Positions 1-64,000 of a DNA stretch of 64,000 nt are shown in pieces. Both the position numbers and the translations under genes were made by a program. Location: NCBI RefSeq assembly GCF_947241125.1, contig NZ_OX365700.1, positions 2,884,001 to 2,948,000 of the forward strand. Direction: 5' to 3'. The notes below the pieces were generated by a model, which was given only the letters and a program-made list of their open reading frames with translations, did not search any database and was not told where the DNA came from. Positions within the stretch are counted from its first letter, which is position 1. Every line of letters starts with the position of its first letter. The stretch comes from Nitrospira tepida (lineage in GTDB: Bacteria; Nitrospirota; Nitrospiria; Nitrospirales; Nitrospiraceae).

Positions 1-881
1 TGACGAAATCCAGCCGGCGCCTCCCGGACTGGTTCAAAGTGCGCTTGACGACCGGGGCCGAGTATCAGGAGGTCCGGCGGATCGTGGACCGGCTGGGGCT
101 GCACACGATCTGTGAAGAAGCCCGCTGCCCGAACCGTTGGGAATGTTGGAACCACCGCACCGCCACCTTCCTTATTCTGGGCGACATCTGCACGAGGCGC
201 TGCCACTACTGTTCCGTCAGCACCGGCAGGCCCCTCCCGATCGATCGAGACGAGCCGCGCCGCGTGGCGCAGGCGGTGCAGGCGATGGGGCTCCGGCATG
301 CGGTGATTACCTCGGTAAACCGGGATGAGCTTCCGGACGGAGGCGCCTCGATCTTCGCCGAGACGATCCGGTTGATTCGACAACTCACGCCCTCCTGCGC
401 GGTCGAAGTGCTGATTCCGGACTTCGAAGGCAGCGAGGCGGCGCTCGAGACCGTGCTCGACGAGCGCCCGGACATCCTCAACCACAATATCGAAACGGTC
501 CGGCGTCTGTTTCCCTCCATCAGGCCGCAGGGCAAATACGACCGGTCCATCCAACTGCTCGACCGCGCCAAGCGGCTGGGCGCCAGGACCAAGTCCGGCG
601 TGATTGCGGGGATGGGCGAGACTGCCGATGAAATCCGCGAGGTCATGCGCGATCTCCGGGCAGTCGGTTGCGAGATCCTCACGATCGGGCAATACCTCCA
701 GCCGAGCGCGCAGCACCTGCCGGTCGCCCATTTCTACCATCCGGACGACTTTGCCACGTTCCGAGCCGACGGCTATGCCATGGGCTTCGCGCATGTGGAA
801 TCGGGGCCGCTGGTGCGCAGCTCCTACCATGCCGCTGAGCAGGTCGAGGGCTTCGCATCCGATGCCGGCGAGACCGCCTGA
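1..881 (+). CDS. lipA: Lipoyl synthase (5'-edge partial by about one base)
   Basis: Radical SAM enzyme that inserts two sulfurs into protein-bound octanoyl groups to make lipoate for 2-oxoacid dehydrogenases and the glycine cleavage H protein; cytoplasmic. The auxiliary cluster motif CEEARCPNRWEC (CX4CX5C) and the radical SAM motif CTRRCHYC (CX3CX2C) are both present, and the family-typical RSSYHA lies near the C-terminus. The first internal start codon is GTG at 39, but codons 3-38 read TKSSRRLPDWFK, which matches the usual LipA N-terminus. The frame puts bases 1-2 (tg) as the last two bases of a start codon, so the gene almost certainly begins at base 0, just outside the window, giving about 293 aa. 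The upstream partner lipB would lie outside the window. Confidence 0.95.
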   Translation, partial: TKSSRRLPDWFKVRLTTGAEYQEVRRIVDRLGLHTICEEARCPNRWECWNHRTATFLILGDICTRRCHYCSVSTGRPLPIDRDEPRRVAQAVQAMGLRHAVITSVNRDELPDGGASIFAETIRLIRQLTPSCAVEVLIPDFEGSEAALETVLDERPDILNHNIETVRRLFPSIRPQGKYDRSIQLLDRAKRLGARTKSGVIAGMGETADEIREVMRDLRAVGCEILTIGQYLQPSAQHLPVAHFYHPDDFATFRADGYAMGFAHVESGPLVRSSYHAAEQVEGFASDAGETA

Positions 882-950
882 GCGACGGGTCGATCGTCAG
901 CCCATGTCCGGTACAACCTCGGCGACATTCGTTCCTGATCTCGCCTAAAA

Positions 951-979
951 TTGACTCTCCCTTGAGCCGTCACTATAAT
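951..979 (+). promoter_or_regulatory. Sigma-70-type promoter
   Basis: TTGACT at 951-956, a 17-base spacer, then a perfect TATAAT at 974-979. It lies in the 170-base gap between lipA and the next gene, so it probably starts transcription near 986 of the operon running from 1051 to about 8230. Seen in sequence; activity is inferred. Confidence 0.7.
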
Positions 980-1050
980 CACCCATCATCGTCCTTGCCT
1001 GTTGTCAGACTTCGCCCCAGCGTGACGCCCCAACGTTGCGATTGACGCCG

Positions 1051-1416
1051 ATGATTCCGCGCCCGAAAGCTTCCTTCGCAGAACGGCTTCGGAAACTCCG
1101 TCCTCAGTTGGCGCATGCCTTTGCCGTTCATCAGGAGAATCGGCCGCTGCCTCAGGAAGACCAGGCTCTGCTCGAACGGTTGGCCGAGACCATCATCGAC
1201 CGCCGCATGGCCACGCCGGCGCTCCTGTTTTTTGAGTCGGTGGGCCCGATGAATTTTCTCGGCAGTCAAGTCCTCCATTTCCTCACGCCCCTGCTCAACC
1301 TGACCTGCCGTGCCACGGAGTTCGACCGCGCCGCCCGCCTGTTGGAGCGCCGCGACACCATCCCCCGCTTGATCGCCCTCATCGAGGCCAAGGCTTCGGT
1401 CGTCGCGACCCGATGA
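1051..1416 (+). CDS. Small conserved-looking protein of unknown function
   Basis: A 121-aa soluble protein that I do not recognise. It begins with a basic stretch (MIPRPKASFAERLRKLRPQL), has a hydrophobic middle (ALLFFESVGPMNFLGSQVL) and ends with a charged helix-like segment. A TTG at 1036 in the same frame would add five residues; I chose ATG 1051. Its stop overlaps the start of the next gene (ATGA at 1413-1416), so the two are translationally coupled. It probably works with the GlmL-family ATPase downstream. It has no signal peptide. Confidence 0.75.
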   Translation: MIPRPKASFAERLRKLRPQLAHAFAVHQENRPLPQEDQALLERLAETIIDRRMATPALLFFESVGPMNFLGSQVLHFLTPLLNLTCRATEFDRAARLLERRDTIPRLIALIEAKASVVATR

Positions 1417-3284
1417 CGGAGCAGCCGTCCACTCACCTCGCCGCGGACCAGCCGCTGTCCGTCATCATCGCCACCGATTGCGGCAGCACGACCACCAAAG
1501 CCATCCTCATCGAAAAAATCGGCGGGGAGTATCGACAGACGTTCCGGGGCGAGGCTCCGACCACCGTCGAGGCTCCGTTCGAGGACGTCACCAGGGGAGT
1601 CCTCAATTCGTTCGCCGAGATCGAAGAACTCTCCGGCCGAAAGATTCTGGACGGCGACCGTCTCATCATCCCGAGCCGGTTCGAACCGGACGGACGGCCG
1701 GCCGGCGTGGACATCTATGTCTCGACCAGCAGCGCGGGAGGCGGCTTGCAGATGGTCGTGACCGGCGTCGTCCGCAACATGACCGGGGAAAGCGCGCAAC
1801 GTTGCGCGCTCGGGGCCGGCGCGATCGTGATCGACGTCCTGGCCTCGAACGACGGGCGATTGCCCCACGAAAAGATCGAGCGCATCCGCTCGCTGCGGCC
1901 CGACATGATCCTGATGGCAGGCGGCACCGACGGCGGCACGGTCAAGCACGTCGTCGCGATGGCCCAATACGTCTCCGCCGCCGAGCCGCGCCCCCGGTTC
2001 GGCAGCGGCTTTACGCTCCCGGTCGTCTATGCGGGCAATCAGGACGTCCGTCCGCAGGTGCAGGAACTGCTCGGCGACAAGACCGCCCTCGTGCTCGCGC
2101 CGAACATCAGGCCGAGGCTTGAAGAAGAGCACCTCGCGCCGGCTCGGGACAAGATCCACGAGCTGTTCCTCGACCACGTCATGAAGGAGGCGCCGGGCTA
2201 CCGCAAGTTGATCGACATGGCTGGGGCGCCCATCATGCCGACGCCGGCCGCCGTCGGCCTCATCATGGAAAAGATCGCCAAGCGCCAACAGATCAATCTG
2301 CTGGGCGTCGATATCGGCGGCGCCACCACGGACGTGTTTTCCGTCTTCGACGGCGTCTTCAACCGCACGGTGAGCGCCAACCTGGGCATGTCCTACAGCG
2401 TGTCGAATGTGCTGGTCGAATCCGGCATCCCGAACATCATGCGCTGGGTGCCCTTCACGATCGACGAGCAGACCCTCCGGAACCGGATCAAGAACAAAAT
2501 GATCCGTCCGACCACGATCCCACAGACGCTCGATGAACTGATGATCGAGCATGCGATCGCGCGGGAGGCGCTGCGCCTGGCCCTGGCCCATCACAAGTCC
2601 CTGGCGACCGGCCTCAAGGGCATTCGCCAGCAACGCACGATTTCGGATATCTTCGAACAGCGGCAGACCGGCAGGTCGCTGATCGATATGCTGCGGCTCG
2701 ACCTGATCGTCGGCAGCGGCGGCATCCTGTCCCACGCCCCGCGTCGCGTGCAGTCTATGCTCATGATGGTGGATGCCTACGAACCGCTGGGGTTCACGCT
2801 GCTGTCCGTGGACAGCATCTTCATGATGCCGCATTTGGGCGTCCTCTCCACGGTCAACGAGCAGGCCGCGACCGACGTGTTTTTGCGCGACTGCCTGATC
2901 TATCTCGGCACTTGCGTGGCTCCCATCGGCCAGGGAAAACCGGGAGAGCCCTGCGCCGAGTATCACATCACGTTTTCCGACGGCCGTCCGCCCGAGACCG
3001 GACGTTTGGCCTTCGGCGACCTGACCTTGATTCCCTTGGAGCACGAGCAGCCGGCGGCAATCTCGCTGACGCCCGCTCCCTCGGTCGATGTCGGAGCGGG
3101 GAAGGGCGAGCCGGTCACCAGAGAGGTGCGGGGCGGCGTCGTGGGGCTGTTGCTCGACGGGCGGGGGCGGCCGTTACAGTTGCCGTTGGACCCGTCGATC
3201 AGACAAACACAGTTGGAACGGTGGTATCAAACCTTGGATCTCTACCCCGCCGCATCATGGCACATGCTTACACACCAGGCCTGA
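1413..3284 (+). CDS. GlmL/MutL-family ASKHA ATPase
   Basis: A 623-aa protein of the family named for GlmL/MutL, the companion of B12-dependent glutamate mutase. This is not the mismatch-repair MutL. It shows the actin/Hsp70-fold signatures: phosphate-1 motif DCGSTTTKA near residue 27, phosphate-2 motif GVDIGGATTDV near residue 300, and a glycine-rich adenosine segment GSGGILSHAP in the C-terminal half. Relatives are thought to act as ATP-driven chaperones or reactivators. No glutamate mutase subunit or other B12 mutase is near. Instead the gene is followed without a gap by a KOW-like protein and four membrane proteins, so its client is probably different here. It starts by ATGA overlap with the gene before and overlaps the next gene by 28 bases. 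Confidence 0.85.
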   Translation: MTEQPSTHLAADQPLSVIIATDCGSTTTKAILIEKIGGEYRQTFRGEAPTTVEAPFEDVTRGVLNSFAEIEELSGRKILDGDRLIIPSRFEPDGRPAGVDIYVSTSSAGGGLQMVVTGVVRNMTGESAQRCALGAGAIVIDVLASNDGRLPHEKIERIRSLRPDMILMAGGTDGGTVKHVVAMAQYVSAAEPRPRFGSGFTLPVVYAGNQDVRPQVQELLGDKTALVLAPNIRPRLEEEHLAPARDKIHELFLDHVMKEAPGYRKLIDMAGAPIMPTPAAVGLIMEKIAKRQQINLLGVDIGGATTDVFSVFDGVFNRTVSANLGMSYSVSNVLVESGIPNIMRWVPFTIDEQTLRNRIKNKMIRPTTIPQTLDELMIEHAIAREALRLALAHHKSLATGLKGIRQQRTISDIFEQRQTGRSLIDMLRLDLIVGSGGILSHAPRRVQSMLMMVDAYEPLGFTLLSVDSIFMMPHLGVLSTVNEQAATDVFLRDCLIYLGTCVAPIGQGKPGEPCAEYHITFSDGRPPETGRLAFGDLTLIPLEHEQPAAISLTPAPSVDVGAGKGEPVTREVRGGVVGLLLDGRGRPLQLPLDPSIRQTQLERWYQTLDLYPAASWHMLTHQA

Positions 3285-4387
3285 CCGTCACCGAGCAGGC
3301 GAGGGTGCGCCGGCGCCGCCTCCTGCCGCTCGCCGGAACAGTCATTGTCCAGGCTGGACAACAGGTGGCGGCCAAACAGGTCGTCGCGCGGACCAGTCTT
3401 CCGGGCAAGGTCTATCCGGTCAACGTCGCCAACCAGCTCGGCATCGCGCCCGATGAGATCCTGCAGTACCTGACCAAACAGGTCGGCGATCCGGTGGAGA
3501 AGGACGAGATCATCGCCGAAAACAAGCCGCTCTTGAAATGGCTCAGGACGGAGATTCCCTCACCGATCCGTGGAACGGTCGATGCGGCCTCTCCCATCAC
3601 CGGACAGATCCTCTTGCGGGAGCCTCCGCTGGTGCTCGATTTGCTGGCCTATCTGGATGGGGTCGTCGCCGAAGTCCACGGTCGTGAAGGCGTCACGATT
3701 GAAGCCACCTGCACGCTGGTGCAGGGCATCTTCGGGGTCGGCGGCGAAACCTGGGGGCCGATCGTCATGGGCGTGTCCTCTCCCGAAGAACCTCTGTCTC
3801 CGGATCGGCTGACGCCTTCCATGAAGGGTTGCGTGGTCGTCGGCGGATCGTTCCTGTCCTACGACACGATGAAGCGCGCGAAGGAGCTGGGGATTATTGG
3901 ATTGGTGGTCGGGGGCGTGCACGATAAGGATATCCGGACCCTGCTCGGGTACGACCTTGGCGTCGCGATCACGGGAACCGAGCGAATCGGGTTTACGCTC
4001 ATCCTCACCGAAGGATTCGGAACCATTCCGATGGCCGCCCGCACCTTCGACCTGTTATCCAAATATGCCGGCCGGCAGGCCTCCGTGTCCGGCGCCACGC
4101 AAATTCGCGCCGGCGTGATCAGGCCGGAGATCATCATCGCCCAGGCGATCGGCGACGGGGTCCGCAACGGGGTTCCCGGCCCCGGCTCGAAGGAAGGGAT
4201 TCAGATCGGCGACCATGTCCGGATCATCCGCGATCCGTTGTTCGGCCGTATCGGCGAGGTCTCGACCTTGCCCTCCGAGCCTTACCGGATCGCCACGGAA
4301 AGCCTGGTCCGGGTGCTCGGCGTCCGATTTCCAGATGGGAAGGAGATTTTGATTCCGCGGGCCAACATCGAGGTGATTGAAGGATAA
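3257..4387 (+). CDS. Barrel-sandwich/KOW-like protein of unknown function
   Basis: A 376-aa soluble protein; ATG 3257 lies inside the end of the preceding ATPase gene. Residues about 20-130 read like repeated barrel-sandwich (lipoyl/RnfC-type) strands: PLAGTVIVQAGQQVAAKQVV, then VGDPVEKDEIIAENKP and IPSPIRGTVDA. A middle alpha/beta region contains KGCVVVGGSFLSYDTMKRAK followed by LGIIGLVVGGV. The last 65 residues look like a KOW/SH3 barrel (GDHVRIIRDPLFGRIGEV). No lysine sits in a clear lipoyl or biotinyl attachment motif. It is probably a structural partner of the GlmL-family ATPase. Function unknown; the domain readings are by eye. Confidence 0.75.
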   Translation: MAHAYTPGLTVTEQARVRRRRLLPLAGTVIVQAGQQVAAKQVVARTSLPGKVYPVNVANQLGIAPDEILQYLTKQVGDPVEKDEIIAENKPLLKWLRTEIPSPIRGTVDAASPITGQILLREPPLVLDLLAYLDGVVAEVHGREGVTIEATCTLVQGIFGVGGETWGPIVMGVSSPEEPLSPDRLTPSMKGCVVVGGSFLSYDTMKRAKELGIIGLVVGGVHDKDIRTLLGYDLGVAITGTERIGFTLILTEGFGTIPMAARTFDLLSKYAGRQASVSGATQIRAGVIRPEIIIAQAIGDGVRNGVPGPGSKEGIQIGDHVRIIRDPLFGRIGEVSTLPSEPYRIATESLVRVLGVRFPDGKEILIPRANIEVIEG

Positions 4388-4388
4388 C

Positions 4389-5651
4389 ATGAGGTTTTCT
4401 TCCGGCGACAGGCTGGCCTTGGCCATACTCCTATCCACGGTCCCGTTTGCGGCGGCAAATGGGTCTGCCGCTATGGAACCGGTTCTGCCGATTCCGCAGC
4501 AGCTCCAGGCCTTGGACACGCCCAGCGACGGGGGTGGCCGCATCACGGTGCTCTGGGCTCCCTCCCCATTGGACGGCCCGGACCTCCACTATCAGGTGTT
4601 GATCCAGGAGGGGCCGCCACCTACGGACCCGTCGCACATGAAGGTGCTCGCGGAATTTCCCTCGAACACCCATTATGTCAAAGACTCCAAAGAGCCTTGG
4701 TGGACCAGGCGCGATGGAGCCGGTTCTCATCTGTATCAGATCCGAAGCGGCAGGGGCGTCGAGGTCAAGAACGGAGTGTCTTATTCGATTACGGTCGCGT
4801 CGGCGCAGGGCGGGCACCGGGTGTTTGCGCCGCCCGTCCAGGCCGTCGCGTCGCCCAACTGGTTCAACTGGAATGCGCTGAACAATCTCGTCATCGCGCT
4901 CTCGTTCGGCCTCCTCGTGCTCTACGCCATCCGACGAGCCCATCGGGGACCGATCTTTCTTCGTTATATTCCGGGCCTGGACGCGGTCGATGAGGCGATC
5001 GGACGGGCCACCGAACTCGGAAAGCCGGTGATGTATCTGACCGGCGCGCATGACATGAGCGATCCCTCCACCGTCGCGGCGGCCGTGATACTCGGACGAG
5101 TGGCGACCCGCACCGCGGCCTACGAGACCGACCTCATGGTCCCCCATCGCAACCCGATCACGATGGCGGTCTGCCAGGAGATTACGCGCCAGGCCTATTT
5201 CGAAGCGGGCAAGCCGGACCTGTTCCGCGAAGACGCGAATTTCTTCATCACGGCCGACCAGTTCAGCTACACCGCCTCCGTGGACGGCATCATGCTTCGG
5301 ACCAAGCCGGCCGCCAACTTTTTCATGGGCGCCTACTTTGCCGAGGCCCTGCTGCTGACGGAAACCGGCGCCAGCACCGGCGCAATCCAGATTGCCGGAA
5401 CCGATTCGGATCACCAGTTGCCGTTCTTCGTGACCACCTGCGACTACACGTTGATCGGCGAGGAACTGTACGCCGCCAGCGCCTACCTGTCCCGGGAACC
5501 GGTACAGGTCGGCACCCTGTTGGGACAGGATATCGGGAAGCTCACGGTGCTGAGCTTGATTGCGCTCGGCAGCATCGCCGCCACCCTTAAATTGGGGTTC
5601 GGGATTGAATGGGCGCAACTGTTGCTCGACACCCTGCGCGACGTGAAATGA
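4389..5651 (+). CDS. Membrane protein with FN3-like ectodomain (DUF6754-like)
   Basis: A 420-aa protein. ATG 4389 follows GAAGGA at 4379-4384; an in-frame TTG at 4377 is the only alternative. It has a signal peptide (LALAILLSTVPFAAANGSAA), then a fibronectin-III-like region up to about residue 155 (RITVLWAPSPLDGPDLHYQV; NGVSYSITVASA). A membrane segment (NNLVIALSFGLLVLYAI) is followed by a roughly 200-residue globular domain with GKPVMYLTG and a second membrane segment near the C-terminus. The globular part resembles proteins annotated as DUF6754; I hold that name loosely. Its stop overlaps the next start (ATGA at 5648). Confidence 0.8.
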   Translation: MRFSSGDRLALAILLSTVPFAAANGSAAMEPVLPIPQQLQALDTPSDGGGRITVLWAPSPLDGPDLHYQVLIQEGPPPTDPSHMKVLAEFPSNTHYVKDSKEPWWTRRDGAGSHLYQIRSGRGVEVKNGVSYSITVASAQGGHRVFAPPVQAVASPNWFNWNALNNLVIALSFGLLVLYAIRRAHRGPIFLRYIPGLDAVDEAIGRATELGKPVMYLTGAHDMSDPSTVAAAVILGRVATRTAAYETDLMVPHRNPITMAVCQEITRQAYFEAGKPDLFREDANFFITADQFSYTASVDGIMLRTKPAANFFMGAYFAEALLLTETGASTGAIQIAGTDSDHQLPFFVTTCDYTLIGEELYAASAYLSREPVQVGTLLGQDIGKLTVLSLIALGSIAATLKLGFGIEWAQLLLDTLRDVK

Positions 5652-6298
5652 ACCTGCTCCGCCGCCAACTGCCGCTCATGGTCGCGATGGTCACCGGCCT
5701 CCTCTTCGCCGGGCAATATTACGTCCCCCATCCGGCCTCGGAGGAGATGCTCACCTCCGTGACGAAGTGGATGCAAATCATCGGCGGCTTCGCCCTGGTC
5801 CTCGGCATCACGAGCCTGTTCACGGTCCACGCGGCCAAGATCCGCCGCAAGGAGGCCGGCTGGGGCTATAGCGTCATTCTCTACGCGGGAATGCTGGGCA
5901 CGGTGGCGATGGGACTCTGGTCGGAGGGCAAGGAAGCCGTGGACGGAGCGACGACCGCGTTCGGATGGGTCTACAGCTACATGATGGTGCCGCTGCAGGG
6001 CACGATGTTCTCGCTGCTGGCCTTTTTCATCGCCTCTGCCGCCTATCGGTCGTTCCGCGCCCGCAGCCGCGAGGCGGCCGTGCTCCTGACGGCGGCCGTG
6101 ATCGTCATGATGGGGCGGGTCCCGCTGGGCGAATACTTGATTCCGGTCAGCGGCGATCTGTCGCAATGGATCTTGAACGTGCTGAACGCGTCCGTGCGCC
6201 GGGCGATTCTCATCGGAGTGAGCTTAGGAGCCGTGGCCCTGTCCTTCAAGATCATCTTCGGCATCGAACGGTCATATCTGGGTGGCGGGAAGGAATGA
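5648..6298 (+). CDS. Polytopic membrane protein, unknown function
   Basis: A 216-aa protein with about six hydrophobic helices (for example LPLMVAMVTGLLFAG, IIGGFALVLGITSLF, TMFSLLAFFIASAAY, AAVLLTAAVIVMMG) and basic loops such as AKIRRKEAG. The start is fixed by ATGA overlap with the preceding gene. It has no recognisable enzyme motif. It looks like a membrane subunit of the complex encoded by this operon. Confidence 0.75.
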   Translation: MNLLRRQLPLMVAMVTGLLFAGQYYVPHPASEEMLTSVTKWMQIIGGFALVLGITSLFTVHAAKIRRKEAGWGYSVILYAGMLGTVAMGLWSEGKEAVDGATTAFGWVYSYMMVPLQGTMFSLLAFFIASAAYRSFRARSREAAVLLTAAVIVMMGRVPLGEYLIPVSGDLSQWILNVLNASVRRAILIGVSLGAVALSFKIIFGIERSYLGGGKE

Positions 6299-6602
6299 CG
6301 TCAACCCACATTATTCATGACCGGTTCTACTGCAACCGCCGTGCGACCCGTTGCGGTCAAAGAGCAACAGGTGCCCCGGCTGCGACAAGCATGGCTGCCA
6401 GGCTCCCGCAGCCAAGCGGGCAGGCTCGCCGCTCGGTCGGTCGACATACTGTTTCAAGTATGCCTTCCTTCCTCGCGCCTCCGCATGCCCGTCTCGCGTT
6501 GCGTCTTGGCGGTTTCGTCACGAACCGTCATGAATATTGTGGGTTCACCGTTCACCGTTATTCGTTCAACGAAGAAGCAGGCCGTCTCACGTTTCACGTC
6601 TC
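6299..6602. other. 304-base gap with tandem-like degenerate repeats
   Basis: No convincing gene. The right end holds short quasi-direct repeats: GTTCACCGTTCACCGTT (6543-6559) with an extension ATTCGTTCA, and CTCACGTTTCACGTCTCA (6586-6603). Similar wording occurs on the other side of the cluster at 9561-9650. No strong terminator or promoter was seen. Confidence 0.5.
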
Positions 6603-7460
6603 ATGAATCGCGGTCTCCCGATGACTTTCGCGGAACGGATGTTGGCGATCGACCGGCGGATCATTTTTATCGTGATCGGCCTTTGCACCCTGCTGCCGCT
6701 GCTCTATCCGGTTGGGCTCCCGATCAGGATTTCCCCGGAGGTCAAGGGCATCTATGACTATATCGAAGCACTGCCGGAAGGTTCCGTGTTCCTCCTGTCG
6801 CTGGACTTTGATCCGGCCTCGAAGCCGGAACTATACCCCCAGGCGGTCGCCATTTTGCGCCATGCCTTCAAGAAGAACCTGCGCGTAGTGGCGATGACCC
6901 TCTGGGTGACTGGCACCGGCATGGCGGACCAGGTGGTCACCCAGATGGCCAACGAAGCGGGGAAGACGAGCGGCAAGGACTATGTCTTTCTCGGGTGGAG
7001 TCCGGGCGGCACCGCCGTCATCATCAATCTGGGACAGGATCTCTACACGACGTTTCCGACCGACTACAGCGGCCGCCCCACAGAGGGGTTGCCGGTGCTC
7101 GCCGGAGTCCGCAATCTCCGCGACGTGGACTATGCCGTCTGCCTCGGCGCCGGCAATCCAGGGGTTGATGCCTGGTATGTCTTCGGCAAGGACAAGTACA
7201 AGTTCGAGCTGGGAGGGGGATCGACCGGCGTCATCGCGCCGGGCCTCTATCCCTTGCTGCGGAGCGGCCAGATCAACGGGTTGATCGGCGGCCTCCGGGG
7301 AGCGGCGGAGTACGAGAGCTTGATCGGGCAGAAGGGGCGGGCCGTGGCCGGGATGGACGCACAGTCGGCCACCCATCTCGCCATCATCGTGCTCGTGATC
7401 ATGTGCAACCTGTTCTATTTTTCGCTGCGGCACCAGCGCAGCCAGAGCGAGCGGCGCTGA
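6603..7460 (+). CDS. Membrane-anchored protein with large soluble domain, unknown
   Basis: A 285-aa protein from ATG 6603, or 279 aa from ATG 6621; neither has a clear Shine-Dalgarno. An N-terminal membrane anchor (RIIFIVIGLCTLLPLLYPVG) is followed by about 210 residues of alpha/beta sequence (GSVFLLSLDFDPASKPELYP; DYVFLGWSPGGTAVIINLG; VDYAVCLGAGNPGVDAW). A C-terminal membrane helix (LAIIVLVIMCNLFYFSL) and a basic tail end it. The layout mirrors the protein at 4389-5651: an anchored domain closed by a second helix. Not recognised; probably part of the same membrane complex. Confidence 0.75.
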   Translation: MNRGLPMTFAERMLAIDRRIIFIVIGLCTLLPLLYPVGLPIRISPEVKGIYDYIEALPEGSVFLLSLDFDPASKPELYPQAVAILRHAFKKNLRVVAMTLWVTGTGMADQVVTQMANEAGKTSGKDYVFLGWSPGGTAVIINLGQDLYTTFPTDYSGRPTEGLPVLAGVRNLRDVDYAVCLGAGNPGVDAWYVFGKDKYKFELGGGSTGVIAPGLYPLLRSGQINGLIGGLRGAAEYESLIGQKGRAVAGMDAQSATHLAIIVLVIMCNLFYFSLRHQRSQSERR

Positions 7461-7480
7461 TCAACCGAAAGGAGCCTGGC

Positions 7481-8230
7481 GTGCCGGTCGAGATGCTGTT
7501 CGGGGCCTGGGTCGCGACAGGGTTGACCCTGTTCATCATGACCTTCCTCTATCAGGATAACCCGCTGTTCAAGGCGGCCGAACATCTCTACGTCGGGGTG
7601 TCGGTGGGGTACGAGATCGTCAAGGCGACGGATACGGTCCTGCTGCGCTTGATCATCAAACCGATTGCGGAAAACGGCGAATGGTCGCTTTTGATCCCGG
7701 TCGGGATTGGGCTGTTGATGCTGACCCGGTACGTGCCGAAGGTCTCCTGGCTGTCCCGCTATGCCTTCGCCTTCATCGTGGGGGTTGGAGCGGGGCTGGC
7801 GATCCCGCGTACGATCTCCTCGTTCATTCTCAAGCAGATTGAGGACACCGTTCGTCCGCTCCTGACCCTCGATGCCGTGGAAGGCGCGAGCTTCTCCTTG
7901 AGCCTGCTGAATCCGGCGAGCAATCTTAATGCCGTGATCATCCTGATCGGGGTCGCAAGCGTCCTGTACTACTTTCTGTTCACCGTCGAACATGCGGGCT
8001 TGGGCCGCTCGGTGGCCCGCATGGGGATCCTGTTCCTGATGATCTCGTTCGGTGCGGCATTCGGCTACACGGTCATGGCTCGCATGTCCCTCCTGATCGG
8101 CCGCCTGACCGATTTGATCGAATTCGCCTCTCCCTCCTATCACTATGCGAGCCTCTGGTTCGCGGCGGCGACCATCGCCACGCTCGCGCTGTGGGCGACC
8201 AGACGGAAAGACGTTCCGCCTTCCCATTGA
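7481..8230 (+). CDS. Polytopic membrane protein, unknown function
   Basis: A 249-aa protein. I chose GTG 7481 because AAAGGAG at 7468-7474 sits six bases upstream; the same open frame continues upstream to 7403 but that part overlaps the previous gene. It has about seven hydrophobic segments (GAWVATGLTLFIMTFLY, LLIPVGIGLLMLT, YAFAFIVGVGAGLAI, AVIILIGVASVLYYFLF, LFLMISFGAAFGYTV, SLWFAAATIATLALW). It is the last gene of the GlmL-ATPase/membrane cluster. No enzymatic motif was seen. Confidence 0.75.
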   Translation: MPVEMLFGAWVATGLTLFIMTFLYQDNPLFKAAEHLYVGVSVGYEIVKATDTVLLRLIIKPIAENGEWSLLIPVGIGLLMLTRYVPKVSWLSRYAFAFIVGVGAGLAIPRTISSFILKQIEDTVRPLLTLDAVEGASFSLSLLNPASNLNAVIILIGVASVLYYFLFTVEHAGLGRSVARMGILFLMISFGAAFGYTVMARMSLLIGRLTDLIEFASPSYHYASLWFAAATIATLALWATRRKDVPPSH

Positions 8231-8309
8231 GCGCCCTGTCTCGGTTGCGGGCTCGCGCAGACCTCCGGTAGAATGCGCCGGCGGTTCTTTCGACTAACAT
8301 TCCACCTGT

Positions 8310-9560
8310 ATGGATATGACCTCCTCGACAGAATCAGAAAGAGGACAGGCCCATCCGGTTCTCCGGAACCTACAGTACTCTCCGATCAAGGAGCAGGACG
8401 AGCACTATATCGTGCTCTGGGATCCGTCCGGGCTCAGCCGAGAAAAGCTCGTGCTCCCGCTGAACTATTTCTTCGTCGTGCAACACCTGGACGGGCACCA
8501 TTCGCTGGAACAAATCGGGGCCCTGTATCTGAACCGATTTGGCGAGTTCCTGCTTCCGGACAAGCTTGAACGGCTGGTCGCCGACCTCGAGGCTAAACTG
8601 TTTCTGGAAGGCCCCGCGGTGGAAGCTGCCAAGGAAGCCCGGCGAACGGCGTTCCGGCAATCCCCGGTCCGTCCCGCCGCGTTCGCGGGCAAGAGCTATG
8701 AAGCGGAGGGCTTCAAACTCCGCCGGCAGATCGAAAGCTTCTATCAGTCGAAGGAAGGCCCCGAGCAGAAACCTTCTCCCAACAAAGGGAAGCGCATCAA
8801 GGGGCTGGTGGCTCCGGCCTATGAGGTGAAGCAGGCCGGCCCAATCTACGCCTGGGCCTATAAGGAACTCAACGAGGCGGAGAGCCCGGACCTGTTCGTG
8901 CTGCTCGCCCCCTGCCACGCCGGCATGGACTCGCTGTTCGCCCTCACCGACAAGGATTTCGAGACCCCGCTCGGAACCGTTTCCGTCAACAAGCCGATTC
9001 TCGATTATCTCAAGCGGCAAGGCGGCGAATTCTTTGCCGACGACGTGGCCCATGAACAGGAACATGCGCTGGAGTTCCAGCTTCCGTTCTTGCTGGACGC
9101 GGTCGGCAAACAGAAGCCCTGCACGATGGTGCCGATCCTCTGCGGCTTCTCAGCCCAGGATCTGGGAGAGCAGACGGTCAGGACCGGCATCGACCGATTG
9201 CTCGACCTGCTCCGGCAAGCCTTCGCCGCAGCCGGGGTCGAGCCCTGCCTGATTGCCAGCGGCGACCTCGCGCACATCGGGATGCGGTATGGCGATTCGG
9301 CCCCTCCGACGGACTTTTCGTTTCACCGCTGCATGCAGCAGGATCTGGCCATGCTGAAGTTTGTGGAAGAGCTGAAGCCGGAGGAGTTCGCGTCATTCAT
9401 TCGGAAGGAAGGTGACAGCCGCCGCATCACGGGGTTTGCCTCTATCTATACCCTGCTGCGGTTGATCACGGCGGAGGCGGGACAGGTCTTGCGGTACGAC
9501 CGGGGGATCACCGACCAATACAACAGCACGGTGACGTACGCCAGCATGGTCTTCTTTTGA
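8310..9560 (+). CDS. amrB: AmmeMemoRadiSam system protein B (Memo family), with N-terminal extension
   Basis: A 416-aa protein. Residues about 160-416 form a Memo/AmrB domain (LAPCHAG, HEQEHALEFQLPFL, IASGDLAHIG). The first metal-binding HAGY-type motif of typical Memo proteins is replaced by APAYEVKQAG, so the usual first histidine is missing. Residues about 20-110 are an extra domain (LVLPLNYFFVVQHLDGHHSL followed by EQIGALYLNRFGEF) that reads like a small helical winged or PqqD-like module; that reading is tentative. Memo relatives often sit with AMMECR1 and radical SAM partners, but none is here. An ATG at 8316 is an alternative start. It may be co-expressed with the membrane cluster just upstream. 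Confidence 0.75.
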   Translation: MDMTSSTESERGQAHPVLRNLQYSPIKEQDEHYIVLWDPSGLSREKLVLPLNYFFVVQHLDGHHSLEQIGALYLNRFGEFLLPDKLERLVADLEAKLFLEGPAVEAAKEARRTAFRQSPVRPAAFAGKSYEAEGFKLRRQIESFYQSKEGPEQKPSPNKGKRIKGLVAPAYEVKQAGPIYAWAYKELNEAESPDLFVLLAPCHAGMDSLFALTDKDFETPLGTVSVNKPILDYLKRQGGEFFADDVAHEQEHALEFQLPFLLDAVGKQKPCTMVPILCGFSAQDLGEQTVRTGIDRLLDLLRQAFAAAGVEPCLIASGDLAHIGMRYGDSAPPTDFSFHRCMQQDLAMLKFVEELKPEEFASFIRKEGDSRRITGFASIYTLLRLITAEAGQVLRYDRGITDQYNSTVTYASMVFF

Positions 9561-9656
9561 AACCGTCAATCGTTAATCGTCATGCGTCAATCGTATGGAC
9601 GAAGGCTCCGATTTTTCTCGATTGACCAATGACGAGTGACGAATGACGCCCGCTCG
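9561..9656. repeat. Degenerate short repeats
   Basis: Quasi-repeats of a GTCAATCGT-like word: CGTCAATCGTTAATCGTCATGCGTCAATCGT spread over 9563-9594, then GACCAATGACGAGTGACGAATGACG at 9624-9648. They fill the space between two convergent genes (Memo family and cyclophilin). Related wording occurs at 6543-6603. Confidence 0.5.
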
Positions 9657-10181
9657 CTACTCCTTCACGGTGATGGTCATCGGAACCGGTTCGAGCGGAT
9701 TGTCGGCCTGATCGCGGGCCAGAGCCGCGATCTTGTCCACGATCTCCATCCCGCGAAACACCTCGCCGAAGACCGTGTAGGTCCGATCCAGCCCGCTGTT
9801 GTCCGCCACAGAAATGTAGAACTGCGATCCGCTGTCGTTGAAATCCCGCGTGCTGTTGCTCTCCCTCGGCATCTTGGCCATGGCGACGGCGCCTCGCTTA
9901 TGGGGGCGATCGTTCGGCTCAGGGGGCAGAAAATAGCCCGGGCCTCCCATTCCATGCTTCGTCCGGTCGGGACTCTTGCTCAGCGGGTCGCCGCCTTGGA
10001 TGATGAATCCCGGCACCACGCGATGAAAGGTCGTGCCGTTGTAGAACCCCATCTTCGCCAGATTGATGAAGTTTTCGACGTGACGCGGCGCCTCATCGGG
10101 ATAGAATCGGATCCTGATCTCGCCGAACTTGGTCGTGATCGTGACCCGCGGGTCCTTTTTCTCGAATCCTAACGTCGCCAT
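9657..10181 (-). CDS. Peptidyl-prolyl cis-trans isomerase, cyclophilin type
   Basis: A 174-aa single-domain cyclophilin that speeds proline isomerisation during folding. Key family motifs are visible: FHRVVPGFIIQGGDP with the catalytic arginine, then GSQFYIS (usually GSQFFI) and the YTVFGEVFRGMEIVD strand. It lacks a signal peptide, so it is probably cytoplasmic. A short insert relative to PpiB (LSKSPDRTKHGMGG) follows the GGDP loop. It stands alone, convergent with the Memo-family gene. Confidence 0.93.
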   Translation of the reverse strand: MATLGFEKKDPRVTITTKFGEIRIRFYPDEAPRHVENFINLAKMGFYNGTTFHRVVPGFIIQGGDPLSKSPDRTKHGMGGPGYFLPPEPNDRPHKRGAVAMAKMPRESNSTRDFNDSGSQFYISVADNSGLDRTYTVFGEVFRGMEIVDKIAALARDQADNPLEPVPMTITVKE

Positions 10182-10233
10182 GCGCAGACTTTAGCGAAGT
10201 CGCGAGCCACTCTGCAACCGGTGCGAGCCTGAT

Positions 10234-11550
10234 TCACTTCGCCAGCCCGTCGCCCGGCCTGATCCACCACCATAACAGGCCGCCGAATCCGGCGGCGCCG
10301 GCCGCGGCGCCGAGCGCCACAGCCCAGCCGAACTGATCGGCGAGCCAGGGGGTCAAGGTCGGGGAGAGGCTTCCGCCGAGGTTGGCCCCCGTATTCATCA
10401 GCCCCGACAGGGTGCCGGCAAAGGGCCGGGACAGATGGACGGTCGAGGACCAATAGGCCCCCACCGTGAAGTACAGGCACCCGGCGCCGAAGGACAGCCA
10501 GAGCACGGCCGGCACGGGATGGTCCACCCAGGCCCCCAGCGCAATGGATGCGCCCGACAGTCCCATTCCGCCCATGCCGGTCAGGCATCGGGCCTTCGTG
10601 ACACCGAGGCGCAGAGTCAGCCGATCCGTCAGCCAGCCGCCGACCGGACAACCGACCAGCATCGCCAGGAATGGAGCCATCGCGAACGCCGCGCCGCGCA
10701 GCTCGCCGAACCCACGGACGTTGACCAGGTAGAGATAAAACCAGCTCATATAAACATAGGCCACATAGCCGAGACAGGTATAACTGAGGACAAGCCACCA
10801 GACCGTCGGCGTGCGCGCGATCCGAGGCCAGGGCGTGACGCCATCCGATGCGGCGGCCGGTCTGCCGTCGAGAATGAGCCTGACTTCGGCCTGGTTGATT
10901 CCCGGGTGATCGCTTGGGCGGTCGCGCGCGTACCAGTACCAGAGCCAGGCGACCAGCACGCCGATCCCGGCCGCGAGGTAGAAGGCCGTCTGCCATCCCC
11001 AGTTCACCATGATCCAAGCGGTCACCGGCGGCGTCACGGCGGCGCCGACGCCGATCCCGCCGATCGCCACGCCGATCCCCAGCGCCTGCTCCTTCTGAGG
11101 GAGCCAGTCGGCCACCGTGCGGTTGAAATTCGGCAGCGCCACCGATTCCCCCACGCCGAGCAGGAACCGGACCGCAATCAGCGCGCTCAAGACTCCGACC
11201 CCGGCCGCAACCCCGATGGCGGGAGCCGTCGCCGTGAGCGCCGTCCACACCGACCACCAGAGGATCGCCCCGGCCAACACGCGCCTCGAGCCCCAACGGT
11301 CTCCCAGCCAGCCGCCGGGAACCTGACAGAGCGCATAGCCGACGACGAAGGCCGAGAAGACGTAGCCCATCTGCTGGTCCGTCAAGCCAAGAGCCGGCAT
11401 CATCTGCCTGGCCGTGATGGAGATATTGACCCGATCCACGTAGGTGACCACGCTGATCGCGAACAGCAGGGCGAGGAGGCGCCGGCGCACCGTCGTAGGA
11501 GGCTCGACAGGATCTGACTCGGAAGACGCGGGAGTCACGGGACCATTCAT
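10234..11550 (-). CDS. MFS transporter, anion:cation symporter (hexuronate/glucarate) type
   Basis: A 438-aa transporter with 12 predicted helices. The N-terminal half carries the ACS-family sequence YVDRVNISITARQMMPALGL and the loop 2-3 motif GGWLGDRWGSRRVL, as in ExuT and GudP. The central cytoplasmic loop is charged (RDRPSDHPGINQAEV). The substrate is probably an organic acid anion but cannot be read from sequence. No catabolic genes are adjacent. A -10-like TATAAT lies on the minus strand at 11571-11576. The overlapping frame at 10169-11572 is a shadow. Confidence 0.88.
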   Translation of the reverse strand: MNGPVTPASSESDPVEPPTTVRRRLLALLFAISVVTYVDRVNISITARQMMPALGLTDQQMGYVFSAFVVGYALCQVPGGWLGDRWGSRRVLAGAILWWSVWTALTATAPAIGVAAGVGVLSALIAVRFLLGVGESVALPNFNRTVADWLPQKEQALGIGVAIGGIGVGAAVTPPVTAWIMVNWGWQTAFYLAAGIGVLVAWLWYWYARDRPSDHPGINQAEVRLILDGRPAAASDGVTPWPRIARTPTVWWLVLSYTCLGYVAYVYMSWFYLYLVNVRGFGELRGAAFAMAPFLAMLVGCPVGGWLTDRLTLRLGVTKARCLTGMGGMGLSGASIALGAWVDHPVPAVLWLSFGAGCLYFTVGAYWSSTVHLSRPFAGTLSGLMNTGANLGGSLSPTLTPWLADQFGWAVALGAAAGAAGFGGLLWWWIRPGDGLAK

Positions 11551-11570
11551 CGGCGCTCAGGGTGAGGCGC

Positions 11571-11599
11571 ATTATAGTGATCGCGGATGGGATGCTCCA
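11571..11599 (-). promoter_or_regulatory. Possible promoter of the MFS gene
   Basis: On the minus strand a perfect TATAAT (11571-11576) is preceded at 17 bases by TGGAGC, a poor -35 match. It lies 21 bases from the MFS start codon, giving a short leader. Confidence 0.4.
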
Positions 11600-11659
11600 G
11601 AGGAAAGCCGGCTTGTTTGGACAGCTCGACAGGCGAACGCCGCGATTCCGGCAAGAGAA

Positions 11660-11689
11660 TTGGATTTCCGATCACCCTTTCAGTACTAT
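11660..11689 (+). promoter_or_regulatory. Possible promoter of the AsmA-like gene
   Basis: TTGGAT (11660-11665), an 18-base spacer and TACTAT (11684-11689), 35 bases before the start codon at 11725. A moderate consensus match. Confidence 0.4.
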
Positions 11690-11724
11690 GAGAATGAAGG
11701 GGGGATTGCCCTTACCACGCCCCG

Positions 11725-14700
11725 ATGCGCCGTCTCATTCGAATCGCCGTGCTGTCCGTGGTGGCAGTGATGCTGCTCGCCGTCGCGGGCCTCTTCCTGA
11801 TCCGTTCCGCGACCGGGCGCGACTACGTCAAGGATTTCTTCGTCCATCAAATCGAACAGAACATCGGCCGCAAGCTGGAAGTGGGGATGGTCCGCATCGT
11901 GCTGTTCCCAGGCCTCCATCTCGACCTGCGCGATGTCACGATCTATGAGCCGGACGGCCAGCGGGTGTTCGTCAAGGCCCAGCGGATCGATACCGTGCTT
12001 CGATTGCTTCCGCTGCTTCGCCGCCAGGTCATCGGCAAACGCCTCGCCATCGAAGGGCCGGAGATCACCCTGCACCGGACGGCCCCGGGCTCATGGAACA
12101 TCGCCGCCATCGCCTCGGCGTCCGGCGCACCCTCAGGCGGCCACAAGCCCACGGATTGGCTGATGTTCGTCAAGGAGACGACGATTCGACAGGGGACGCT
12201 CAAGCTGATCGACGACGGGCGTCCGGACGGGACCCGCACGGTACAGTTGCACGAGGTGAACGGGTCGTTCATGGTCCGTCCGGAATTTCAGCAGGCCGAC
12301 GTCGCGATGACGGCGCGCTGGCCCAACGATCCTGGTCTGGCCGCCCTGTCCTTGACCGGAACCGTCGGGCAAAGCGCGCCTTCCGCGGGATTTGGGTCCG
12401 ACGACGCAGGCCGGGCCGGCCCCTTGTATCAATTCGAAGGCCGGATGCAGGCCACCAAGCTCCAGGTTCGGCAACTGGCCGATCTGCTGGGCCCCAGGCC
12501 GCTGCCGCAAGAACTCACCGGGACGCTCGACCTCCAAGGGCACCTGCGGGTCGTGCCGGGGGTGAATGGATATGATGTGCTGTTCCACGAGGTCGCAGTG
12601 CGGTTGGATAAGCTTGCCCTGACCGCGCGCGCGAGCCTCGCCGGGATCTTGTCCCCTCAGCCAACCGTGTCCATCACGTTCAGCTCCTCTCCCATCAAGC
12701 TCCATGATCTCTTGACTTATGTGCCGCTGCGTTGGATCCATCCCGTGATCCAAACGGTCCTGGAGGAGCGTGAGATCGACGGCACGGTGGAAATTGCCAA
12801 TGCCACCGTGATCGGTTCTCCCGATCCCACCCCGCAGTTCGGCATCACCGGAGAGTTTCGCATTACCGATGGAAGGGCGCTCCTCGGCGCCGACCGGGTC
12901 CTCACGCAACATTTGACGGGGACGGTCTTTGTCGATGCAGGACGGATCCGTATCCCCTCGTTCTCCGGAGACTACGGGGCTCTCCATATCAGCCAGGGGA
13001 AGGCCCTGATTTCGTTTCTGGACGCAGGACCGTGGCTGGAAATGGATCTGACCGGCGACATGACGGCGGCCAATCTCGTCAGCTATCTGGCCAACTCGCT
13101 TCGCGCTCCGAGCGTCTCGCAGTTTCTCACCTCGATCCGCAATATCCAAGGCGTGGCGGTCCCGACGTTTCGACTGGTCGGCGCGCTCAACCAGCCAGGC
13201 GGGATTACGTTCGTTGGCGGAGAAGTGAAGGCCGACGACCTCAGCTTCGACACGCCGGCATTGCCACAGCGCGTACACCATGTCACCGGTCGTGTCCGTT
13301 ATTCCCAGAGCGGGACCGAATTTGACAGCGTGACCGGCCAAGTGGGCTCGACCCGCTTCAGCATCCACGGAACCGTGACGGCCGGAGCATCCGGCGCCTT
13401 TCAGGATGTTGCGATCCAGGCCAAGGGCGAGGTGGCGGAGTTGGCTGTGCTCTTGCCCAGCCAGGCCATGGCCATGACCACCAGGCTTATGCAGGGGCCA
13501 GTGTCGCTGTCGGTCATCCTGTCCGGTCCGTCCGAGAGACCGCGCCTCCGGACACAGGTCCATCTGGCAGAAGCCCTGCTCCGCCTGCCCTGGGTCGGCG
13601 AAAAACCGGCCGGCATTCCTGCCTCGCTGGAGCTGGAGGGAGCCATCGCCCCAGAAGGATTCACGATCACGCAGGTCGACGCGGTAGTCCCGCCGGCGCG
13701 GATCGGTTTGAAAGGTAAACTGGTGTTCGGCCGCCGCTTCAGCATCGATGCGTCGCTGGCGACGGGAACGGTCGCCGTCTCCGGTCTGCCGGAATGGTTG
13801 AATCGGGGCGGCCTCGAAGCGGGACAGGTGGAAGTGTCCCTCGACGTGAAAGGATCCCAGCCCGACTGGTCCACCTGGCGCACAACCGGTTGGATCGCCT
13901 TGACCAACGGTCTAATGAGCCTGAAGGGCGTGGAGGGGCCGATCCAAGATCTCTACGCCCGCGTCAGGCTGGTCCGCGACGGTGCGGAACTCAAGCAACT
14001 CAGTTTCAAGGTTTTGGACAGCGACCTGTCGCTTTCCGGCACGTTGCGCAACTGGAGCACGAAACCGACGATCATGGCCAAGATCGAGTCGTCCCACCTG
14101 GACATCGACTTGATCATCCCCAAGGAGGGCCGCTCGCCGGTTCGCGATCTGCTGGAGTATCTGGCGGCCACCAGCCAAGTGACGGCCACCGCCTTGATCG
14201 AACGGGGGGTCTACAAGCAGTTTCGCGTCGGCGGCCTCTCGGGCCGCATCAACATCGAGAACGGCGTTCTCGACATCGATCGCGTGAATGCCCGGTCGGA
14301 GGGCGGGCATATCACGGGACGCCTGGTCGTCCACCTTCCCAAGGAGGAGCCGGCCGACGCCGAAGCCTCGTTTCGCGTGGCCGGCGTCCCGCTCGAAGAG
14401 CTCTCGCACCTGGTCGGCGTGCGCGAACATTTCATGACCGGGGAAGTCCGCCTGACCGGCACCCTCCGCGGCCATGGACGCAACCCGCACGGCATGCTTC
14501 CGACTTTGTCCGGAGACGCCGAGGTGCTCGTCACCGGCGGCCGCATCTTCAAATCCCAGAAGCGGGCTCTGTGGAAAATTCTGAGCATCCTCAATCTGCC
14601 CGCCGTCCTCCAGGGCCAGATCGATCTTGAAAAGGACGGCTTGCCGTTCGACAAGCTCACCGCGTCCATCGTCATGCAGAACGGCCGCTGCGACAGCGAT

Positions 14701-15102
14701 CGGCTTGTGCTGGACAGTCCCGTGGTCAAGATCAGCGGCGCGGGGCATTACGACCTTCCGACGGATCAACTCGAGATGGTGTACGCCGTCAGCCCCTTCG
14801 GCTCCTACTCCAAGTTCGTCAAAAACATTCCGTTGTTCGGGCGTCTTTTTGCGGGAGACCGGACGGGCATCGCCACGGCCTTCTTTGAAGCCAAAGGATC
14901 CATGGACGATCCGGAGGTCACCTATCTGCCGATGAAGTCCCTGGGAGAAGGCCTCTCCAGCCTCGCATCTCTGGCCTACGATGTTCTGCGCAATACGTTC
15001 AAAATGCCGAAAGAGTTCATCACCGGCTCCGACGAAGCGGCTCCCGCCCCGTCGTCAGAGATCGACGCGCCGAGCCGCGTTCCCGGCGGCAACTTGTATT
15101 GA
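11725..15102 (+). CDS. AsmA-family protein (large, inner-membrane anchored)
   Basis: A 1125-aa protein with one N-terminal membrane anchor (IAVLSVVAVMLLAVAGLFLI) and a long periplasmic body of beta-rich repeats. It opens with the AsmA-like NIGRKLEVGMVRIVLFPGLH and carries DVTIYEPDG soon after. The C-terminal part (LEMVYAVSPFGSYSKFVKNI, then PLFGRLFAGDRTG) resembles the AsmA C-terminal region shared with TamB/YhdP-type proteins. Known members form long hydrophobic grooves thought to carry phospholipid to the outer membrane; that role is inferred here. It is monocistronic, divergent from the MFS gene. Confidence 0.85.
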   Translation: MRRLIRIAVLSVVAVMLLAVAGLFLIRSATGRDYVKDFFVHQIEQNIGRKLEVGMVRIVLFPGLHLDLRDVTIYEPDGQRVFVKAQRIDTVLRLLPLLRRQVIGKRLAIEGPEITLHRTAPGSWNIAAIASASGAPSGGHKPTDWLMFVKETTIRQGTLKLIDDGRPDGTRTVQLHEVNGSFMVRPEFQQADVAMTARWPNDPGLAALSLTGTVGQSAPSAGFGSDDAGRAGPLYQFEGRMQATKLQVRQLADLLGPRPLPQELTGTLDLQGHLRVVPGVNGYDVLFHEVAVRLDKLALTARASLAGILSPQPTVSITFSSSPIKLHDLLTYVPLRWIHPVIQTVLEEREIDGTVEIANATVIGSPDPTPQFGITGEFRITDGRALLGADRVLTQHLTGTVFVDAGRIRIPSFSGDYGALHISQGKALISFLDAGPWLEMDLTGDMTAANLVSYLANSLRAPSVSQFLTSIRNIQGVAVPTFRLVGALNQPGGITFVGGEVKADDLSFDTPALPQRVHHVTGRVRYSQSGTEFDSVTGQVGSTRFSIHGTVTAGASGAFQDVAIQAKGEVAELAVLLPSQAMAMTTRLMQGPVSLSVILSGPSERPRLRTQVHLAEALLRLPWVGEKPAGIPASLELEGAIAPEGFTITQVDAVVPPARIGLKGKLVFGRRFSIDASLATGTVAVSGLPEWLNRGGLEAGQVEVSLDVKGSQPDWSTWRTTGWIALTNGLMSLKGVEGPIQDLYARVRLVRDGAELKQLSFKVLDSDLSLSGTLRNWSTKPTIMAKIESSHLDIDLIIPKEGRSPVRDLLEYLAATSQVTATALIERGVYKQFRVGGLSGRINIENGVLDIDRVNARSEGGHITGRLVVHLPKEEPADAEASFRVAGVPLEELSHLVGVREHFMTGEVRLTGTLRGHGRNPHGMLPTLSGDAEVLVTGGRIFKSQKRALWKILSILNLPAVLQGQIDLEKDGLPFDKLTASIVMQNGRCDSDRLVLDSPVVKISGAGHYDLPTDQLEMVYAVSPFGSYSKFVKNIPLFGRLFAGDRTGIATAFFEAKGSMDDPEVTYLPMKSLGEGLSSLASLAYDVLRNTFKMPKEFITGSDEAAPAPSSEIDAPSRVPGGNLY

Positions 15103-15155
15103 CCCCCCCTGCATGCTAGCATCGAATTGGTCGTGATTTTCAGACAGGCGTACAC

Positions 15156-16307
15156 ATGTCTCACGAACGGACAGCCCAGATGAGCACCAGGGCGACCCTC
15201 TTCTACGCAGCCAGCGAAGCCGATTCCAACCTCTATTATGCCACCCGGTTCATCGCCCCGGATCCGTTCTTATACGTTGACATCAAGGGTGAGCGCCTGC
15301 TCGTCATGAGCGATCTGGAAATGGATCGGGCGCGCCACCAAGCCAAGGTGGACCAGGTCCTGTCTTACTCGGAATTCGAGCGACGAGCCAAGGCCGAGGC
15401 CTCTCACCAGCCGGGCCCGATGGACGTCGCCCACGTGCTGCTTCGGGAGCGGGGAGTGGATCAGGTCCTCGTGCCGTCAAACTTCCCCTTCGGTCATGCC
15501 GTGCGGCTGCAGGAGTTGGGATATCGCCTGGAGAGCAAGAAAGAGCCGTTTTTTGAACAGCGGGTGATCAAGACGGCGGAGGAAGTCCTCCACATCGAGG
15601 CCTCTCAACGCGCCACGGAACAGGCGGTCGCCGCCGCCCATGACCTGCTCCGCCGGGCGACTCCGCGGGACGGGATGCTCTGGATTGACGGCGACCCGCT
15701 CACGTCCGAGCGGGTAAAAAAACTGATCAATGTGCGGCTCATGGAGCACGACTGTGTCGCGCAACATACGATCGTGGCGGGCGGTGAGCAGGCCTGCGAT
15801 CCGCACGACGAGGGCAGCGGGCCGTTGCCGGCCGATCGGAGCATCATCTTCGACGTGTTCCCGCGGTCCGCCACCAGCCGCTATTTCGCCGATATGTCGC
15901 GAACCGTCGTGCGAGGCACGGTTTCGCCGGAGCTGCGGCGATTGTACCAAACCGTCCTGGATGCGCAGGAGGAAGCGATCGACACCATCCGGGATGGAGC
16001 CGATGGCGTCAAGATCCACCAGCGGATCTGCGAACGGTTCGAAGCGGCGGGCTACCGCACCGGCCTCGTCAACGGACGCATGCAAGGCTATTTCCACGGC
16101 ACGGGCCATGGGGTCGGATTGGACATCCATGAAGCGCCCCGGATCAGCCGCAACGGATCCAGGCTCCAGGAAGGCCATGTGGTCACGGTGGAGCCGGGGC
16201 TCTATTATCCCGGACTCGGCGCCGTGCGGATCGAAGACATGGTCCTCGTGACCTCCGACGGCTGCCGCAACCTCACGCAGTATCCCAAAGTGTTTGAGAT
16301 CGGGTAA
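15156..16307 (+). CDS. M24-family aminopeptidase (Xaa-Pro type)
   Basis: A 383-aa dinuclear metallopeptidase that removes N-terminal residues, probably Xaa-Pro. An N-terminal creatinase-like domain (about 1-150) is followed by the pita-bread catalytic domain. The five metal ligands can be placed: Asp in IFDVFPR, Asp in FADMSRTV, His in HGTGHGVGLD, Glu in TVEPGLY and Glu in RIEDMV. ATG 15180 is an alternative start (STRATLFYAAS). It ends nine bases before the SdhB-like gene, so the two are probably co-transcribed. Confidence 0.9.
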   Translation: MSHERTAQMSTRATLFYAASEADSNLYYATRFIAPDPFLYVDIKGERLLVMSDLEMDRARHQAKVDQVLSYSEFERRAKAEASHQPGPMDVAHVLLRERGVDQVLVPSNFPFGHAVRLQELGYRLESKKEPFFEQRVIKTAEEVLHIEASQRATEQAVAAAHDLLRRATPRDGMLWIDGDPLTSERVKKLINVRLMEHDCVAQHTIVAGGEQACDPHDEGSGPLPADRSIIFDVFPRSATSRYFADMSRTVVRGTVSPELRRLYQTVLDAQEEAIDTIRDGADGVKIHQRICERFEAAGYRTGLVNGRMQGYFHGTGHGVGLDIHEAPRISRNGSRLQEGHVVTVEPGLYYPGLGAVRIEDMVLVTSDGCRNLTQYPKVFEIG

Positions 16308-16316
16308 CTCCCTTCT

Positions 16317-17324
16317 ATGCGCCTGACCTTCCGCCTCCTCCGGTTCAACCCTGAAACCGGCGACCGTGCTTCCTGGCAGGACGTTCGCCTCGACATCCAC
16401 CGCGGCATGACCGTGTTGGAAGCCCTGATCCGCATCAAGAATGAAGTCGACGGCACGTTGAGCTTGCGCTATTCCTGCCGGTCCGCGATTTGCGGCTCCT
16501 GCGCCATGGACATCAACGGGTCCGAGAAGCTCGCCTGTCGCACGTCCGTGCGTCAGGAGTTTGAGCGCCACGGACAGGTGGCGGTCGGACCGCTCCGCAA
16601 CATGCCGGTCATCAAGGATCTGGTCGTGGACATGTCGCCGTTCTGGAACAAGATCCGATCGGTGGCGCCCTGGCTGTCCTCGAAGAGCGCGGTGGCGTCT
16701 GGTCCAAGCGGGCAAATGATTATCTTCCCCAGCCAGGCTCAGTTCCACAATGTGGACGCCTGCATCATGTGCGGAGCCTGTGTGGCCGCCTGCACCACTC
16801 ATGAGGTCTCACGAGGATTTCTAGGTCCGGCGGCCTTGGCGAAGGCGGAGCGGTTCCTTGCGGACCCCCGAGAGCCGCTGCACGTCAAACGGTTTCGGAT
16901 TGAACAGCTTCAGGATACCGACGGCATCTGGGACTGCACCCGATGCAATTTCTGCGTGCAGGTTTGCCCGAAGGACGTGAAACCGATGGAGGCGATCATC
17001 CGGCTTCGTCGCGCATCGCTGCAGCAGGGCGCCACAGAGACCGGCGGCGCGAGGCACATCGTCGGATTCCGGCAGCTTATCGAACGGGACGGACGCCTCA
17101 ACGAAGCTCTGATGCCGTTAAAGGTCGTCGGCTTCGACATCAACCGGCTGGTTCAAGTCGGCCCGTTGGGCTTGCGGATGCTCGTGCGAGGGAAGGTGCC
17201 CAGCCCGTTCGGCCATGCGATCCCCGGCATCGAACAGGTGCGCGCCATTTTCCGAACGGTCGGACAGCGGCAGCGGGTTTCACAGCCGACAAGACCATCA
17301 CCCAGGGCGGCCTCTGCAACCTGA
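16317..17324 (+). CDS. sdhB: Succinate dehydrogenase/fumarate reductase iron-sulfur subunit-like protein
   Basis: A 335-aa electron-transfer protein with the SdhB/FrdB layout. The N-terminal plant-type [2Fe-2S] domain has CRSAICGSC plus LAC. The C-terminal ferredoxin domain has CIMCGACVAAC and CTRCNFCVQVCP. The second motif has an extra Cys (CX2CX2CX3CP), where E. coli SdhB has CX5CX3CP for its [3Fe-4S] centre, so a second [4Fe-4S] cluster is possible. About 80 residues follow the domain; a normal SdhB is about 240 aa. No sdhA, sdhC or sdhD is adjacent. It may serve succinate:quinone reductase encoded elsewhere, or another dehydrogenase. Confidence 0.85.
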   Translation: MRLTFRLLRFNPETGDRASWQDVRLDIHRGMTVLEALIRIKNEVDGTLSLRYSCRSAICGSCAMDINGSEKLACRTSVRQEFERHGQVAVGPLRNMPVIKDLVVDMSPFWNKIRSVAPWLSSKSAVASGPSGQMIIFPSQAQFHNVDACIMCGACVAACTTHEVSRGFLGPAALAKAERFLADPREPLHVKRFRIEQLQDTDGIWDCTRCNFCVQVCPKDVKPMEAIIRLRRASLQQGATETGGARHIVGFRQLIERDGRLNEALMPLKVVGFDINRLVQVGPLGLRMLVRGKVPSPFGHAIPGIEQVRAIFRTVGQRQRVSQPTRPSPRAASAT

Positions 17325-17331
17325 CTCGCTG

Positions 17332-18762
17332 CTACCCCTTGATACAGACCATCGGTTCCAGACGCGCAACGGTACCAGCCAGACGCGCCGCATCGGCTGC
17401 TTGCACGACCTCAGTCACATCTTTATAGGCGCCAGGGGCTTCTTCGGCGACCCCTCGGAGCGACGGACTGCGGATCACGATCCCACGCAGGCCCAGTTCC
17501 TTGACGACATCGCGGCCCTGCCATTGGCGAAGGGCCTGATGCCGGCTCATGTTGCGGCCCGCCCCGTGACAGGCGGAGCCAAAGGCCAACGCCATCCCTT
17601 CCCGCGTCCCCACCAGCACATACGAGGCGGTGCCCATGGTTCCCCCGATCAACACCGGTTGTCCGATGTCTCTGAATGGCGGAGGCAGGTCCGGATGGCC
17701 GGGACCGAATGCTCGCGTCGCTCCCTTCCGATGGACAAACACACGCTTGGCGACCCCGTCGACAACATGGTCCTCAATTTTGCAGGTGTTGTGCGATACG
17801 TCATACAGGAGGTTCAGGTCGGCTTGCGGCAACACCTCGGCGAACGCCTGCCTGACCAAATGGGTGATGATCTGTCGATTGGCCAGCGCGCAATTCATGG
17901 CCGCGCGCATCGCCCCCAGATACTCCTGTCCCACCTCAGAATGGATCGGCGCGCAGGCCAGCTCCCGGTCCGGCACGTGAATCTTGTACCGGGCGGCGCT
18001 GACCGCCATGGTCTTGAGAAATTCTGTCCCGATCTGATGGCCGAGTCCGCGGGAGCCGCAGTGAATGCTGACGACCACATCGCCCTCCCGAAGCCCGAAG
18101 GCTGCGGCGATCTGATGATTGAACAGCCGCGCGACCCGTTGAACTTCCAGGTAATGGTTTCCGGACCCGAGCGTGCCCATTTCGTCCTGCTGTCGTTTCT
18201 TGGCACGATCCGACACGGCGGCCGGGACGGCTCCCGCGATGCAGCCTTGCTCTTCCGTCCGTTCCAGGTCGGCGGTGCGGCCATAGCCCTGCCTGACGGC
18301 CCATCGTGCGCCGCCCGTCAACATCGCGTCCATCTCCGCCGGCTTCAGGCGTAACAGGCCGGTGCTGCCGACACCGGCCGGCACGTGTTGAAAGAGCCTG
18401 TCTGCCAACCGCTCCTTGACCGGTTCGACCTCCCCGGTTGTGAGCCCGGTGATGAGCGTGCGGACCCCGCACGAAATGTCGAACCCGACCCCGCCGGCTG
18501 AAATGATCCCTCCTTCATCCGGATCGAACGCGGCGACGCCGCCGATGGGAAATCCGTAGCCCCAATGGGCGTCCGGCATGGCATGGGACGCCTTGACGAT
18601 GCCGGGGAGCGTGGCGACATTCGTCACCTGCTCATAGACCTTGTCATCCATCTCCCGTACCAGCGCCTCGGTTCCATAGATGATGCCCGGCACGCGCATG
18701 GCCCCGAACGGACGAATCTGCCACTCACACGCCGATTGGCGCGTCAGCCAATTGAGATCCAT
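17332..18762 (-). CDS. rtcB: RNA-splicing ligase RtcB
   Basis: A 476-aa GTP- and Mn-dependent ligase that joins 2',3'-cyclic phosphate or 3'-phosphate ends to 5'-OH ends in RNA repair or tRNA maturation. Typical motifs are seen: HAMPDAHWGYGFPIGGVAA, GGVGFDISCGVR, GSGNHYLEVQ, SIHCGSRGLGHQIG, and GSACHGAGR with the guanylylated histidine near the C-terminus. It lies 24 bases downstream of archease on the same strand and is convergent with the SdhB-like gene, with only seven bases between stops. No rtcA or sigma-54 RtcR regulator is adjacent. Confidence 0.96.
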   Translation of the reverse strand: MDLNWLTRQSACEWQIRPFGAMRVPGIIYGTEALVREMDDKVYEQVTNVATLPGIVKASHAMPDAHWGYGFPIGGVAAFDPDEGGIISAGGVGFDISCGVRTLITGLTTGEVEPVKERLADRLFQHVPAGVGSTGLLRLKPAEMDAMLTGGARWAVRQGYGRTADLERTEEQGCIAGAVPAAVSDRAKKRQQDEMGTLGSGNHYLEVQRVARLFNHQIAAAFGLREGDVVVSIHCGSRGLGHQIGTEFLKTMAVSAARYKIHVPDRELACAPIHSEVGQEYLGAMRAAMNCALANRQIITHLVRQAFAEVLPQADLNLLYDVSHNTCKIEDHVVDGVAKRVFVHRKGATRAFGPGHPDLPPPFRDIGQPVLIGGTMGTASYVLVGTREGMALAFGSACHGAGRNMSRHQALRQWQGRDVVKELGLRGIVIRSPSLRGVAEEAPGAYKDVTEVVQAADAARLAGTVARLEPMVCIKG

Positions 18763-18786
18763 GTTCCTCTCGCAGAGACTTCATCG

Positions 18787-19254
18787 TCAGACATCCACCA
18801 CACATTGCGCCGTCCACAGCCCCTGGCGATCCTGGGCCACGGCGAGGCTCGTATAGGTCGCGCCCTTCACTTCGACGGCCGGACTGTGCCGTGCCGGGTC
18901 GACCGGCTCTCCCCATAGAGTGGCCTCCAACCGATGATCCGACAGACGGACTTCAAAGCGGCTGAACAGCATCCTGCGCGTGGCCATTTCGTACACCAGC
19001 GCGTTCAGCCAATCCACCAGCAACAACTCGTCGTCGGGCGCCTCACAGCGGACGGTGACGGCCTCCACGGGGCTCACCCCTTGAGGGTCGGTCGTGACGG
19101 CGGTGAGCGCCATCGCCGCGGCTTCGAATGCCGCCTCTTTGGTCGGACCGATTCCGCGCACGCCCATATCGGCTTGATGGGGGAAATGCTCCCATAACGG
19201 CCTGGAATGGTTGGCTTCAGCCGGCGCGGTTGGTCTGGACCGTGAAAGGGTCAT
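18787..19254 (-). CDS. Archease, RtcB activator
   Basis: A 155-aa small Ca-binding protein that speeds RtcB guanylylation and turnover. It matches the family in [38 protein letters not shown] and the conserved C-terminal half with KGATY. ATG 19254 was chosen; a GTG at 19260 would add two residues. It leads an archease-rtcB operon on the minus strand. Confidence 0.9.
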
Positions 19255-19446
19255 GTTCACCAGCTCAAAGGATCGAGTTGAGAGACGGTGCTTCGGACAG
19301 GCTACGCCACCCGGCCGTCAATGTCGAGGCTTCCTCATCACGGGCAGGAATCGTCGGGCAGGACGCACGAATCACAAAAAAGATTGGAGAATCGATCTCC
19401 GCCTCGGCAGAATACCAAGCGCAACACCCGCGCCCACCGATCTCAT

Positions 19447-19821
19447 ATGAATGACGCCAGAGCAGTCCCCCGCTTTCCCGTTCAATTCAGAAGCTCGTTT
19501 ACCTCGACCAATGTCACGGGAGGAGAAGGCAGCGTGGTCGATTTGTCCGTGCGCGGATGCCGGATCGAGTCTTCCACCCATGCCTTGGCGGGAACGGTGC
19601 TGGAACTCCGTATCTACGTCTCCGATCACGAGGCGCCCCTCGGCATCGACCAGGCCATTGTCCGCTGGACCAGGGGAAAGTTCTTCGGCGTCGAGTTTGT
19701 TTCCCTCCAACCGGAAGAATGGGTTCGACTCCAACAGGCAGTGAAACGGCTGGAACAGCGGACATCCGCCGGATCGATCAACCCGGCGGATAACAACGGA
19801 TCAGCAGTCGGAGGGCAGTGA
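19447..19821 (+). CDS. PilZ-domain protein (c-di-GMP binding)
   Basis: A 124-aa single PilZ domain. The first c-di-GMP motif is the arginine-rich RAVPRFPVQF; the second is DLSVRGCRIES (D/NxSxxG). It is likely a small c-di-GMP effector, possibly linked to the HD-GYP protein and the pilus-type chemosensory system further right. The start is ATG 19447. The upstream 190 bases hold no gene. Confidence 0.85.
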   Translation: MNDARAVPRFPVQFRSSFTSTNVTGGEGSVVDLSVRGCRIESSTHALAGTVLELRIYVSDHEAPLGIDQAIVRWTRGKFFGVEFVSLQPEEWVRLQQAVKRLEQRTSAGSINPADNNGSAVGGQ

Positions 19822-19841
19822 GGAAGGAACGGCGACGGCCT

Positions 19842-20033
19842 TCACCCGGCTTTCTTCACGACGCCGGATCGCAAACAACGGGTACAGACACGGAGGTGCG
19901 TGCGAGATCCATTCACGATCGCGTGAACGCGCTGCAGATTGGGGTTAAACACCCGCCTCGTCTTATTGTTGGCATGGCTGACATTGTTGCCGGTCCGATG
20001 CCCCTTTCCGCACACATCACAACGATAGGCCAC
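19842..20033 (-). CDS. rpmB: Ribosomal protein L28 (bL28)
   Basis: A 63-aa large-subunit ribosomal protein with the family N-terminus [20 protein letters not shown] and two CXXC pairs (CDVC, CTRC), i.e. the zinc-binding form. GTG 20033 is the start: AAGGAGT lies six to seven bases upstream, and the longer open frame to 20072 adds residues foreign to the family. It is not in an rpmB-rpmG operon. Convergent with the PilZ gene. Confidence 0.92.
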
Positions 20034-20174
20034 GGCAGACTCCTTGGTTTCGCCGGTCTGAAATTGTGACATGTTATCACGCGGCCAGGCTGACGGACAA
20101 GTCCCAACGGTTCTCAGCGGTTCGGTTGGTCCTCTGGTCAGGAAGATCGAGTGGCCGGACGGCGCGAGGTCAAT

Positions 20175-21617
20175 TCAACCGTGCCGCACACCACGAGGAC
20201 GACTGCGATCTGGACCGCCGGACGCTTGTGTCGGCTCAGGAAGCGCGGGGGTGACGATATCGAAGGTGCTGTCTCCGCCGTCGTCCAGCCCGTCTTTCCC
20301 GACACTGTACAACCGGCGATGGGAAGGACTCCATAACATCGGGAGTCCCGAAAAGGGGTCGAAGTATTCCGGTCCGGCCTGACTGATCCGTTCAGCAATC
20401 TTCTCCGTGCCGCGCACGCTTCGCATAAGCACTTGAAGCGCCGTCAGCCGCAGCTTGGCATCGGTCGCCAACAATCTCTGCGTGAACGACTCCCAAGAGG
20501 GATCAAACTCGATTGGGTTGAGCAAGTGCTCGAACAACGTGCGATTCGACCCCTTGGTCACGTCGTGCAAACGGGGGAGGGGACTATGCAGGACTGCCGA
20601 CGACGTGATGAGCGCGTCATAATAGGTCGCATAGGCGTCCCAGGTCCGTTGGGTTTCCAACGTCATGCCGAACAAGGTCTTGGAGGCAGGGTGCTGGACC
20701 CTCGTGAACGCGTCGGCGTGCAGGCCGGCCGCCTGCGCCAACCACCGCCGATTGTGATCGGCATCGTCGGCCCCGATAAAATTCTCGACCGATAAGAGTT
20801 CATCCCGCCGGGCCAGTCCCAGCACGAATTCATTCTGGATCGGCCAGCGCATCGCGCCTTCTTCGCGGGTCAGCGCATGGCTGATTTGTTTGGCCGTGGC
20901 CAGGACCGCGGAATCGGGGTCCGGCTTGGCGAGCGCCTTGGAAAGGAGGCTCACATTGTCGTCCACCATCGTCGCGGCCATAATTTTCATGGGAATGGTC
21001 TTGGCGTCAGCCAGCACACGCCGCCAGGCGATCGTATCCTGTTGCAGGCGGGAGGACCCCTTCGCCGCACTATGCGCGAATCCTTCTCCAATAAACAGCC
21101 GGTGGGCCGCCATGATTTCCGTGAACCGCGGGCTGGCCGGATGGCCGAACCCCCAATCCTCGAACGGCATGCTCAACCATTGCCGGTATCGATCGACCAA
21201 GACCGCATATCGTGTCATGGACGTGCGCATCGTCACGCCCTGTTCCTGAAACGACCGAACCGGATCGGCTGCGAACCACTCCGGCACGACGTCATCCGGG
21301 CCGATCGTGATGTGGAGGGCGGATCGCGCGCCTTTCTCCAGGTCGAAATGCCGAAGGCCGCGATGCGCTTCCGCCTCCAACCAGATTTCATAGCCGACCT
21401 GGACCGGATCCATGGCGGTATCGGCCGTAAACCCGACCAGAAGAAAATAACCGTTCTGCAAAGGGCTTTCCAAACGAACGTCCGGCATTTGAGCAAGCCG
21501 GCGGAAGACCTCGCTCGGCCCCTCGCGCTTCACGGAAAAAATCAGACCGGACACCTCCAGGAACACCGCCAGGAGGCAAATCGTAATCAACATATTTCTC
21601 ATCGGTTTGGATCCCAT
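20175..21617 (-). CDS. Membrane-anchored protein of unknown function
   Basis: An approximately 480-aa protein with one N-terminal hydrophobic helix (MLITICLLAVFLEVSGLIFSV) and a long soluble, probably periplasmic, helical region without recognisable motifs. The C-terminal 35 residues are polar and low-complexity. The start is uncertain: ATG 21617 has AGGAG directly against it (too close), and ATG 21602 or 21593 just before the helix may be used. I do not recognise it. It is divergent from the B12 locus. Confidence 0.65.
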   Translation of the reverse strand: MGSKPMRNMLITICLLAVFLEVSGLIFSVKREGPSEVFRRLAQMPDVRLESPLQNGYFLLVGFTADTAMDPVQVGYEIWLEAEAHRGLRHFDLEKGARSALHITIGPDDVVPEWFAADPVRSFQEQGVTMRTSMTRYAVLVDRYRQWLSMPFEDWGFGHPASPRFTEIMAAHRLFIGEGFAHSAAKGSSRLQQDTIAWRRVLADAKTIPMKIMAATMVDDNVSLLSKALAKPDPDSAVLATAKQISHALTREEGAMRWPIQNEFVLGLARRDELLSVENFIGADDADHNRRWLAQAAGLHADAFTRVQHPASKTLFGMTLETQRTWDAYATYYDALITSSAVLHSPLPRLHDVTKGSNRTLFEHLLNPIEFDPSWESFTQRLLATDAKLRLTALQVLMRSVRGTEKIAERISQAGPEYFDPFSGLPMLWSPSHRRLYSVGKDGLDDGGDSTFDIVTPALPEPTQASGGPDRSRPRGVRHG

Positions 21618-21857
21618 CTCCTGCCAACTTGGTGTCGGCCCAATGCCATGTTCGACAATCGACCCATCGCTGTGACGCGCACGATGCCGGTTGGATAGAA
21701 GGAGCAAGCGATGTGCCATTCTTTCCATCATAGGTCACTTGGGCCCGCCGTAGGAAACGCTTGGCCGAATGCAGGCTTGACCAGAATCGGCTCAGGAAGC
21801 CGTTTTGCGCTCATGACATAACTGCCCGCGACCGAAGCAAACGGAACAAAATTGAAC

Positions 21858-21887
21858 TTGACATCGTTTCGACTTGTCTCCTAGAGT
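21858..21887 (+). promoter_or_regulatory. Promoter of the btuFCD operon
   Basis: TTGACA (21858-21863), an 18-base spacer and TAGAGT (21882-21887). The expected start near 21894 falls exactly at the 5' side of the cobalamin riboswitch, which supports both assignments. Confidence 0.6.
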
Positions 21888-21894
21888 GCGGGCC

Positions 21895-22046
21895 ACAACT
21901 ACGGCCGCCTGGGGAAAGGGAAGAGGGTGAAAATCCCTCGTGGTCCCGCCGCTGTAACTGGGAACGAACTCCGCACAGACCACTGCCGATCGGCGGGAAG
22001 GCGCGGAGCATAGGAGGCAGCCCAGAAGCCAGAAGACCTACCCAGG
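21895..22046 (+). promoter_or_regulatory. Cobalamin riboswitch (upstream of btuF)
   Basis: A cobalamin aptamer with its classical landmarks in order: GGTGAAAATCCC, then GCCGCTGTAACTGGGA around 21947-21962, CACTGCC, GGGAAGGCG, and a B12 box AGCCAGAAGACCTACC at 22027-22042. It responds to cobalamin by lowering expression of the uptake genes. An intrinsic terminator follows at 22107-22139. Confidence 0.93.
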
Positions 22047-22106
22047 ACACTGACTGTCGTTCCCTCGTGGGGTGGGGAACGGTGAGGGTGAAGACGCGGG
22101 TGCAAT

Positions 22107-22139
22107 CCTCAGGGTCAGATGTGGCCTTGGGGATTTTTT
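22107..22139 (+). terminator. Riboswitch-controlled intrinsic terminator
   Basis: A ten-pair stem: CCTCAGGGTC (22107-22116) with GGCCTTGGGG (22123-22132), G-U pairs included, loop AGATGT, followed by six T. It lies between the aptamer and the btuF start. TGAGG at 22083-22087 can pair with CCTCA at 22107-22111 and would serve as an antiterminator; that is inference. Confidence 0.75.
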
Positions 22140-22143
22140 GTTT

Positions 22144-23142
22144 GTGAGCCGGTCCCGTCCGTTCTCATCCCTCTCGGCGACCATCCTGTGGTGGCTTGCG
22201 ATCCAGTCCGTGTTGCCGCCTGGATACGCGGATTCTCCCGGAGCACTCGACATGAAACGCCGCCAACCCGGCATTTTGACTGGCATGCCGTTCATGGCCA
22301 ACGTCAGCTCGCGGACCTTTGTGGATGACGCCGGACGCAAGGTCTTTTTCGCTGACCCGCCGCGGCGGATCGTCTCGCTGGCTCCCAATATCACGGAAAT
22401 GTTGTTTGCGCTGGATGCAGGCAGCCGCCTGGTCGGGGTGACCTCGTTCTGCAATTTTCCGCCGGAGGCCGCAGCCCTGCCCAAGGTCGGCGGGGCAACG
22501 CCGAATCTAGAACGTGTAATTCGCCTCAATCCGGACCTTCTACTGACGCCGCGCGGGTTCTTGAATGCCGATGCCGTTCGAGAGCTGGAACAACTAAGAA
22601 TTCCCGTCTTCACATTCGAGACCCACACCCTGGATGACGTGCTCAGACATCTCTCGACGCTGGGCCGGCTTCTTGATCGCGGCAAGACGGCGGATGCGTT
22701 GGTGGGGCGTCTGCGCGAACGGATTAAGCGGGTAAGTACACCCTCCGCCGGCCGCCCCCGACCAACAGTGCTCTACGTACTGAACAGCGACCCCCTGATC
22801 ACCGTCGGACCCGGCAGCTTTATCCACCACGTCATCGAACTTGCGGGCGGCGCCAACATCGCCGCGGACACAGGGACTGCTTATCCACGGCTTTCAATGG
22901 AGACGGTGCTGAAGAGAAACCCGGACGTTCTGCTCTTTCCTGCAGGCGAGTCGGAAGCGGTTTCCGAATCTCAGTTGGTCCAGTGGCGAACCTGGTCCGC
23001 CTTGTCAGCGGTCAGGCACAACCGGCTTGTGCCAGTGGCCAGCGACCTCCTGGACCGTCCTGGTCCGCGCATCGTCGAAGGGTTGGAACACCTGGCTCAA
23101 ATATTCCACTCCGATCCCGTTTCTTCCAATCCCGGACCATGA
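22144..23142 (+). CDS. btuF: Cobalamin-binding periplasmic protein BtuF
   Basis: A 332-aa substrate-binding protein of the B12 ABC importer. GTG 22144 was chosen because earlier codons lie in the terminator and aptamer. It is followed by a signal-type segment (ATILWWLAIQSVLPPGYA). The mature part has the BtuF/FecB pattern: FVDDAGRKVFFADPPRRIVS, LAPNITEMLFALDAG, GVTSFCNFPPEA, and the C-terminal half with GSFIHHVIELAGGANIA. The possible Shine-Dalgarno (GGGGA, 22129-22133) lies in the terminator stem, so folding could also block translation. Its stop overlaps btuC (ATGA). Confidence 0.9.
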   Translation: MSRSRPFSSLSATILWWLAIQSVLPPGYADSPGALDMKRRQPGILTGMPFMANVSSRTFVDDAGRKVFFADPPRRIVSLAPNITEMLFALDAGSRLVGVTSFCNFPPEAAALPKVGGATPNLERVIRLNPDLLLTPRGFLNADAVRELEQLRIPVFTFETHTLDDVLRHLSTLGRLLDRGKTADALVGRLRERIKRVSTPSAGRPRPTVLYVLNSDPLITVGPGSFIHHVIELAGGANIAADTGTAYPRLSMETVLKRNPDVLLFPAGESEAVSESQLVQWRTWSALSAVRHNRLVPVASDLLDRPGPRIVEGLEHLAQIFHSDPVSSNPGP

Positions 23143-24284
23143 ACGTGGTCACGACACCGTCCGATCACGCCACAGATCGTCCGATGGCGCCGCCGCTGGG
23201 CGAACAAGACTTGGCCGCCGCCAACCAGGAACCAGTCATTTCCTCGCCATACCGTGCTTGGATCACGATCGGGAGTTTGGCCCTCTGCACCGTTCTGGGC
23301 TTTCTGCTCTGCCTACAATTCGGCGCCGAGGCAATTCCTTTCGCCAAATCCGTTCAGGTGCTGCTCGCCGCCTGGTTTCCGACTCATCAGGGAGAGGGTC
23401 AATTTGATGCCGAGGCCGCCATCCTGCTCCATTTGCGGGCTCCACGCCTGCTGCTGGCCTTTTGCGTCGGGAGCACCTTAGCCATCGTGGGCGCCACCCT
23501 TCAGGCGCTGGTACGGAATCCGCTCGCCGACCCCTACGTGCTCGGCGTCTCCAGCGGCGCCACCTTGGGAGCCACGCTGGCGATGACGTCCGACTGGCTC
23601 ACGACCGCCCTGGATGGAACCGGCATTTCGGCCGCGGCATTGGCCGGCGCCGTCATGTCCATCATCGTCGTCTATCGTCTCTCCTCATCCGGATCAGGCT
23701 TGCCGGTGCAGACCCTGTTGCTCGCCGGGGTGATCGTGAACGCGATCTGTTCGGCCTTGACGATGTTTCTGACCTCGCTGCTCAGTCCCGACCATCTGTC
23801 CCGCGTGATGGCCTGGCTGATGGGGTCCTTGCATCCGGCCGGGTCGTTGCAAATGGGGCTGACCATCCTCGTCGGACTATTCGGCACCGTCGTGTTGACA
23901 CTCCATGCCGAGCCCCTCAATTGCCTCTTGCTTGGAGAGGAGACCGCCCAGAGCCTGGGACTCGACATCGAGCGGACCAAGCGGCGCCTCTTTGTGTTGA
24001 CCGCCGTGGTAACGGGTATCGTCGTGGCCGTCAGCGGAATGATCGGCTTTGTCGGCATGATGATCCCGCATGCCCTCCGCTTCATCATCGGACCGGACCA
24101 CCGCAGGCTGTTGCCAGCCACGGCCCTCGCAGGAGGCTTGTTTCTCATGATCGCCGATACGATTGCGCGCACCGTGATCGCCCCCTCTGAGTTGCCGGTC
24201 GGAGTGGTGACGGCACTGATCGGCGGGCCGATCTTCGTCTGGCTCCTGTTATCCGCACACCACGAGCATTTCTTCGGCCGGTGA
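23139..24284 (+). CDS. btuC: Cobalamin ABC transporter permease BtuC
   Basis: A 381-aa FecCD/BtuC-type permease; ATG 23139 overlaps the btuF stop. An unusual hydrophilic N-terminal leader of about 45 residues precedes the first membrane helix. Family signatures include LRAPRLLLAFCVGSTLAIVG, RNPLADPYVLGVSSGATLGA, and MIGFVGMMIPHALRFIIGPD, the coupling helix region that contacts the ATPase. It works with BtuF and BtuD to import cobalamin across the inner membrane. Confidence 0.93.
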   Translation: MNVVTTPSDHATDRPMAPPLGEQDLAAANQEPVISSPYRAWITIGSLALCTVLGFLLCLQFGAEAIPFAKSVQVLLAAWFPTHQGEGQFDAEAAILLHLRAPRLLLAFCVGSTLAIVGATLQALVRNPLADPYVLGVSSGATLGATLAMTSDWLTTALDGTGISAAALAGAVMSIIVVYRLSSSGSGLPVQTLLLAGVIVNAICSALTMFLTSLLSPDHLSRVMAWLMGSLHPAGSLQMGLTILVGLFGTVVLTLHAEPLNCLLLGEETAQSLGLDIERTKRRLFVLTAVVTGIVVAVSGMIGFVGMMIPHALRFIIGPDHRRLLPATALAGGLFLMIADTIARTVIAPSELPVGVVTALIGGPIFVWLLLSAHHEHFFGR

Positions 24285-25201
24285 CCTCCATGCCAAGCCC
24301 ATTGCCCGCCGCGACTGCGGTGAGCGAACAACCACGATCCTGCCCCTACACCATCCGGAATCTCTGGTTTCACTACCCAGCCTCACATCCCGCGCTTCAT
24401 CGTGCCGTTCCCTGGGTCATCCAGGATCTGTCGCTTGACGTCCGGTCAGGAGAAATCCTGGGCGTCCTTGGTCCAAACGGATCCGGGAAGAGCTCTCTCG
24501 TCAAAATCCTGGCGGGCCTGCTCCGCCCGCAACGCGGCGCGATACAGATGTTCGGAGCGGATCTCAGCCAGCTTACTCCCCGGGATCGGGCTCGGCGCAT
24601 CGCCGTCGTGTTCCAGGATGCGCCTATCACCTTTCCAATGACCATCCGGGAACTCGTCCTGAGGGGGCGCTACCCCCATCGTTCCGAGACCGGGCTGTTT
24701 TCCGGTTGGGGATGGGAATCGGTGCAGGATCATGAGATCGTTCGGCAGTCGATGGACGAGGTCGAAATTGCCCACCTGGCGGATCGCCCCCTCCATTCAA
24801 TATCGGCCGGGGAACGACAGCGGGCCTATCTCGCCAGAGCCCTGGCGCAGCGGACACCGGTGCTGATTCTGGACGAACCGACGGCCTATCTTGATGTCCA
24901 TCACCAGGTCGCCTGCTTCCGGATCTTGCACCGCCTGCAGCTCGCGCGGAAACAGACGATTGTGATCGTCACCCATGACCTGCATCTCGCCGGCCATCTC
25001 TGTGATCGCATCCTGTTGTTGAGCCATGGATTGACGGCGGCGCTGGGACCGCCGCATGAGGTGCTTCAGGCCGACCGCCTCGAATCGGTGTTCCACTGTC
25101 GGGTTCGGGTCCTTGTCGAGCCCCATCCCCTGACCTCTCGTCCGATGGTCACCGCCTATCCCGATCTGCGGATGGAAACAGGGAGTCAGTCGCCGCCATA
25201 G
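24281..25201 (+). CDS. btuD: Cobalamin ABC transporter ATPase BtuD
   Basis: A 306-aa ABC ATPase. Walker A GPNGSGKSS, the Q-loop VVFQDAP, signature SAGERQR (a variant of LSGGQ), Walker B VLILDEPTAYLD and the H-loop IVTHD are all present. It starts at GTG 24281 by overlap with the btuC stop; ATG 24290 is an alternative. A 45-residue C-terminal tail extends past the ABC core. The third gene of btuFCD. Confidence 0.92.
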   Translation: MTSMPSPLPAATAVSEQPRSCPYTIRNLWFHYPASHPALHRAVPWVIQDLSLDVRSGEILGVLGPNGSGKSSLVKILAGLLRPQRGAIQMFGADLSQLTPRDRARRIAVVFQDAPITFPMTIRELVLRGRYPHRSETGLFSGWGWESVQDHEIVRQSMDEVEIAHLADRPLHSISAGERQRAYLARALAQRTPVLILDEPTAYLDVHHQVACFRILHRLQLARKQTIVIVTHDLHLAGHLCDRILLLSHGLTAALGPPHEVLQADRLESVFHCRVRVLVEPHPLTSRPMVTAYPDLRMETGSQSPP

Positions 25202-25274
25202 ACAATGCGGCGACCTGAACGCCTGCACCGCGTCCGGTCCCCCGAAGCCGATTGGTGCAGATTCAATTTAACAG

Positions 25275-25478
25275 GAGGAAGTGAGTCAGGGACCAGAAGA
25301 GCAGCACGGGGAAGATGGTGAGACACCATCACGGTACCGCCACTGTATGCGGGGAGTGACCTTCCAGACAGGCCACTGTGTACGACACGTACATGGGAAG
25401 GCGGAAGGGAGCAGGGATCCGCGAGTCAGGAGATCCGGCTGCTGCTGAATGCCACAACACCCTTCGAGGTAAAGGGAG
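25275..25478 (+). promoter_or_regulatory. Cobalamin riboswitch upstream of btuB, with ribosome-binding-site hairpin
   Basis: A second cobalamin aptamer: GGTGAGACACC with CCGCCACTGTATGCGGGGAGTG, CACTGTG, GGGAAGGCGGAAGG and a B12 box AGTCAGGAGATCCGGC at 25424-25439. No T-run terminator follows. Instead CCCTT (25460-25464) can pair with AAGGG (25472-25476), which is part of the btuB Shine-Dalgarno AAAGGGAGG, so control is probably translational. Confidence 0.88.
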
Positions 25479-25485
25479 GCGGACC

Positions 25486-27501
25486 ATGCAGGATCATCGT
25501 TGGGGCCCAATGGCCCTGATGATCGGGATGTGCGTCATGGGCTGGGGAGCACCGGAGGCCTCCGCAGCCGACACAGAAGAGGAGCCGGTGCCGGTGCGGG
25601 ATGTCATCATCAGCGCGACGAAAACCGAAATTGATGCCAGCAAGGCCACGAGCGCCGTCGAGGTGATTCGCGGCGAGGAGATGGAGCGGAAGAAATTCAG
25701 ATCCGTCCTGGATGCCTTGCGCCTGGCCCAAGGCATCACGGCCTTCCAATCCGGCGGTCCCGGCAACATTGCTACCGTGCAAATGCGAGGGACGAAGAGC
25801 GCTCACACCATGGTGGTGATCGACGGGGTCATCGCCAACAGCCCCAACTCCGGCCTGTTCAACTTCGGCAACCTGTCGGCAGATAACATTGAACGGATCG
25901 AGATCCTCCGCGGCGCCCAGAGCATGTTATGGGGCTCCGACGCGATGGGCGGAGTGATCCATATCATTACCAAGAAGGGAAGCGGCGCTCCCACGGCCAA
26001 TGCTTTTCTGGAATATGGTTCCTTCGCCACGTTGCGGGAGGGGCTATCGGCATCGGGAGCCAGGGGACCCTTCGATTTTTCCTTTACATTGACCCGCTGG
26101 GACACCAGCAGCTTCTCCTCGACCAACTACCAGCGTGGGGCCTACGAACGGGACGGCTTCCATAATTGGAATACCTCGGCCAGGATCGGGGCGGCGTTGC
26201 CGCACCACGGCCGGCTGGACCTCACCGTGCGCTGGTGGAATGCCGATGTCGATTTCGACGGACAGACAGGCAACAGCGAGCCGGCGGACATGTTCGGAAG
26301 CCGCCAGACGACCAGGAACCTGCTTCTCAGCGGTGTCTATGAGCAACCGATCACGGACTGGTGGAGTCAGAAGCTGACCTTGGCCCAAGGGACCGAACGG
26401 TTCATGTCGCAGAGCGGCCCGGCCGGATTCAACGTCACGACCGGCCAGCCGATTGTCCCGGATCCCTTCTGTGGCTTTCCCGCTCCGGCCGGATCCTGTT
26501 TTTTCCCCTTCGCCGCCGACTTCAAAACCATCAATCGCCGGTTGGAATGGCAACACAATGTTCAGATCGGCAAACCGCTCCTCCTAACCGCCGGATACCA
26601 GTTCCGCGAGGAATTCGGAGACAACGCGCAGGATTTCGGCGCCGATTCGGCCAAACGGCGGATCGCCTCCAATGCCGGATTCGCGCAGGCGCAGGTCAAT
26701 CTCCAGGACCGATTGTTGCTGACCGCCGGCATCCGATACGACAGCTATAACACCTTCGGCGACGCCACCACCTACCGGGTGACTGCCGGATATCACATCC
26801 ATGAAACCGGGACGAAGCTCCGCGGCAGTTATGCCACAGGGTTCAAGGCTCCCACCCTGAACGATTTGTTCTTTCAATCGGGCGGCTTTCCGGTCAGCAA
26901 CCCGAATCTAAAACCGGAACGCAGCCAAAGCTTGGATGCGGGTCTCGATCAAAGCTTATGGAAAGGGCGCGTTCTGCTGAGCGGCGGATACTTCTGGAAT
27001 CACTTCCGCGACTTGATCCAATTCCCATTATTAGGCGCGCCCTCCCTGTGCCCGCCCGAGACGTTTGGCTTCTGCCCCGTGAACATCGCCGCAGCCAGAA
27101 CGCAGGGGTGGGAGTTTTCCGGCAAGATCAGCCTGATGGACGGCCTGGAGTTGAAAGCGCAATACACGAACACCCATGCGCGGGACCTGACGACCGGCAA
27201 ACGCCTGGCCCGCTGGCCGGTTGACCAGGCCAGCGTCGGGCTGGCTTATCAACCGATCGCGCCGCTTCACGTGTTTATCGACTACCGGTTTGTCGGCGCA
27301 CGGAACAATGACATTGCCAACTCGCCGGGACAGCGCCTCGGCTCCTTCGGCGTGGTGAACGTCGCCGCGAGCTATGACCTCACCAAACGCTGGCAGATTT
27401 ATGGTCGCATCGACAATCTGCTCGGCCAAGACTATGAAGAGATTTTAACCTTTGGGACGCCGATCCGCTCCGTCTTCGGAGGCATCAAGTTCACCTATTG
27501 A
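25486..27501 (+). CDS. btuB: TonB-dependent cobalamin receptor BtuB
   Basis: A 671-aa outer-membrane receptor. ATG 25486 follows AAAGGGAGG. A signal peptide (MALMIGMCVMGWGAPEASAA) precedes a TonB-box-like VRDVIISATKT. The plug domain follows (QMRGTKSAHTMVVIDGV; RIEILRGAQSMLWGSDAMGG), then a 22-strand-type barrel ending in an aromatic (GGIKFTY). A cysteine-bearing loop (DPFCGFPAPAGSCFFPF) may be a disulphide-closed extracellular loop. The B12 riboswitch just upstream makes a cobalamin or corrinoid substrate likely. Confidence 0.9.
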   Translation: MQDHRWGPMALMIGMCVMGWGAPEASAADTEEEPVPVRDVIISATKTEIDASKATSAVEVIRGEEMERKKFRSVLDALRLAQGITAFQSGGPGNIATVQMRGTKSAHTMVVIDGVIANSPNSGLFNFGNLSADNIERIEILRGAQSMLWGSDAMGGVIHIITKKGSGAPTANAFLEYGSFATLREGLSASGARGPFDFSFTLTRWDTSSFSSTNYQRGAYERDGFHNWNTSARIGAALPHHGRLDLTVRWWNADVDFDGQTGNSEPADMFGSRQTTRNLLLSGVYEQPITDWWSQKLTLAQGTERFMSQSGPAGFNVTTGQPIVPDPFCGFPAPAGSCFFPFAADFKTINRRLEWQHNVQIGKPLLLTAGYQFREEFGDNAQDFGADSAKRRIASNAGFAQAQVNLQDRLLLTAGIRYDSYNTFGDATTYRVTAGYHIHETGTKLRGSYATGFKAPTLNDLFFQSGGFPVSNPNLKPERSQSLDAGLDQSLWKGRVLLSGGYFWNHFRDLIQFPLLGAPSLCPPETFGFCPVNIAAARTQGWEFSGKISLMDGLELKAQYTNTHARDLTTGKRLARWPVDQASVGLAYQPIAPLHVFIDYRFVGARNNDIANSPGQRLGSFGVVNVAASYDLTKRWQIYGRIDNLLGQDYEEILTFGTPIRSVFGGIKFTY

Positions 27502-27541
27502 CGGCCTGGCCCGATCAACGTCACATCGTTGCAACGGAACC

Positions 27542-29104
27542 ATGAAGTCCATACAACCTCGCGCCAGGGCCATCGCCGTGCTGGGAACGGCCTCCGATGT
27601 CGGAAAGACCGCTGTCTCGGCGGGCTTGTGCCGGATTCTGGTTCGTCACGGCATCCGCGTCGCTCCCTTCAAAGCCCAGAACATGGCGCTGAACTCGTTC
27701 GTCACGCCGGAGGGCGGGGAAATCGGGCGCGCCCAAGCGTTGCAGGCGCGGGCCTGTGGATTGGACCCTCACGTGGATATGAATCCCATTCTGCTGAAAC
27801 CGGAATCCGACAGGCGTTCCCAGGTTATTGTTCGAGGTCAGGCAATCCAGTCACTGGAGGCTCAGGCATATTTTGACCGGCGGGAGGAGATCTGGGCCAT
27901 CGTGCGCGAGAGCTACGATCGCCTTGCGGGCGCCTACGAGGCGATTGTTATCGAAGGAGCGGGCAGCGCCGCGGAGGTGAACCTTCGCGAGCATGACGTG
28001 GTCAACTGGCGGACGGCCCGCTGGGCCGATGCCAAGGTCCTGCTCGTCGCGGACATCGATCGCGGCGGCGTATTCGCGCAAATGCTGGGCACCTTGGACC
28101 TCTTGGCGCCAGACGAACGCCGCCGCGTCATCGCGCTTGTCGTCAACAAGTTTCGCGGCGACCCCAGACTGTTTGCCGATGGCCAACAGTATCTTGAAGC
28201 GCGCACCGGGCTTCCCGTTTGGCTCGTGCCCTTTCTCCCGGATGCGCATCTCGACCAGGAAGACCGCCTGGACCTGGCCGCCTCCGCTCAGCGAGCATTC
28301 TTGGATTCCTCTGTGAATGTCGCCGTGGTGCTGCTGCCCCGCCTGAGCAACTTCACCGACTTCAATGCGCTCGCCCGCGAGGAGGGTCTGAGCCTCCGGT
28401 ATGTCGCCACCCCAGAGGACCTGAGCCACGCCGATGTCATCATCCTTCCGGGCACGAAAAACACCCTCGACGACCTTCGATATCTCGTTGAGCGGGGATT
28501 CGGGCCCGCTTTGAAGGCCCACGTGGACCGGGGAGGGGAGTTGATCGGCATTTGCGGCGGCTATCAAATGATGGGCCGGCACATTCACGATCCGGACGGC
28601 CTCGAAGCAGGCGGTTCCTCGCCAGGCTTCGGCTTCCTGGACATCCAGACAGAACTGAAATCGCCCAAGATCTGCCGGCGTGTCCGGGGACGGGTATCGG
28701 CTCTCGAAGGACTAGACGATTGCGTGATCGAGGGCTATGAAATCCACATGGGTCGGATCACCGGACGTACGAGGTCGTCCTGTTTTACGCTCCACCGTCC
28801 CGCAACCGATGAAGCATTTCGCTCGTGCGATCCCAGCCTGTCCGAGGAAGAAGGGACCTGGGCCTTCGGAGGCCGGGTCTGGGGCACGAGCATCCACGGC
28901 CTGTTCGACCATGCGTCGTTTCGGTTGGGATGGATGAACCGCGCCAGAACCAGAAAGGGCCTCCCGGCGATTGGCCTTGCCACCCATCTTTCCGCTTCCG
29001 CCTCTCTCGACAGCGCCTTAGACCGATGGGCCGATCACCTCGAGCGCCATATGAATCTCGCATCCATCATAGAAGGCTTCGAGCGATCTTTTCCCAGTGG
29101 CTGA
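27542..29104 (+). CDS. cobQ: Cobyric acid synthase CobQ
   Basis: A 520-aa glutamine-dependent amidase that amidates four side chains (b, d, e, g) of adenosylcobyrinate a,c-diamide. The N-terminal dethiobiotin-synthetase-like ATPase has LGTASDVGKTAVSAGLCRIL and PFKAQNMALNSFVTPEGGEI. The C-terminal class I glutaminase has the nucleophile GICGGYQMMG and a late SIHGLF. ATG 27542 was chosen; the frame opens earlier within btuB. It is probably in the same transcript as btuB and overlaps the adenosyltransferase region with only a 22-base gap. Confidence 0.94.
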   Translation: MKSIQPRARAIAVLGTASDVGKTAVSAGLCRILVRHGIRVAPFKAQNMALNSFVTPEGGEIGRAQALQARACGLDPHVDMNPILLKPESDRRSQVIVRGQAIQSLEAQAYFDRREEIWAIVRESYDRLAGAYEAIVIEGAGSAAEVNLREHDVVNWRTARWADAKVLLVADIDRGGVFAQMLGTLDLLAPDERRRVIALVVNKFRGDPRLFADGQQYLEARTGLPVWLVPFLPDAHLDQEDRLDLAASAQRAFLDSSVNVAVVLLPRLSNFTDFNALAREEGLSLRYVATPEDLSHADVIILPGTKNTLDDLRYLVERGFGPALKAHVDRGGELIGICGGYQMMGRHIHDPDGLEAGGSSPGFGFLDIQTELKSPKICRRVRGRVSALEGLDDCVIEGYEIHMGRITGRTRSSCFTLHRPATDEAFRSCDPSLSEEEGTWAFGGRVWGTSIHGLFDHASFRLGWMNRARTRKGLPAIGLATHLSASASLDSALDRWADHLERHMNLASIIEGFERSFPSG

Positions 29105-29126
29105 GGTCCAACCAAGGGGGAGACCG

Positions 29127-29744
29127 ATGAAGACGAGAAAAGGGGGCATGCGGATCACCAAGGTCTATACCCGCACCGGCGATAAGGGGCGGACCAGGTT
29201 GGCCGGCGGGCAGCAGGTGTGGAAGGACAGCGCGCGGGTGGAGGCCTACGGGACGGTGGACGAACTCAATGCGGCCATCGGCGTGGTCCGTTCCTGTATG
29301 CCATCCGGGCAGGGGCCCAATCCTGACCCTGTGCGGCTGGATCAGGAACTTGGGTGGGTCCAACACAAACTGTTCGACCTCGGTGCCCTGCTCGCGACGG
29401 CACCGGGCCAGACCTTTCCGAACATGCCTCAGATTGCGCAACAGGATGTCACTCGTCTCGAGCGGCTCATCGATACCTGCCAAAAGGACTTGCCGCCGCT
29501 CAAAGAGTTTCTCCTTCCGGGTGGCAGTCTCGTGCCAAGCCTGCTGCATTTGGCGCGGACGATTTGCCGACGGGCCGAACGTCACTGTGTTCGGCTCTCC
29601 CGCGAGGAGCCCGCCGACGGCATGGCCATCATCTTTCTCAACCGGCTGAGCGACACGTTCTTTGTGCTGGCCCGGTGGGTCGCCCACCGCCGCCGCGAAC
29701 CCGAGGTCCTCTGGGATCGCCATCCACCAACCCGGACTCCGTAG
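29127..29744 (+). CDS. Cob(I)alamin adenosyltransferase, PduO type
   Basis: A 205-aa enzyme that transfers the adenosyl group of ATP to cob(I)alamin to form adenosylcobalamin. N-terminal VYTRTGDKGRTRLAGG binds ATP; RVEAYGTVDELNAAIG and RRAERHCVRL are family signatures. ATG 29127 has AAGGGGGAG upstream; a GTG at 29097 inside cobQ would add ten residues. The last gene of the B12 block. The enzyme class is PduO/EutT-like rather than CobA. Confidence 0.92.
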   Translation: MKTRKGGMRITKVYTRTGDKGRTRLAGGQQVWKDSARVEAYGTVDELNAAIGVVRSCMPSGQGPNPDPVRLDQELGWVQHKLFDLGALLATAPGQTFPNMPQIAQQDVTRLERLIDTCQKDLPPLKEFLLPGGSLVPSLLHLARTICRRAERHCVRLSREEPADGMAIIFLNRLSDTFFVLARWVAHRRREPEVLWDRHPPTRTP

Positions 29745-29837
29745 ATCCCCAGCCGCTCCTGTCCCGATTCTGAGTCACCTCTTCGGTGCTCTATCCGCTC
29801 AGTCCGGGCCACGTCCGGCGCGTGACCGGATAGGCGG

Positions 29838-29854
29838 ACGGCTCATCGAGCCGT
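29838..29854 (+). terminator. Hairpin after the B12 operon, weak terminator
   Basis: A perfect seven-pair stem ACGGCTC/GAGCCGT with a three-base loop. No T-run follows, so it may not be an intrinsic terminator. It lies in the roughly 340-base gap 29745-30088, which otherwise holds no gene and the promoter below. Confidence 0.35.
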
Positions 29855-29875
29855 GAGCGAACGCCGTCCACGTAT

Positions 29876-29903
29876 TTGACAGATACGGATTATCTGATAA
29901 TCA
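29876..29903 (+). promoter_or_regulatory. Promoter with overlapping palindromic operator
   Basis: TTGACA at 29876-29881 with TAATCA at 29898-29903 after 16 bases. A perfect inverted repeat GATTAT-CTG-ATAATC occupies 29888-29902, over the spacer and -10, as an operator for a dimeric repressor would. It probably drives the haem protein at 30089 and perhaps the chemosensory genes. Confidence 0.5.
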
Positions 29904-30088
29904 AGTCTAGTGACGTCGTTGTGCGTTGAACCCCATTACCGCCGCTCCTGACCGCTTTGGTGCCTATCGTGGCCATCGTCGTCCTGTGAAGGGGGCAAAT
30001 AAAAAGAATCTCTTGAGGCGTGGCCTCCGGCCGCCAAGAGCAATCTGAAGGGCGGCCGGTTCAACCGAAGGCCTGTATGGAGGATTCC

Positions 30089-30823
30089 ATGATCACCCCG
30101 CGCGCAATGCTCTGTGCCTGTCTGATCGTCTGGGCCGCCGTCGTTGGAGCCGGCTCACCGGCATGGGCCACTGACGAAGCCGAAACGAGCGAACTGCTTA
30201 TCAAGATGGTCAAAGCTGGCCGGGCGACCGTCTCCGAACATCAGGAATTGATCAACGACGCCTCCAAGGGCAACAAGGGATTTACAGGAGATTTTCTGGC
30301 GGAACAGGTCATCACCCGCTTCCGGAACCAAACCAAGATCGACCTGACGCGCCCCACCAATCTGCCCCAGGCCAATGTGCTGCTGAGTCTGCTTGAAGCC
30401 GAACGAGAGGTCGTGGACGAAGCACAGATCGTCATCAACAAGCAGGGCGTCGGATTCAAGGGCTTCCTGCCCGCCGTCTTTGCGCGCAAGACCGGAGAAC
30501 GGTTCTATCGGAAGACCGGCATCCGCATCAAATTGACCGGCATCGACTATCGCAATCCGAACAACCGTCCCGATGAGTTCGAGTCGGAGGTGCTCAAACT
30601 GTTTTCCGACAGCCGGCATCCGAAGGGACAACCCTATGCCAAGGCGACGATGTTGAACGGCAAACCGGTTTATCGGCTGATGGACCCGGAATATGCCGGC
30701 CCATCGTGCCTGTCTTGTCACGGCAATCCAAAGGGCGAACGGGACATCACCGGCATGCGAAAGGAAGGCTGGAAGGAAGGAGAACTGGCAGGCGCCCTGA
30801 GTATCGTCTATCCCATGAGATAA
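30089..30823 (+). CDS. Periplasmic c-type haem protein, DUF3365 (Tll0287-like)
   Basis: A 244-aa protein. ATG 30089 has GGAGG five bases upstream; ATG 30077 is an alternative. A signal peptide (AMLCACLIVWAAVVGAGSPAWA) is followed by a DUF3365 domain and a single CXXCH haem motif (SCLSCHGNPKGE) near the C-terminus. Relatives are haem proteins and sensor input domains with a PAS-like fold. It stands directly before CheY, CheW and MCP genes, which suggests a redox or gas-sensing input to that system. The link is inference from position. Confidence 0.82.
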   Translation: MITPRAMLCACLIVWAAVVGAGSPAWATDEAETSELLIKMVKAGRATVSEHQELINDASKGNKGFTGDFLAEQVITRFRNQTKIDLTRPTNLPQANVLLSLLEAEREVVDEAQIVINKQGVGFKGFLPAVFARKTGERFYRKTGIRIKLTGIDYRNPNNRPDEFESEVLKLFSDSRHPKGQPYAKATMLNGKPVYRLMDPEYAGPSCLSCHGNPKGERDITGMRKEGWKEGELAGALSIVYPMR

Positions 30824-30894
30824 GCGTGAACCGCCATCTGATAGCCGTTGTGCGCATGATTTTCTAACCACGTGTATTCACGAAGGAGGCATTC

Positions 30895-31257
30895 ATGAGC
30901 AAGATCGTGGTCTGCGATGATTCCTACTCCGAACTGCAAATCATCGAGGGGTATCTGAAAGCCGCCAACCACACCGTCGTTACGTATCCCAATACCGATA
31001 AGCTCGAGGACAAGCTGGCGGCGGAGAAGCCGGATCTGGTCATCCTCGATGTGGTCATGCCGGGCCGAAACGGCTTCCAAGCCTGCCGCGACCTAAAGAA
31101 CGACGACCGGTTCAAACACATTCCCGTCGTCCTCTGCACCTCCAAAGGACAGGACAGCGACAAGTTTTGGGGTGAACAACAGGGGGCCAACGGCTACGTC
31201 GTGAAACCGTTCAAAGCGGAAGATCTCTTGGCCGCCGTGAAACGAGCGATGCATTGA
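30895..31257 (+). CDS. CheY-like response regulator (PilG/PilH type)
   Basis: A 120-aa lone receiver domain. The acidic pocket (VVCDDS), the phospho-acceptor Asp in ILDVVMPGRNG, the Thr in LCTSKGQ and the Lys in VVKPF are all present. A strong GAAGGAGG precedes the ATG. It is probably phosphorylated by the hybrid CheA at 33817. As in Pil-Chp systems, it could act on pilus motors or as a phosphate sink. Confidence 0.88.
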   Translation: MSKIVVCDDSYSELQIIEGYLKAANHTVVTYPNTDKLEDKLAAEKPDLVILDVVMPGRNGFQACRDLKNDDRFKHIPVVLCTSKGQDSDKFWGEQQGANGYVVKPFKAEDLLAAVKRAMH

Positions 31258-31308
31258 CCGGCGCCAACCAGCAGTGTACTGACAGCGCAGGAGCGGTTTT
31301 GAACAGCC

Positions 31309-31785
31309 ATGGCACAGATTGACGTCCCCGTTCTCTCCACGGCGGCCGCGGCCGCGCACACCTTCCGCGCCTGTCTCTTCGTCATCGCGGGTGAATGGCT
31401 CGCGATTGATCTGCGATATGTACGGGAGGTGTTCCCCGTCGAGTCCGTAACCCCCGTCCCGAAAATGCCGTCCGTCCTCGTCGGCGTGGCGAACCTGCGG
31501 GGCACCGTCATGCCGCTGGTGGATATACGGCCGGCGTTGGGGTTGCCGCCCGCGCCTGTTCCCCAAAAACTCGCCGTGGTGATCAAGCATGGCCCTCAAC
31601 AAGCCGGTCTCTTGATCGACGACGTGCCCGAGATTCGCACCGTGTCGGCAGACGCCTTGCTCACGCCACCGTCACAAGCAGACCGGAGCGCACAGCCGTT
31701 CATTGCCGCGCTGCTCCCGATCGATGGCAAGATGGGCGGACTCATCGAAGTCCCTGCGCTGCTCTCCATCGTCGAGCGAGGTTAG
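31309..31785 (+). CDS. CheW-like coupling protein (PilI type)
   Basis: A 158-aa single CheW domain that links the MCP to CheA. The pattern CLFVIAGEWLAIDLRYVREV, the conserved GVANLRGTVMPLVDIRPALG and LLIDDVPEI are clear. It lies between the receiver gene and the MCP in the same direction. Confidence 0.87.
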   Translation: MAQIDVPVLSTAAAAAHTFRACLFVIAGEWLAIDLRYVREVFPVESVTPVPKMPSVLVGVANLRGTVMPLVDIRPALGLPPAPVPQKLAVVIKHGPQQAGLLIDDVPEIRTVSADALLTPPSQADRSAQPFIAALLPIDGKMGGLIEVPALLSIVERG

Positions 31786-31879
31786 GCCTTACCTCTATGG
31801 TCATCGATTCCATTCACTCCGGTGATCTCCGGAAACGGGTTTCCCCAGACAAGCCGTGTCGTCGCAAGAGGAGGCAGTC

Positions 31880-33766
31880 ATGAAAAAGAGCAAGGGCGTC
31901 GGCCTGGAATCCATGAGCTGGTTTCGCGACCTGCGCACGGAAGCGAAATTGATCGTGGGATTCGGCCTGGTCAGTTTCATCATCATGTTCGTCGCGGGAC
32001 TGGGTTTCTTCAAACTCCGCCAACTCGCAGGCCAATCACAGGTGACCTATGTGGATTACGTCGTGCCGTTGGCCGAGTTCTCGGAAATGGGCACCGCGTT
32101 GACCGATCATCACCAGATCCTGCTTCAGATGGCCTCGGCATCGCGCAAGAGCGATGTGGAAGCGGAAACCCCGAAACTCGCGAAGCATGAAGACACCGTG
32201 ATGAGGGTGCTGCGCGAATACGAATCGACGACCCTGCGGGTGTCGCGGGCCGGGCGCGATGAAGCCGCGGATCTGGCGCTGCTCAAGCCGGCTATCCTGC
32301 GCTATTTCACCGAAGCCAAGAATTCCACGCACGCGTACCTCGATAGTTTCGACCGGACCTTGTCGCCCGAGCAGTCTCAACAACTCCGCGATCTCGGCAT
32401 CTTGGCCCTCACGGTCAACCTGACACCCATCTTCGAGCAGGCGGTCCTTCGGCACAGCGAACAGGTCACCACCATGAAGGACATTGCCAATGATCTGAAC
32501 GAAGAGGCCAAAGCCATCGCGAATAACGGAGAGAAGCTGCTCCTCATCGGCGGTGTGGTGGCCGTCGCCCTCGGCTTGTGGTTTGGATACCGCCTGGCCA
32601 GATTCTTTTCGCGAAACGTCATCCACATCGCGGAAGTCGCCACCCAGGCTGCGGGCGGAAATTTCCAAGCCCGCGCCAAGGTCGAAAGCCACGACGAGTT
32701 CGGTCAGATGGCCAAGGCGTTCAACGCCATGTTGGACCGTTTGACCACCCTCCTGCAAACGGAGGAGGAGCGCGACACCATGCAAAAGCGCCTCATGGCC
32801 TTCCTCGTCATGGTCTCCGAGGTGGGGAAAGGCGACTTGACTAAACGGGGCGAGGTGACGGCCGACATGTTCGGAAACCTGGCCGACGGGTTGAACCTGA
32901 TGTTGGCCAGGTTCGGCAAATTGCTCGGTCAGGTGCGTGATGCGGCCGAACGAGTCAACCGTTCAGCCGGCTCGCTGCGGGAGACAGCTTCTCAAATGTC
33001 GGGAACGGCCAAACACCAGGCGGAAGAGTCCGTCCGCACGTTGGGTGCGGTCGAGCTCCTGACGTCGTCGATGCGGCAGGTCGCGGATACGGCAACCGCC
33101 TCATCCGAAAGCGCCAAACAAGTGCTGTCCGCCACTGAGAAAGGCCGGCAAGCCGTGCAGGAGACGGTACAAGACATGCAGAACATCCGCGCCGCCGTGC
33201 AACGGATGTCCAAACAGGTCAAAGCGCTGGGTGACCGGTCGTTGGAGATTTCCCAGATCGTGTCCACCATTCGGGACATCGCGTCCCAGACCAACCTGCT
33301 CGCCTTGAACGCCGCGATCGAGGCGGCGGGCGCGGGCGAAGCAGGAGCCCGATTCGCGGTCGTCGCCGACCAGGTCCGCAAACTGGCGGAAAGCTCGACG
33401 CAGGCCACCCGTGAAATCACGGAGCTGGTCAAGGGCATCCAATCCGAAACGCAGGACGCCGTGGTCGCCATGGAGCACGAGACCCAGGCTGTGGAAGCCG
33501 GCTCGCAATCGGCCTTGAAAACGGGTGAAGTGTTCTCGGAAATTTCGGATATCGCCAAGCGGTCGGCCGAGCTGGCCGTCGCCATCGCAACATCCGCCAC
33601 CGAGCAGACTCAATCAACGGAGCGCGTGGGCCGGTCGCTGAAGGACTTTACCGGCGGCGCCGTGGCGACGCAGAAAGCGACCGATACGACCAGGCAAACC
33701 ATCGAAGAGATGGCGAAACTCGCCGAAGGTCTGACCGCGCAAGTCAGTCAGTTCAAGCTCGTGTGA
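31880..33766 (+). CDS. Methyl-accepting chemotaxis protein (PilJ-like)
   Basis: A 628-aa transmembrane receptor. ATG 31880 follows GAGG. It has a first membrane helix ([20 protein letters not shown]), a helical periplasmic sensor of about 150 residues (four-helix-bundle type), and a second helix ([20 protein letters not shown]). A HAMP domain and a second HAMP-like segment follow ([20 protein letters not shown]). The signalling hairpin carries the conserved [20 protein letters not shown] tip. It has no CheB/CheR-tethering pentapeptide at the C-terminus. It sends its signal through the adjacent CheW and CheA. Confidence 0.9.
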
Positions 33767-33816
33767 CCGATACGGCATGAGCAGGCGATCAGGCGCGGAT
33801 AAAAGGACCGTGCAAC

Positions 33817-36800
33817 ATGGGCAACGAGTTCGATAAAAATCAACTCGTCGACATCTTTGTCGCCGAATCCAGCGATGCCGTCTCCAGCATGCAGGCGGCG
33901 CTGAATCCCGCCGACCAGTCGCTGCCCAGCCCTCAGGTGGCCCAGGAACAGAAGGCCCTGGCTCACCGTACGAAGGGGGCGGCGCTCCTCTATGAGTTTC
34001 CCACACTCGGCAAGCTGTGCGACATGCTGGAGCACCTCTTTGAGCGGGCCACCGAGTTCTCCAGTTCGGACTGGCCGCGCGTCGTGGGGACGCTTCGTGC
34101 GTTGGTGGATGCCGCGCAGGTGCAGATCAACGCCATCGCCCATAGCCACCAGGAGCAGGATGATTCGTTGACGGCCGTCAAGGCCGAGTACGCCGAAGCC
34201 CTGATGTTGCTGAAAGCGGCTCAGGAGCCTCAGCAGGCTGAGTTACCAGACGCCTCGTATCTCATGCCGGCCATTGACGATGAGGTCATGTCCTACTTTC
34301 TTCCCGAGATGGAAGAACACTTGGGTAGAATTCAGGCGCATCTGGAGCATCTGTCCGCCAACCCCGACGACCCTGATCGTATGCATCAGTTGTTCCGGTC
34401 GGTCCACACCGTCAAAGGGTCCGCACACACGGTCGGATTCACGGTCATTGGAGATGTCGCCCTTCCACTTGAAGAGCGGTTGGGCGAAACCCGAGACGAT
34501 CGCAGCGCGATTTCCGCGTCCTTGTTGGAATTGACCGCGGAAACCATGCGCGTGGTCCGCCGGCTGCTCGCCAGAGACACCGCACAGCTTGATTCACTCC
34601 AACGGGACGTGCCGGCGCTCCTGTCGAGACTTCAGGCGTCCCGACCGGCAAGCGTCCTGCAGCCCGACGGAGGACGGCAGGTCCCGTCTTCGACGCCCAT
34701 ATCGGTTCCCAGCACCACGGTCGCCCCGCTTGAGACCGGCACTGTTGTCGAGCCGGCCCACCATCCGGATGAGCTCACGGCCGAATACCTCTGTCCTGTA
34801 CTCGACCCAGAGGTGCTTTCCTATTTTGTTCCCGAAGCCCAGGAACATCTCGATGCGCTCGAAGCCTTGCTGTTGAAGCTTGAGAAGGCGCCGCACAGCA
34901 TGGACTTGATCCATCAGTTGTTCCGAAGCGCCCACACCCTCAAGGGGTCGGCACTCACGGTGGGCTTTACCTGCATTGGCGATCTTGTCCATTATGTGGA
35001 AGATCTCATGGGCGCGTTGCGCGAGGGGCGCATGAAGCTCCTCGCCGGGATGACGGACCTCATTCTGCGATCCATTGACGTCGTCCGGCTCCTCATGCGT
35101 CGCGATCCTTCGACGTTGCCGCAAGTCCGCGAACGCTTCCGCGCCGTCGCCAAAGAACTGCAGGCGTTTGCGAGCCCTAGCGCTGCGGGAGCGGTGGCAC
35201 CGGCGCAGGCCTCGCCTCCGGCCGAGCGGGCCTCGCCAGCGGCTCAGGAGGCGCGCGAGGCGCCGCAGTCGGAAGAGTCCTCCGGATCACAGGGACACGA
35301 CGTCATTCGCGTCAATCGCGAACGGTTGGAGCGGCTGCTGAACCTGGTTGGTGAGTTGGTGATTGGACGGGGACGCCTTGAACAGCGGTTGCTCGTCCTC
35401 GAGCATCTGTCGAATCAGGTCCAGTCGTTCAAAGGCAAGATGCTCGAAACGGTCAGGAGCTTCGAGGAAAAGCACTCCTTCACCCTTCCGACCGCCACCC
35501 CTTCTGCCGGCCCTCCGTCAAGTCCCGCTCACGTCCCCGGCCTGCAGGACTTTGGCGCGTTGGAATTCGATAAATATGACGACTTCAACATCCTGGCGCG
35601 GCGCATTTCTGAAGTGACCGCCGATGTTACAGAGGCGATGGCACAACTCTCGGGGTCCATCCGCCAAGCGCGCGAGGACATGAGCCAGCTTCAACATCTG
35701 ACGCTCGGCATGCGGGACGAAATCGCCCGGGCCAGGATGGTGGCGATCGGAACCCCGTTCACCCGCTTCCGCCGAGCCGTTCGGGAGATGGCCCGCGCCA
35801 CCGGAAAAGAAGTGACGTTGGTCACGTCGGGCGAGCATACGGAGGTGGATACCGGCATCGTCGAACGTTTGGTCGAACCGCTCGTGCACCTCGTCCGCAA
35901 CGCGGTTTACCACGGCATCGAGCCGGCAGGAGTCCGCGTGGCCCAGTGCAAGCCCGCGGTCGGAACCGTCTATCTGCACGCCGCCCATCGCGGCAACGCC
36001 GTGGTTATCGAAGTCGAAGACGACGGAGCGGGGATTGACACGGACAAGGTCAAGGCCAAGGCCGTTGCCAAAGGACTCGTTTCTGCCGCGCTGGCGAAGA
36101 CCATGCCGGATTCAGAGGCCATGAAGCTGATTTTTCTGCCCGGCTTCTCGACGGCCGACGAGGTGGGAGACCAGGCCGGACGGGGCGTCGGCCTCGATGC
36201 CGTCAAGAAAGTCATTGAAAGCATGAACGGCTTCGTTGAGATTGAAACGGCGAAAGGAGTCGGCACCAAGTTCACCCTGAGCCTTCCGCTCACGTTGCTG
36301 ATCGCCACAGCCTTGATTGTGCGGGCCGGCACCCAACGGTACGCCATCCCACTGCCGAGCGTCCGAGAGGTCACCATCCCCACCGACAACACACTGCAAC
36401 GGATTGCGTCGGATTGGGTCTTGCACGCCGGCAATGAAGCGATTCCTGTCCAGTCGCTGACGCACGCCTTAAGCGGCATTCCCGCGGAGGTGCCGGAGCT
36501 GTCGCCGATCGTCATTGTCCGGGCGCCCACCGGCTCGCTCGGTCTGGCCGTCGATGAGTTGTTGGGCCGGCAGGAAATCGTCGTCAAATCACTCGGCTCG
36601 CTCAAGGTTCTCGAACGATCCAGTTTTGGAGGCGCCTCGATCGACCCCGAAGGCCGCGTGATCTTGGTCGTCGATGTCACCAGACTTGGGCAAGGGGACC
36701 GAGTCGCAGCGCTCTCCGCCGTAGAAGCGGCCGACCCGCCTCAACTCAGCGACCAGGGATCGCTCTCCGGTGCGGCTGCCCAGGAAGAGGCCCCTACCGG

Positions 36801-37182
36801 TCCTGCCATTCTCTTGATCGACGATTCGCTCAGCATCCGCAAGTTCGTCGCCCGCATGTTGGAGAATGCCGGGTATGCCGTCGATACCGCGGTGGACGGG
36901 GAGGACGGCCTGCGCAAGGCCGCCGCCAACCGCTATCGCCTGGTTATTACGGATTTGGAGATGCCGAAACTCAACGGATACGAAGTGATCCAAGCGCTTC
37001 GAGGTCGGGCTCAATCCCAGACGCTCCCGATCGTGGTGATGACGACCAGAGCCGGCGACAAGCATCGCCAACTGGCGCTGAACATCGGCGCCAGCGGGTA
37101 TATCGCCAAGCCCGTTGAAGAACGGGCGCTGATCGCTGAAGTAGAGCGCTGGTTGCAACTGCCCCAGTCGATGCGAACGTGA
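33817..37182 (+). CDS. Hybrid chemotaxis kinase CheA (PilL/ChpA-like) with three Hpt domains and a receiver
   Basis: An 1121-aa cytoplasmic kinase. Three Hpt-type domains carry the histidine at about residues 50 (HRTKGAA), 197 (HTVKGSA) and 373 (HTLKGSA). An Ala/Pro/Glu-rich linker is followed by the dimerisation helices (interrupted by an insert around 545-600). The ATPase domain has an N-box LVRNAVYHGIE, G1 DDGAGID and G2 GRGVGLDAVK. A CheW-like domain follows, and a C-terminal receiver with Asp 1046 in ITDLEMPKLNGYE. This layout matches the ChpA/PilL kinases of type IV pilus systems, though with fewer Hpt domains than ChpA. No cheR or cheB is seen in the window. Confidence 0.92.
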   Translation: MGNEFDKNQLVDIFVAESSDAVSSMQAALNPADQSLPSPQVAQEQKALAHRTKGAALLYEFPTLGKLCDMLEHLFERATEFSSSDWPRVVGTLRALVDAAQVQINAIAHSHQEQDDSLTAVKAEYAEALMLLKAAQEPQQAELPDASYLMPAIDDEVMSYFLPEMEEHLGRIQAHLEHLSANPDDPDRMHQLFRSVHTVKGSAHTVGFTVIGDVALPLEERLGETRDDRSAISASLLELTAETMRVVRRLLARDTAQLDSLQRDVPALLSRLQASRPASVLQPDGGRQVPSSTPISVPSTTVAPLETGTVVEPAHHPDELTAEYLCPVLDPEVLSYFVPEAQEHLDALEALLLKLEKAPHSMDLIHQLFRSAHTLKGSALTVGFTCIGDLVHYVEDLMGALREGRMKLLAGMTDLILRSIDVVRLLMRRDPSTLPQVRERFRAVAKELQAFASPSAAGAVAPAQASPPAERASPAAQEAREAPQSEESSGSQGHDVIRVNRERLERLLNLVGELVIGRGRLEQRLLVLEHLSNQVQSFKGKMLETVRSFEEKHSFTLPTATPSAGPPSSPAHVPGLQDFGALEFDKYDDFNILARRISEVTADVTEAMAQLSGSIRQAREDMSQLQHLTLGMRDEIARARMVAIGTPFTRFRRAVREMARATGKEVTLVTSGEHTEVDTGIVERLVEPLVHLVRNAVYHGIEPAGVRVAQCKPAVGTVYLHAAHRGNAVVIEVEDDGAGIDTDKVKAKAVAKGLVSAALAKTMPDSEAMKLIFLPGFSTADEVGDQAGRGVGLDAVKKVIESMNGFVEIETAKGVGTKFTLSLPLTLLIATALIVRAGTQRYAIPLPSVREVTIPTDNTLQRIASDWVLHAGNEAIPVQSLTHALSGIPAEVPELSPIVIVRAPTGSLGLAVDELLGRQEIVVKSLGSLKVLERSSFGGASIDPEGRVILVVDVTRLGQGDRVAALSAVEAADPPQLSDQGSLSGAAAQEEAPTGPAILLIDDSLSIRKFVARMLENAGYAVDTAVDGEDGLRKAAANRYRLVITDLEMPKLNGYEVIQALRGRAQSQTLPIVVMTTRAGDKHRQLALNIGASGYIAKPVEERALIAEVERWLQLPQSMRT

Positions 37183-37218
37183 AACCCGGAGGCGGCGCCC
37201 GGCGCGCTCGCAAACCGC

Positions 37219-37695
37219 ATGGCCTTTCGCCAACGTGTGACCACTCCGACCGCCGATTCCCACACCGCGCGCTTCTTGGTCGTTCGTCTTCACCGCACGT
37301 ATCTGGCCATTTGGGCGGAAAGCGTTCGTGGCGTGTTCACCGAACGGGAGTGTGATCCCAAACGGGATATCGTCTTGCTCGGGGAGCACTACACGCCGAT
37401 GAATTTGGCTGCACGATTCCGGTTGCCCGATCCACGACCGACCCCGGAGACCCGAATCGTGCTCTGTAGTCGGGATCGCTGGCGTTGTGCCAGCCCGGTG
37501 GATCAGGTCATCGGATTGACCGATATCCGTCGGGAGCACATTCTGCCGCTGCCCCGTCTATTCAGCGGCGAGGAACGGATGTGGTTCCGAGGACTGTTCT
37601 TGTTTCAGGAGGCGGTCGCCCTTCTGGTCAACCCCGACTGGCTTGTTCAAGAGGACCAGACAGGCCGGCGGCTTGCCAATGCGGTCGGATCGTAG
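37219..37695 (+). CDS. CheW-like domain protein (divergent)
   Basis: A 158-aa protein with a divergent CheW fold: ARFLVVRLHRTYLAIWAESV at the front, IVLCSRDRWRCASPVDQVIG in the middle and a hydrophobic end (FRGLFLFQEAVALLVNPDWL). The usual NLRG loop is replaced by TPMNLAARF. Probably a second coupling protein for the array or a CheA-competing one. Confidence 0.7.
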   Translation: MAFRQRVTTPTADSHTARFLVVRLHRTYLAIWAESVRGVFTERECDPKRDIVLLGEHYTPMNLAARFRLPDPRPTPETRIVLCSRDRWRCASPVDQVIGLTDIRREHILPLPRLFSGEERMWFRGLFLFQEAVALLVNPDWLVQEDQTGRRLANAVGS

Positions 37696-37785
37696 GGCGG
37701 GCGTTGTTGGGCGCGATGCCATGGATGATGAAGCCGTGCGTGCTCCTGCGCCGGCATCCGAGACCGTTGACGGAGCGATCAAAAC

Positions 37786-38250
37786 ATGCTCAAACATACC
37801 CAGCCATCGGGCAAGCCCGTTCCGGTCGCCGCCACCATCCAACTTCTGGTGTTCCGGATCGGAGGACACACCTTCGCCGCCCGAGCGGAGGAGGTCGGCG
37901 GGGTCCAACCTTGGCCGATGACGATGCCGGTTCCCAGTTCCTCGCGATTCCTCACCGCCATCGCCCGCCGGCACGATGAAGTCCTGCCCGTCTACGACTT
38001 GGCCGGACAGCTTTCCCTTTCAATTCGGGACTCAGCTCCCTTGGCCCTTTTGGTTAAACATGCACTGGGTCCGCTGATCGTACGAATTGATTCTGAAATT
38101 CCTTCGCTGGAAACGGTCGGGGCTGATATGATTCGGCCTGCGTCCGGACTCTATCCCGGGGTGAGGCAGGTTTGTCGACTGACCCACCTCGAGGTCCCGA
38201 TGCTGTCGCTTCGGACGCTTGGGACGACACAGGAGAGTGTGACCGCATGA
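37786..38250 (+). CDS. CheW-like domain protein (divergent)
   Basis: A 154-aa protein with a CheW-type start (IQLLVFRIGGHTFAARAEEV), a middle strand DEVLPVYDLAGQLSL and a C-terminal VPMLSLRTL. The third CheW-like protein of the cluster. Sequence is far from the one at 31309, so it probably binds a different partner. Confidence 0.7.
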   Translation: MLKHTQPSGKPVPVAATIQLLVFRIGGHTFAARAEEVGGVQPWPMTMPVPSSSRFLTAIARRHDEVLPVYDLAGQLSLSIRDSAPLALLVKHALGPLIVRIDSEIPSLETVGADMIRPASGLYPGVRQVCRLTHLEVPMLSLRTLGTTQESVTA

Positions 38251-38269
38251 CCTCACCAGGGAGAACCCT

Positions 38270-39754
38270 ATGCCGCGTGTTTTAGTTGCAGACGACAGCA
38301 TCGCGGTACGCAAGGTGGCGGAACGCCTGTTGAAGGAGGCGGGGCTGAATGTCACCCTGGCTGCCAACGCCGAAGAGGCCATCACCTTGCTGGAGCATGA
38401 CCCGCCGGACATCGTGGTGTCCGACGTCATCATGCCCGATAAGAGCGGCTACGAAGTCTGCGGCTATGTCCGCTCGCACTCAAAGTTTGCGGCTATTCCC
38501 GTCCTTCTGATTTCCGGCATCGTCAATGATGACGTCACGAAGCAGGCGGAATCCTGTCGCGCGGACGGCGTGCTCAAGAAGCCGTTTCAAGGGACTTCGC
38601 TCCAGGACCGTGTCTCCGCGCTCCTGCACAAACGCCAACCAGCCGCCCCGCCTGCTCCGGCTCCGGCGCCGCCTTCTGCGCCCGCCGATCTCAAACCGAC
38701 GGAATCGGCACGAGCTGCTTCCGCCGCACCGGCCCAGCACATTGCGGACCATGAGCTGGATTCTTACCGTCTGGCGGCCAGCCGCCTGAAAGAAATCGAA
38801 CACGAACTCGCTCAAGAACGAGCGCGTTCCTCCACATTGGCCCACGAACTGGAGGAGGCCACACGTCAACAGGCGCAAGCCGGCTCTCTGGAAGATCAGT
38901 TGCGCGCCGAGCGTGACCATGTCGCGCAATTGATGCAACGCGCCTCCGATTTAGAATTGGAGGCCAAGCGAGGGCAGGAAGCCGAGGTGGCGCTGGCGGC
39001 CGAACGCGAACGAATCGCCCAACTGACGACCGCGTTGTCGGAAGCGCAAGCAGCGGCTCAATCGGAAGCGCAGCACGCTCAGGAGATCGCACAGGCCCTC
39101 GAAGAACACCGGGTCCGGGTGGCGGAACTGACCCAGGCCCTCGCCGGAGCGCGAGAGACCGCACAAAAAGTACAGGAGCTCGAAGCAACACTGGTGGCCG
39201 AGCGGGCGGCACAGGCTGAGTTGGTCAAGCAGATGACCGAGCTTGAACAGAAAGCGACACGTCTGGCGGAAGTTGAATCCGACCTCCAGGAGGCCAGCGC
39301 CGAACGCGACGGCCTGCGCAAACAGTGCGCCGCAGCCGAAGCCGAACTCGGCATGCGGACGAACGAAGCGACGCAACTCCGAGATCAACTGCGCGCCGCC
39401 CACGCCGCCTTGGCGGACGCCCGCCAGCACATCGAGCAGGTGGACGCCGATCTCGCCAATGCGAAACCTCAGGCCTCCCGCGTGCCGGAGTTGGAACAGA
39501 CGCTGGCGACGGTCCAGGAACGCGCGGAGCAATTGGCCGCGGAACTTGCGGAAGCCAAGCCCAAGGCGGATCGTCTTCCCGACCTCGAACGCGCCCTTGC
39601 CGCGGAGCGGGAACGCAACGATGCGCTCATCCGCCGTATCGGTGAGGCAGAACATGCCGCCGAGCAATCCGCCAAGCGCTTGGAAGACATGGCCAGAAAG
39701 CTCGGAGAAATTGCGGGGCTCGCATCAAAACTGGGAAGCGGCCCCGGTCGATAA
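38270..39754 (+). CDS. Receiver domain plus long coiled coil (FrzS/AglZ-like layout)
   Basis: A 494-aa protein. Residues 1-122 form a receiver (VADDSIAVRK; phospho-Asp in VVSDVIMPDKSGYE; Lys in LKKPF). A Pro/Ala linker is followed by roughly 320 residues of Ala/Glu/Gln/Arg heptads with no proline, a long coiled coil. The design is that of FrzS and AglZ of Myxococcus, which place motility machinery at poles or focal sites; unlike those pseudo-receivers this one keeps its phospho-acceptor. It is probably an output of the CheA at 33817. Confidence 0.82.
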   Translation: MPRVLVADDSIAVRKVAERLLKEAGLNVTLAANAEEAITLLEHDPPDIVVSDVIMPDKSGYEVCGYVRSHSKFAAIPVLLISGIVNDDVTKQAESCRADGVLKKPFQGTSLQDRVSALLHKRQPAAPPAPAPAPPSAPADLKPTESARAASAAPAQHIADHELDSYRLAASRLKEIEHELAQERARSSTLAHELEEATRQQAQAGSLEDQLRAERDHVAQLMQRASDLELEAKRGQEAEVALAAERERIAQLTTALSEAQAAAQSEAQHAQEIAQALEEHRVRVAELTQALAGARETAQKVQELEATLVAERAAQAELVKQMTELEQKATRLAEVESDLQEASAERDGLRKQCAAAEAELGMRTNEATQLRDQLRAAHAALADARQHIEQVDADLANAKPQASRVPELEQTLATVQERAEQLAAELAEAKPKADRLPDLERALAAERERNDALIRRIGEAEHAAEQSAKRLEDMARKLGEIAGLASKLGSGPGR

Positions 39755-39785
39755 CCGGCAACCCTGTGACATCCCCTCTCTAACC

Positions 39786-40724
39786 ATGGCAGAACCGGCG
39801 GTCGCAGGCGATGAGTTTCAGCGCGAACTCCTTGAACTTTTCGCCGCCGAAGCCTACGAGTGGCTCGCGCAGATTCAACAGGCGCTCGCCCGCTTCCAAG
39901 CTTCCCTGGATCCCTCCGTGAGGTCCGACGCCTTGGACGTCATCGCCCGCGGAATTACCAGCCTGGGAGGGTCCGCAGCCACAATCGATCTTCCGGCCAT
40001 CCAGGAACTGGTGTTCAGTCTTCTGCCATTGCTGGAGCAGCTCCGCGGAGCGGACTCGATGGGCGCCAGCGAGACGCTCGCCAAGCTACGCGACTCGCTC
40101 GCCAACATCACGGAACTGGTGGCGTCCAATACCGGCATCCCCGCGACCGTCACCTTTGAAGCGCAGCAGCCGGGCCTGCGCCACGCCAAAGAGTTGCTGC
40201 ACGCGCTCCATACGCTGCGCCGGACGCAGATGCGCACAGCGCCTGCTCCCCGTTCCGTGATAGACAGCGTGATCCGACTGGTGCAGCAGGACCTGGAGCG
40301 GGGATACTCCCAAGTGGATCCGCCGACCCTCGTCGCGCAAGTGGACGAGGTCTGTCGCGATCATGACGATTTTGTCCGCCGGGTACAGTCCGCGCTTCCA
40401 TTCCTGAGTGCAGCCGTGGCGGCCTTGAAATCCATGTCCCGCCAGCCGGCCTCGAACCGTCCTGTTGATCGGACTACGGAATGTCTCCAGACGGTGGATC
40501 AGCTTGTGGATCAAGCACGGCAACGCGACGCCGTGCCATTGCTGCATTTCTTTCAGGGCCTGTCCTCGTTCATCAAGATTGCAACCGAGCGCCGGTTGGC
40601 GATATCTGCCCAGCGGTTCGGAGCGGTGGAGACTCGCTTGGCCGCCCTGGGAGCAACCGCCCAGGCATGGCTCGAAGCCGAGCGAGAGGAACGAACGGCG
40701 ATCGTCGAACTCCTAGCGGCCTGA
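39786..40724 (+). CDS. Helical protein with Hpt-like fold lacking the phospho-histidine
   Basis: A 312-aa helical protein. Residues about 5-110 resemble an Hpt domain (FAAEAYEWLAQIQQALARFQ; then ITSLGGSAATIDLPAI). Aligned to HTLKGSA in the neighbouring CheA, the histidine position is Thr and the lysine is Gly, so it cannot take phosphate in the usual way. The rest is helical without motifs. ATG 39786 is the first sensible start; the longer frame overlaps the coiled-coil gene. It may bind the receiver proteins without phosphotransfer. Confidence 0.7.
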   Translation: MAEPAVAGDEFQRELLELFAAEAYEWLAQIQQALARFQASLDPSVRSDALDVIARGITSLGGSAATIDLPAIQELVFSLLPLLEQLRGADSMGASETLAKLRDSLANITELVASNTGIPATVTFEAQQPGLRHAKELLHALHTLRRTQMRTAPAPRSVIDSVIRLVQQDLERGYSQVDPPTLVAQVDEVCRDHDDFVRRVQSALPFLSAAVAALKSMSRQPASNRPVDRTTECLQTVDQLVDQARQRDAVPLLHFFQGLSSFIKIATERRLAISAQRFGAVETRLAALGATAQAWLEAEREERTAIVELLAA

Positions 40725-40828
40725 TCAACGGCCTTTCTCTTATGAAATTCTCGGCCTTCCGTCCTGTCGGACCGCACCGAACCATGTGGACAAGACAAGC
40801 GGCGACCGTCGGACATTGAGGCAACCCG

Positions 40829-41623
40829 ATGGCCTATGAGCAGTTCTGGGGCTTGCAGACTCGACCGTTCGACAATGTTCCCGATCCGAGGTTTTACTTT
40901 CCATCCGCGAAGCACGAGACCGCCCGCCAGCGCATGCTCTATGGAATCGAGGCGCGAAAGGGAGCCCTGTTGTTGACGGGCGCCATCGGATCGGGAAAAA
41001 CCCTGCTGAGCCGGGCGCTCGTCCTCGCCCTTCATCCGTCCCGCTACGACATGGCGCTCGTGACCAACCCGGCGCTGCCCGTCGTGGAATTTCTGGCGGA
41101 GATTGCGTATCAGTTCGGCCTGAGTCCTGAAGGCAGCAAGCGGGAACTGATGCACCGACTGCATGACCGGTTCCTCCAGAACCATCAACAAGGTATGACC
41201 ACGGTGTTGATCGTCGACGAAGCCCAAAGCATCACGGAAGACCGCATTTTCGAAGAACTGCGGCTCCTCCTGAACTTTCAGTTGAACCATCAATGTCTCG
41301 TGACGCTGCTGCTGATGGGCCAACCGGAATTGGCCGACCGGGTGCGCGGCATCCTGCAACTGGATCAACGCATTGCGCTGCGCTGCCACCTGCTGCCGTT
41401 CGACGAAGAGGAGACGCGGGCCTATATCACCGCCAGACTCCGATCTGCGGGAACGTCCCGCGACCTGTTTTCCAAGGATGCCCAGTCCGAGATTCACCGG
41501 CAGTCCGGCGGCGTGTGCCGCGTGATCAATTCCATCTGCGATCTCTGTTTGTTGCTCGGATCTCTGGACGCGGTGGATTGCATCACACCGCTCCTGGTCG
41601 AGCAGGCGCTGAAGGTATTGTAA
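40829..41623 (+). CDS. ExeA/GspA-type AAA ATPase
   Basis: A 264-aa AAA ATPase with the family opening MAYEQFWGLQTRPFDNVPDP and the pattern RFYFPSAKHETA. Walker A is GAIGSGKT and Walker B is VLIVDEAQ; a sensor 1-like region LLLMGQPEL follows. Unlike ExeA it ends after the AAA domain and lacks the peptidoglycan-binding part. Members help to assemble secretin-type machines such as type II secretion or type IV pili. Confidence 0.85.
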   Translation: MAYEQFWGLQTRPFDNVPDPRFYFPSAKHETARQRMLYGIEARKGALLLTGAIGSGKTLLSRALVLALHPSRYDMALVTNPALPVVEFLAEIAYQFGLSPEGSKRELMHRLHDRFLQNHQQGMTTVLIVDEAQSITEDRIFEELRLLLNFQLNHQCLVTLLLMGQPELADRVRGILQLDQRIALRCHLLPFDEEETRAYITARLRSAGTSRDLFSKDAQSEIHRQSGGVCRVINSICDLCLLLGSLDAVDCITPLLVEQALKVL

Positions 41624-41633
41624 AGGCAAGCCG

Positions 41634-42716
41634 ATGGCAGACCATCAGGCGATGATCAATCAACAGGCCGACGCAGACGGCTGGTATCAAGCGGCGACAC
41701 GGGAACTGTCCCGCCTCAGCCGGACAGTCCGATTGCAGGACCCGCTGGATCTCACCAAGTTGGCGGACATCGCGAAAGGCATGACCACATCGCTCGACCG
41801 ATCGGAGGCTCTCGTCGTCCAGGCGCTGTCGGCCCCGTTGGGAGACCGGTTGATCGCCAATCTCGTGCACGTGGGCATCCTGGCCGCACGAATCGGTTTA
41901 GGTCTCGGCTACAACGGCCGCCAATTGGAGCAACTCACCCTCGCGGGCCTTCTGCACGACATCGGCATCTTTTCGGTGCCGCCGTCGCTGATTCAAAAAC
42001 CCGGCAAACTGACGCCGCAGGAACGAGCCGTCCTGGAACAGCATCCCGAGGCCGGCTTCAAGACGATCACGCGACTGGGGCCGGACTATGACTGGTTGGC
42101 GACCGTGGTGCGCCAGGCGCATGAACGATGGTCCGGCCAGGGGTATCCGCAGCGGCTCAAAGGCAGCCAGATTCATCCCTTCGCCCAGGTGATCGGGTTG
42201 GCGGACGTGTTTGAAGCGTTGGTCAGCCCGCGACCCTATCGCCGCCGCATGCTTCCGCACGAAGCCATGCGTGAACTGTTGCGGCACGAGCGAGGCGCCT
42301 TCTCGCGGACGGTCCTCAAGGCGCTCGTCGAACAACTGTCCGTCTATCCCCTGGGAACCAAGGTCCGCCTGAGTTCAGGGGATGAGGGGTTCGTCATCCG
42401 CCTCAATCCACGGTTTCCCATGAGACCCGTCGTCCAGATCGGCGATGAAGACTCGGGAAGCGAGCTCACGACCGTGATCGACCTAAGCTCAACGCCGGAC
42501 CTGTGTATTCTGGATGCCGTCGCCCCGCCGGAACCTCACTACCTGTCGCGTTCGCCGGACAAACCTTCACCGATTCTTTCCGAAGAGGAACCCCAATCCT
42601 TTTCCGATCGCTTCTCGGCTCTGCTGGAAGGGCTTGATGAGATCGCCTCCACTATTCAACAGGTGGTGGAGTCTCAAGGAGAATCCCCGGAATCCGGCTC
42701 TTCGTCTGTCCCATAA
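41634..42716 (+). CDS. HD-GYP domain protein (c-di-GMP phosphodiesterase-like)
   Basis: A 360-aa soluble protein. The HD-GYP core lies at about residues 80-240: LAGLLHDIGIFSVP, the metal His in EQHPEAGF, AHERWSGQGYP, and ADVFEALVSPRPYR. The usual HHExxDGxGYP reads AHERWSGQGYP, so one histidine and the Asp are changed; activity may be reduced or altered. The C-terminal 100 residues are a small beta-rich part and an acidic tail. The gene follows the ExeA-type ATPase by ten bases. Confidence 0.82.
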   Translation: MADHQAMINQQADADGWYQAATRELSRLSRTVRLQDPLDLTKLADIAKGMTTSLDRSEALVVQALSAPLGDRLIANLVHVGILAARIGLGLGYNGRQLEQLTLAGLLHDIGIFSVPPSLIQKPGKLTPQERAVLEQHPEAGFKTITRLGPDYDWLATVVRQAHERWSGQGYPQRLKGSQIHPFAQVIGLADVFEALVSPRPYRRRMLPHEAMRELLRHERGAFSRTVLKALVEQLSVYPLGTKVRLSSGDEGFVIRLNPRFPMRPVVQIGDEDSGSELTTVIDLSSTPDLCILDAVAPPEPHYLSRSPDKPSPILSEEEPQSFSDRFSALLEGLDEIASTIQQVVESQGESPESGSSSVP

Positions 42717-43098
42717 CATCCCCCTGTTGCCACCGCAACCTCTGTTCCCCCTTGCCAAGACAGCCTGTCGATTTCCTGCCACGCACCAACCAGGGCCGTC
42801 GTGTATGTCCGAGGATGTCCTTGAACTGTCGAGACGCCATCCGCCTAAATCTTGGGCAGTTTGCATGAAGAGGCCGCGCCGTCTGATCGCCGGGATCATC
42901 TCCACATGGTTACCCACAGGGCTTGCACAATTTCTGTGGAAAGCGCAGGTGCGCGTGGTCGATCTGTGATGGAGCAATCAGCGTCCGTGATTCCTGAACG
43001 GGATCTTCGTATAATCGCCCGAGCCCGTTTCAAAGCAGTCGGGGAGGAAAGGGGGCGGCCGATCGGCCGAACCCACCTCCTCATAGGGAGCGAAGGCG
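42717..43098. other. 382-base gap, no gene found
   Basis: Short open frames here lack family features. The right end has a purine-rich stretch with an inverted repeat GGCCGATCGGCC (43056-43067) before the next gene. No promoter was found with confidence. Confidence 0.4.
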
Positions 43099-43638
43099 AT
43101 GGCCAAACTCATTACGCCACGACGGGAAGAAAACCTCACGGAACGGGCCCAGGAATATATCCGGGTGCACCTGCTGTTCCCTTCGGCCCTGCTCGGGCTC
43201 ATTCTGCTGATCGCCGGCACCATGGCGCTGGGTTACCAGTACCTTGCCGATATTTACGGAGGCGGGACGTTCATCTACAGCACGGCCCTGTTTTTGCTCG
43301 GCGCGCTCGCCGGATGGGGGCAATCCCGGTATCACCGGTACCTGCTCAAAGAGGCGCCGGAATATTTCGCAGGGCGACTCCGGGCCTTTGCCAGTCATGA
43401 CCGGCGGTTCAAGCGAAAGGAGCCTGTGATGGTCGCCGTCGACCATCCGGGTAGAAAATGGGTGCCGCTGTGGTATGGCCTGGCGACCGCCGTCCTTGTG
43501 GGGGCTTCGTCTCTTGCCACCGCCAGCGGGCATGTGTATGCCGTCGCCGCCTACCTACTGCCCTGGTCTGGATTTTTTTGCTCGCGGATTTACGCCTGGA
43601 GGGAACTTTGGGGACCGGCGCGGGCCGCGCTACGATAA
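43099..43638 (+). CDS. Small membrane protein, unknown function
   Basis: A 179-aa protein with two N-terminal helices (ALLGLILLIAGTMALGY; STALFLLGALAGWG), a basic cytoplasmic-type loop (SHDRRFKRKE) and two C-terminal helices (YGLATAVLVGASSLATA; AVAAYLLPWSGFFCS). Not recognised. It converges on lpxD with 14 bases between. Confidence 0.7.
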   Translation: MAKLITPRREENLTERAQEYIRVHLLFPSALLGLILLIAGTMALGYQYLADIYGGGTFIYSTALFLLGALAGWGQSRYHRYLLKEAPEYFAGRLRAFASHDRRFKRKEPVMVAVDHPGRKWVPLWYGLATAVLVGASSLATASGHVYAVAAYLLPWSGFFCSRIYAWRELWGPARAALR

Positions 43639-43652
43639 GCTGAAGAAACCAG

Positions 43653-44726
43653 TCAGCGGACCTTCTTGGCCCGTCCGGTGCGAACCACTCCTGCCCGCTC
43701 GAGAGTTTCGACTCGCTTCTGCAATTCGCGCAACCGTTGCCGCATCTCAGGCAGGTGGGGGATCAGCGCCTGCGCCTTGAGGGCCTGTTCATGCGGCATG
43801 GCGGGGGCTCCCGAAACGATCTGGTCCGAGGTCACGCTGCGGTTCACGCCGGAGCGCGCCGCGATCAACACCCGGTCCGCGATCTGAAGATGGTCGGCCA
43901 ACCCGGCCTGGCCGCCAATCATGACGTGGCTCCCCACGCGCGTGCTGCCGGCGATCCCGACCTGCGCCACGACAATCGTATCCTCGCCGATCTCGACGTT
44001 GTGCGCGATCTGCACCAGATTATCCACCTTGGTCCCGCGGCGAATCCGCGTCATGCCGAAGGTCGCCCGGTCGACCGTGACGTTGGCGCCGAGTTCAACG
44101 TCATCTTCGAGTACGACCCCGCCGATTTGTGGGACCTTGTGATGGCGCCCGTCGTGCTGCACATACCCGAACCCGTCGCTGCCGATCACGGTCCCGCTGT
44201 GGATCACCACCCGGCGCCCGATGGTACAGCGCTCGCGCACGACCACGTTCGGATAGAGGACGCAGTCGTCGCCGATCTCGGTCTCCTCGCCAATGAACAC
44301 GCCCGGGTACAGGGTCACTCTGGCCCCGATCGTCACCCGATCGCCCAATGTCACCGAGGACCAGATCGATGCATCGGCGCCGATGCGGACTTCCGAGCCC
44401 TTGACCAGGTCCGATGCAATGCCGCGCGCCCGGTAGGCGGGCACAAACCACTGTTGCACGACGCGGGCAAAGGCATAGGCGGGATTCTGCACCACGATTT
44501 GCGGCTGCGGGACCTCCGCAAACCGATGGGCCACGATGAAGGCCGCCGCCCGGCTTTCCCGGGTCTGTGAGAGGAACCGATCCTGCGCGATATAACTGAG
44601 GTCCGTCGGTCCGGCCTCTTGCAAGCTCGCGACGCCACGAATGACCCGGGCAGGATCGCCTTCGATCCGCCCCTGAACAAACTCGGCAATGTCCGCGAGT
44701 GAAATGGCAGGGGAGGGAATCGCCAC
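43653..44726 (-). CDS. lpxD: UDP-3-O-acylglucosamine N-acyltransferase LpxD
   Basis: A 357-aa enzyme that adds the second (N-linked) 3-hydroxyacyl chain in lipid A synthesis, using acyl-ACP. The N-terminal domain has VASLQEAGPTDLSYIA. The left-handed beta helix of hexapeptide repeats carries GSDGFGYV, the catalytic His in IAHNVEIGE (LpxD signature VQIAHNV), and the C-terminal helix LRELQKRVETLE. The last gene of lptF-lptG-fabF-acp-lpxD; an ACP is immediately upstream. Confidence 0.95.
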   Translation of the reverse strand: MAIPSPAISLADIAEFVQGRIEGDPARVIRGVASLQEAGPTDLSYIAQDRFLSQTRESRAAAFIVAHRFAEVPQPQIVVQNPAYAFARVVQQWFVPAYRARGIASDLVKGSEVRIGADASIWSSVTLGDRVTIGARVTLYPGVFIGEETEIGDDCVLYPNVVVRERCTIGRRVVIHSGTVIGSDGFGYVQHDGRHHKVPQIGGVVLEDDVELGANVTVDRATFGMTRIRRGTKVDNLVQIAHNVEIGEDTIVVAQVGIAGSTRVGSHVMIGGQAGLADHLQIADRVLIAARSGVNRSVTSDQIVSGAPAMPHEQALKAQALIPHLPEMRQRLRELQKRVETLERAGVVRTGRAKKVR

Positions 44727-44732
44727 GACGCG

Positions 44733-45071
44733 CTAGCCTCGTTTCCTCTTCGCTGCGACTCGGGTCGGCCGGGATTTCGGTTTGGGCTTCAGTTTGGCTT
44801 TCGCGGCACGGGGCTCGACCGACGCCGGCGGGGCGAGCCGCCGGTCCACGTAGTGGACGACGTCCGCCACCGTGACGAGGCCTTGCAGGTCCTGATCGGG
44901 AATCTGGATATCGAACGCCTCCTCCACCCGATAGAGCAGCTCGATCGTGGCCATGGAATCCAATCCCAAATCGTCGCGAAGATGGGCGTCGGACGGAATC
45001 CCGCCGGGATCGCGTTTCAGATAGGCTGCCAGCGCTTGGAGGATGCGTGTCTGGACGGATGCCTCGACCAT
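44733..45071 (-). CDS. Acyl carrier protein with basic C-terminal tail
   Basis: A 112-aa ACP. The phosphopantetheine Ser lies in LGLDSMATIELL and the helix II-III region is typical. Normal ACPs are about 80 aa and acidic; this one has a 30-residue Lys/Arg/Pro-rich tail (AKLKPKPKSRPTRVAAKRKR). It probably carries acyl chains for the neighbouring FabF and LpxD. The tail could bind membrane phospholipid or nucleic acid; that is a guess. Confidence 0.88.
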   Translation of the reverse strand: MVEASVQTRILQALAAYLKRDPGGIPSDAHLRDDLGLDSMATIELLYRVEEAFDIQIPDQDLQGLVTVADVVHYVDRRLAPPASVEPRAAKAKLKPKPKSRPTRVAAKRKRG

Positions 45072-45085
45072 GAGATGCGTCCCCC

Positions 45086-46342
45086 TCAGGCGGCGAATTT
45101 CTTGAAGACGACTGCCGCGTTGTTGCTGCCGAAGCCAAAGGCGTTCATCATCGCAACCCGCACCCGCCGCTGCTGGACCTGGGTGGAAATGCCGGCCAGC
45201 GCGCAGGCCGGATCCGGATCGTCATAATTGCGGGTGGGATGCACCATCCCGGTGTCGATCGCGAGAGCGCAGGCCACGGACCCAATGGCGCCGGCCGCCC
45301 CCAGCGTGTGGCCGACCAGAGACTTGGTGGCGTTCACCGCCAATCGATCGGCCCTGGATTTGAACAACTGGCGGATCGCCTTCACCTCCACGGCGTCGCC
45401 CACCACGGTCGACGTCGCATGGGCGTTGATGTAGTCCACCTGAGCCGGTGTGACCCCGGCGTCATCCAGCGCCAATTTCATGGTGGTGGCCACCTCGACC
45501 CCGTCCTCGCGGGGGATGACCATATGGTAGGCCTCGCTGGTCGCGGCATAGCCGGCGACTTCCGCGTAGATCCGGGCCTTCCTTTTTCTTGCATGCGGGA
45601 GCGATTCCAAGATGAGCGCGGCCGCGCCTTCGCCCATCACGAACCCGTCCCGCTGCCGTTCGAACGGACGCGAGGCGGCCTCGGGCCGATCATTGAACCC
45701 GGTCGAGAGCGCCCGCAGCGAACAAAATCCGGCGAAGACCAGCGGGGTGATGCTGGCATCGGCTCCGACCGTGATCACGACATCGGCCTGACCGGTGCGA
45801 ATCGCGTTCAGCGCCTGGCCGACCGCGTGCGCGCTCGACGAACAGGCGGTTGAAATCGTGAGGTTCGGCCCCTTGGCCCCATAGACCATGGCGACGATGC
45901 CGGAAGCGGAGTTGAGGGTAATGGTCGGAATGAAATTAGGATGCACGCGATTGGGCCGCTGCGTCTGGTACAACTGGGTGATTTCCCGCTCGCCCATCAC
46001 CATCCCGCCCATGCCGGCTCCCATGATGACGCCGACCCGGTGGGCGCGGACCTGGTCCATGCGCAACCCGGCATCCGCCAGCGCCTCTTTAGCCGCCACC
46101 AGCGCAAACTGCGCATAGCGGTCCACCCGTTCGACCATCGGTCCTTCGAGGTACTGCGCGGGGTTGAACTCGCGGACCTGGCCGGCCACGCGACAGCGAT
46201 AGAGATCCATCGGAAAGGGATCGAAGGATTCGATGGCCGTGATGCCAGCTCGACCTTCCAGGGCGGCCTTCCAGAACTCGCCGACCCCGATGCCGATCGG
46301 CGAGACCATCCCCAGACCTGTGACGACGACGCGAGATGCCAT
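45086..46342 (-). CDS. fabF: 3-oxoacyl-ACP synthase II (FabF-type)
   Basis: A 418-aa condensing enzyme (KAS II) that elongates acyl-ACP with malonyl-ACP. The Cys-His-His triad is in TACSSSAHA, NAHATSTVVGD and GHTLGAAGAIG. The C-terminal NAFGFGSNNAAVVF is typical. ATG 46342 fits the family start (MASRVVVTGLG); GTG 46351 would add three residues. It lies 15 bases upstream of the ACP gene, so the pair may be dedicated to lipid A acyl chains. Confidence 0.93.
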   Translation of the reverse strand: MASRVVVTGLGMVSPIGIGVGEFWKAALEGRAGITAIESFDPFPMDLYRCRVAGQVREFNPAQYLEGPMVERVDRYAQFALVAAKEALADAGLRMDQVRAHRVGVIMGAGMGGMVMGEREITQLYQTQRPNRVHPNFIPTITLNSASGIVAMVYGAKGPNLTISTACSSSAHAVGQALNAIRTGQADVVITVGADASITPLVFAGFCSLRALSTGFNDRPEAASRPFERQRDGFVMGEGAAALILESLPHARKRKARIYAEVAGYAATSEAYHMVIPREDGVEVATTMKLALDDAGVTPAQVDYINAHATSTVVGDAVEVKAIRQLFKSRADRLAVNATKSLVGHTLGAAGAIGSVACALAIDTGMVHPTRNYDDPDPACALAGISTQVQQRRVRVAMMNAFGFGSNNAAVVFKKFAA

Positions 46343-46351
46343 GGGTTTCAC

Positions 46352-46357
46352 ATTATA
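46352..46357 (-). promoter_or_regulatory. -10 element before fabF
   Basis: A perfect TATAAT on the minus strand ends ten bases before ATG 46342; no good -35 is seen. If used, transcription would start almost at the start codon, giving a nearly leaderless mRNA. It lies in the 95-base gap between lptG and fabF. Confidence 0.35.
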
Positions 46358-46437
46358 CCGGAATCAAATCGCTTGCTTGTACCTGAAGGGTGGTAAGCAG
46401 TCAACGTTTTTGCGGAGGTCGTGGACGAACACCAAGG

Positions 46438-47529
46438 TTAATACCGAACCCGGAGCAGCAGATATAGCGCCACGCTCAGGAACATGATATTGGCCATCCA
46501 GGCGGCCAGCACGGGCAGGAGGACGCCGCTTCGACCCAACGCAATCGCGACCGAATGGGTCATCCAGTAAAAGAATCCCACGACCATGGCCTGGCCGATC
46601 CCCATCGCGAGGCCAGTGCCCCTCGTGCCCATTTTGCGGAGGCTGAGCGCGATGCCGACCAGCACCATGATGACGCTGACGAACGGAAAGGCCATCCGGC
46701 CATGGTAGTCGGTGAGCACGCGGGAAAAATTATACCCATCGAGGCTCAGTCGATCGATATAGGCCTTCAGTTCGCGCAGGGTCAGCGATTCCGATTCGAC
46801 CGCCAACCAGGAATCAAAATCCTGCGGTTCTTGCGAGAGCGGTAGCGGCTTTTCCATAAACGGCTCCATCGTCACGTTGCCGTTGGGGAGAAAGCGGCGA
46901 TCGATGCCGTCCTGCAGCAGCCAGCCTCGTTCCGTATGGACGGCCTGTCTGGCTTCCGTCAGGAGGGTGAGACGAAACTGCGGCCCCAACTGATAGACGC
47001 GCACACCCTGGAGCACCCGGCCGCCCGGCTCCACCAATTCCACGTTCAGCAGGGCGGGCCCGCGAATCTGGAGCCAGGGCCGCGCGGCCTTCAGGGCCAG
47101 ATTCTGGGGTTTCTTTTCGATAAAGGTGTTCTTGACGTATTCCGCCCGCGCGGTGGCCGTCGGAATGATCACGGAGGTCATGCCGAGCAACAGGACTGAG
47201 ATCACGCCGCCGATCACCAGGAAAGGAGCGGCGAGCCGGCCCAAGCTGACGCCGCAACTCCGCATGGCCGTGATCTCATGGTTGCGGGACAGGAGTCCCA
47301 GCGACAACAGCGTCGCCATCAAAACCGCCAACGGCGCAATTTGAAACGTAATTCCCGGAGTTCTGAGGAGGAAAAATGCCAGAATGTCGGACATTTGGGC
47401 GTCAAACTTCAAAAATCTTCTTAATTTTTCAAAGAAATCGATGACCAGATAGATCGTCATCAACCCTGAAAAACACATCAGGAACAGTTTCGCGAATTCC
47501 AGCCCGATGTAACGGAAGAGAATCGTCAT
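46438..47529 (-). CDS. lptG: LPS export permease LptG
   Basis: A 363-aa inner-membrane subunit of the LptB2FG extractor that moves LPS out of the membrane. Three N-terminal helices, a periplasmic jellyroll (about 130-260) and three C-terminal helices are seen. MTILFRYIGLEFAKLF at the N-terminus and SRNHEITAMRSCGVSLGRL, the coupling helix to LptB, are typical. ATG 47529 was chosen; GTG 47538 overlaps the lptF stop (GTGA) and would add three residues. Confidence 0.9.
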   Translation of the reverse strand: MTILFRYIGLEFAKLFLMCFSGLMTIYLVIDFFEKLRRFLKFDAQMSDILAFFLLRTPGITFQIAPLAVLMATLLSLGLLSRNHEITAMRSCGVSLGRLAAPFLVIGGVISVLLLGMTSVIIPTATARAEYVKNTFIEKKPQNLALKAARPWLQIRGPALLNVELVEPGGRVLQGVRVYQLGPQFRLTLLTEARQAVHTERGWLLQDGIDRRFLPNGNVTMEPFMEKPLPLSQEPQDFDSWLAVESESLTLRELKAYIDRLSLDGYNFSRVLTDYHGRMAFPFVSVIMVLVGIALSLRKMGTRGTGLAMGIGQAMVVGFFYWMTHSVAIALGRSGVLLPVLAAWMANIMFLSVALYLLLRVRY

Positions 47530-47534
47530 GCCTC

Positions 47535-48623
47535 TCACCGCCGGCTGACTCGATAGAACGCCACGATCGTGATGAGGGCAAAGACCAGGTTGGGCAGCCA
47601 GGCGCCGGCCAAGGGCGGAATGACCAACGTCGTCACGAGGAACTCACAGAGCATGTTCAGCATGTAATAGACCACGACGATGACCACGCCGACGGCAAAG
47701 CCGCCCATCCGTCCCGAACGTTTGGAGACGATGCCGGTCGGAACGCCCAACAGGCAAAACACGAGGGTGGCGGTGGGAAAGGCCAAGTCCTTGTAGTATT
47801 CCATCAGCCGGCGGAGGGCGATCGGATTGCGCCACTGGGATTGCTCCAGGACCTTCAGCACCTCCTGATAGGAGGGACGATCGTCGGCGAGGGCGGCCCC
47901 CTGATTCAGATTCATGCGGATGTCGTAGGTCTCGAAGGACACCTGTTGATACCGCTCCGCCTGTTCTGGGCGACTGTGCACGACGCCGTTTTCAAGCCGC
48001 AGAGACACCTGTTGGTTTGCCTGGTCCGTAAAGACCGTATAGCCACCGGCGACGATGATGCGGGGGTCGTCGGGATTCCGTTCATCCGAGACAAAGATGC
48101 CCGGCGCGGCTTCTCCGTTCGAGCCGGCCGGCACATAGACGATCATCTTCGGAAGCGGCTCGTTGAAGACCCCTCGGTCGAGTGCCAGGACCAGTTGATC
48201 TCGCAACAGGTTCAGCGCCACCTTCTTGAGGTTGAAATTCGACCAGGGTTGCCCCCATTGCGCGAGCAGCAGCGTAAATCCGAACACCAGGCAGGCGAAC
48301 AGCAAGACCGGCTGGGCCAACCGCAACAGGCTCAAGCCGGCCGCGCGCATCGCCACGAGTTCCTTGTCGAACGACAGTCGGCCGAAGGCGGTGATCGAGG
48401 CGATGATCGCGGCAATCGGCAGGGTCAACACGAGGAACGAGGGCAACAGATGCAGAAACACTTTCATGACGGCCCACAGCCCCACGCCTTTCGAGACCAG
48501 CAGTTCCACCAGCCGCAACAGTTCGCGGGTCAGCATGACGAAGCACAGGGCCGCCAGACTGACCGAAAAAGGGGACAACAGCTCGGCGAAAATATAGCGA
48601 TCGAGTAGGGTTCTTAGAAACAC
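47535..48623 (-). CDS. lptF: LPS export permease LptF
   Basis: A 362-aa partner of LptG. LLDRYIFAELLSPF opens the protein; the coupling helix SFDKELVAMRAAGLSLLRLA is clear, and the periplasmic jellyroll lies between two groups of three helices. It starts at GTG 48623 and leads the envelope operon. The ATPase lptB is not in the window. Confidence 0.9.
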   Translation of the reverse strand: MFLRTLLDRYIFAELLSPFSVSLAALCFVMLTRELLRLVELLVSKGVGLWAVMKVFLHLLPSFLVLTLPIAAIIASITAFGRLSFDKELVAMRAAGLSLLRLAQPVLLFACLVFGFTLLLAQWGQPWSNFNLKKVALNLLRDQLVLALDRGVFNEPLPKMIVYVPAGSNGEAAPGIFVSDERNPDDPRIIVAGGYTVFTDQANQQVSLRLENGVVHSRPEQAERYQQVSFETYDIRMNLNQGAALADDRPSYQEVLKVLEQSQWRNPIALRRLMEYYKDLAFPTATLVFCLLGVPTGIVSKRSGRMGGFAVGVVIVVVYYMLNMLCEFLVTTLVIPPLAGAWLPNLVFALITIVAFYRVSRR

Positions 48624-48760
48624 GTGTGGGAACTCATGCGTAGCGGCAACTGATCATAGTAATCGACTCTGCCCTGGATGTAAACCTGAAGGACGGTCTT
48701 CGCCCGGTCTTCTCCATGGCCCACGAACGACGGTCGTGAAACAGGCCCTGCAACACCGGC

Positions 48761-48789
48761 TTGACAACCCACGGAGCCGTAGGTAACAT
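48761..48789 (+). promoter_or_regulatory. Promoter of the cold-shock gene
   Basis: A perfect TTGACA (48761-48766), a 17-base spacer and TAACAT (48784-48789). The predicted start near 48796 gives a leader of about 167 bases before GTG 48963, as in cold-shock mRNAs. The gap 48624-48962 holds no other gene. Confidence 0.6.
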
Positions 48790-48962
48790 GCCCGCGGATT
48801 TTTTGGCCTTTAGATGAACGCCTCTCACTTCACCTCGGCGCCGGCCCTTCGCTTCTCCGTTATTGATCACTTTCAACGCTGTGTGTCGGCAGTCCTGAAC
48901 CGTCGGTTATCATCGGCCCAGGCAGCACCCTGTCGCGTGGCTACACAGGAAAGGAGGGCTGT

Positions 48963-49178
48963 GTGAAAAGTAAGGGGACAGTCAAATGGTTCAATGATCG
49001 AAAGGGGTTCGGGTTCATTCGGTTGGACAACGGAGACGATGTCTTCGTCCATTACTCGGCCCTGCTCGGCGAGGGATTCAAGACCCTCAAAGAAGGAGAG
49101 AGTGTCGAGTTTGACATCGTCCAGGGAGCCAAGGGGCCGCAAGCTGCCAATGTGCTGAAAACCGCCCTGAACGCGTGA
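48963..49178 (+). CDS. Cold-shock protein, CspA family
   Basis: A 71-aa single cold-shock domain that binds single-stranded RNA or DNA. RNP1 KGFGFIRL and RNP2 DVFVHYSAL are present. GTG 48963 follows AAAGGAGGG. It is monocistronic with its own promoter, long leader and terminator. It may act as an RNA chaperone in cold or in general growth. Confidence 0.95.
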
Positions 49179-49203
49179 CGCGCTCCGAACAGCACGTCGT
49201 TGG

Positions 49204-49243
49204 CGACGAGCCTCCCGGTCGGCCGGGAGGCTCGTCGTGTTTT
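49204..49243 (+). terminator. Strong intrinsic terminator
   Basis: A perfect 15-pair stem (49204-49218 with 49223-49237; CGACGAGCCTCCCGG paired) with a TCGG loop, followed by TGTTTT. It lies 25 bases after the cold-shock gene. Confidence 0.9.
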
Positions 49244-49307
49244 GGGGCTCCGGCAGCCGGCTTCCCGACCGACCGCCGCCGTTCCCGGGCAGGAATAGCG
49301 CCATTCG

Positions 49308-49336
49308 TTGACAAATTGGGGCCGCGCCGATAGGGT
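49308..49336 (+). promoter_or_regulatory. Promoter of the TPR gene
   Basis: TTGACA (49308-49313), a 17-base spacer and TAGGGT (49331-49336), 29 bases before TTG 49366. Confidence 0.5.
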
Positions 49337-49365
49337 GATTCGGTCATGTATCCCGGAGCCTGATC

Positions 49366-51096
49366 TTGGCTGCCGACCGCACGTCGATTCTTCACAACGC
49401 GCAGATCTATGCCTCCAAAGGCCAATTCGACGCGGCCATCGGGGAATGGAAGAAGCTGGCCCAGGACGCCCCCAACGACGGCACGATCTATAACTCGATC
49501 GGCGACCTCCAGCTCAAGCGCAACGCCAAAGCCGAAGCCATTAACGCCTACCTCCAGGCCGCCAAGGCTTTTCGTGATGACGGCGCGCCGCTCAAGGCCA
49601 TCGCCGCCTATAAGAAAATCCTGAAGATCGATCCGTCCCGCTACGACATCTATCGATTCTTGGGCGACCTCAATGCCGAGCGGGGCCTGCTCAGCAGCGC
49701 CGTATCCGACTACCTCACGCTGGCCAAATGGTATCTGAAGGAACGAAAAAACAGGGAGGCCTTGGAAGTCTACCGCCTGATCATCCAACAGGATCCGTCC
49801 AATCTCGATGCGCAGGAACGGGTCGCGGAGCTCTGCCTCCAGGAAAACATGCAGGACGAGGCGATCAAGGTCTACCTGCACTTAGGACGGGAACGGTCGG
49901 CGCAGGGCCGGACGGCCGAAGCCCGGGACGCCTACGCGGCGGTCCTGCGGATCGATCCGAACAACCGGGAGGCCGAACAATTCGTCAATGCGGAAAAGCA
50001 AGTGACTCAGGGCGCGCTGAAGCGAGGGCAGGCCGCCGGAGGGGAGGGGGGCGCCCGCGGCATCTCGAATACCGCCGCTCCCGGCGATCTGTTAAGCGAA
50101 GCGCGGCGCCGGATGGACGCCGGGCAGTACGAAGGCGCCGAGGCGATGCTGAGCCAGATGCTGTCCCGGGAACCGGGCAATCCCGAGATCTGCCGGCTCT
50201 TGGCGCGCCTGCACCTCAAGCAAGGACAGCTCAACGTCGCCTTGAACGAATACCGTTTTCTCGCCGGCTCCGCGCTCCGGTCCCAGGAATACGACCTGGC
50301 CGAATCCCTGATTCAGGAGTTTCTCGCGGTCGAGCCGCGCTCGGTCGCGCTGTTAGAATTGCTCGGCGAGCTCTTCGAGGAAAAGGGGGATGGTCCCGCG
50401 GCGGCGCAACATTTCGGAACCGCGATTGCGGTCCTGCTGGACCAGCCGGACCCGAGCCTGCCCTCGCTCCCGAGCGAGCTGTATGAAAAGGTGAAGGGGC
50501 TCGATCCGGACGGACCGGTTCGGAAAAAGTTTGCCCCTCTCTTTGAACCGAACGCGCGTCCAGCCTCGCAAGCGGCGGCCAGCCACTCGGCCAGCACTCC
50601 GGCCCCATGGGACGGCAACCAAACCCATGCAATTGGAACCCCGCCTCCATCCGCGGCGGACCCAGCGGCGACGGCGGAGCCTGTCACGGTGGATTATCAG
50701 GCCCATTTCCAACTGGGCCTCGCGTTCAAGAACATGGGAATTCCGGAAGAGGCATTGGAAGAGTTTCAGGTGTCAGCCAAGAACCCTTCGTTTTATCTGG
50801 ATTCGTGCCTCATGGTCTCCCAATGCCTTCGGGCCCTGAAACGCCATAAGGAGGCCATAGCCCAACTGGAAGAGGCCGTGCAACACCCGGACTGCACCGG
50901 AGACAAGGCCCGCCTGGCGCGATACGAGCTGGGACTCCTCTACAAGGCCGAATCCCACGTCGAGCAGGCCCTTCAAATTTTTGAATCGATCGCCGACTTT
51001 GCCGACGCCCGCGACCATCTGGAAGACCTCCGCCACCAGCAAACAGCCCCCTCGACCCAACACCAATCTTCTTCCATTCGTCTCGCCACACCATAG
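49366..51096 (+). CDS. TPR-repeat protein
   Basis: A 576-aa cytoplasmic protein of tetratricopeptide repeats that probably serves as a scaffold. About five repeats fill residues 1-200 (KGQFDAAIGEWKKLAQDAPN; AIAAYKKILKIDPSRYDIYR; ALEVYRLIIQQDPSNLDA) and others follow. A Pro/Ala/Ser-rich linker near 395-440 separates a C-terminal TPR pair (ALEEFQVSAKNPSFYLDS). It starts at TTG 49366 with GGAG eight bases upstream. No enzyme motif is present; the binding partner is unknown. Confidence 0.85.
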   Translation: MAADRTSILHNAQIYASKGQFDAAIGEWKKLAQDAPNDGTIYNSIGDLQLKRNAKAEAINAYLQAAKAFRDDGAPLKAIAAYKKILKIDPSRYDIYRFLGDLNAERGLLSSAVSDYLTLAKWYLKERKNREALEVYRLIIQQDPSNLDAQERVAELCLQENMQDEAIKVYLHLGRERSAQGRTAEARDAYAAVLRIDPNNREAEQFVNAEKQVTQGALKRGQAAGGEGGARGISNTAAPGDLLSEARRRMDAGQYEGAEAMLSQMLSREPGNPEICRLLARLHLKQGQLNVALNEYRFLAGSALRSQEYDLAESLIQEFLAVEPRSVALLELLGELFEEKGDGPAAAQHFGTAIAVLLDQPDPSLPSLPSELYEKVKGLDPDGPVRKKFAPLFEPNARPASQAAASHSASTPAPWDGNQTHAIGTPPPSAADPAATAEPVTVDYQAHFQLGLAFKNMGIPEEALEEFQVSAKNPSFYLDSCLMVSQCLRALKRHKEAIAQLEEAVQHPDCTGDKARLARYELGLLYKAESHVEQALQIFESIADFADARDHLEDLRHQQTAPSTQHQSSSIRLATP

Positions 51097-51118
51097 GTTT
51101 CAGTCCGCTTCAGCCGCG

Positions 51119-52084
51119 TCAGGTTACTTGATTCGGGGCCGGGCGATCGTTGACCACCGCGTCGATATTCTCCAGGCAGATCTCGCCCATGCGGACACGG
51201 GTGCGCCAGGTCGCCGAACCGAGATGGGGCAGGGTCACCACGTTGGGAAGACCCAACAGATCGTGGTGAATGGCCGGTTCCCGTTCATACACGTCCAAGC
51301 CCGCGCCGGCGATCCGCCCTTGTTTCAACGAATGAGCCAGCGCCGCCTCATCCACCACCGGCCCGCGGGAGCTATTGATCAGAAAGGCCGATCGCCGCAT
51401 GAGGGACAGGGCCCTGGCATCGATCAGATGACGCGTCTCGTCGGTCAGCGGCACATGGAGGCTGACGAAATCCGATTGCGCCAAGACCTGTTCGAATGAT
51501 GCTCGCTGCCAGGTGCCGGGCACTGCTGGAACGACTTCCTGATGAGCCGTATACAGAACAGGCATCCGAAAGCCGGCCGCCCGCTCCGCCACGGCCCGGC
51601 CAATGCGGCCCATCCCAATGATCCCGAGGGTGCGCCCCGTGACATCCGCGCCCAGCAATTGCGTCGGCGCCCAGCCGCTCCAAGACCGTTGTTGCACCAG
51701 TGCATGACCTTCCGTCACCCGCCGGGCCACCGCCAGCAACAGCGCCCACGTCACATCGGCGGTGGCATCAGTCAGCACGTCAGGCGTGTTCGTGACGATG
51801 ATGCGTCGGCGCTTCGCTGCGTCGAGATCGATGTTGTTGAACCCGACGGCGTAGTTGGCGATGATCTTGAGCCGGCATCCTGCTCGAAGCGCGTCGTCGT
51901 CGATCCGTTCCGTCAGCGTGCAGATGGCCGCGTCCGCCTCGCTCAGTCCGGCGATCAACCGTTCACGTCCCGGCGGCTCGTCGCTCGGCTCGTCCGTCAG
52001 CCGGTACCGTTCGCGCAGACGTGCCATCACCGGCTCCGGCAGCCGGCGCGCGACAAACACGAGAGGTGACGAGGCCTCCATCAT
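51119..52084 (-). CDS. D-2-hydroxyacid dehydrogenase (glyoxylate/hydroxypyruvate reductase type)
   Basis: A 321-aa NAD(P)-dependent enzyme. The Rossmann motif is GIIGMGRIG; catalytic Arg in NSSRGPVVDE, Glu in DVYEREP and His in LPHLGSAT can be placed. AVGFNNIDLDAAKRR matches the glyoxylate reductase group. ATG 52084 has AAGGA nine bases upstream; a TTG at 52105 extends the frame. It is divergent from the FAD-linked oxidase, so one reduces and the other oxidises 2-hydroxyacids. Confidence 0.9.
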   Translation of the reverse strand: MMEASSPLVFVARRLPEPVMARLRERYRLTDEPSDEPPGRERLIAGLSEADAAICTLTERIDDDALRAGCRLKIIANYAVGFNNIDLDAAKRRRIIVTNTPDVLTDATADVTWALLLAVARRVTEGHALVQQRSWSGWAPTQLLGADVTGRTLGIIGMGRIGRAVAERAAGFRMPVLYTAHQEVVPAVPGTWQRASFEQVLAQSDFVSLHVPLTDETRHLIDARALSLMRRSAFLINSSRGPVVDEAALAHSLKQGRIAGAGLDVYEREPAIHHDLLGLPNVVTLPHLGSATWRTRVRMGEICLENIDAVVNDRPAPNQVT

Positions 52085-52253
52085 CGGCACCGTTCCTTCA
52101 GGCAATCCATCGACTCGCTATCCTAGCGGGAGCAGTCTGCGACCTCAATGACTCCGCGCAGGGCTCCGCAGACGGTCGAGCCTGCCTTCTGACGCCCGCT
52201 TGTCCTTCTGAAACACGGGCGTCTAGAATGCACAGAGAGCCTGACGAACCATC

Positions 52254-55103
52254 ATGCCATTGATCCTGCCAGATGCCCATTCCTCCATCGCCAACGATCT
52301 TCGGCAGCGGCTGGGCAGCGACAAGGTCAAGGACGACCAGTCGTCGCGCAGGGCCTACGCCGTTGATGCCAGCATCTACCGGCTGACGCCGGATACGATC
52401 GCGCTGGCCCACAACGAGCAGGACATCTCCACGGTCGTCCGATACGCGGTCGAGCGCGGCATCCCCTTGACCCCACGGGCGGCCGGCACCAACCTCACCG
52501 GCTCGGCCATCGGAACCGGCATCATCCTGGACGTGTCGCCGATGAACCGGATCCTGGAGGTCAATCGGGAAGCAGGCTGGGCCAGGATCCAGCCAGGCAT
52601 CGTGCTGGCCGAGTTGAATAAGCAACTGGCGCCGCAACAGGTCATGTTCGGCCCGGACCCCTCCAGCGGGGAGATGTGCAAGCTCGGCGGCATGCTGGCC
52701 AATAACTCGTCCGGTCCCCACACGTTGCGTTACGGGTCCGTGAAGGACAATGTTCGAAGCCTGCGGCTCTGCCTTTCATCGGGCGAGTGGCTTGATGCCC
52801 AGCCCTTTCGGTTGACAGACCCTCTGCTTCCACCGCTGCTGGCCCGACACCCAGGCCTTGAGATCGTTAGGACGCTCGTGGACCGGCACCGTGCCCTGAT
52901 TCACAGCAAGGCTCCGCGCGTCAGCAAGAACAGCTCCGGCTACAACCTCTTTGGGTTGGTTGACGGGCTTGAAGCCGGTCTGTTTGATCTCCCCAAATTG
53001 TTCGTGGGCAGCGAGGGGACGCTGGGCGTGATGAGCGAGGCCACAATCCGGTTGGTGCCTCGGCCCACGGCCACCGTCACGGCCCTCCTTCACTTTGCCC
53101 ATCTGGAGAAAGTCGGCGAGGCCGTGCCGCAGTTGCTGACGCTTCGTCCGAGCGCCCTCGAAATCATGGACGCCCACACGTTGGACTTGATCGGCCGTTC
53201 CCGCCATGGGATTCCGAGCGAGGCCGCCGCAACCCTGCTCATCGAGCTCGATGAGGAGCCGGGGCAGCCTTCCGTTCAGGAACGCAGCGCCCGCCTCCGG
53301 AGCCTGTGCCGGAGCTTCAACCTGGCCGGCGAGATCGCGCTGGCATTCGACCGCGAGGAGCGGGACCAACTGTGGAAAGCTCGCAAAGCCCTCTACCCGA
53401 CGCTCTATCGATTCGACGCGAAAAAGAAGCCGATCAACTATGTGGACGACGTGGTGGTTCGGGCCGAGCGCATCAGCGAGCTGATCCGCTATCTGGGTGG
53501 GGTCTTTACCGGCGAGCAGGTGCCGGTGGCGATCTTCGGCCATATCGGCAACGGCAACGCCCATATCGTCCCGCTCCTCGACGTCAACGATCCCAAGGAT
53601 TTCGAGCGGATGGTCGAGACCTACCATGAGATTCACAACGCGGTCCTGACCAATTTCGACGGGTCCATCTGCGGTGAACATGGGGATGGGCGGGTGCGGG
53701 CCGGCTACGTTCGGCGCATGTTCGGCGACGACCTCTATGACCTGTTCGTCCAAGTGAAGCGGGCCCTCGATCCGTCCGGACTCTTGAATCCCGGCGTCAA
53801 GCTCAGCGAGACGCCCTTTACCGAGCACATCGACTATACCCGCCTCTCGAAGAGCTGCGCGACCTGCGCCAAATGCAATGCGGTCTGCCCGGTCTACGAT
53901 GTCTTTCAATCGGAAGACATGAGTTCCCGCGGCTGGTATGAGATCGTCACGGCTTCGGATTACAGTTACCTTGAATCGAAGCGGGTCGTGGAAGCCTGCC
54001 TCAACTGCAAGTCCTGCCGCACGGTCTGCCCGGCCGGCGTGGACGTGTCCGAATTGATCCTCCGGAAGCGGGCGGAGCAGCCGAATCAGGCCGCCGGCTG
54101 GATCTTCCGGTTGCACGCGCGCCCGAGATGGTTCGAGCCCTTGCTGAAGCTGCTGGCCTGGACGCAACCCTGGTGGGATCGGCCGGCCCTGCGTGCCTGG
54201 ATCGACCGGATGACCAGGCCGTTTCTGCGACGGATCGCCGAGACGGCCCGACTCGCCCCAGACATCGCGCTGCCGACCTTGGCTCGCCGCCACCTGAGAG
54301 ACCGGTATCAAACATTGATCCCTCGGCCCGGCCAAGCCCCGCGGCGCGTCGCCTACTTCCATGGCTGCGCGGCCAACTACTTCGACGACGGAGTGGGGGA
54401 GGCGGTGATCTCGGTCTTGAGGCATTTGAACCTGGAACCGGACCTGCCGCCGCAACGCTGTTCCGGCACACCGATTGAGACTTACGGCCATCGAGCCTTG
54501 GCTAAAGAGGGGGCTCGGTTTAATCTGCGCTCCCTGGCTCCCTATGAAACGGTGGTGACCGGCTGCGCCTCCTGCACCCTAATGCTCAAGGACTATGCCC
54601 TACTCTTCGCGGGAGAACCGGAAGAGGAGGAAGCGCTCCGGTTGGCTGGCCGAGTCAAACATATCTCCGAGGTCGCCGCCGAGGCGCCGCTCTTGTCGGC
54701 ATCAGCATCAGGTCAAGCCCCTCGCGCAGGCCGACGCAAGGTCACCTACCATTCGTCCTGTCACCTGCGGGCCGCCGGAGTCACCAAGCCGCCGAGGCAG
54801 GTCTTGACCCAGCTTCCTGGAATCGAGTACGTGGAGATGGTCGATGCCGATCGATGCGCGGGAGGGGCGGGGACGTATCTGGTCAAGGACTATGAGACCT
54901 CGCAACGCATCGTCGAACGTAAGCGGCGCGCCGTAGAACAGAGCGGCGCGGAGGTGGTCGCGACCAGTTGCCCGGCCTGCATGATCCAATTGCGGACGGG
55001 ACTAAAGGGGCGGGCTGATGTGCAGCACGTGGCTCAACTGGTGGCGGACACGCTGGGAGAGAGGCTTCAGCCTCATGGAGACGGAGGAGACGGGTCCGCG
55101 TGA
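52254..55103 (+). CDS. FAD-linked oxidase fused to Fe-S/CCG domains (GlcD-GlcF or D-lactate dehydrogenase type)
   Basis: A 949-aa fused oxidase of D-2-hydroxyacids such as glycolate or D-lactate. Residues about 1-510 are GlcD-like: PP-loop type FAD site with TPRAAGTNLTGSAIG and GKLGG-like CKLGGMLANNSSG, and HIGNGNAHIVP. Then come two 4Fe-4S motifs (CATCAKCNAVCP, CLNCKSCRTVCP) and two CCG-type regions. In both CCG motifs the second Cys is replaced: QRCSGTP and DRCAGGAG. The last part has ATSCPACMIQL. Electrons probably go to the cytochrome gene that overlaps its stop. Confidence 0.88.
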   Translation: MPLILPDAHSSIANDLRQRLGSDKVKDDQSSRRAYAVDASIYRLTPDTIALAHNEQDISTVVRYAVERGIPLTPRAAGTNLTGSAIGTGIILDVSPMNRILEVNREAGWARIQPGIVLAELNKQLAPQQVMFGPDPSSGEMCKLGGMLANNSSGPHTLRYGSVKDNVRSLRLCLSSGEWLDAQPFRLTDPLLPPLLARHPGLEIVRTLVDRHRALIHSKAPRVSKNSSGYNLFGLVDGLEAGLFDLPKLFVGSEGTLGVMSEATIRLVPRPTATVTALLHFAHLEKVGEAVPQLLTLRPSALEIMDAHTLDLIGRSRHGIPSEAAATLLIELDEEPGQPSVQERSARLRSLCRSFNLAGEIALAFDREERDQLWKARKALYPTLYRFDAKKKPINYVDDVVVRAERISELIRYLGGVFTGEQVPVAIFGHIGNGNAHIVPLLDVNDPKDFERMVETYHEIHNAVLTNFDGSICGEHGDGRVRAGYVRRMFGDDLYDLFVQVKRALDPSGLLNPGVKLSETPFTEHIDYTRLSKSCATCAKCNAVCPVYDVFQSEDMSSRGWYEIVTASDYSYLESKRVVEACLNCKSCRTVCPAGVDVSELILRKRAEQPNQAAGWIFRLHARPRWFEPLLKLLAWTQPWWDRPALRAWIDRMTRPFLRRIAETARLAPDIALPTLARRHLRDRYQTLIPRPGQAPRRVAYFHGCAANYFDDGVGEAVISVLRHLNLEPDLPPQRCSGTPIETYGHRALAKEGARFNLRSLAPYETVVTGCASCTLMLKDYALLFAGEPEEEEALRLAGRVKHISEVAAEAPLLSASASGQAPRAGRRKVTYHSSCHLRAAGVTKPPRQVLTQLPGIEYVEMVDADRCAGGAGTYLVKDYETSQRIVERKRRAVEQSGAEVVATSCPACMIQLRTGLKGRADVQHVAQLVADTLGERLQPHGDGGDGSA

Positions 55104-55357
55104 GGCTGAGAAAATTCGACCTGCTGTTCGTCCTGGGGGCCTTGACCGTGGTGATCGGAGTGTCGCTGCTGCCCTCCCCGCGGGATCGCAATCCTATGGT
55201 TCCGGCGACAGCGAACCACCGCAACCTGAAATCGGAAGCCGATTGTCTCTCCTGCCACGCCTCCGGCGGCAGCCGTCCGCTGCCGGTACGGCACCCGAAA
55301 CGGCCGGATTGTTTTCACTGTCACCGAGCCGCCGACGGCGAGGGCTCGGCTGGTTGA
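55100..55357 (+). CDS. Membrane-anchored dihaem c-type cytochrome, small
   Basis: An 85-aa protein with an N-terminal anchor (LLFVLGALTVVIGVSLLPSP) and two CXXCH motifs (CLSCH, CFHCH), so it is periplasmic on the membrane. GTG 55100 overlaps the oxidase stop (GTGA). It is likely the electron acceptor of the fused oxidase, feeding the respiratory chain. No longer relative is recognised. Confidence 0.8.
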   Translation: MRLRKFDLLFVLGALTVVIGVSLLPSPRDRNPMVPATANHRNLKSEADCLSCHASGGSRPLPVRHPKRPDCFHCHRAADGEGSAG

Positions 55358-55376
55358 GAAGGAGAGGACAGCCTCG

Positions 55377-55655
55377 ATGATCAGGATCTCCATTATCGGA
55401 CCGGCCCTGCATCAGTTGGTCCAAGAACCGGAAATGGAGCTGGAACTGACCGCTCCGATGACCGTGAAGAGTTTAATGGAAGCCTATCCCGCGCAGCTTG
55501 GCCCCCTCTCGCCCTTGCTGGAAAACGCCGGGCTCTTGATCACGGTCAACCGAAAGATCGGAACGGCCGACACGATCGTCAAAGACGGCGATGCGGTGAA
55601 GTTCACCCATCAAGCGGTCTTCAGTTATGACGGAGCCCGCTGGCATAACCCCTGA
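55377..55655 (+). CDS. MoaD/ThiS-like ubiquitin-fold protein without C-terminal GG
   Basis: A 92-aa small protein with a beta-grasp pattern (ELTAPMTVKSLMEAYPAQL; LLITVNRKIGTADTIVKDGD; AVKFTHQAVF). True MoaD and ThiS end in Gly-Gly for thiocarboxylate formation; here the chain continues to ARWHNP with no GG. It is therefore probably a structural or binding protein rather than a sulfur carrier. It is 19 bases after the cytochrome gene. Confidence 0.65.
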   Translation: MIRISIIGPALHQLVQEPEMELELTAPMTVKSLMEAYPAQLGPLSPLLENAGLLITVNRKIGTADTIVKDGDAVKFTHQAVFSYDGARWHNP

Positions 55656-56039
55656 CCTTCGCGCCCGCTGACCGGCCGGCCTCAGCAGCGTCCACCCCTG
55701 CTCAACCCTACTCACTGGTAGATTCAACTCCATCCGCCGCGCTCCATTACTTAGGAGCATTTATACCTACCGATCGTGGCTGACATCCCGTATCGTTCTG
55801 GATACAGTCTCCGTGACATTTGGATACGCCCTCCTTTCCATACCAGCGTCCCAAGAAGAGACATGGGACCCTAACTTCCATAATCTCGGCCACTTATCTC
55901 ACGACAGCCCGATGTCCTATTTCTGGCCTCCGGCTTGCTAGAACGCCTTGCAACAAGACCACCGGCTATCGCCGACGGCCTTGCGCACAAGGGCACGAAC
56001 CCAGGCCCGCGCAGTGGTGACTGAAGAGAAGGAGCCCCT
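55656..56039. other. 384-base gap, no gene found
   Basis: Only short open frames. Base composition becomes more AT-rich near 55735-55880. No clear terminator or promoter was seen. Confidence 0.4.
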
Positions 56040-56876
56040 ATGGCGCTCTACGCATTTGACGGCACGTGGAACGACGGAGAGGAAGAGGCTGGTCAAGAGA
56101 GCAACGTAATCCGATTTCAAGAAGCCTATCGTGGGCCGGTCTGTAGGATGGAAGGGGTGGGTACCCGCGAAGCCTTTGTCGGGAAACTCCTGGGCGGGAT
56201 GGCCCGGGTCGGGGGGCGGCTCCGGCTCCATGAGATGCTCAGGAAACTCGACCGCAACGTGGCCTGCGGCGACCATACCATCGACATCGTCGGCTTCAGC
56301 CGAGGGGCGGCCCTGGCCCTGCATTTCGCCAACCAGATCAACGAGGAGCGGTTTGCGGCGGAGGTACGGTTTCTCGGCCTCTGGGACTTGGTGGCCTCCT
56401 TCGGGCCGCCGGAACAGGACCTCCCCATCGCCTGGCAATTGACGCTCCCGGACAATGTGCGGCGCTGTTGCCATGCCATGGCCTTGGACGAACGGCGAGA
56501 GCGGTTTTCCATGACCCGCGTCCGGCCATCGAGGGAAGGCCAATCTGACGCAGGCCGGCTGCAGGAAGTCTGGTTCCGCGGCGTACACGGCGATGTGGGG
56601 GGCGGTCGGTCCCCGGGGTTATCGAGCATCGCGCTCTGTTGGATGCTGCGGCGGGCCAAGGAGCAGGGTGTCCTGCTCGATGAGGGCAGGCTTCGGCAAT
56701 ATGAAGAATGGTGCGATCCGGAGGCGCCGATCTCGCAACCTGGCGATTCGACCAAGGACCTGGCGCGGTTCATCCATATCCGCGACAGCGTGCATAGCTC
56801 AGTAAAGCCACGAGGATGGCAGGGAGGCCGATGCCATGTCGATCCTCCGAGCGGCGTCATGATCGCAAAGGATTAA
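56040..56876 (+). CDS. DUF2235 alpha/beta hydrolase (Tle1-like phospholipase family)
   Basis: A 278-aa protein. FDGTWND at the N-terminus and the nucleophile elbow VGFSRGAALALHFA (GxSxG) are typical of DUF2235, which includes Tle1-type phospholipases. HGDVGGG and a late His near SVHSSVKP may complete the triad. There is no signal peptide, and no T6SS, VgrG or immunity gene is adjacent. It may be a cellular esterase. ATG 56040 is preceded by AAGGAG. Confidence 0.82.
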   Translation: MALYAFDGTWNDGEEEAGQESNVIRFQEAYRGPVCRMEGVGTREAFVGKLLGGMARVGGRLRLHEMLRKLDRNVACGDHTIDIVGFSRGAALALHFANQINEERFAAEVRFLGLWDLVASFGPPEQDLPIAWQLTLPDNVRRCCHAMALDERRERFSMTRVRPSREGQSDAGRLQEVWFRGVHGDVGGGRSPGLSSIALCWMLRRAKEQGVLLDEGRLRQYEEWCDPEAPISQPGDSTKDLARFIHIRDSVHSSVKPRGWQGGRCHVDPPSGVMIAKD

Positions 56877-56975
56877 CGCCCGCCTCCTGAAGGCGGCATC
56901 CAAGAACCTATTAAAAAAGCCTGGGGTGTGAGGAAACCAACGGATGAAGGATGTAGGAGGAATAGCAAAAGGCAA

Positions 56976-57947
56976 TCATGCAGGGGCGGCAACCATGCCG
57001 CTGACCCGGCCCATGGCCCGGTACTTCTGCTCCCGTTGCTGGATCAACGCCGCCGGCGACAGGTCCTGCAATTCCTGAAGAGTCTGGGCCAATGCCTTGC
57101 CCAGCCTGGTGCCCATGAGAGAAGGGTCCCGGTGGGCCCCGCCGATCGGTTCGGGCACGATGTCGTCCACGATGCCGAATTCCCGGAGGTCTTTGGCTGT
57201 CATCCGGAGGGCAACGGCCGCATCCGGCACCTTGGCCGGATCATCCCACAGGATTGCGGCGCAGCCTTCCGGAGAAATCACCGAGTAGACCGTGTGTTCC
57301 AGCATGAGGATACGGTCGGCCACCCCGAGCGCCAGCGCCCCCCCGCTTCCGCCTTCTCCGATGATCACCGAGACGATCGGCACCTTCAATTGGGACATCA
57401 CGAGGAGGTTTCGGGCGATCGCTTCGGCCTGGCCCCGTTCCTCGGCGCCGATTCCTGGATAGGCGCCGGGCGTGTCAATGAAGGTCAGGATGGGCCGGCC
57501 GAACTTTTCCGCCAGCCGCATCAGCCGGAGCGCCTTCCGGTACCCTTCCGGGTTGGGCATGCCGAAGTTCCGTTGCATCCGCTCTTTGAGGGTCTTTCCC
57601 TTTTGGTGGCCGATGACCAGCACCGACCGGCCCTCGAACCGGGCGAACCCGCCGATAATGGCCCGATCGTCCCCATAGAGCCGGTCCCCGTGCAGCTCGA
57701 CAAAGTCCTGGCAGAACTGGGTGATGTAGTCGAGGGTGGAAGGTCGTTGGGGGTGTCGGGCGACCTGGGTCCGCTGCCAGGGGGTCAGGTGCTGATAGAG
57801 CTCATGCTCGGTCTGGGCCAACTTGGCTCGAAGCTTCCGGATCTCCTCCTGGGCAGAGGACTTGGGAGTGGCGCCAGCGGCGGTCAGCTTTTCGATACGT
57901 TCTTCGATGCCGCGGAGGGGCTTTTCAAACTCCAAGTAATCGCGCAT
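56976..57947 (-). CDS. accA: Acetyl-CoA carboxylase carboxyltransferase subunit alpha
   Basis: A 323-aa subunit that with AccD transfers CO2 from biotin to acetyl-CoA for fatty acid synthesis. YLEFEKPLRGIEERIEKL at the start, IGHQKGKTLKERMQRNFGMP, FIDTPGAYPGIGAEERGQ and IGEGGSGGALALGVADRILM are family signatures. It is 55 bases after dnaE on the same strand, the same order as in E. coli. Confidence 0.96.
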   Translation of the reverse strand: MRDYLEFEKPLRGIEERIEKLTAAGATPKSSAQEEIRKLRAKLAQTEHELYQHLTPWQRTQVARHPQRPSTLDYITQFCQDFVELHGDRLYGDDRAIIGGFARFEGRSVLVIGHQKGKTLKERMQRNFGMPNPEGYRKALRLMRLAEKFGRPILTFIDTPGAYPGIGAEERGQAEAIARNLLVMSQLKVPIVSVIIGEGGSGGALALGVADRILMLEHTVYSVISPEGCAAILWDDPAKVPDAAVALRMTAKDLREFGIVDDIVPEPIGGAHRDPSLMGTRLGKALAQTLQELQDLSPAALIQQREQKYRAMGRVSGMVAAPA

Positions 57948-58002
57948 AGGGAGACCTCAAGGTAGGAGGTATGGTGGTCTTCAGGTGGCGAGCGTCAGCG
58001 CG

Positions 58003-61000
58003 TCATGTTACCAAACCGACCACCCCTTTGCCTAGTACTTCTTCAACATCCGCCACGAAGTACTCGCTGGGGGTGACCTTGATTGTGGGGAGGGGGGCCG
58101 TGTCGGCTTCATAATCCGACCCGACCCTGAAGGTCAAATATACCATAGTGGAGCCGGGATGCCGCTGAAACACCTCCTGGAGGCGGCTGAGCTGGAGGCC
58201 CGCCTCTGGCGTATCCATGACCTTGATATTCACCTTGCTGATGGCCTTGGCCTGGAGCTCGGCCAACAGCTCGACCTTGACCCCTCGAATCTTGGTCCCC
58301 TTTTCACCCCGGTCCACGGTGCCGGTGATCCGGACCACCCGTTCCGGCACCAGCAGTTCGGAGGCGGTCTTATAGAGGTCCGGGAAGACGATGATCTCCG
58401 CCGTCCCCTGGAGGTCCTCCACCGTCACATAGGCCATCTTATCGCCCTTCTTGGTCACGAGATTCTTGACCGTCGCAATGATCCCGGCCAGCCGGACTTC
58501 CTTGCCATCCCCGATCTCCACGAGGGTCTGGGTTGTCGCGGTGGCGAAGCTTCGGACCGCGGCTTCGTATCGAGCCAAGGGATGCCCGGTGATATAGAAC
58601 CCGGTCAACTCCCGTTCGAACTTCAACCGCTGCGCCTGGTCCCATTCCGGGACGGTCGGGAGCGGGGGATCGCTGACTGCGGAGGGTTCGTCCTCGGCCC
58701 CCATGTCGCCGAAGATGCTGGTCTGCCCGCTCGCCCGTTCCCGTTGCGCCGCCGCCCCCTCCTCCATCGCCTGGTCCAGCACGGCCATGAGCTGCGCCCG
58801 CTTGGCCCCCATCGAATCGAAGGCGCCGGCCTTGATCAGCCCTTCCATCATGCGTTTATTGACCTTGTGCAGGTCCACGCGCCGGCAAAAATCAAAGAAG
58901 GACCGGAACCGTCCGGCGTCCTTCCGGATCTCAATGACCGATTCGACGGCCCCTTCCCCCACGTTCTTGATCGCCGCCAACCCGCAGCGGATGCTGCCGT
59001 CCACCACCGCAAAGCTCTTCTGGCTCTCGTTCACGTCCGGCGGCAGGATCTTGATGCCGAGGTCCCGACATTCCGTGAAATAGCCGACCAGTTTGTCCGA
59101 GTTCCCCATTTCGCTCGTGAGCAGCGCCGCCATGAATTCGGTCGGGTAGTGGGTCTTGAGGTAGGCGGTCTGGTAACAGACCACCGCGTAGGCCGCCGCG
59201 TGCGACTTGTTAAATCCATACCCGGCGAATTTCTGGATCAGGTCATAGAGTTTCTCGGCCTTCTTCTCCGAAACCTTTTTGCCCTTGGCGCCTTCCAGGA
59301 ACTTGGCCTTGAGCTTCTCCATCTCCTCCGGCTTCTTCTTCCCCATCGCCCGCCGGAGAATGTCGGCCTGTCCCAGCGAGAACCCGGCCACCTTGTTGGC
59401 GATGGCCATGACCTGTTCCTGATAGACGATGATCCCGTAGGTGTCCTTCAGGATCGGCTCCAGTTCGGGCATCTCGTAGGAGATCGCGATCTTGCCCTGC
59501 TTGCGCTTGATGAAGTCCGGGATCAGGTCCATCGGCCCCGGCCGGTAGAGCGCGATGATGGCGATGATGTCCTCGAACCGGTCCGGCCGGAGCCCGGTCA
59601 GCAGATCGCGCATGCCCGAGCTTTCCAACTGGAACAGGCCGGTCGTTTTGCCGGAGGAAAGCAGCGCAAAGGTCTTGGCGTCGTCGAACGGAATCCGCTC
59701 GACGGAAAACGAGAGGTCGGGATGCGTGTCGTTGACGAGCCGTTCGGCGTGGCGGATCATCGTGAGCGTCTTCAGACCGAGAAAGTCGAACTTCACCAGC
59801 CCGATCTTTTCGACGTCGCCCATCGAATATTGGGTCACGACTTCGTCGTTGGCCCCCTTGTAGAGCGGCACATGATCCGTCAGCGGTTCCTCAGATATCA
59901 CGACGCCCGCCGCGTGGGTCGAGGCATGACGCGCCAATCCTTCCAGCGATTGCGCGATCGACATCAACTCCTTGAATTTGGGCTCGGTCTCGACCAGCTC
60001 CTTGAGCTTGGGTTCCTGGTCCAGCGCCTGCTGCAACGTGATATTGAGTTGGTTCGGGACTAATTTGGCGACCTTGTCCACCTCCGCGTAGGGGATCTCC
60101 ATCACGCGCCCCACGTCGCGGATGGCGGCCTTGGCGCCGAGCGTGCCGAACGTGATGATCTGCGCCACATGGTCAGAGCCGTATTTGTCCACCACGTAGT
60201 TGATGACTTCGCCACGGCGGTCCATGCAGAAATCCATGTCGATGTCGGGCAGGGAGACGCGCTCAGGATTCAGGAACCGCTCGAACAGGAGGCTGTAGAC
60301 CAGCGGATCCAAATCGGTAATCCGCAAGGCATAGGCGACCAGACTTCCCGCCGCGGAGCCGCGGCCAGGCCCGACAGGGATGCCGCGCGAACGGGCAAAC
60401 TTGATGATGTCCCAGACGATCAGAAAATAGCCGGCGAACCCCATCGTGCAGATGATGGCCAATTCCTCGCGCAGGCGGACCTCATAGTGCAGGGCCGGCA
60501 AACTGCTGGGCCGTTCTTTCAATCGCGCCGCCAGGCCCTCGATCGCCAGGTGCTCGAGATAGGTCTCACGGGTATAACCGTCCGGCACCTTGTATTGGGG
60601 CAGGTAGGTTTTGTTCAACGTCAATTGAAGATCGCACTGCTCAGCAATCCGCACCGTGTTGGTCACCGCGTCCGGCAACTCGGCAAACTCTCGGACGACT
60701 TCGTCCGTGGACTTCACATACAGTTGATCCGTATCGAACTTCATGCGGTTTGGATCGTTGATCGTCTTGCCGGTTTGCAGGCAGAGCATCAAATCGTGAG
60801 GACGGGAGTCTTCCTTTTTGAGGTAGTGGCAGTCGTTGGTGCCGGCGAGCGGAATGTCGAGTTTCTTATGAATGTCCAGCAAGCCAAGGTTCGCGATGCG
60901 TTGGTGCTCCAACCCGTTCGCCTGTACTTCGAGGTAGTAATGGTCCTTCCCGAAGATCTCCCGGTATTCGCCGGCCACGCGGGTGGCTCCCTCCAGGTCC

Positions 61001-61455
61001 TTCTGCCCGATCAGATAGGCCACCTCTCCGCTCAAGCAGCCGGAGAGCGCGATCAATCCCTCGTGATGTTGCTGCAATAATTCCTTGTCCATCCGTGGCT
61101 TATAATAGAATCCTTCAAGATACGCTTTACTGACCAACTTGATCAGATTCTGATAGCCGGTGAGGTTCCGCGCGAGCAGGATCAGGTGGTAGTAGTCGTT
61201 GTGGGCAAGCCCACTGTCCTTGGCAAAGCGGCTTCCCGGCGCCATGTAGGCCTCGCAGCCGATAATGGCCTTCACCCCGGCCTCCTTGGCCTTGCGGTAG
61301 AACTCGACCGCCCCGAACATGTTGCCATGGTCGGTCATGGCCACCGCCGGTTGGCCGAAGCCTTTGATCTGCTTCATGAGCGGATCAATTTGGTTGGCGC
61401 CGTCGAGGAGGCTGTACTGGGTATGGAGGTGCAGGTGGACGAATTGCGGTGGCAT
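58003..61455 (-). CDS. dnaE: DNA polymerase III alpha subunit
   Basis: An 1150-aa replicative polymerase. The PHP domain opens with FVHLHLHTQYSLLDG. The catalytic palm has GPGRGSAAGSLVAYALRITD and the aspartates in PDIDMDFCMDRRGEV. A thumb and fingers region, helix-hairpin-helix and OB-fold end follow (VRLAGIIATVKNLVTKKGDK). ATG 61455 fits the family start; the frame opens to 61602 but those residues have no family match. A long opposite-strand frame at 58159-60063 is a shadow. Confidence 0.96.
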   Translation of the reverse strand: MPPQFVHLHLHTQYSLLDGANQIDPLMKQIKGFGQPAVAMTDHGNMFGAVEFYRKAKEAGVKAIIGCEAYMAPGSRFAKDSGLAHNDYYHLILLARNLTGYQNLIKLVSKAYLEGFYYKPRMDKELLQQHHEGLIALSGCLSGEVAYLIGQKDLEGATRVAGEYREIFGKDHYYLEVQANGLEHQRIANLGLLDIHKKLDIPLAGTNDCHYLKKEDSRPHDLMLCLQTGKTINDPNRMKFDTDQLYVKSTDEVVREFAELPDAVTNTVRIAEQCDLQLTLNKTYLPQYKVPDGYTRETYLEHLAIEGLAARLKERPSSLPALHYEVRLREELAIICTMGFAGYFLIVWDIIKFARSRGIPVGPGRGSAAGSLVAYALRITDLDPLVYSLLFERFLNPERVSLPDIDMDFCMDRRGEVINYVVDKYGSDHVAQIITFGTLGAKAAIRDVGRVMEIPYAEVDKVAKLVPNQLNITLQQALDQEPKLKELVETEPKFKELMSIAQSLEGLARHASTHAAGVVISEEPLTDHVPLYKGANDEVVTQYSMGDVEKIGLVKFDFLGLKTLTMIRHAERLVNDTHPDLSFSVERIPFDDAKTFALLSSGKTTGLFQLESSGMRDLLTGLRPDRFEDIIAIIALYRPGPMDLIPDFIKRKQGKIAISYEMPELEPILKDTYGIIVYQEQVMAIANKVAGFSLGQADILRRAMGKKKPEEMEKLKAKFLEGAKGKKVSEKKAEKLYDLIQKFAGYGFNKSHAAAYAVVCYQTAYLKTHYPTEFMAALLTSEMGNSDKLVGYFTECRDLGIKILPPDVNESQKSFAVVDGSIRCGLAAIKNVGEGAVESVIEIRKDAGRFRSFFDFCRRVDLHKVNKRMMEGLIKAGAFDSMGAKRAQLMAVLDQAMEEGAAAQRERASGQTSIFGDMGAEDEPSAVSDPPLPTVPEWDQAQRLKFERELTGFYITGHPLARYEAAVRSFATATTQTLVEIGDGKEVRLAGIIATVKNLVTKKGDKMAYVTVEDLQGTAEIIVFPDLYKTASELLVPERVVRITGTVDRGEKGTKIRGVKVELLAELQAKAISKVNIKVMDTPEAGLQLSRLQEVFQRHPGSTMVYLTFRVGSDYEADTAPLPTIKVTPSEYFVADVEEVLGKGVVGLVT

Positions 61456-61694
61456 GGTGAAAACGTGAAACGGATTGTAGGAGGGGAGGGAGGGGAAGTC
61501 AAACGGAGCAGAGGAGGCGAGGCATGCCCGTGTCAGTCTTGTGCTCCCGGAGGCCGCATGCTCGGAAACATGCTCCCTCGACGGCCGCAATGAGACCGAC
61601 ACGGGCAGGCCTCGCTAGATCAATTGGTCTCAAATCCGAAGGGGAGAGAACAAACAGCGGAGGGAGCATCATAAAGTCCGCACGATCGGAATGT

Positions 61695-61734
61695 GCCGGG
61701 GCACCTGTTGCTTATCAATTGCAACGGGTCGTGA
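61695..61734. repeat. Hairpin repeat, copy 1
   Basis: ACCTGTTGC (61703-61711) pairs with GCAACGGGT (61721-61729), nine pairs with one G-T. It is flanked by GCCGGGG on the left and CGTGA on the right, which also flank copy 2. Confidence 0.6.
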
Positions 61735-61792
61735 TGCGCGCGATTCGAGACCCACCCCACCGCCTCCTCTCCGGACGGGGAGCGGGACGACG

Positions 61793-61824
61793 AGCAAGCT
61801 CGGAAGGAGCATTGGTATCGGCGC
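61793..61824. repeat. 32-base direct repeat, copy 1
   Basis: Starts AGCAAGCTCGGAAGGAGCAT. It matches 61878-61909 with three mismatches; the two starts are 85 bases apart. Confidence 0.65.
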
Positions 61825-61877
61825 GTCGTGGGAGACGAACTCTGCCATCTTCACCAGTGCGGAGGGAAGAAGTAATC

Positions 61878-61909
61878 AGCAAGCTTGGAAGGAGCATTGA
61901 TATCGACGC
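61878..61909. repeat. 32-base direct repeat, copy 2
   Basis: Starts AGCAAGCTTGGAAGGAGCAT. The partner of the copy at 61793-61824. The shorter word GGAGGGAGCAT occurs again near 61660. Confidence 0.65.
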
Positions 61910-61940
61910 ACCCCACGGTCCTTGCCACAGAGAGGAGAAG

Positions 61941-62480
61941 TTAAACGGCGCAGAATGGAGGCTGGATCGGTAAGGTCCTCTGCGCTCGCGAAGGCCGGGC
62001 TTCAGCAAGCGCCGGGGACCCGTTGCGCTTTCCTACTGCAACGGGTCGTGACGGCCTTTGCTGTATGGCGGTCGATTGGTCGTGGTACATGAGGTACGCA
62101 CGTTCGAAGATCGAGAAGAGGATCGTGAAGGCGATCAGCTCCTTCTTCTGCTGTTCTGCAGTGAGCGTTCCAGGAGTCTTATCGGGCACGTCGAATATGT
62201 CCAGATCGGGATGCGCCAAGCACATGTTCTGAAACTCAAGGAACTTCTCATCCAACGCATTGTAGGTCCCGTACTCGCGGTCGATCTGCTCCTTCTTCAC
62301 CGCCCGGAAGTACTGGATTAGACCAATCGGTACGCCAACCAGAACGATGAGGAAGGAGAGTTCCTCGAGGATGTCCTTCCAGTACCGATAGCTGTCTGGC
62401 GCAAGTTTGCCGAACAGGCCTGTGGCCGCAAGGACGACCAGTGCACTGCCCACGCTGATCATGATTTGAGTTCGGTTCAT
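61941..62480 (-). pseudogene. Membrane protein gene of a cassette, C-terminus replaced
   Basis: A 179-aa frame. ATG 62480 has GAGG seven bases upstream. Two helices (IMISVGSALVVLAATGLFG; LSFLIVLVGVPIGLIQYF) precede a soluble helical part with the negatively charged YGTYNALDEKFLEFQNMC. From about residue 140 the frame runs into the hairpin repeat (copy 2) and becomes Arg/Pro/Ala-rich, unlike the rest. It lies directly after the attC site in cassette orientation but no attC follows it, so the original 3' end was probably lost. Function unknown. Confidence 0.6.
62011..62051. repeat. Hairpin repeat, copy 2
   Basis: GACCCGTTGC (62017-62026) pairs perfectly with GCAACGGGTC (62038-62047) around an 11-base loop. 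It resembles 61695-61734 in stem and flanks but the loop differs, so the stem is what is kept. Confidence 0.65.
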
Positions 62481-62495
62481 TTTGGACCTCAAACG

Positions 62496-62555
62496 GCCTA
62501 ACGCCTGAGTTAAGCCGCGCCGCGAAGCGGCGTCGGCTTGAATGAATTGTTAGGC
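62496..62555 (-). mobile_element. Integron attC recombination site, 60 bp
   Basis: Core boxes GCCTAAC (R'') and GTTAGGC (R') bound an imperfect palindrome. On the minus strand the inside runs from AATTCATTCAAGCCGAC through the GCCGCTTCGCGGC hairpin to GCGGCTTAACTCAGGC, closely like attC sites of aadA cassettes as I remember them. It lies at the 3' end of the VOC gene, whose TAA stop is inside GCCTAAC. IntI-type integrases recombine such sites as single strands. Confidence 0.9.
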
Positions 62556-62924
62556 CCCGTCCCACTGAGCCAGATGCAGTAGAACACCCGATGGATCCCA
62601 GACGTAAGTGACCAGCGCACCATAAGGCTCTTGTTTAGGTGGAGCCACACGAGCCGAAGGAAAGCGCCCAGACTCTATGAGTCCCGTGATGTCAGCAAAA
62701 CAACCAGCTGCGTCCTGAACGGATATATGAAGCATGCTGTTCTCCGCCCACTCTTTCACATAATAGCGCTGCAGGTAGAACCTTGATCCTGCGAGGCTGA
62801 ACAGTGCCAGATTCTCGTCTGACCATTCCAGATCGCAACCCAATGCTGAGTAAAAATCCTTGGATAGTGCGAAATCCTGGGCTGGGACAAAGGTTCGAAG
62901 ATCGCTTGCTTGAAGGTCAATCAC
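62550..62924 (-). CDS. VOC-family (glyoxalase/bleomycin-resistance fold) protein on an integron cassette
   Basis: A 124-aa protein of two beta-alpha-beta-beta-beta modules (FVPAQDFALSKDFYSALGCD; WDPSGVLLHLAQWDG). Start GTG 62924 has AGGAG seven bases upstream. Metal ligands are uncertain: His in MLHISVQD and His in LLHLAQW are possible but the usual Glu is not obvious, so it may be a binding protein. The gene fills a 447-base cassette from the GTTAGGC boundary at 62949 to attC. VOC genes are common in integron cassettes; the substrate is unknown. Confidence 0.85.
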   Translation of the reverse strand: MIDLQASDLRTFVPAQDFALSKDFYSALGCDLEWSDENLALFSLAGSRFYLQRYYVKEWAENSMLHISVQDAAGCFADITGLIESGRFPSARVAPPKQEPYGALVTYVWDPSGVLLHLAQWDGA

Positions 62925-62942
62925 ATTGATGCTCCTGTAGGG

Positions 62943-62949
62943 GCCTAAC
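62943..62949 (-). other. Integron cassette boundary (GTTAGGC core site)
   Basis: On the minus strand GTTAGGC (62949-62943) lies 19 bases before the VOC start and matches the core site at the other end of the cassette. To its right no full attC or attI can be recognised, so the previous site may be cut by the insertion of the transposase region. Confidence 0.65.
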
Positions 62950-63146
62950 TATTGAGTATACTGACCGGCATAGTACGCCGATACTGAGTGCCAACTCCCA
63001 CGCAATTCTTGTGTTGGTTCAAAGACTTCTCCACGCCATCCCCAGAGGTATAAACAGAAGGTGTGGAAATAGGAGAAAGGCGGTGGCAACCTTTCGGGTG
63101 ACCAAACCCACCGGGCTGACGCCCGGCCATGAAAGGAGGCACCGCC

Positions 63147-64000
63147 ATGTCGGAGCAGAGCACAGGGACAGGAGTCGAGTCAAGGAATCTCTGGACCCAT
63201 CTGGAAGAGTTTGTGCGGGCCCACATCCAACAGTTCGTCCAACGGCTCTTAGTGGAAGAGGTCACCCTGCGACTCGGTCGGGCCAAGTCGGAGCGGCGGG
63301 CCGCGGTCGATGCGCCGGAAGGCTATCGCAACGGGTACGGCAAGCTCCGAAAGCTGGCGCTGACCTGTGGCACGATCACCCTGCGACGGCCGCGGGTGCG
63401 GGGCCTGGCGGAGCGGTTCGTCAGCCGCGTGCTCCCGCTGTTCAAGCGGCGGACCCAGGAAGTGGGCGAGCTGTTGCCCCGGTTATATCTGCACGGCTTG
63501 GCGCTCGGGGATTTCGAGCTCGCCTTACGGGGCTTGCTGGGCGACGGGGCGCCGTTGTCGGTGGCCTCGCTCCAGCGGCTCAAGGCGCAGTGGCAGGACG
63601 ACTATGAGACCTGGAAGCGGCGACGACTTGATGACCTGGAGGTCGTGTACGTGTGGGCGGATGGGCTGTATGTGAAGGCGGGGCTGGAGGAGAGCAAGGC
63701 GGCGCTGCTGGTCCTGATGGGAGCGCTGACAGATGGTCGCAAGGTTGTCTTGGCCGTGGAGAGCGGGCAACGCGAATCGAAGGAGTCGTGGGGCGCGGTG
63801 TTGCGGGATCTCCGGACGCGAGGGCTGAAGCCCTGGCGCTGCACCATCGCCGATGGCCATCTCGGCATCTGGGCGGCGCTCGCCGAGCAGCAGCCCGTGG
63901 CGGCCGAACAGCGGTGCTGGAACCATCGGCTTGTCAATGTGCTGGATGCCATCCCGAAGGCCCACCAGGCTGAGGCGAGTGCCTGGCTCAAGACCCTGCC
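63147..64000 (+). mobile_element. IS256-family (Mutator-type) transposase, right-edge partial
   Basis: An open frame of 284 codons from ATG 63147 (AAAGGAGG upstream) runs off the right edge with no stop. YRNGYGKLRKLALTCGTITL and RRPRVRGLAERF match the Mutator family N-terminal region. DDE residues seen are Asp in VWADGLYVK and Asp in TIADGHLG; the Glu would lie beyond the window. A terminal inverted repeat was not identified in 62950-63146. Confidence 0.85.

Follow-up and report, generated by a model that had tools for sequence, protein, structure and literature searches.

Gene row around the receiver/coil gene

The window, i.e., the whole stretch of 64,000 nucleotides of Nitrospira tepida DNA that was analysed, contains an open reading frame at positions 38270-39754 on the + strand, which begins with ATG, ends with an in-frame stop codon and encodes a protein of 494 amino acids. 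The protein is composed of an N-terminal receiver and a long predicted coiled coil and is referred to here as the receiver/coil protein. Its gene is separated by 19 bases from the CheW gene before it and by 31 bases from the gene that follows it in a CheA operon, within a row of the order PilG-CheW-MCP-CheA-CheW-CheW-REC/coil-Hpt. All named genes between 30095 and 42716 are located on the + strand:

30095..30823, + strand: secreted Tll0287-like protein (PF11845) carrying CxxCH, first gene of the row (Pfam)
30895..31257, + strand: PilG/CheY-like single receiver (Pfam)
31309..31785, + strand: CheW, PilI-like (Pfam)
31880..33766, + strand: methyl-accepting chemotaxis protein, MCP (4HB, HAMP, MCPsignal; Pfam)
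33817..37182, + strand: CheA with three Hpt domains and a C-terminal receiver, ChpA/PilL-like architecture (Pfam)
37219..37695, + strand: CheW (Pfam)
37786..38250, + strand: CheW, ending 19 bases before the receiver/coil gene (Pfam)
38270..39754, + strand: receiver / 31-residue-repeat coiled-coil protein (ORF call, Pfam, AlphaFold2, residue conservation, repeat matrix)
39786..40724, + strand: degenerate Hpt protein, termed pseudo-Hpt (Pfam Hpt, profile alignment, model)
40829..41623, + strand: ExeA/XrtA-type AAA ATPase, a variable member of the row (TIGR03015, E 1.3e-63)
41634..42716, + strand: HD-GYP-type protein (HD_5; domain match)

A scan of a genome collection retained 80 of 120 relatives. 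CheA was encoded upstream of the receiver/coil gene in all 74 loci with enough flanking sequence, which agrees with the position inside a CheA operon described in the earlier note. By the same measure, 74 of 77 loci had a CheW gene directly upstream, and in 67 of 70 the HD-GYP gene followed downstream. The loci L114, L117 and L118, from which the CheW gene was missing, represent a divergent operon: their receiver/coil protein is 37-38% identical, their CheA was matched over about 650-690 residues, and no extra CheW match was found directly upstream. The AAA ATPase gene was found in 35 of 70 loci, and its score with TIGR03015 (XrtA/PEP-CTERM-associated ATPase) lies under the cut-off of the model. 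The Tll0287-like protein at the head of the row has, as judged by eye, a signal-peptide-like N-terminus. Its CxxCH motif reads CLSCH, and such a motif was present in 38 of 38 orthologues longer than 200 amino acids. In this nitrite oxidiser, the protein may serve as a sensor with c-type haem in the periplasm that signals to the MCP.

In Pseudomonas, the Pil-Chp genes are arranged in the order PilG, PilI, PilJ, ChpA. The Nitrospira row follows this order with a PilG-like receiver, a PilI-like CheW, a PilJ-like MCP and a ChpA-like CheA possessing multiple Hpt domains and a C-terminal receiver. It differs by the addition of two CheW genes, the receiver/coil protein, the pseudo-Hpt, the AAA ATPase and the HD-GYP gene. 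Furthermore, the Nitrospira CheA shows three Hpt matches, whereas eight potential ones are ascribed to ChpA in PMC3019171. The acceptor His of the three CheA Hpt domains was kept in 68/68, 67/68 and 68/68 cases, respectively, and the checked residues of the ATP-binding boxes in 68/68. In the PilG-like receiver, D8, D9, D52, T82 and K104 were present in 63 of 63 orthologues; its switch position was split between Y (26) and H (37) despite the invariant phospho-site. The Pil-Chp system of P. aeruginosa is the closest working parallel. A description of the second Nitrospira chemosensory system was not found in searches of the open-licence PMC literature. A promoter and terminator scan gave sites no more frequent than in shuffled sequences, and a second full-length copy of the receiver/coil gene was not found in the own genome.

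Receiver, coiled coil and 31-residue repeat

The only Pfam domain above the cut-off in the receiver/coil protein was Response_reg (residues 4-115, E 7e-22). The AlphaFold2 model, calculated from 30 orthologues with a mean pLDDT of 78.6, comprises a receiver (residues 1-121), a linker of low confidence (residues 122-168) and helices at residues 169-397, 405-422 and 439-486, in total about 320 residues of predicted helix. The following parts were distinguished:

38270..38632, + strand: receiver domain, residues 1-121 (Pfam, alignment, AlphaFold2 model)
38291, 38294, 38423, 38513, 38570 and 38579: first bases of the receiver codons D8, D9, D52, S82, V101 and K104, respectively
38633..38773, + strand: Pro/Ala-rich disordered linker, residues 122-168 (pLDDT about 40-50)
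38774..39727, + strand: helical coiled coil, residues 169-486 (heptad period, AlphaFold2 model, repeat matrix)
39677..39739, + strand: conserved C-terminal motif, residues 470-490 (low entropy, invariant columns)

In a structure search, the receiver matched CheY4, RR468 and MicA with Z 19-20 and an rmsd of 1.3-2.1 Å over 114-121 residues at 28-30% identity, and the modelled fold is that of an ordinary, canonical receiver. D8, D9, D52, S82 and K104 were invariant in all 81 sequences (window and 80 loci), so that the acidic pair, the phospho-Asp, the Ser/Thr and the Lys of a phospho-receiver are all present, as the earlier note had described for the acidic pocket, Asp and Lys. The Tyr or Phe of the switch position is absent: V101, three residues before the Lys, was Val in 81/81 sequences. 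Among nine other receiver stretches of the own genome aligned at this position, seven had Y/F and two had V; Val is therefore a minority state in this genome, yet not unique.

The conservation of the receiver was compared with that of the PilG-like receiver and the CheA receiver over the 63 loci with all three proteins. Helix alpha1 of the receiver/coil protein was invariant at 93% of its positions; the PilG-like receiver reached 21% and the CheA receiver 50%. For the beta5-alpha5 loop, the corresponding values were 83%, 17% and 67%. In the receiver/coil protein, all positions of strands beta4 and beta5 were invariant, as were those of the loops beta3-alpha3 and beta4-alpha4, whereas alpha4 and alpha5 were less well kept (36% and 30%). 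Hpt domains usually contact alpha1 and the beta5-alpha5 loop of a receiver. The conservation of alpha1 could alternatively reflect contact with the Hpt domains of CheA. The lack of an aromatic residue at the switch position speaks against an output by canonical Y/T signalling via the alpha4-beta5-alpha5 face.

The long coiled coil behind the receiver, which the earlier note had proposed and suggested to verify by prediction, was recovered both in the AlphaFold2 helices and in the heptad-like period of the tail. Compared with shuffled sequences, this period had a z of 12.4 for the window protein and a median of 10.8 with a minimum of 5.9 over 81 sequences. The hydrophobic period was 3.45 in 77 of them and 3.5 in four. 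A coil built of heptads only was rejected, because just 26 of 198 length gaps of at least 5 amino acids between orthologues were multiples of seven. Instead, the length differences clustered at 31, 62, 25 and 56 residues, which led to a search for a 31-residue repeat. The best self-match lag of the tails was 31 in 67 of 80 tested and 62 in eight. A position matrix detected 556 copies of ARVQELEAALAAERERAAQLxQRLAELExxA across the 81 proteins, with 4-9 copies per protein, and neighbouring copies were spaced by exactly 31 residues in 383 of 475 pairs. In the shuffled control, with one shuffle for each of the 81 tails, none was detected. The window protein contains seven recognised repeats, starting at residues 171, 202, 233, 268, 299, 403 and 434.

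As read from the position table, nine core positions per 31 residues would give a period of 3.44, in line with the measured one, and each repeat would consist of heptads with one three-residue insertion. A three-residue insertion in a heptad pattern is termed a stammer. The C-terminal end of the coil around ARKLGEIAGLASKLG was much better conserved than the rest, with a mean entropy of 0.51 bits for residues 465-490 versus 1.52 bits for the whole coil. In our searches of the open-licence PMC literature, we found neither a published account of 31-residue coiled-coil repeats nor mention of this repeat or of the constant pseudo-Hpt neighbour described below.

The adjoining pseudo-Hpt and the distribution of the gene pair

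The gene at 39786-40724 matched Pfam Hpt with E 2.2e-8 and was located directly downstream of the receiver/coil gene in 76 of 76 testable loci. In hhalign comparisons with Hpt2 and Hpt3 of CheA (probability 92-94%), its product had Thr at the position of the acceptor His and Gly at that of the Lys. The acceptor His was absent in 78/78 alignment rows, six of which are fused paralogues and not the adjacent gene. The structural model (mean pLDDT 90.3) matched the P1 domain of Thermotoga maritima CheA with its N-terminal half at Z 13.7, with an rmsd of 2.2 Å over 104 residues and 21% identity. Two designed helical bundles outranked CheA P1 among the structure matches; helical four-helix folds can reach high Z by chance, which tempers this match between model and CheA P1.

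An Hpt-like fold lacking the acceptor His is also the hallmark of FimL, for which PMC3019171 describes two Hpt-like domains, each having Gln in place of the acceptor. According to PMC10519157, PilG of P. aeruginosa is brought to the poles by FimL as well as by ChpA and becomes polarised when ChpA phosphorylates it. The arrangement with PilG and FimV resembles the Nitrospira row in that a pseudo-Hpt without acceptor His occurs together with a phosphorylatable receiver and a CheA of the ChpA type. The Nitrospira protein differs in having one recognised Hpt-like domain with Thr followed by a second helical half, and in being encoded beside a receiver bearing its own coiled-coil rod; the two proteins are likened here by description, not by sequence.

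In four loci, L047 (13323-15398), L065, L102 (9174-11453) and L119, the HD-GYP gene carries an additional, fused copy of the pseudo-Hpt; the same fusion in L053 and L070 was judged by match position only. The paralogue sits behind the HD-GYP domain, and in the two fusions examined Pfam recognised the HD domains alone and no Hpt.

Of the 175 family genomes, 151 had a match to the receiver/coil protein at E <= 1e-15; these included 102 of the 114 good genomes and covered 16 of 22 genera. The 80 retained loci were labelled Nitrospira, Nitrospiraceae or Nitrospirae, with the exception of L076 and L097, which carry the label Nitrosospira and have the same operon. When the phylum Nitrospirota was searched at E <= 1e-22, 118 of 295 genomes had a match; 73 of them belonged to the same family, one to the same order and 44 to other groups, in which the matches are to the receiver. 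The one genome of the order beyond the family had a clear match to the receiver/coil protein. The 14 of the 44 loci that were read all encode receivers with other tails and were rejected as orthologues. The pair of receiver/coil protein and pseudo-Hpt appears to be nearly confined to the Nitrospiraceae.

Twelve of these 14 loci (L132-L137, L139 and L141-L145, with L145 as a diverged form) represent a separate Nitrospirota family, in which the receiver is followed by a long linker of acidic character and the conserved C-terminus is of the VPDLAE type and resembles VIWETVPDLAETLITKEIEKIK. Such proteins (12 of the 14 loci fetched) share the N-terminal receiver and a long extension with the receiver/coil protein, but they have no coiled-coil repeat and another C-terminus, and they are mostly encoded outside CheA operons or without nearby chemotaxis genes. 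The other two loci, L138 (8122-9318) and L140 (8351-9562), belong to one Nitrospirota family, in which a receiver with a third kind of tail directly adjoins PilG-, CheW- and CheA-like genes. Judged by this position, it is a possible functional counterpart of the receiver/coil protein.

A possible output of a second chemosensory system

No pilus genes are located within the receiver/coil operon. The earlier note had suggested a phosphorylation-controlled polar organiser of pili, and pilus genes are indeed present elsewhere in the genome, with PilQ (at 1716538) and PilT (at 3717059) above the cut-off. With these genes and the predicted coiled coil, neither of the two refuting conditions named in that note applies. 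The genome has two CheA genes: that of the receiver/coil operon at 2919299 and another at 3527133, with fliF (3538933) at a distance of about 12 kb. A PilT-family match was present in 171 of the 175 family genomes and above the cut-off in 158. Of the 151 genomes with the receiver/coil gene, 144 had PilT above the cut-off and 127 had FliF. All seven gene-bearing genomes without PilT above the cut-off were at most 92% complete, and the four genomes without any PilT-family match all lacked the receiver/coil gene. The gene was present in 127 of 132 genomes with FliF versus 24 of 43 without; these 24 include a one-contig and a five-contig genome that are 99% complete (G046 and G051). Fisher p values for co-occurrence with PilT and FliF were 4e-6 and 1e-9, respectively, not corrected for descent. 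Since PilT-family genes are near-universal in the family, gene co-occurrence says little about a link to pili, and as the association with FliF is at least as strong, it was dropped as a proof of such a link. For a cultured Nitrospira that has no flagellum genes, PMC12542776 reports MCP and CheW/Y together with a full set for type IV pili. The chemotaxis-like operon with the receiver/coil gene is probably tied to type IV pili.

We favour, at about even chances, the reading that the receiver/coil protein serves as phosphorylatable output and scaffold of a second, non-flagellar, Pil-Chp-like chemosensory system in the Nitrospiraceae. It builds on the observed domains, residue conservation, repeat, gene order, pseudo-Hpt, pilus genes and distribution; from these we infer phosphorylation, oligomerisation, docking, localisation or polarity, and a pilus target. 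In such a system, the MCP/CheW array would set the activity of the multi-Hpt CheA, which would hand phosphate to D52 of the receiver/coil protein and to the PilG-like receiver. The receiver would be borne on an oligomeric rod of 31-residue repeats, seven here and 4-9 in relatives, whose conserved C-terminal motif might act as an anchor and hold the complex in position, most likely close to the pilus machinery. The pseudo-Hpt, presumably unable to carry phosphate, would dock on the Hpt-facing side of the receiver (alpha1 and beta5-alpha5 loop), as FimL may do with PilG, and either tether it or read out its phosphorylation state. In the end, the type IV pilus machine would be controlled locally.

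The earlier note had likened the protein to FrzS and AglZ of Myxococcus xanthus. Both indeed have a receiver at the N-terminus with a long coiled coil behind it and are tied to a chemosensory kinase, and a link to surface motility is for the Nitrospira protein a proposal only. Membership in this family was rejected, because the phospho-site is kept, the switch residue is Val and MglA was not found in the own genome with one Arf model, whose sole match reads as translation initiation factor IF-2. The contrast in the receivers drawn in the earlier note holds: the phospho-site is intact in 81/81 Nitrospira sequences, while no FrzS/AglZ paralogue has a functional one according to PMC4546325. FrzS has Ala at the Asp site and does not bind Mg, its Asp55Ala variant is without phenotype, and Tyr102Ala abolishes S-motility (PMC1974792), whereas the Nitrospira protein lacks the switch aromatic. 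Further differences on the Nitrospira side are the gene position in a CheA operon, the 31-residue repeat and the pseudo-Hpt partner; V101, the repeat and the adjoining pseudo-Hpt are additions beyond the earlier note. FrzS was not among the 60 PDB sequence matches listed of 221 or the 50 structure matches listed, and might be present further down. By its residues, the Nitrospira protein looks like a mirror image of FrzS, with the Asp kept and the switch aromatic lost.

According to PMC11580455, the coil of FrzS is enough for polar localisation and its pseudo-receiver binds SgmX, so a division of labour between coil and receiver has a precedent, and by analogy a FrzS-like role is plausible. In its strict form, the receiver would be a docking module only, not controlled by phosphorylation of D52, and the coil would bring the pilus extension machine to the pole. 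Such a polar recruiter would fit the layout, the two FrzS activities and the missing switch aromatic in 81/81 sequences, but a mere docking module would need none of the five phospho-site residues, which are kept throughout although each of the 29 relatives in alignment A1 is only 42-50% identical to the window protein. As MglA was also not found in the own genome, we regard this explanation as unlikely.

In another reading, the target would be the HD-GYP protein. The receiver/coil protein and the pseudo-Hpt would then recruit and regulate it in the control of c-di-GMP, exopolysaccharide or aggregation rather than of pilus position. The HD-GYP gene downstream in 67/70 loci and the physical link by fusion to a pseudo-Hpt paralogue in six loci are in accord with this. 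However, the fusion is limited to few loci, the two fused parts examined gave no Pfam Hpt call, and the HD-GYP activity is putative, which makes this explanation quite improbable. A phosphate sink is a poor candidate as well. Here, an abundant receiver concentrated at the array by its coil would drain CheA and keep the PilG-like signal short and local, for which three receivers with intact sites in the row and a receiver with little need for an output conformation, having no switch aromatic, would be suited. A sink leaves the C-terminal motif, the pseudo-Hpt partner and the 31-residue repeat unexplained, and the same idea was rejected for PilH in P. aeruginosa (PMC10519157). That the protein is an output of flagellar chemotaxis is very improbable despite the strong co-occurrence with FliF over 175 genomes, given the 24 gene-bearing genomes without FliF, two of them 99% complete, and the other CheA gene near fliF in the own genome.

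Returning to the phosphorylatable output and scaffold, a more specific and rather speculative version, to which we assign a low probability, extends the mirror image of FrzS. It would use phospho chemistry without an aromatic switch, its output would be, instead of switching at alpha4-beta5-alpha5, a phosphorylation-gated capture or release by the dedicated pseudo-Hpt on the invariant Hpt face, and the length-variable rod, along which the receiver is displayed, would position the pilus (or HD-GYP) machinery. If true, the function of pseudo-Hpts would be to read the phosphorylation of receivers, and FimL, too, might work by this mechanism.

As nitrite oxidisers and complete nitrifiers, Nitrospira are of major importance; they live in flocs and biofilms. 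The receiver/coil protein is a new, conserved variant of receiver/coiled-coil output proteins. Coil-based placement and receiver phosphorylation, two properties confounded in FrzS, are separated in this protein pair, and the role of pseudo-Hpts such as FimL becomes testable with one small pair of proteins. With the receiver/coil gene in 151/175 genomes of the family, the gene pair would provide a conserved output module for the second chemosensory system of Nitrospira.
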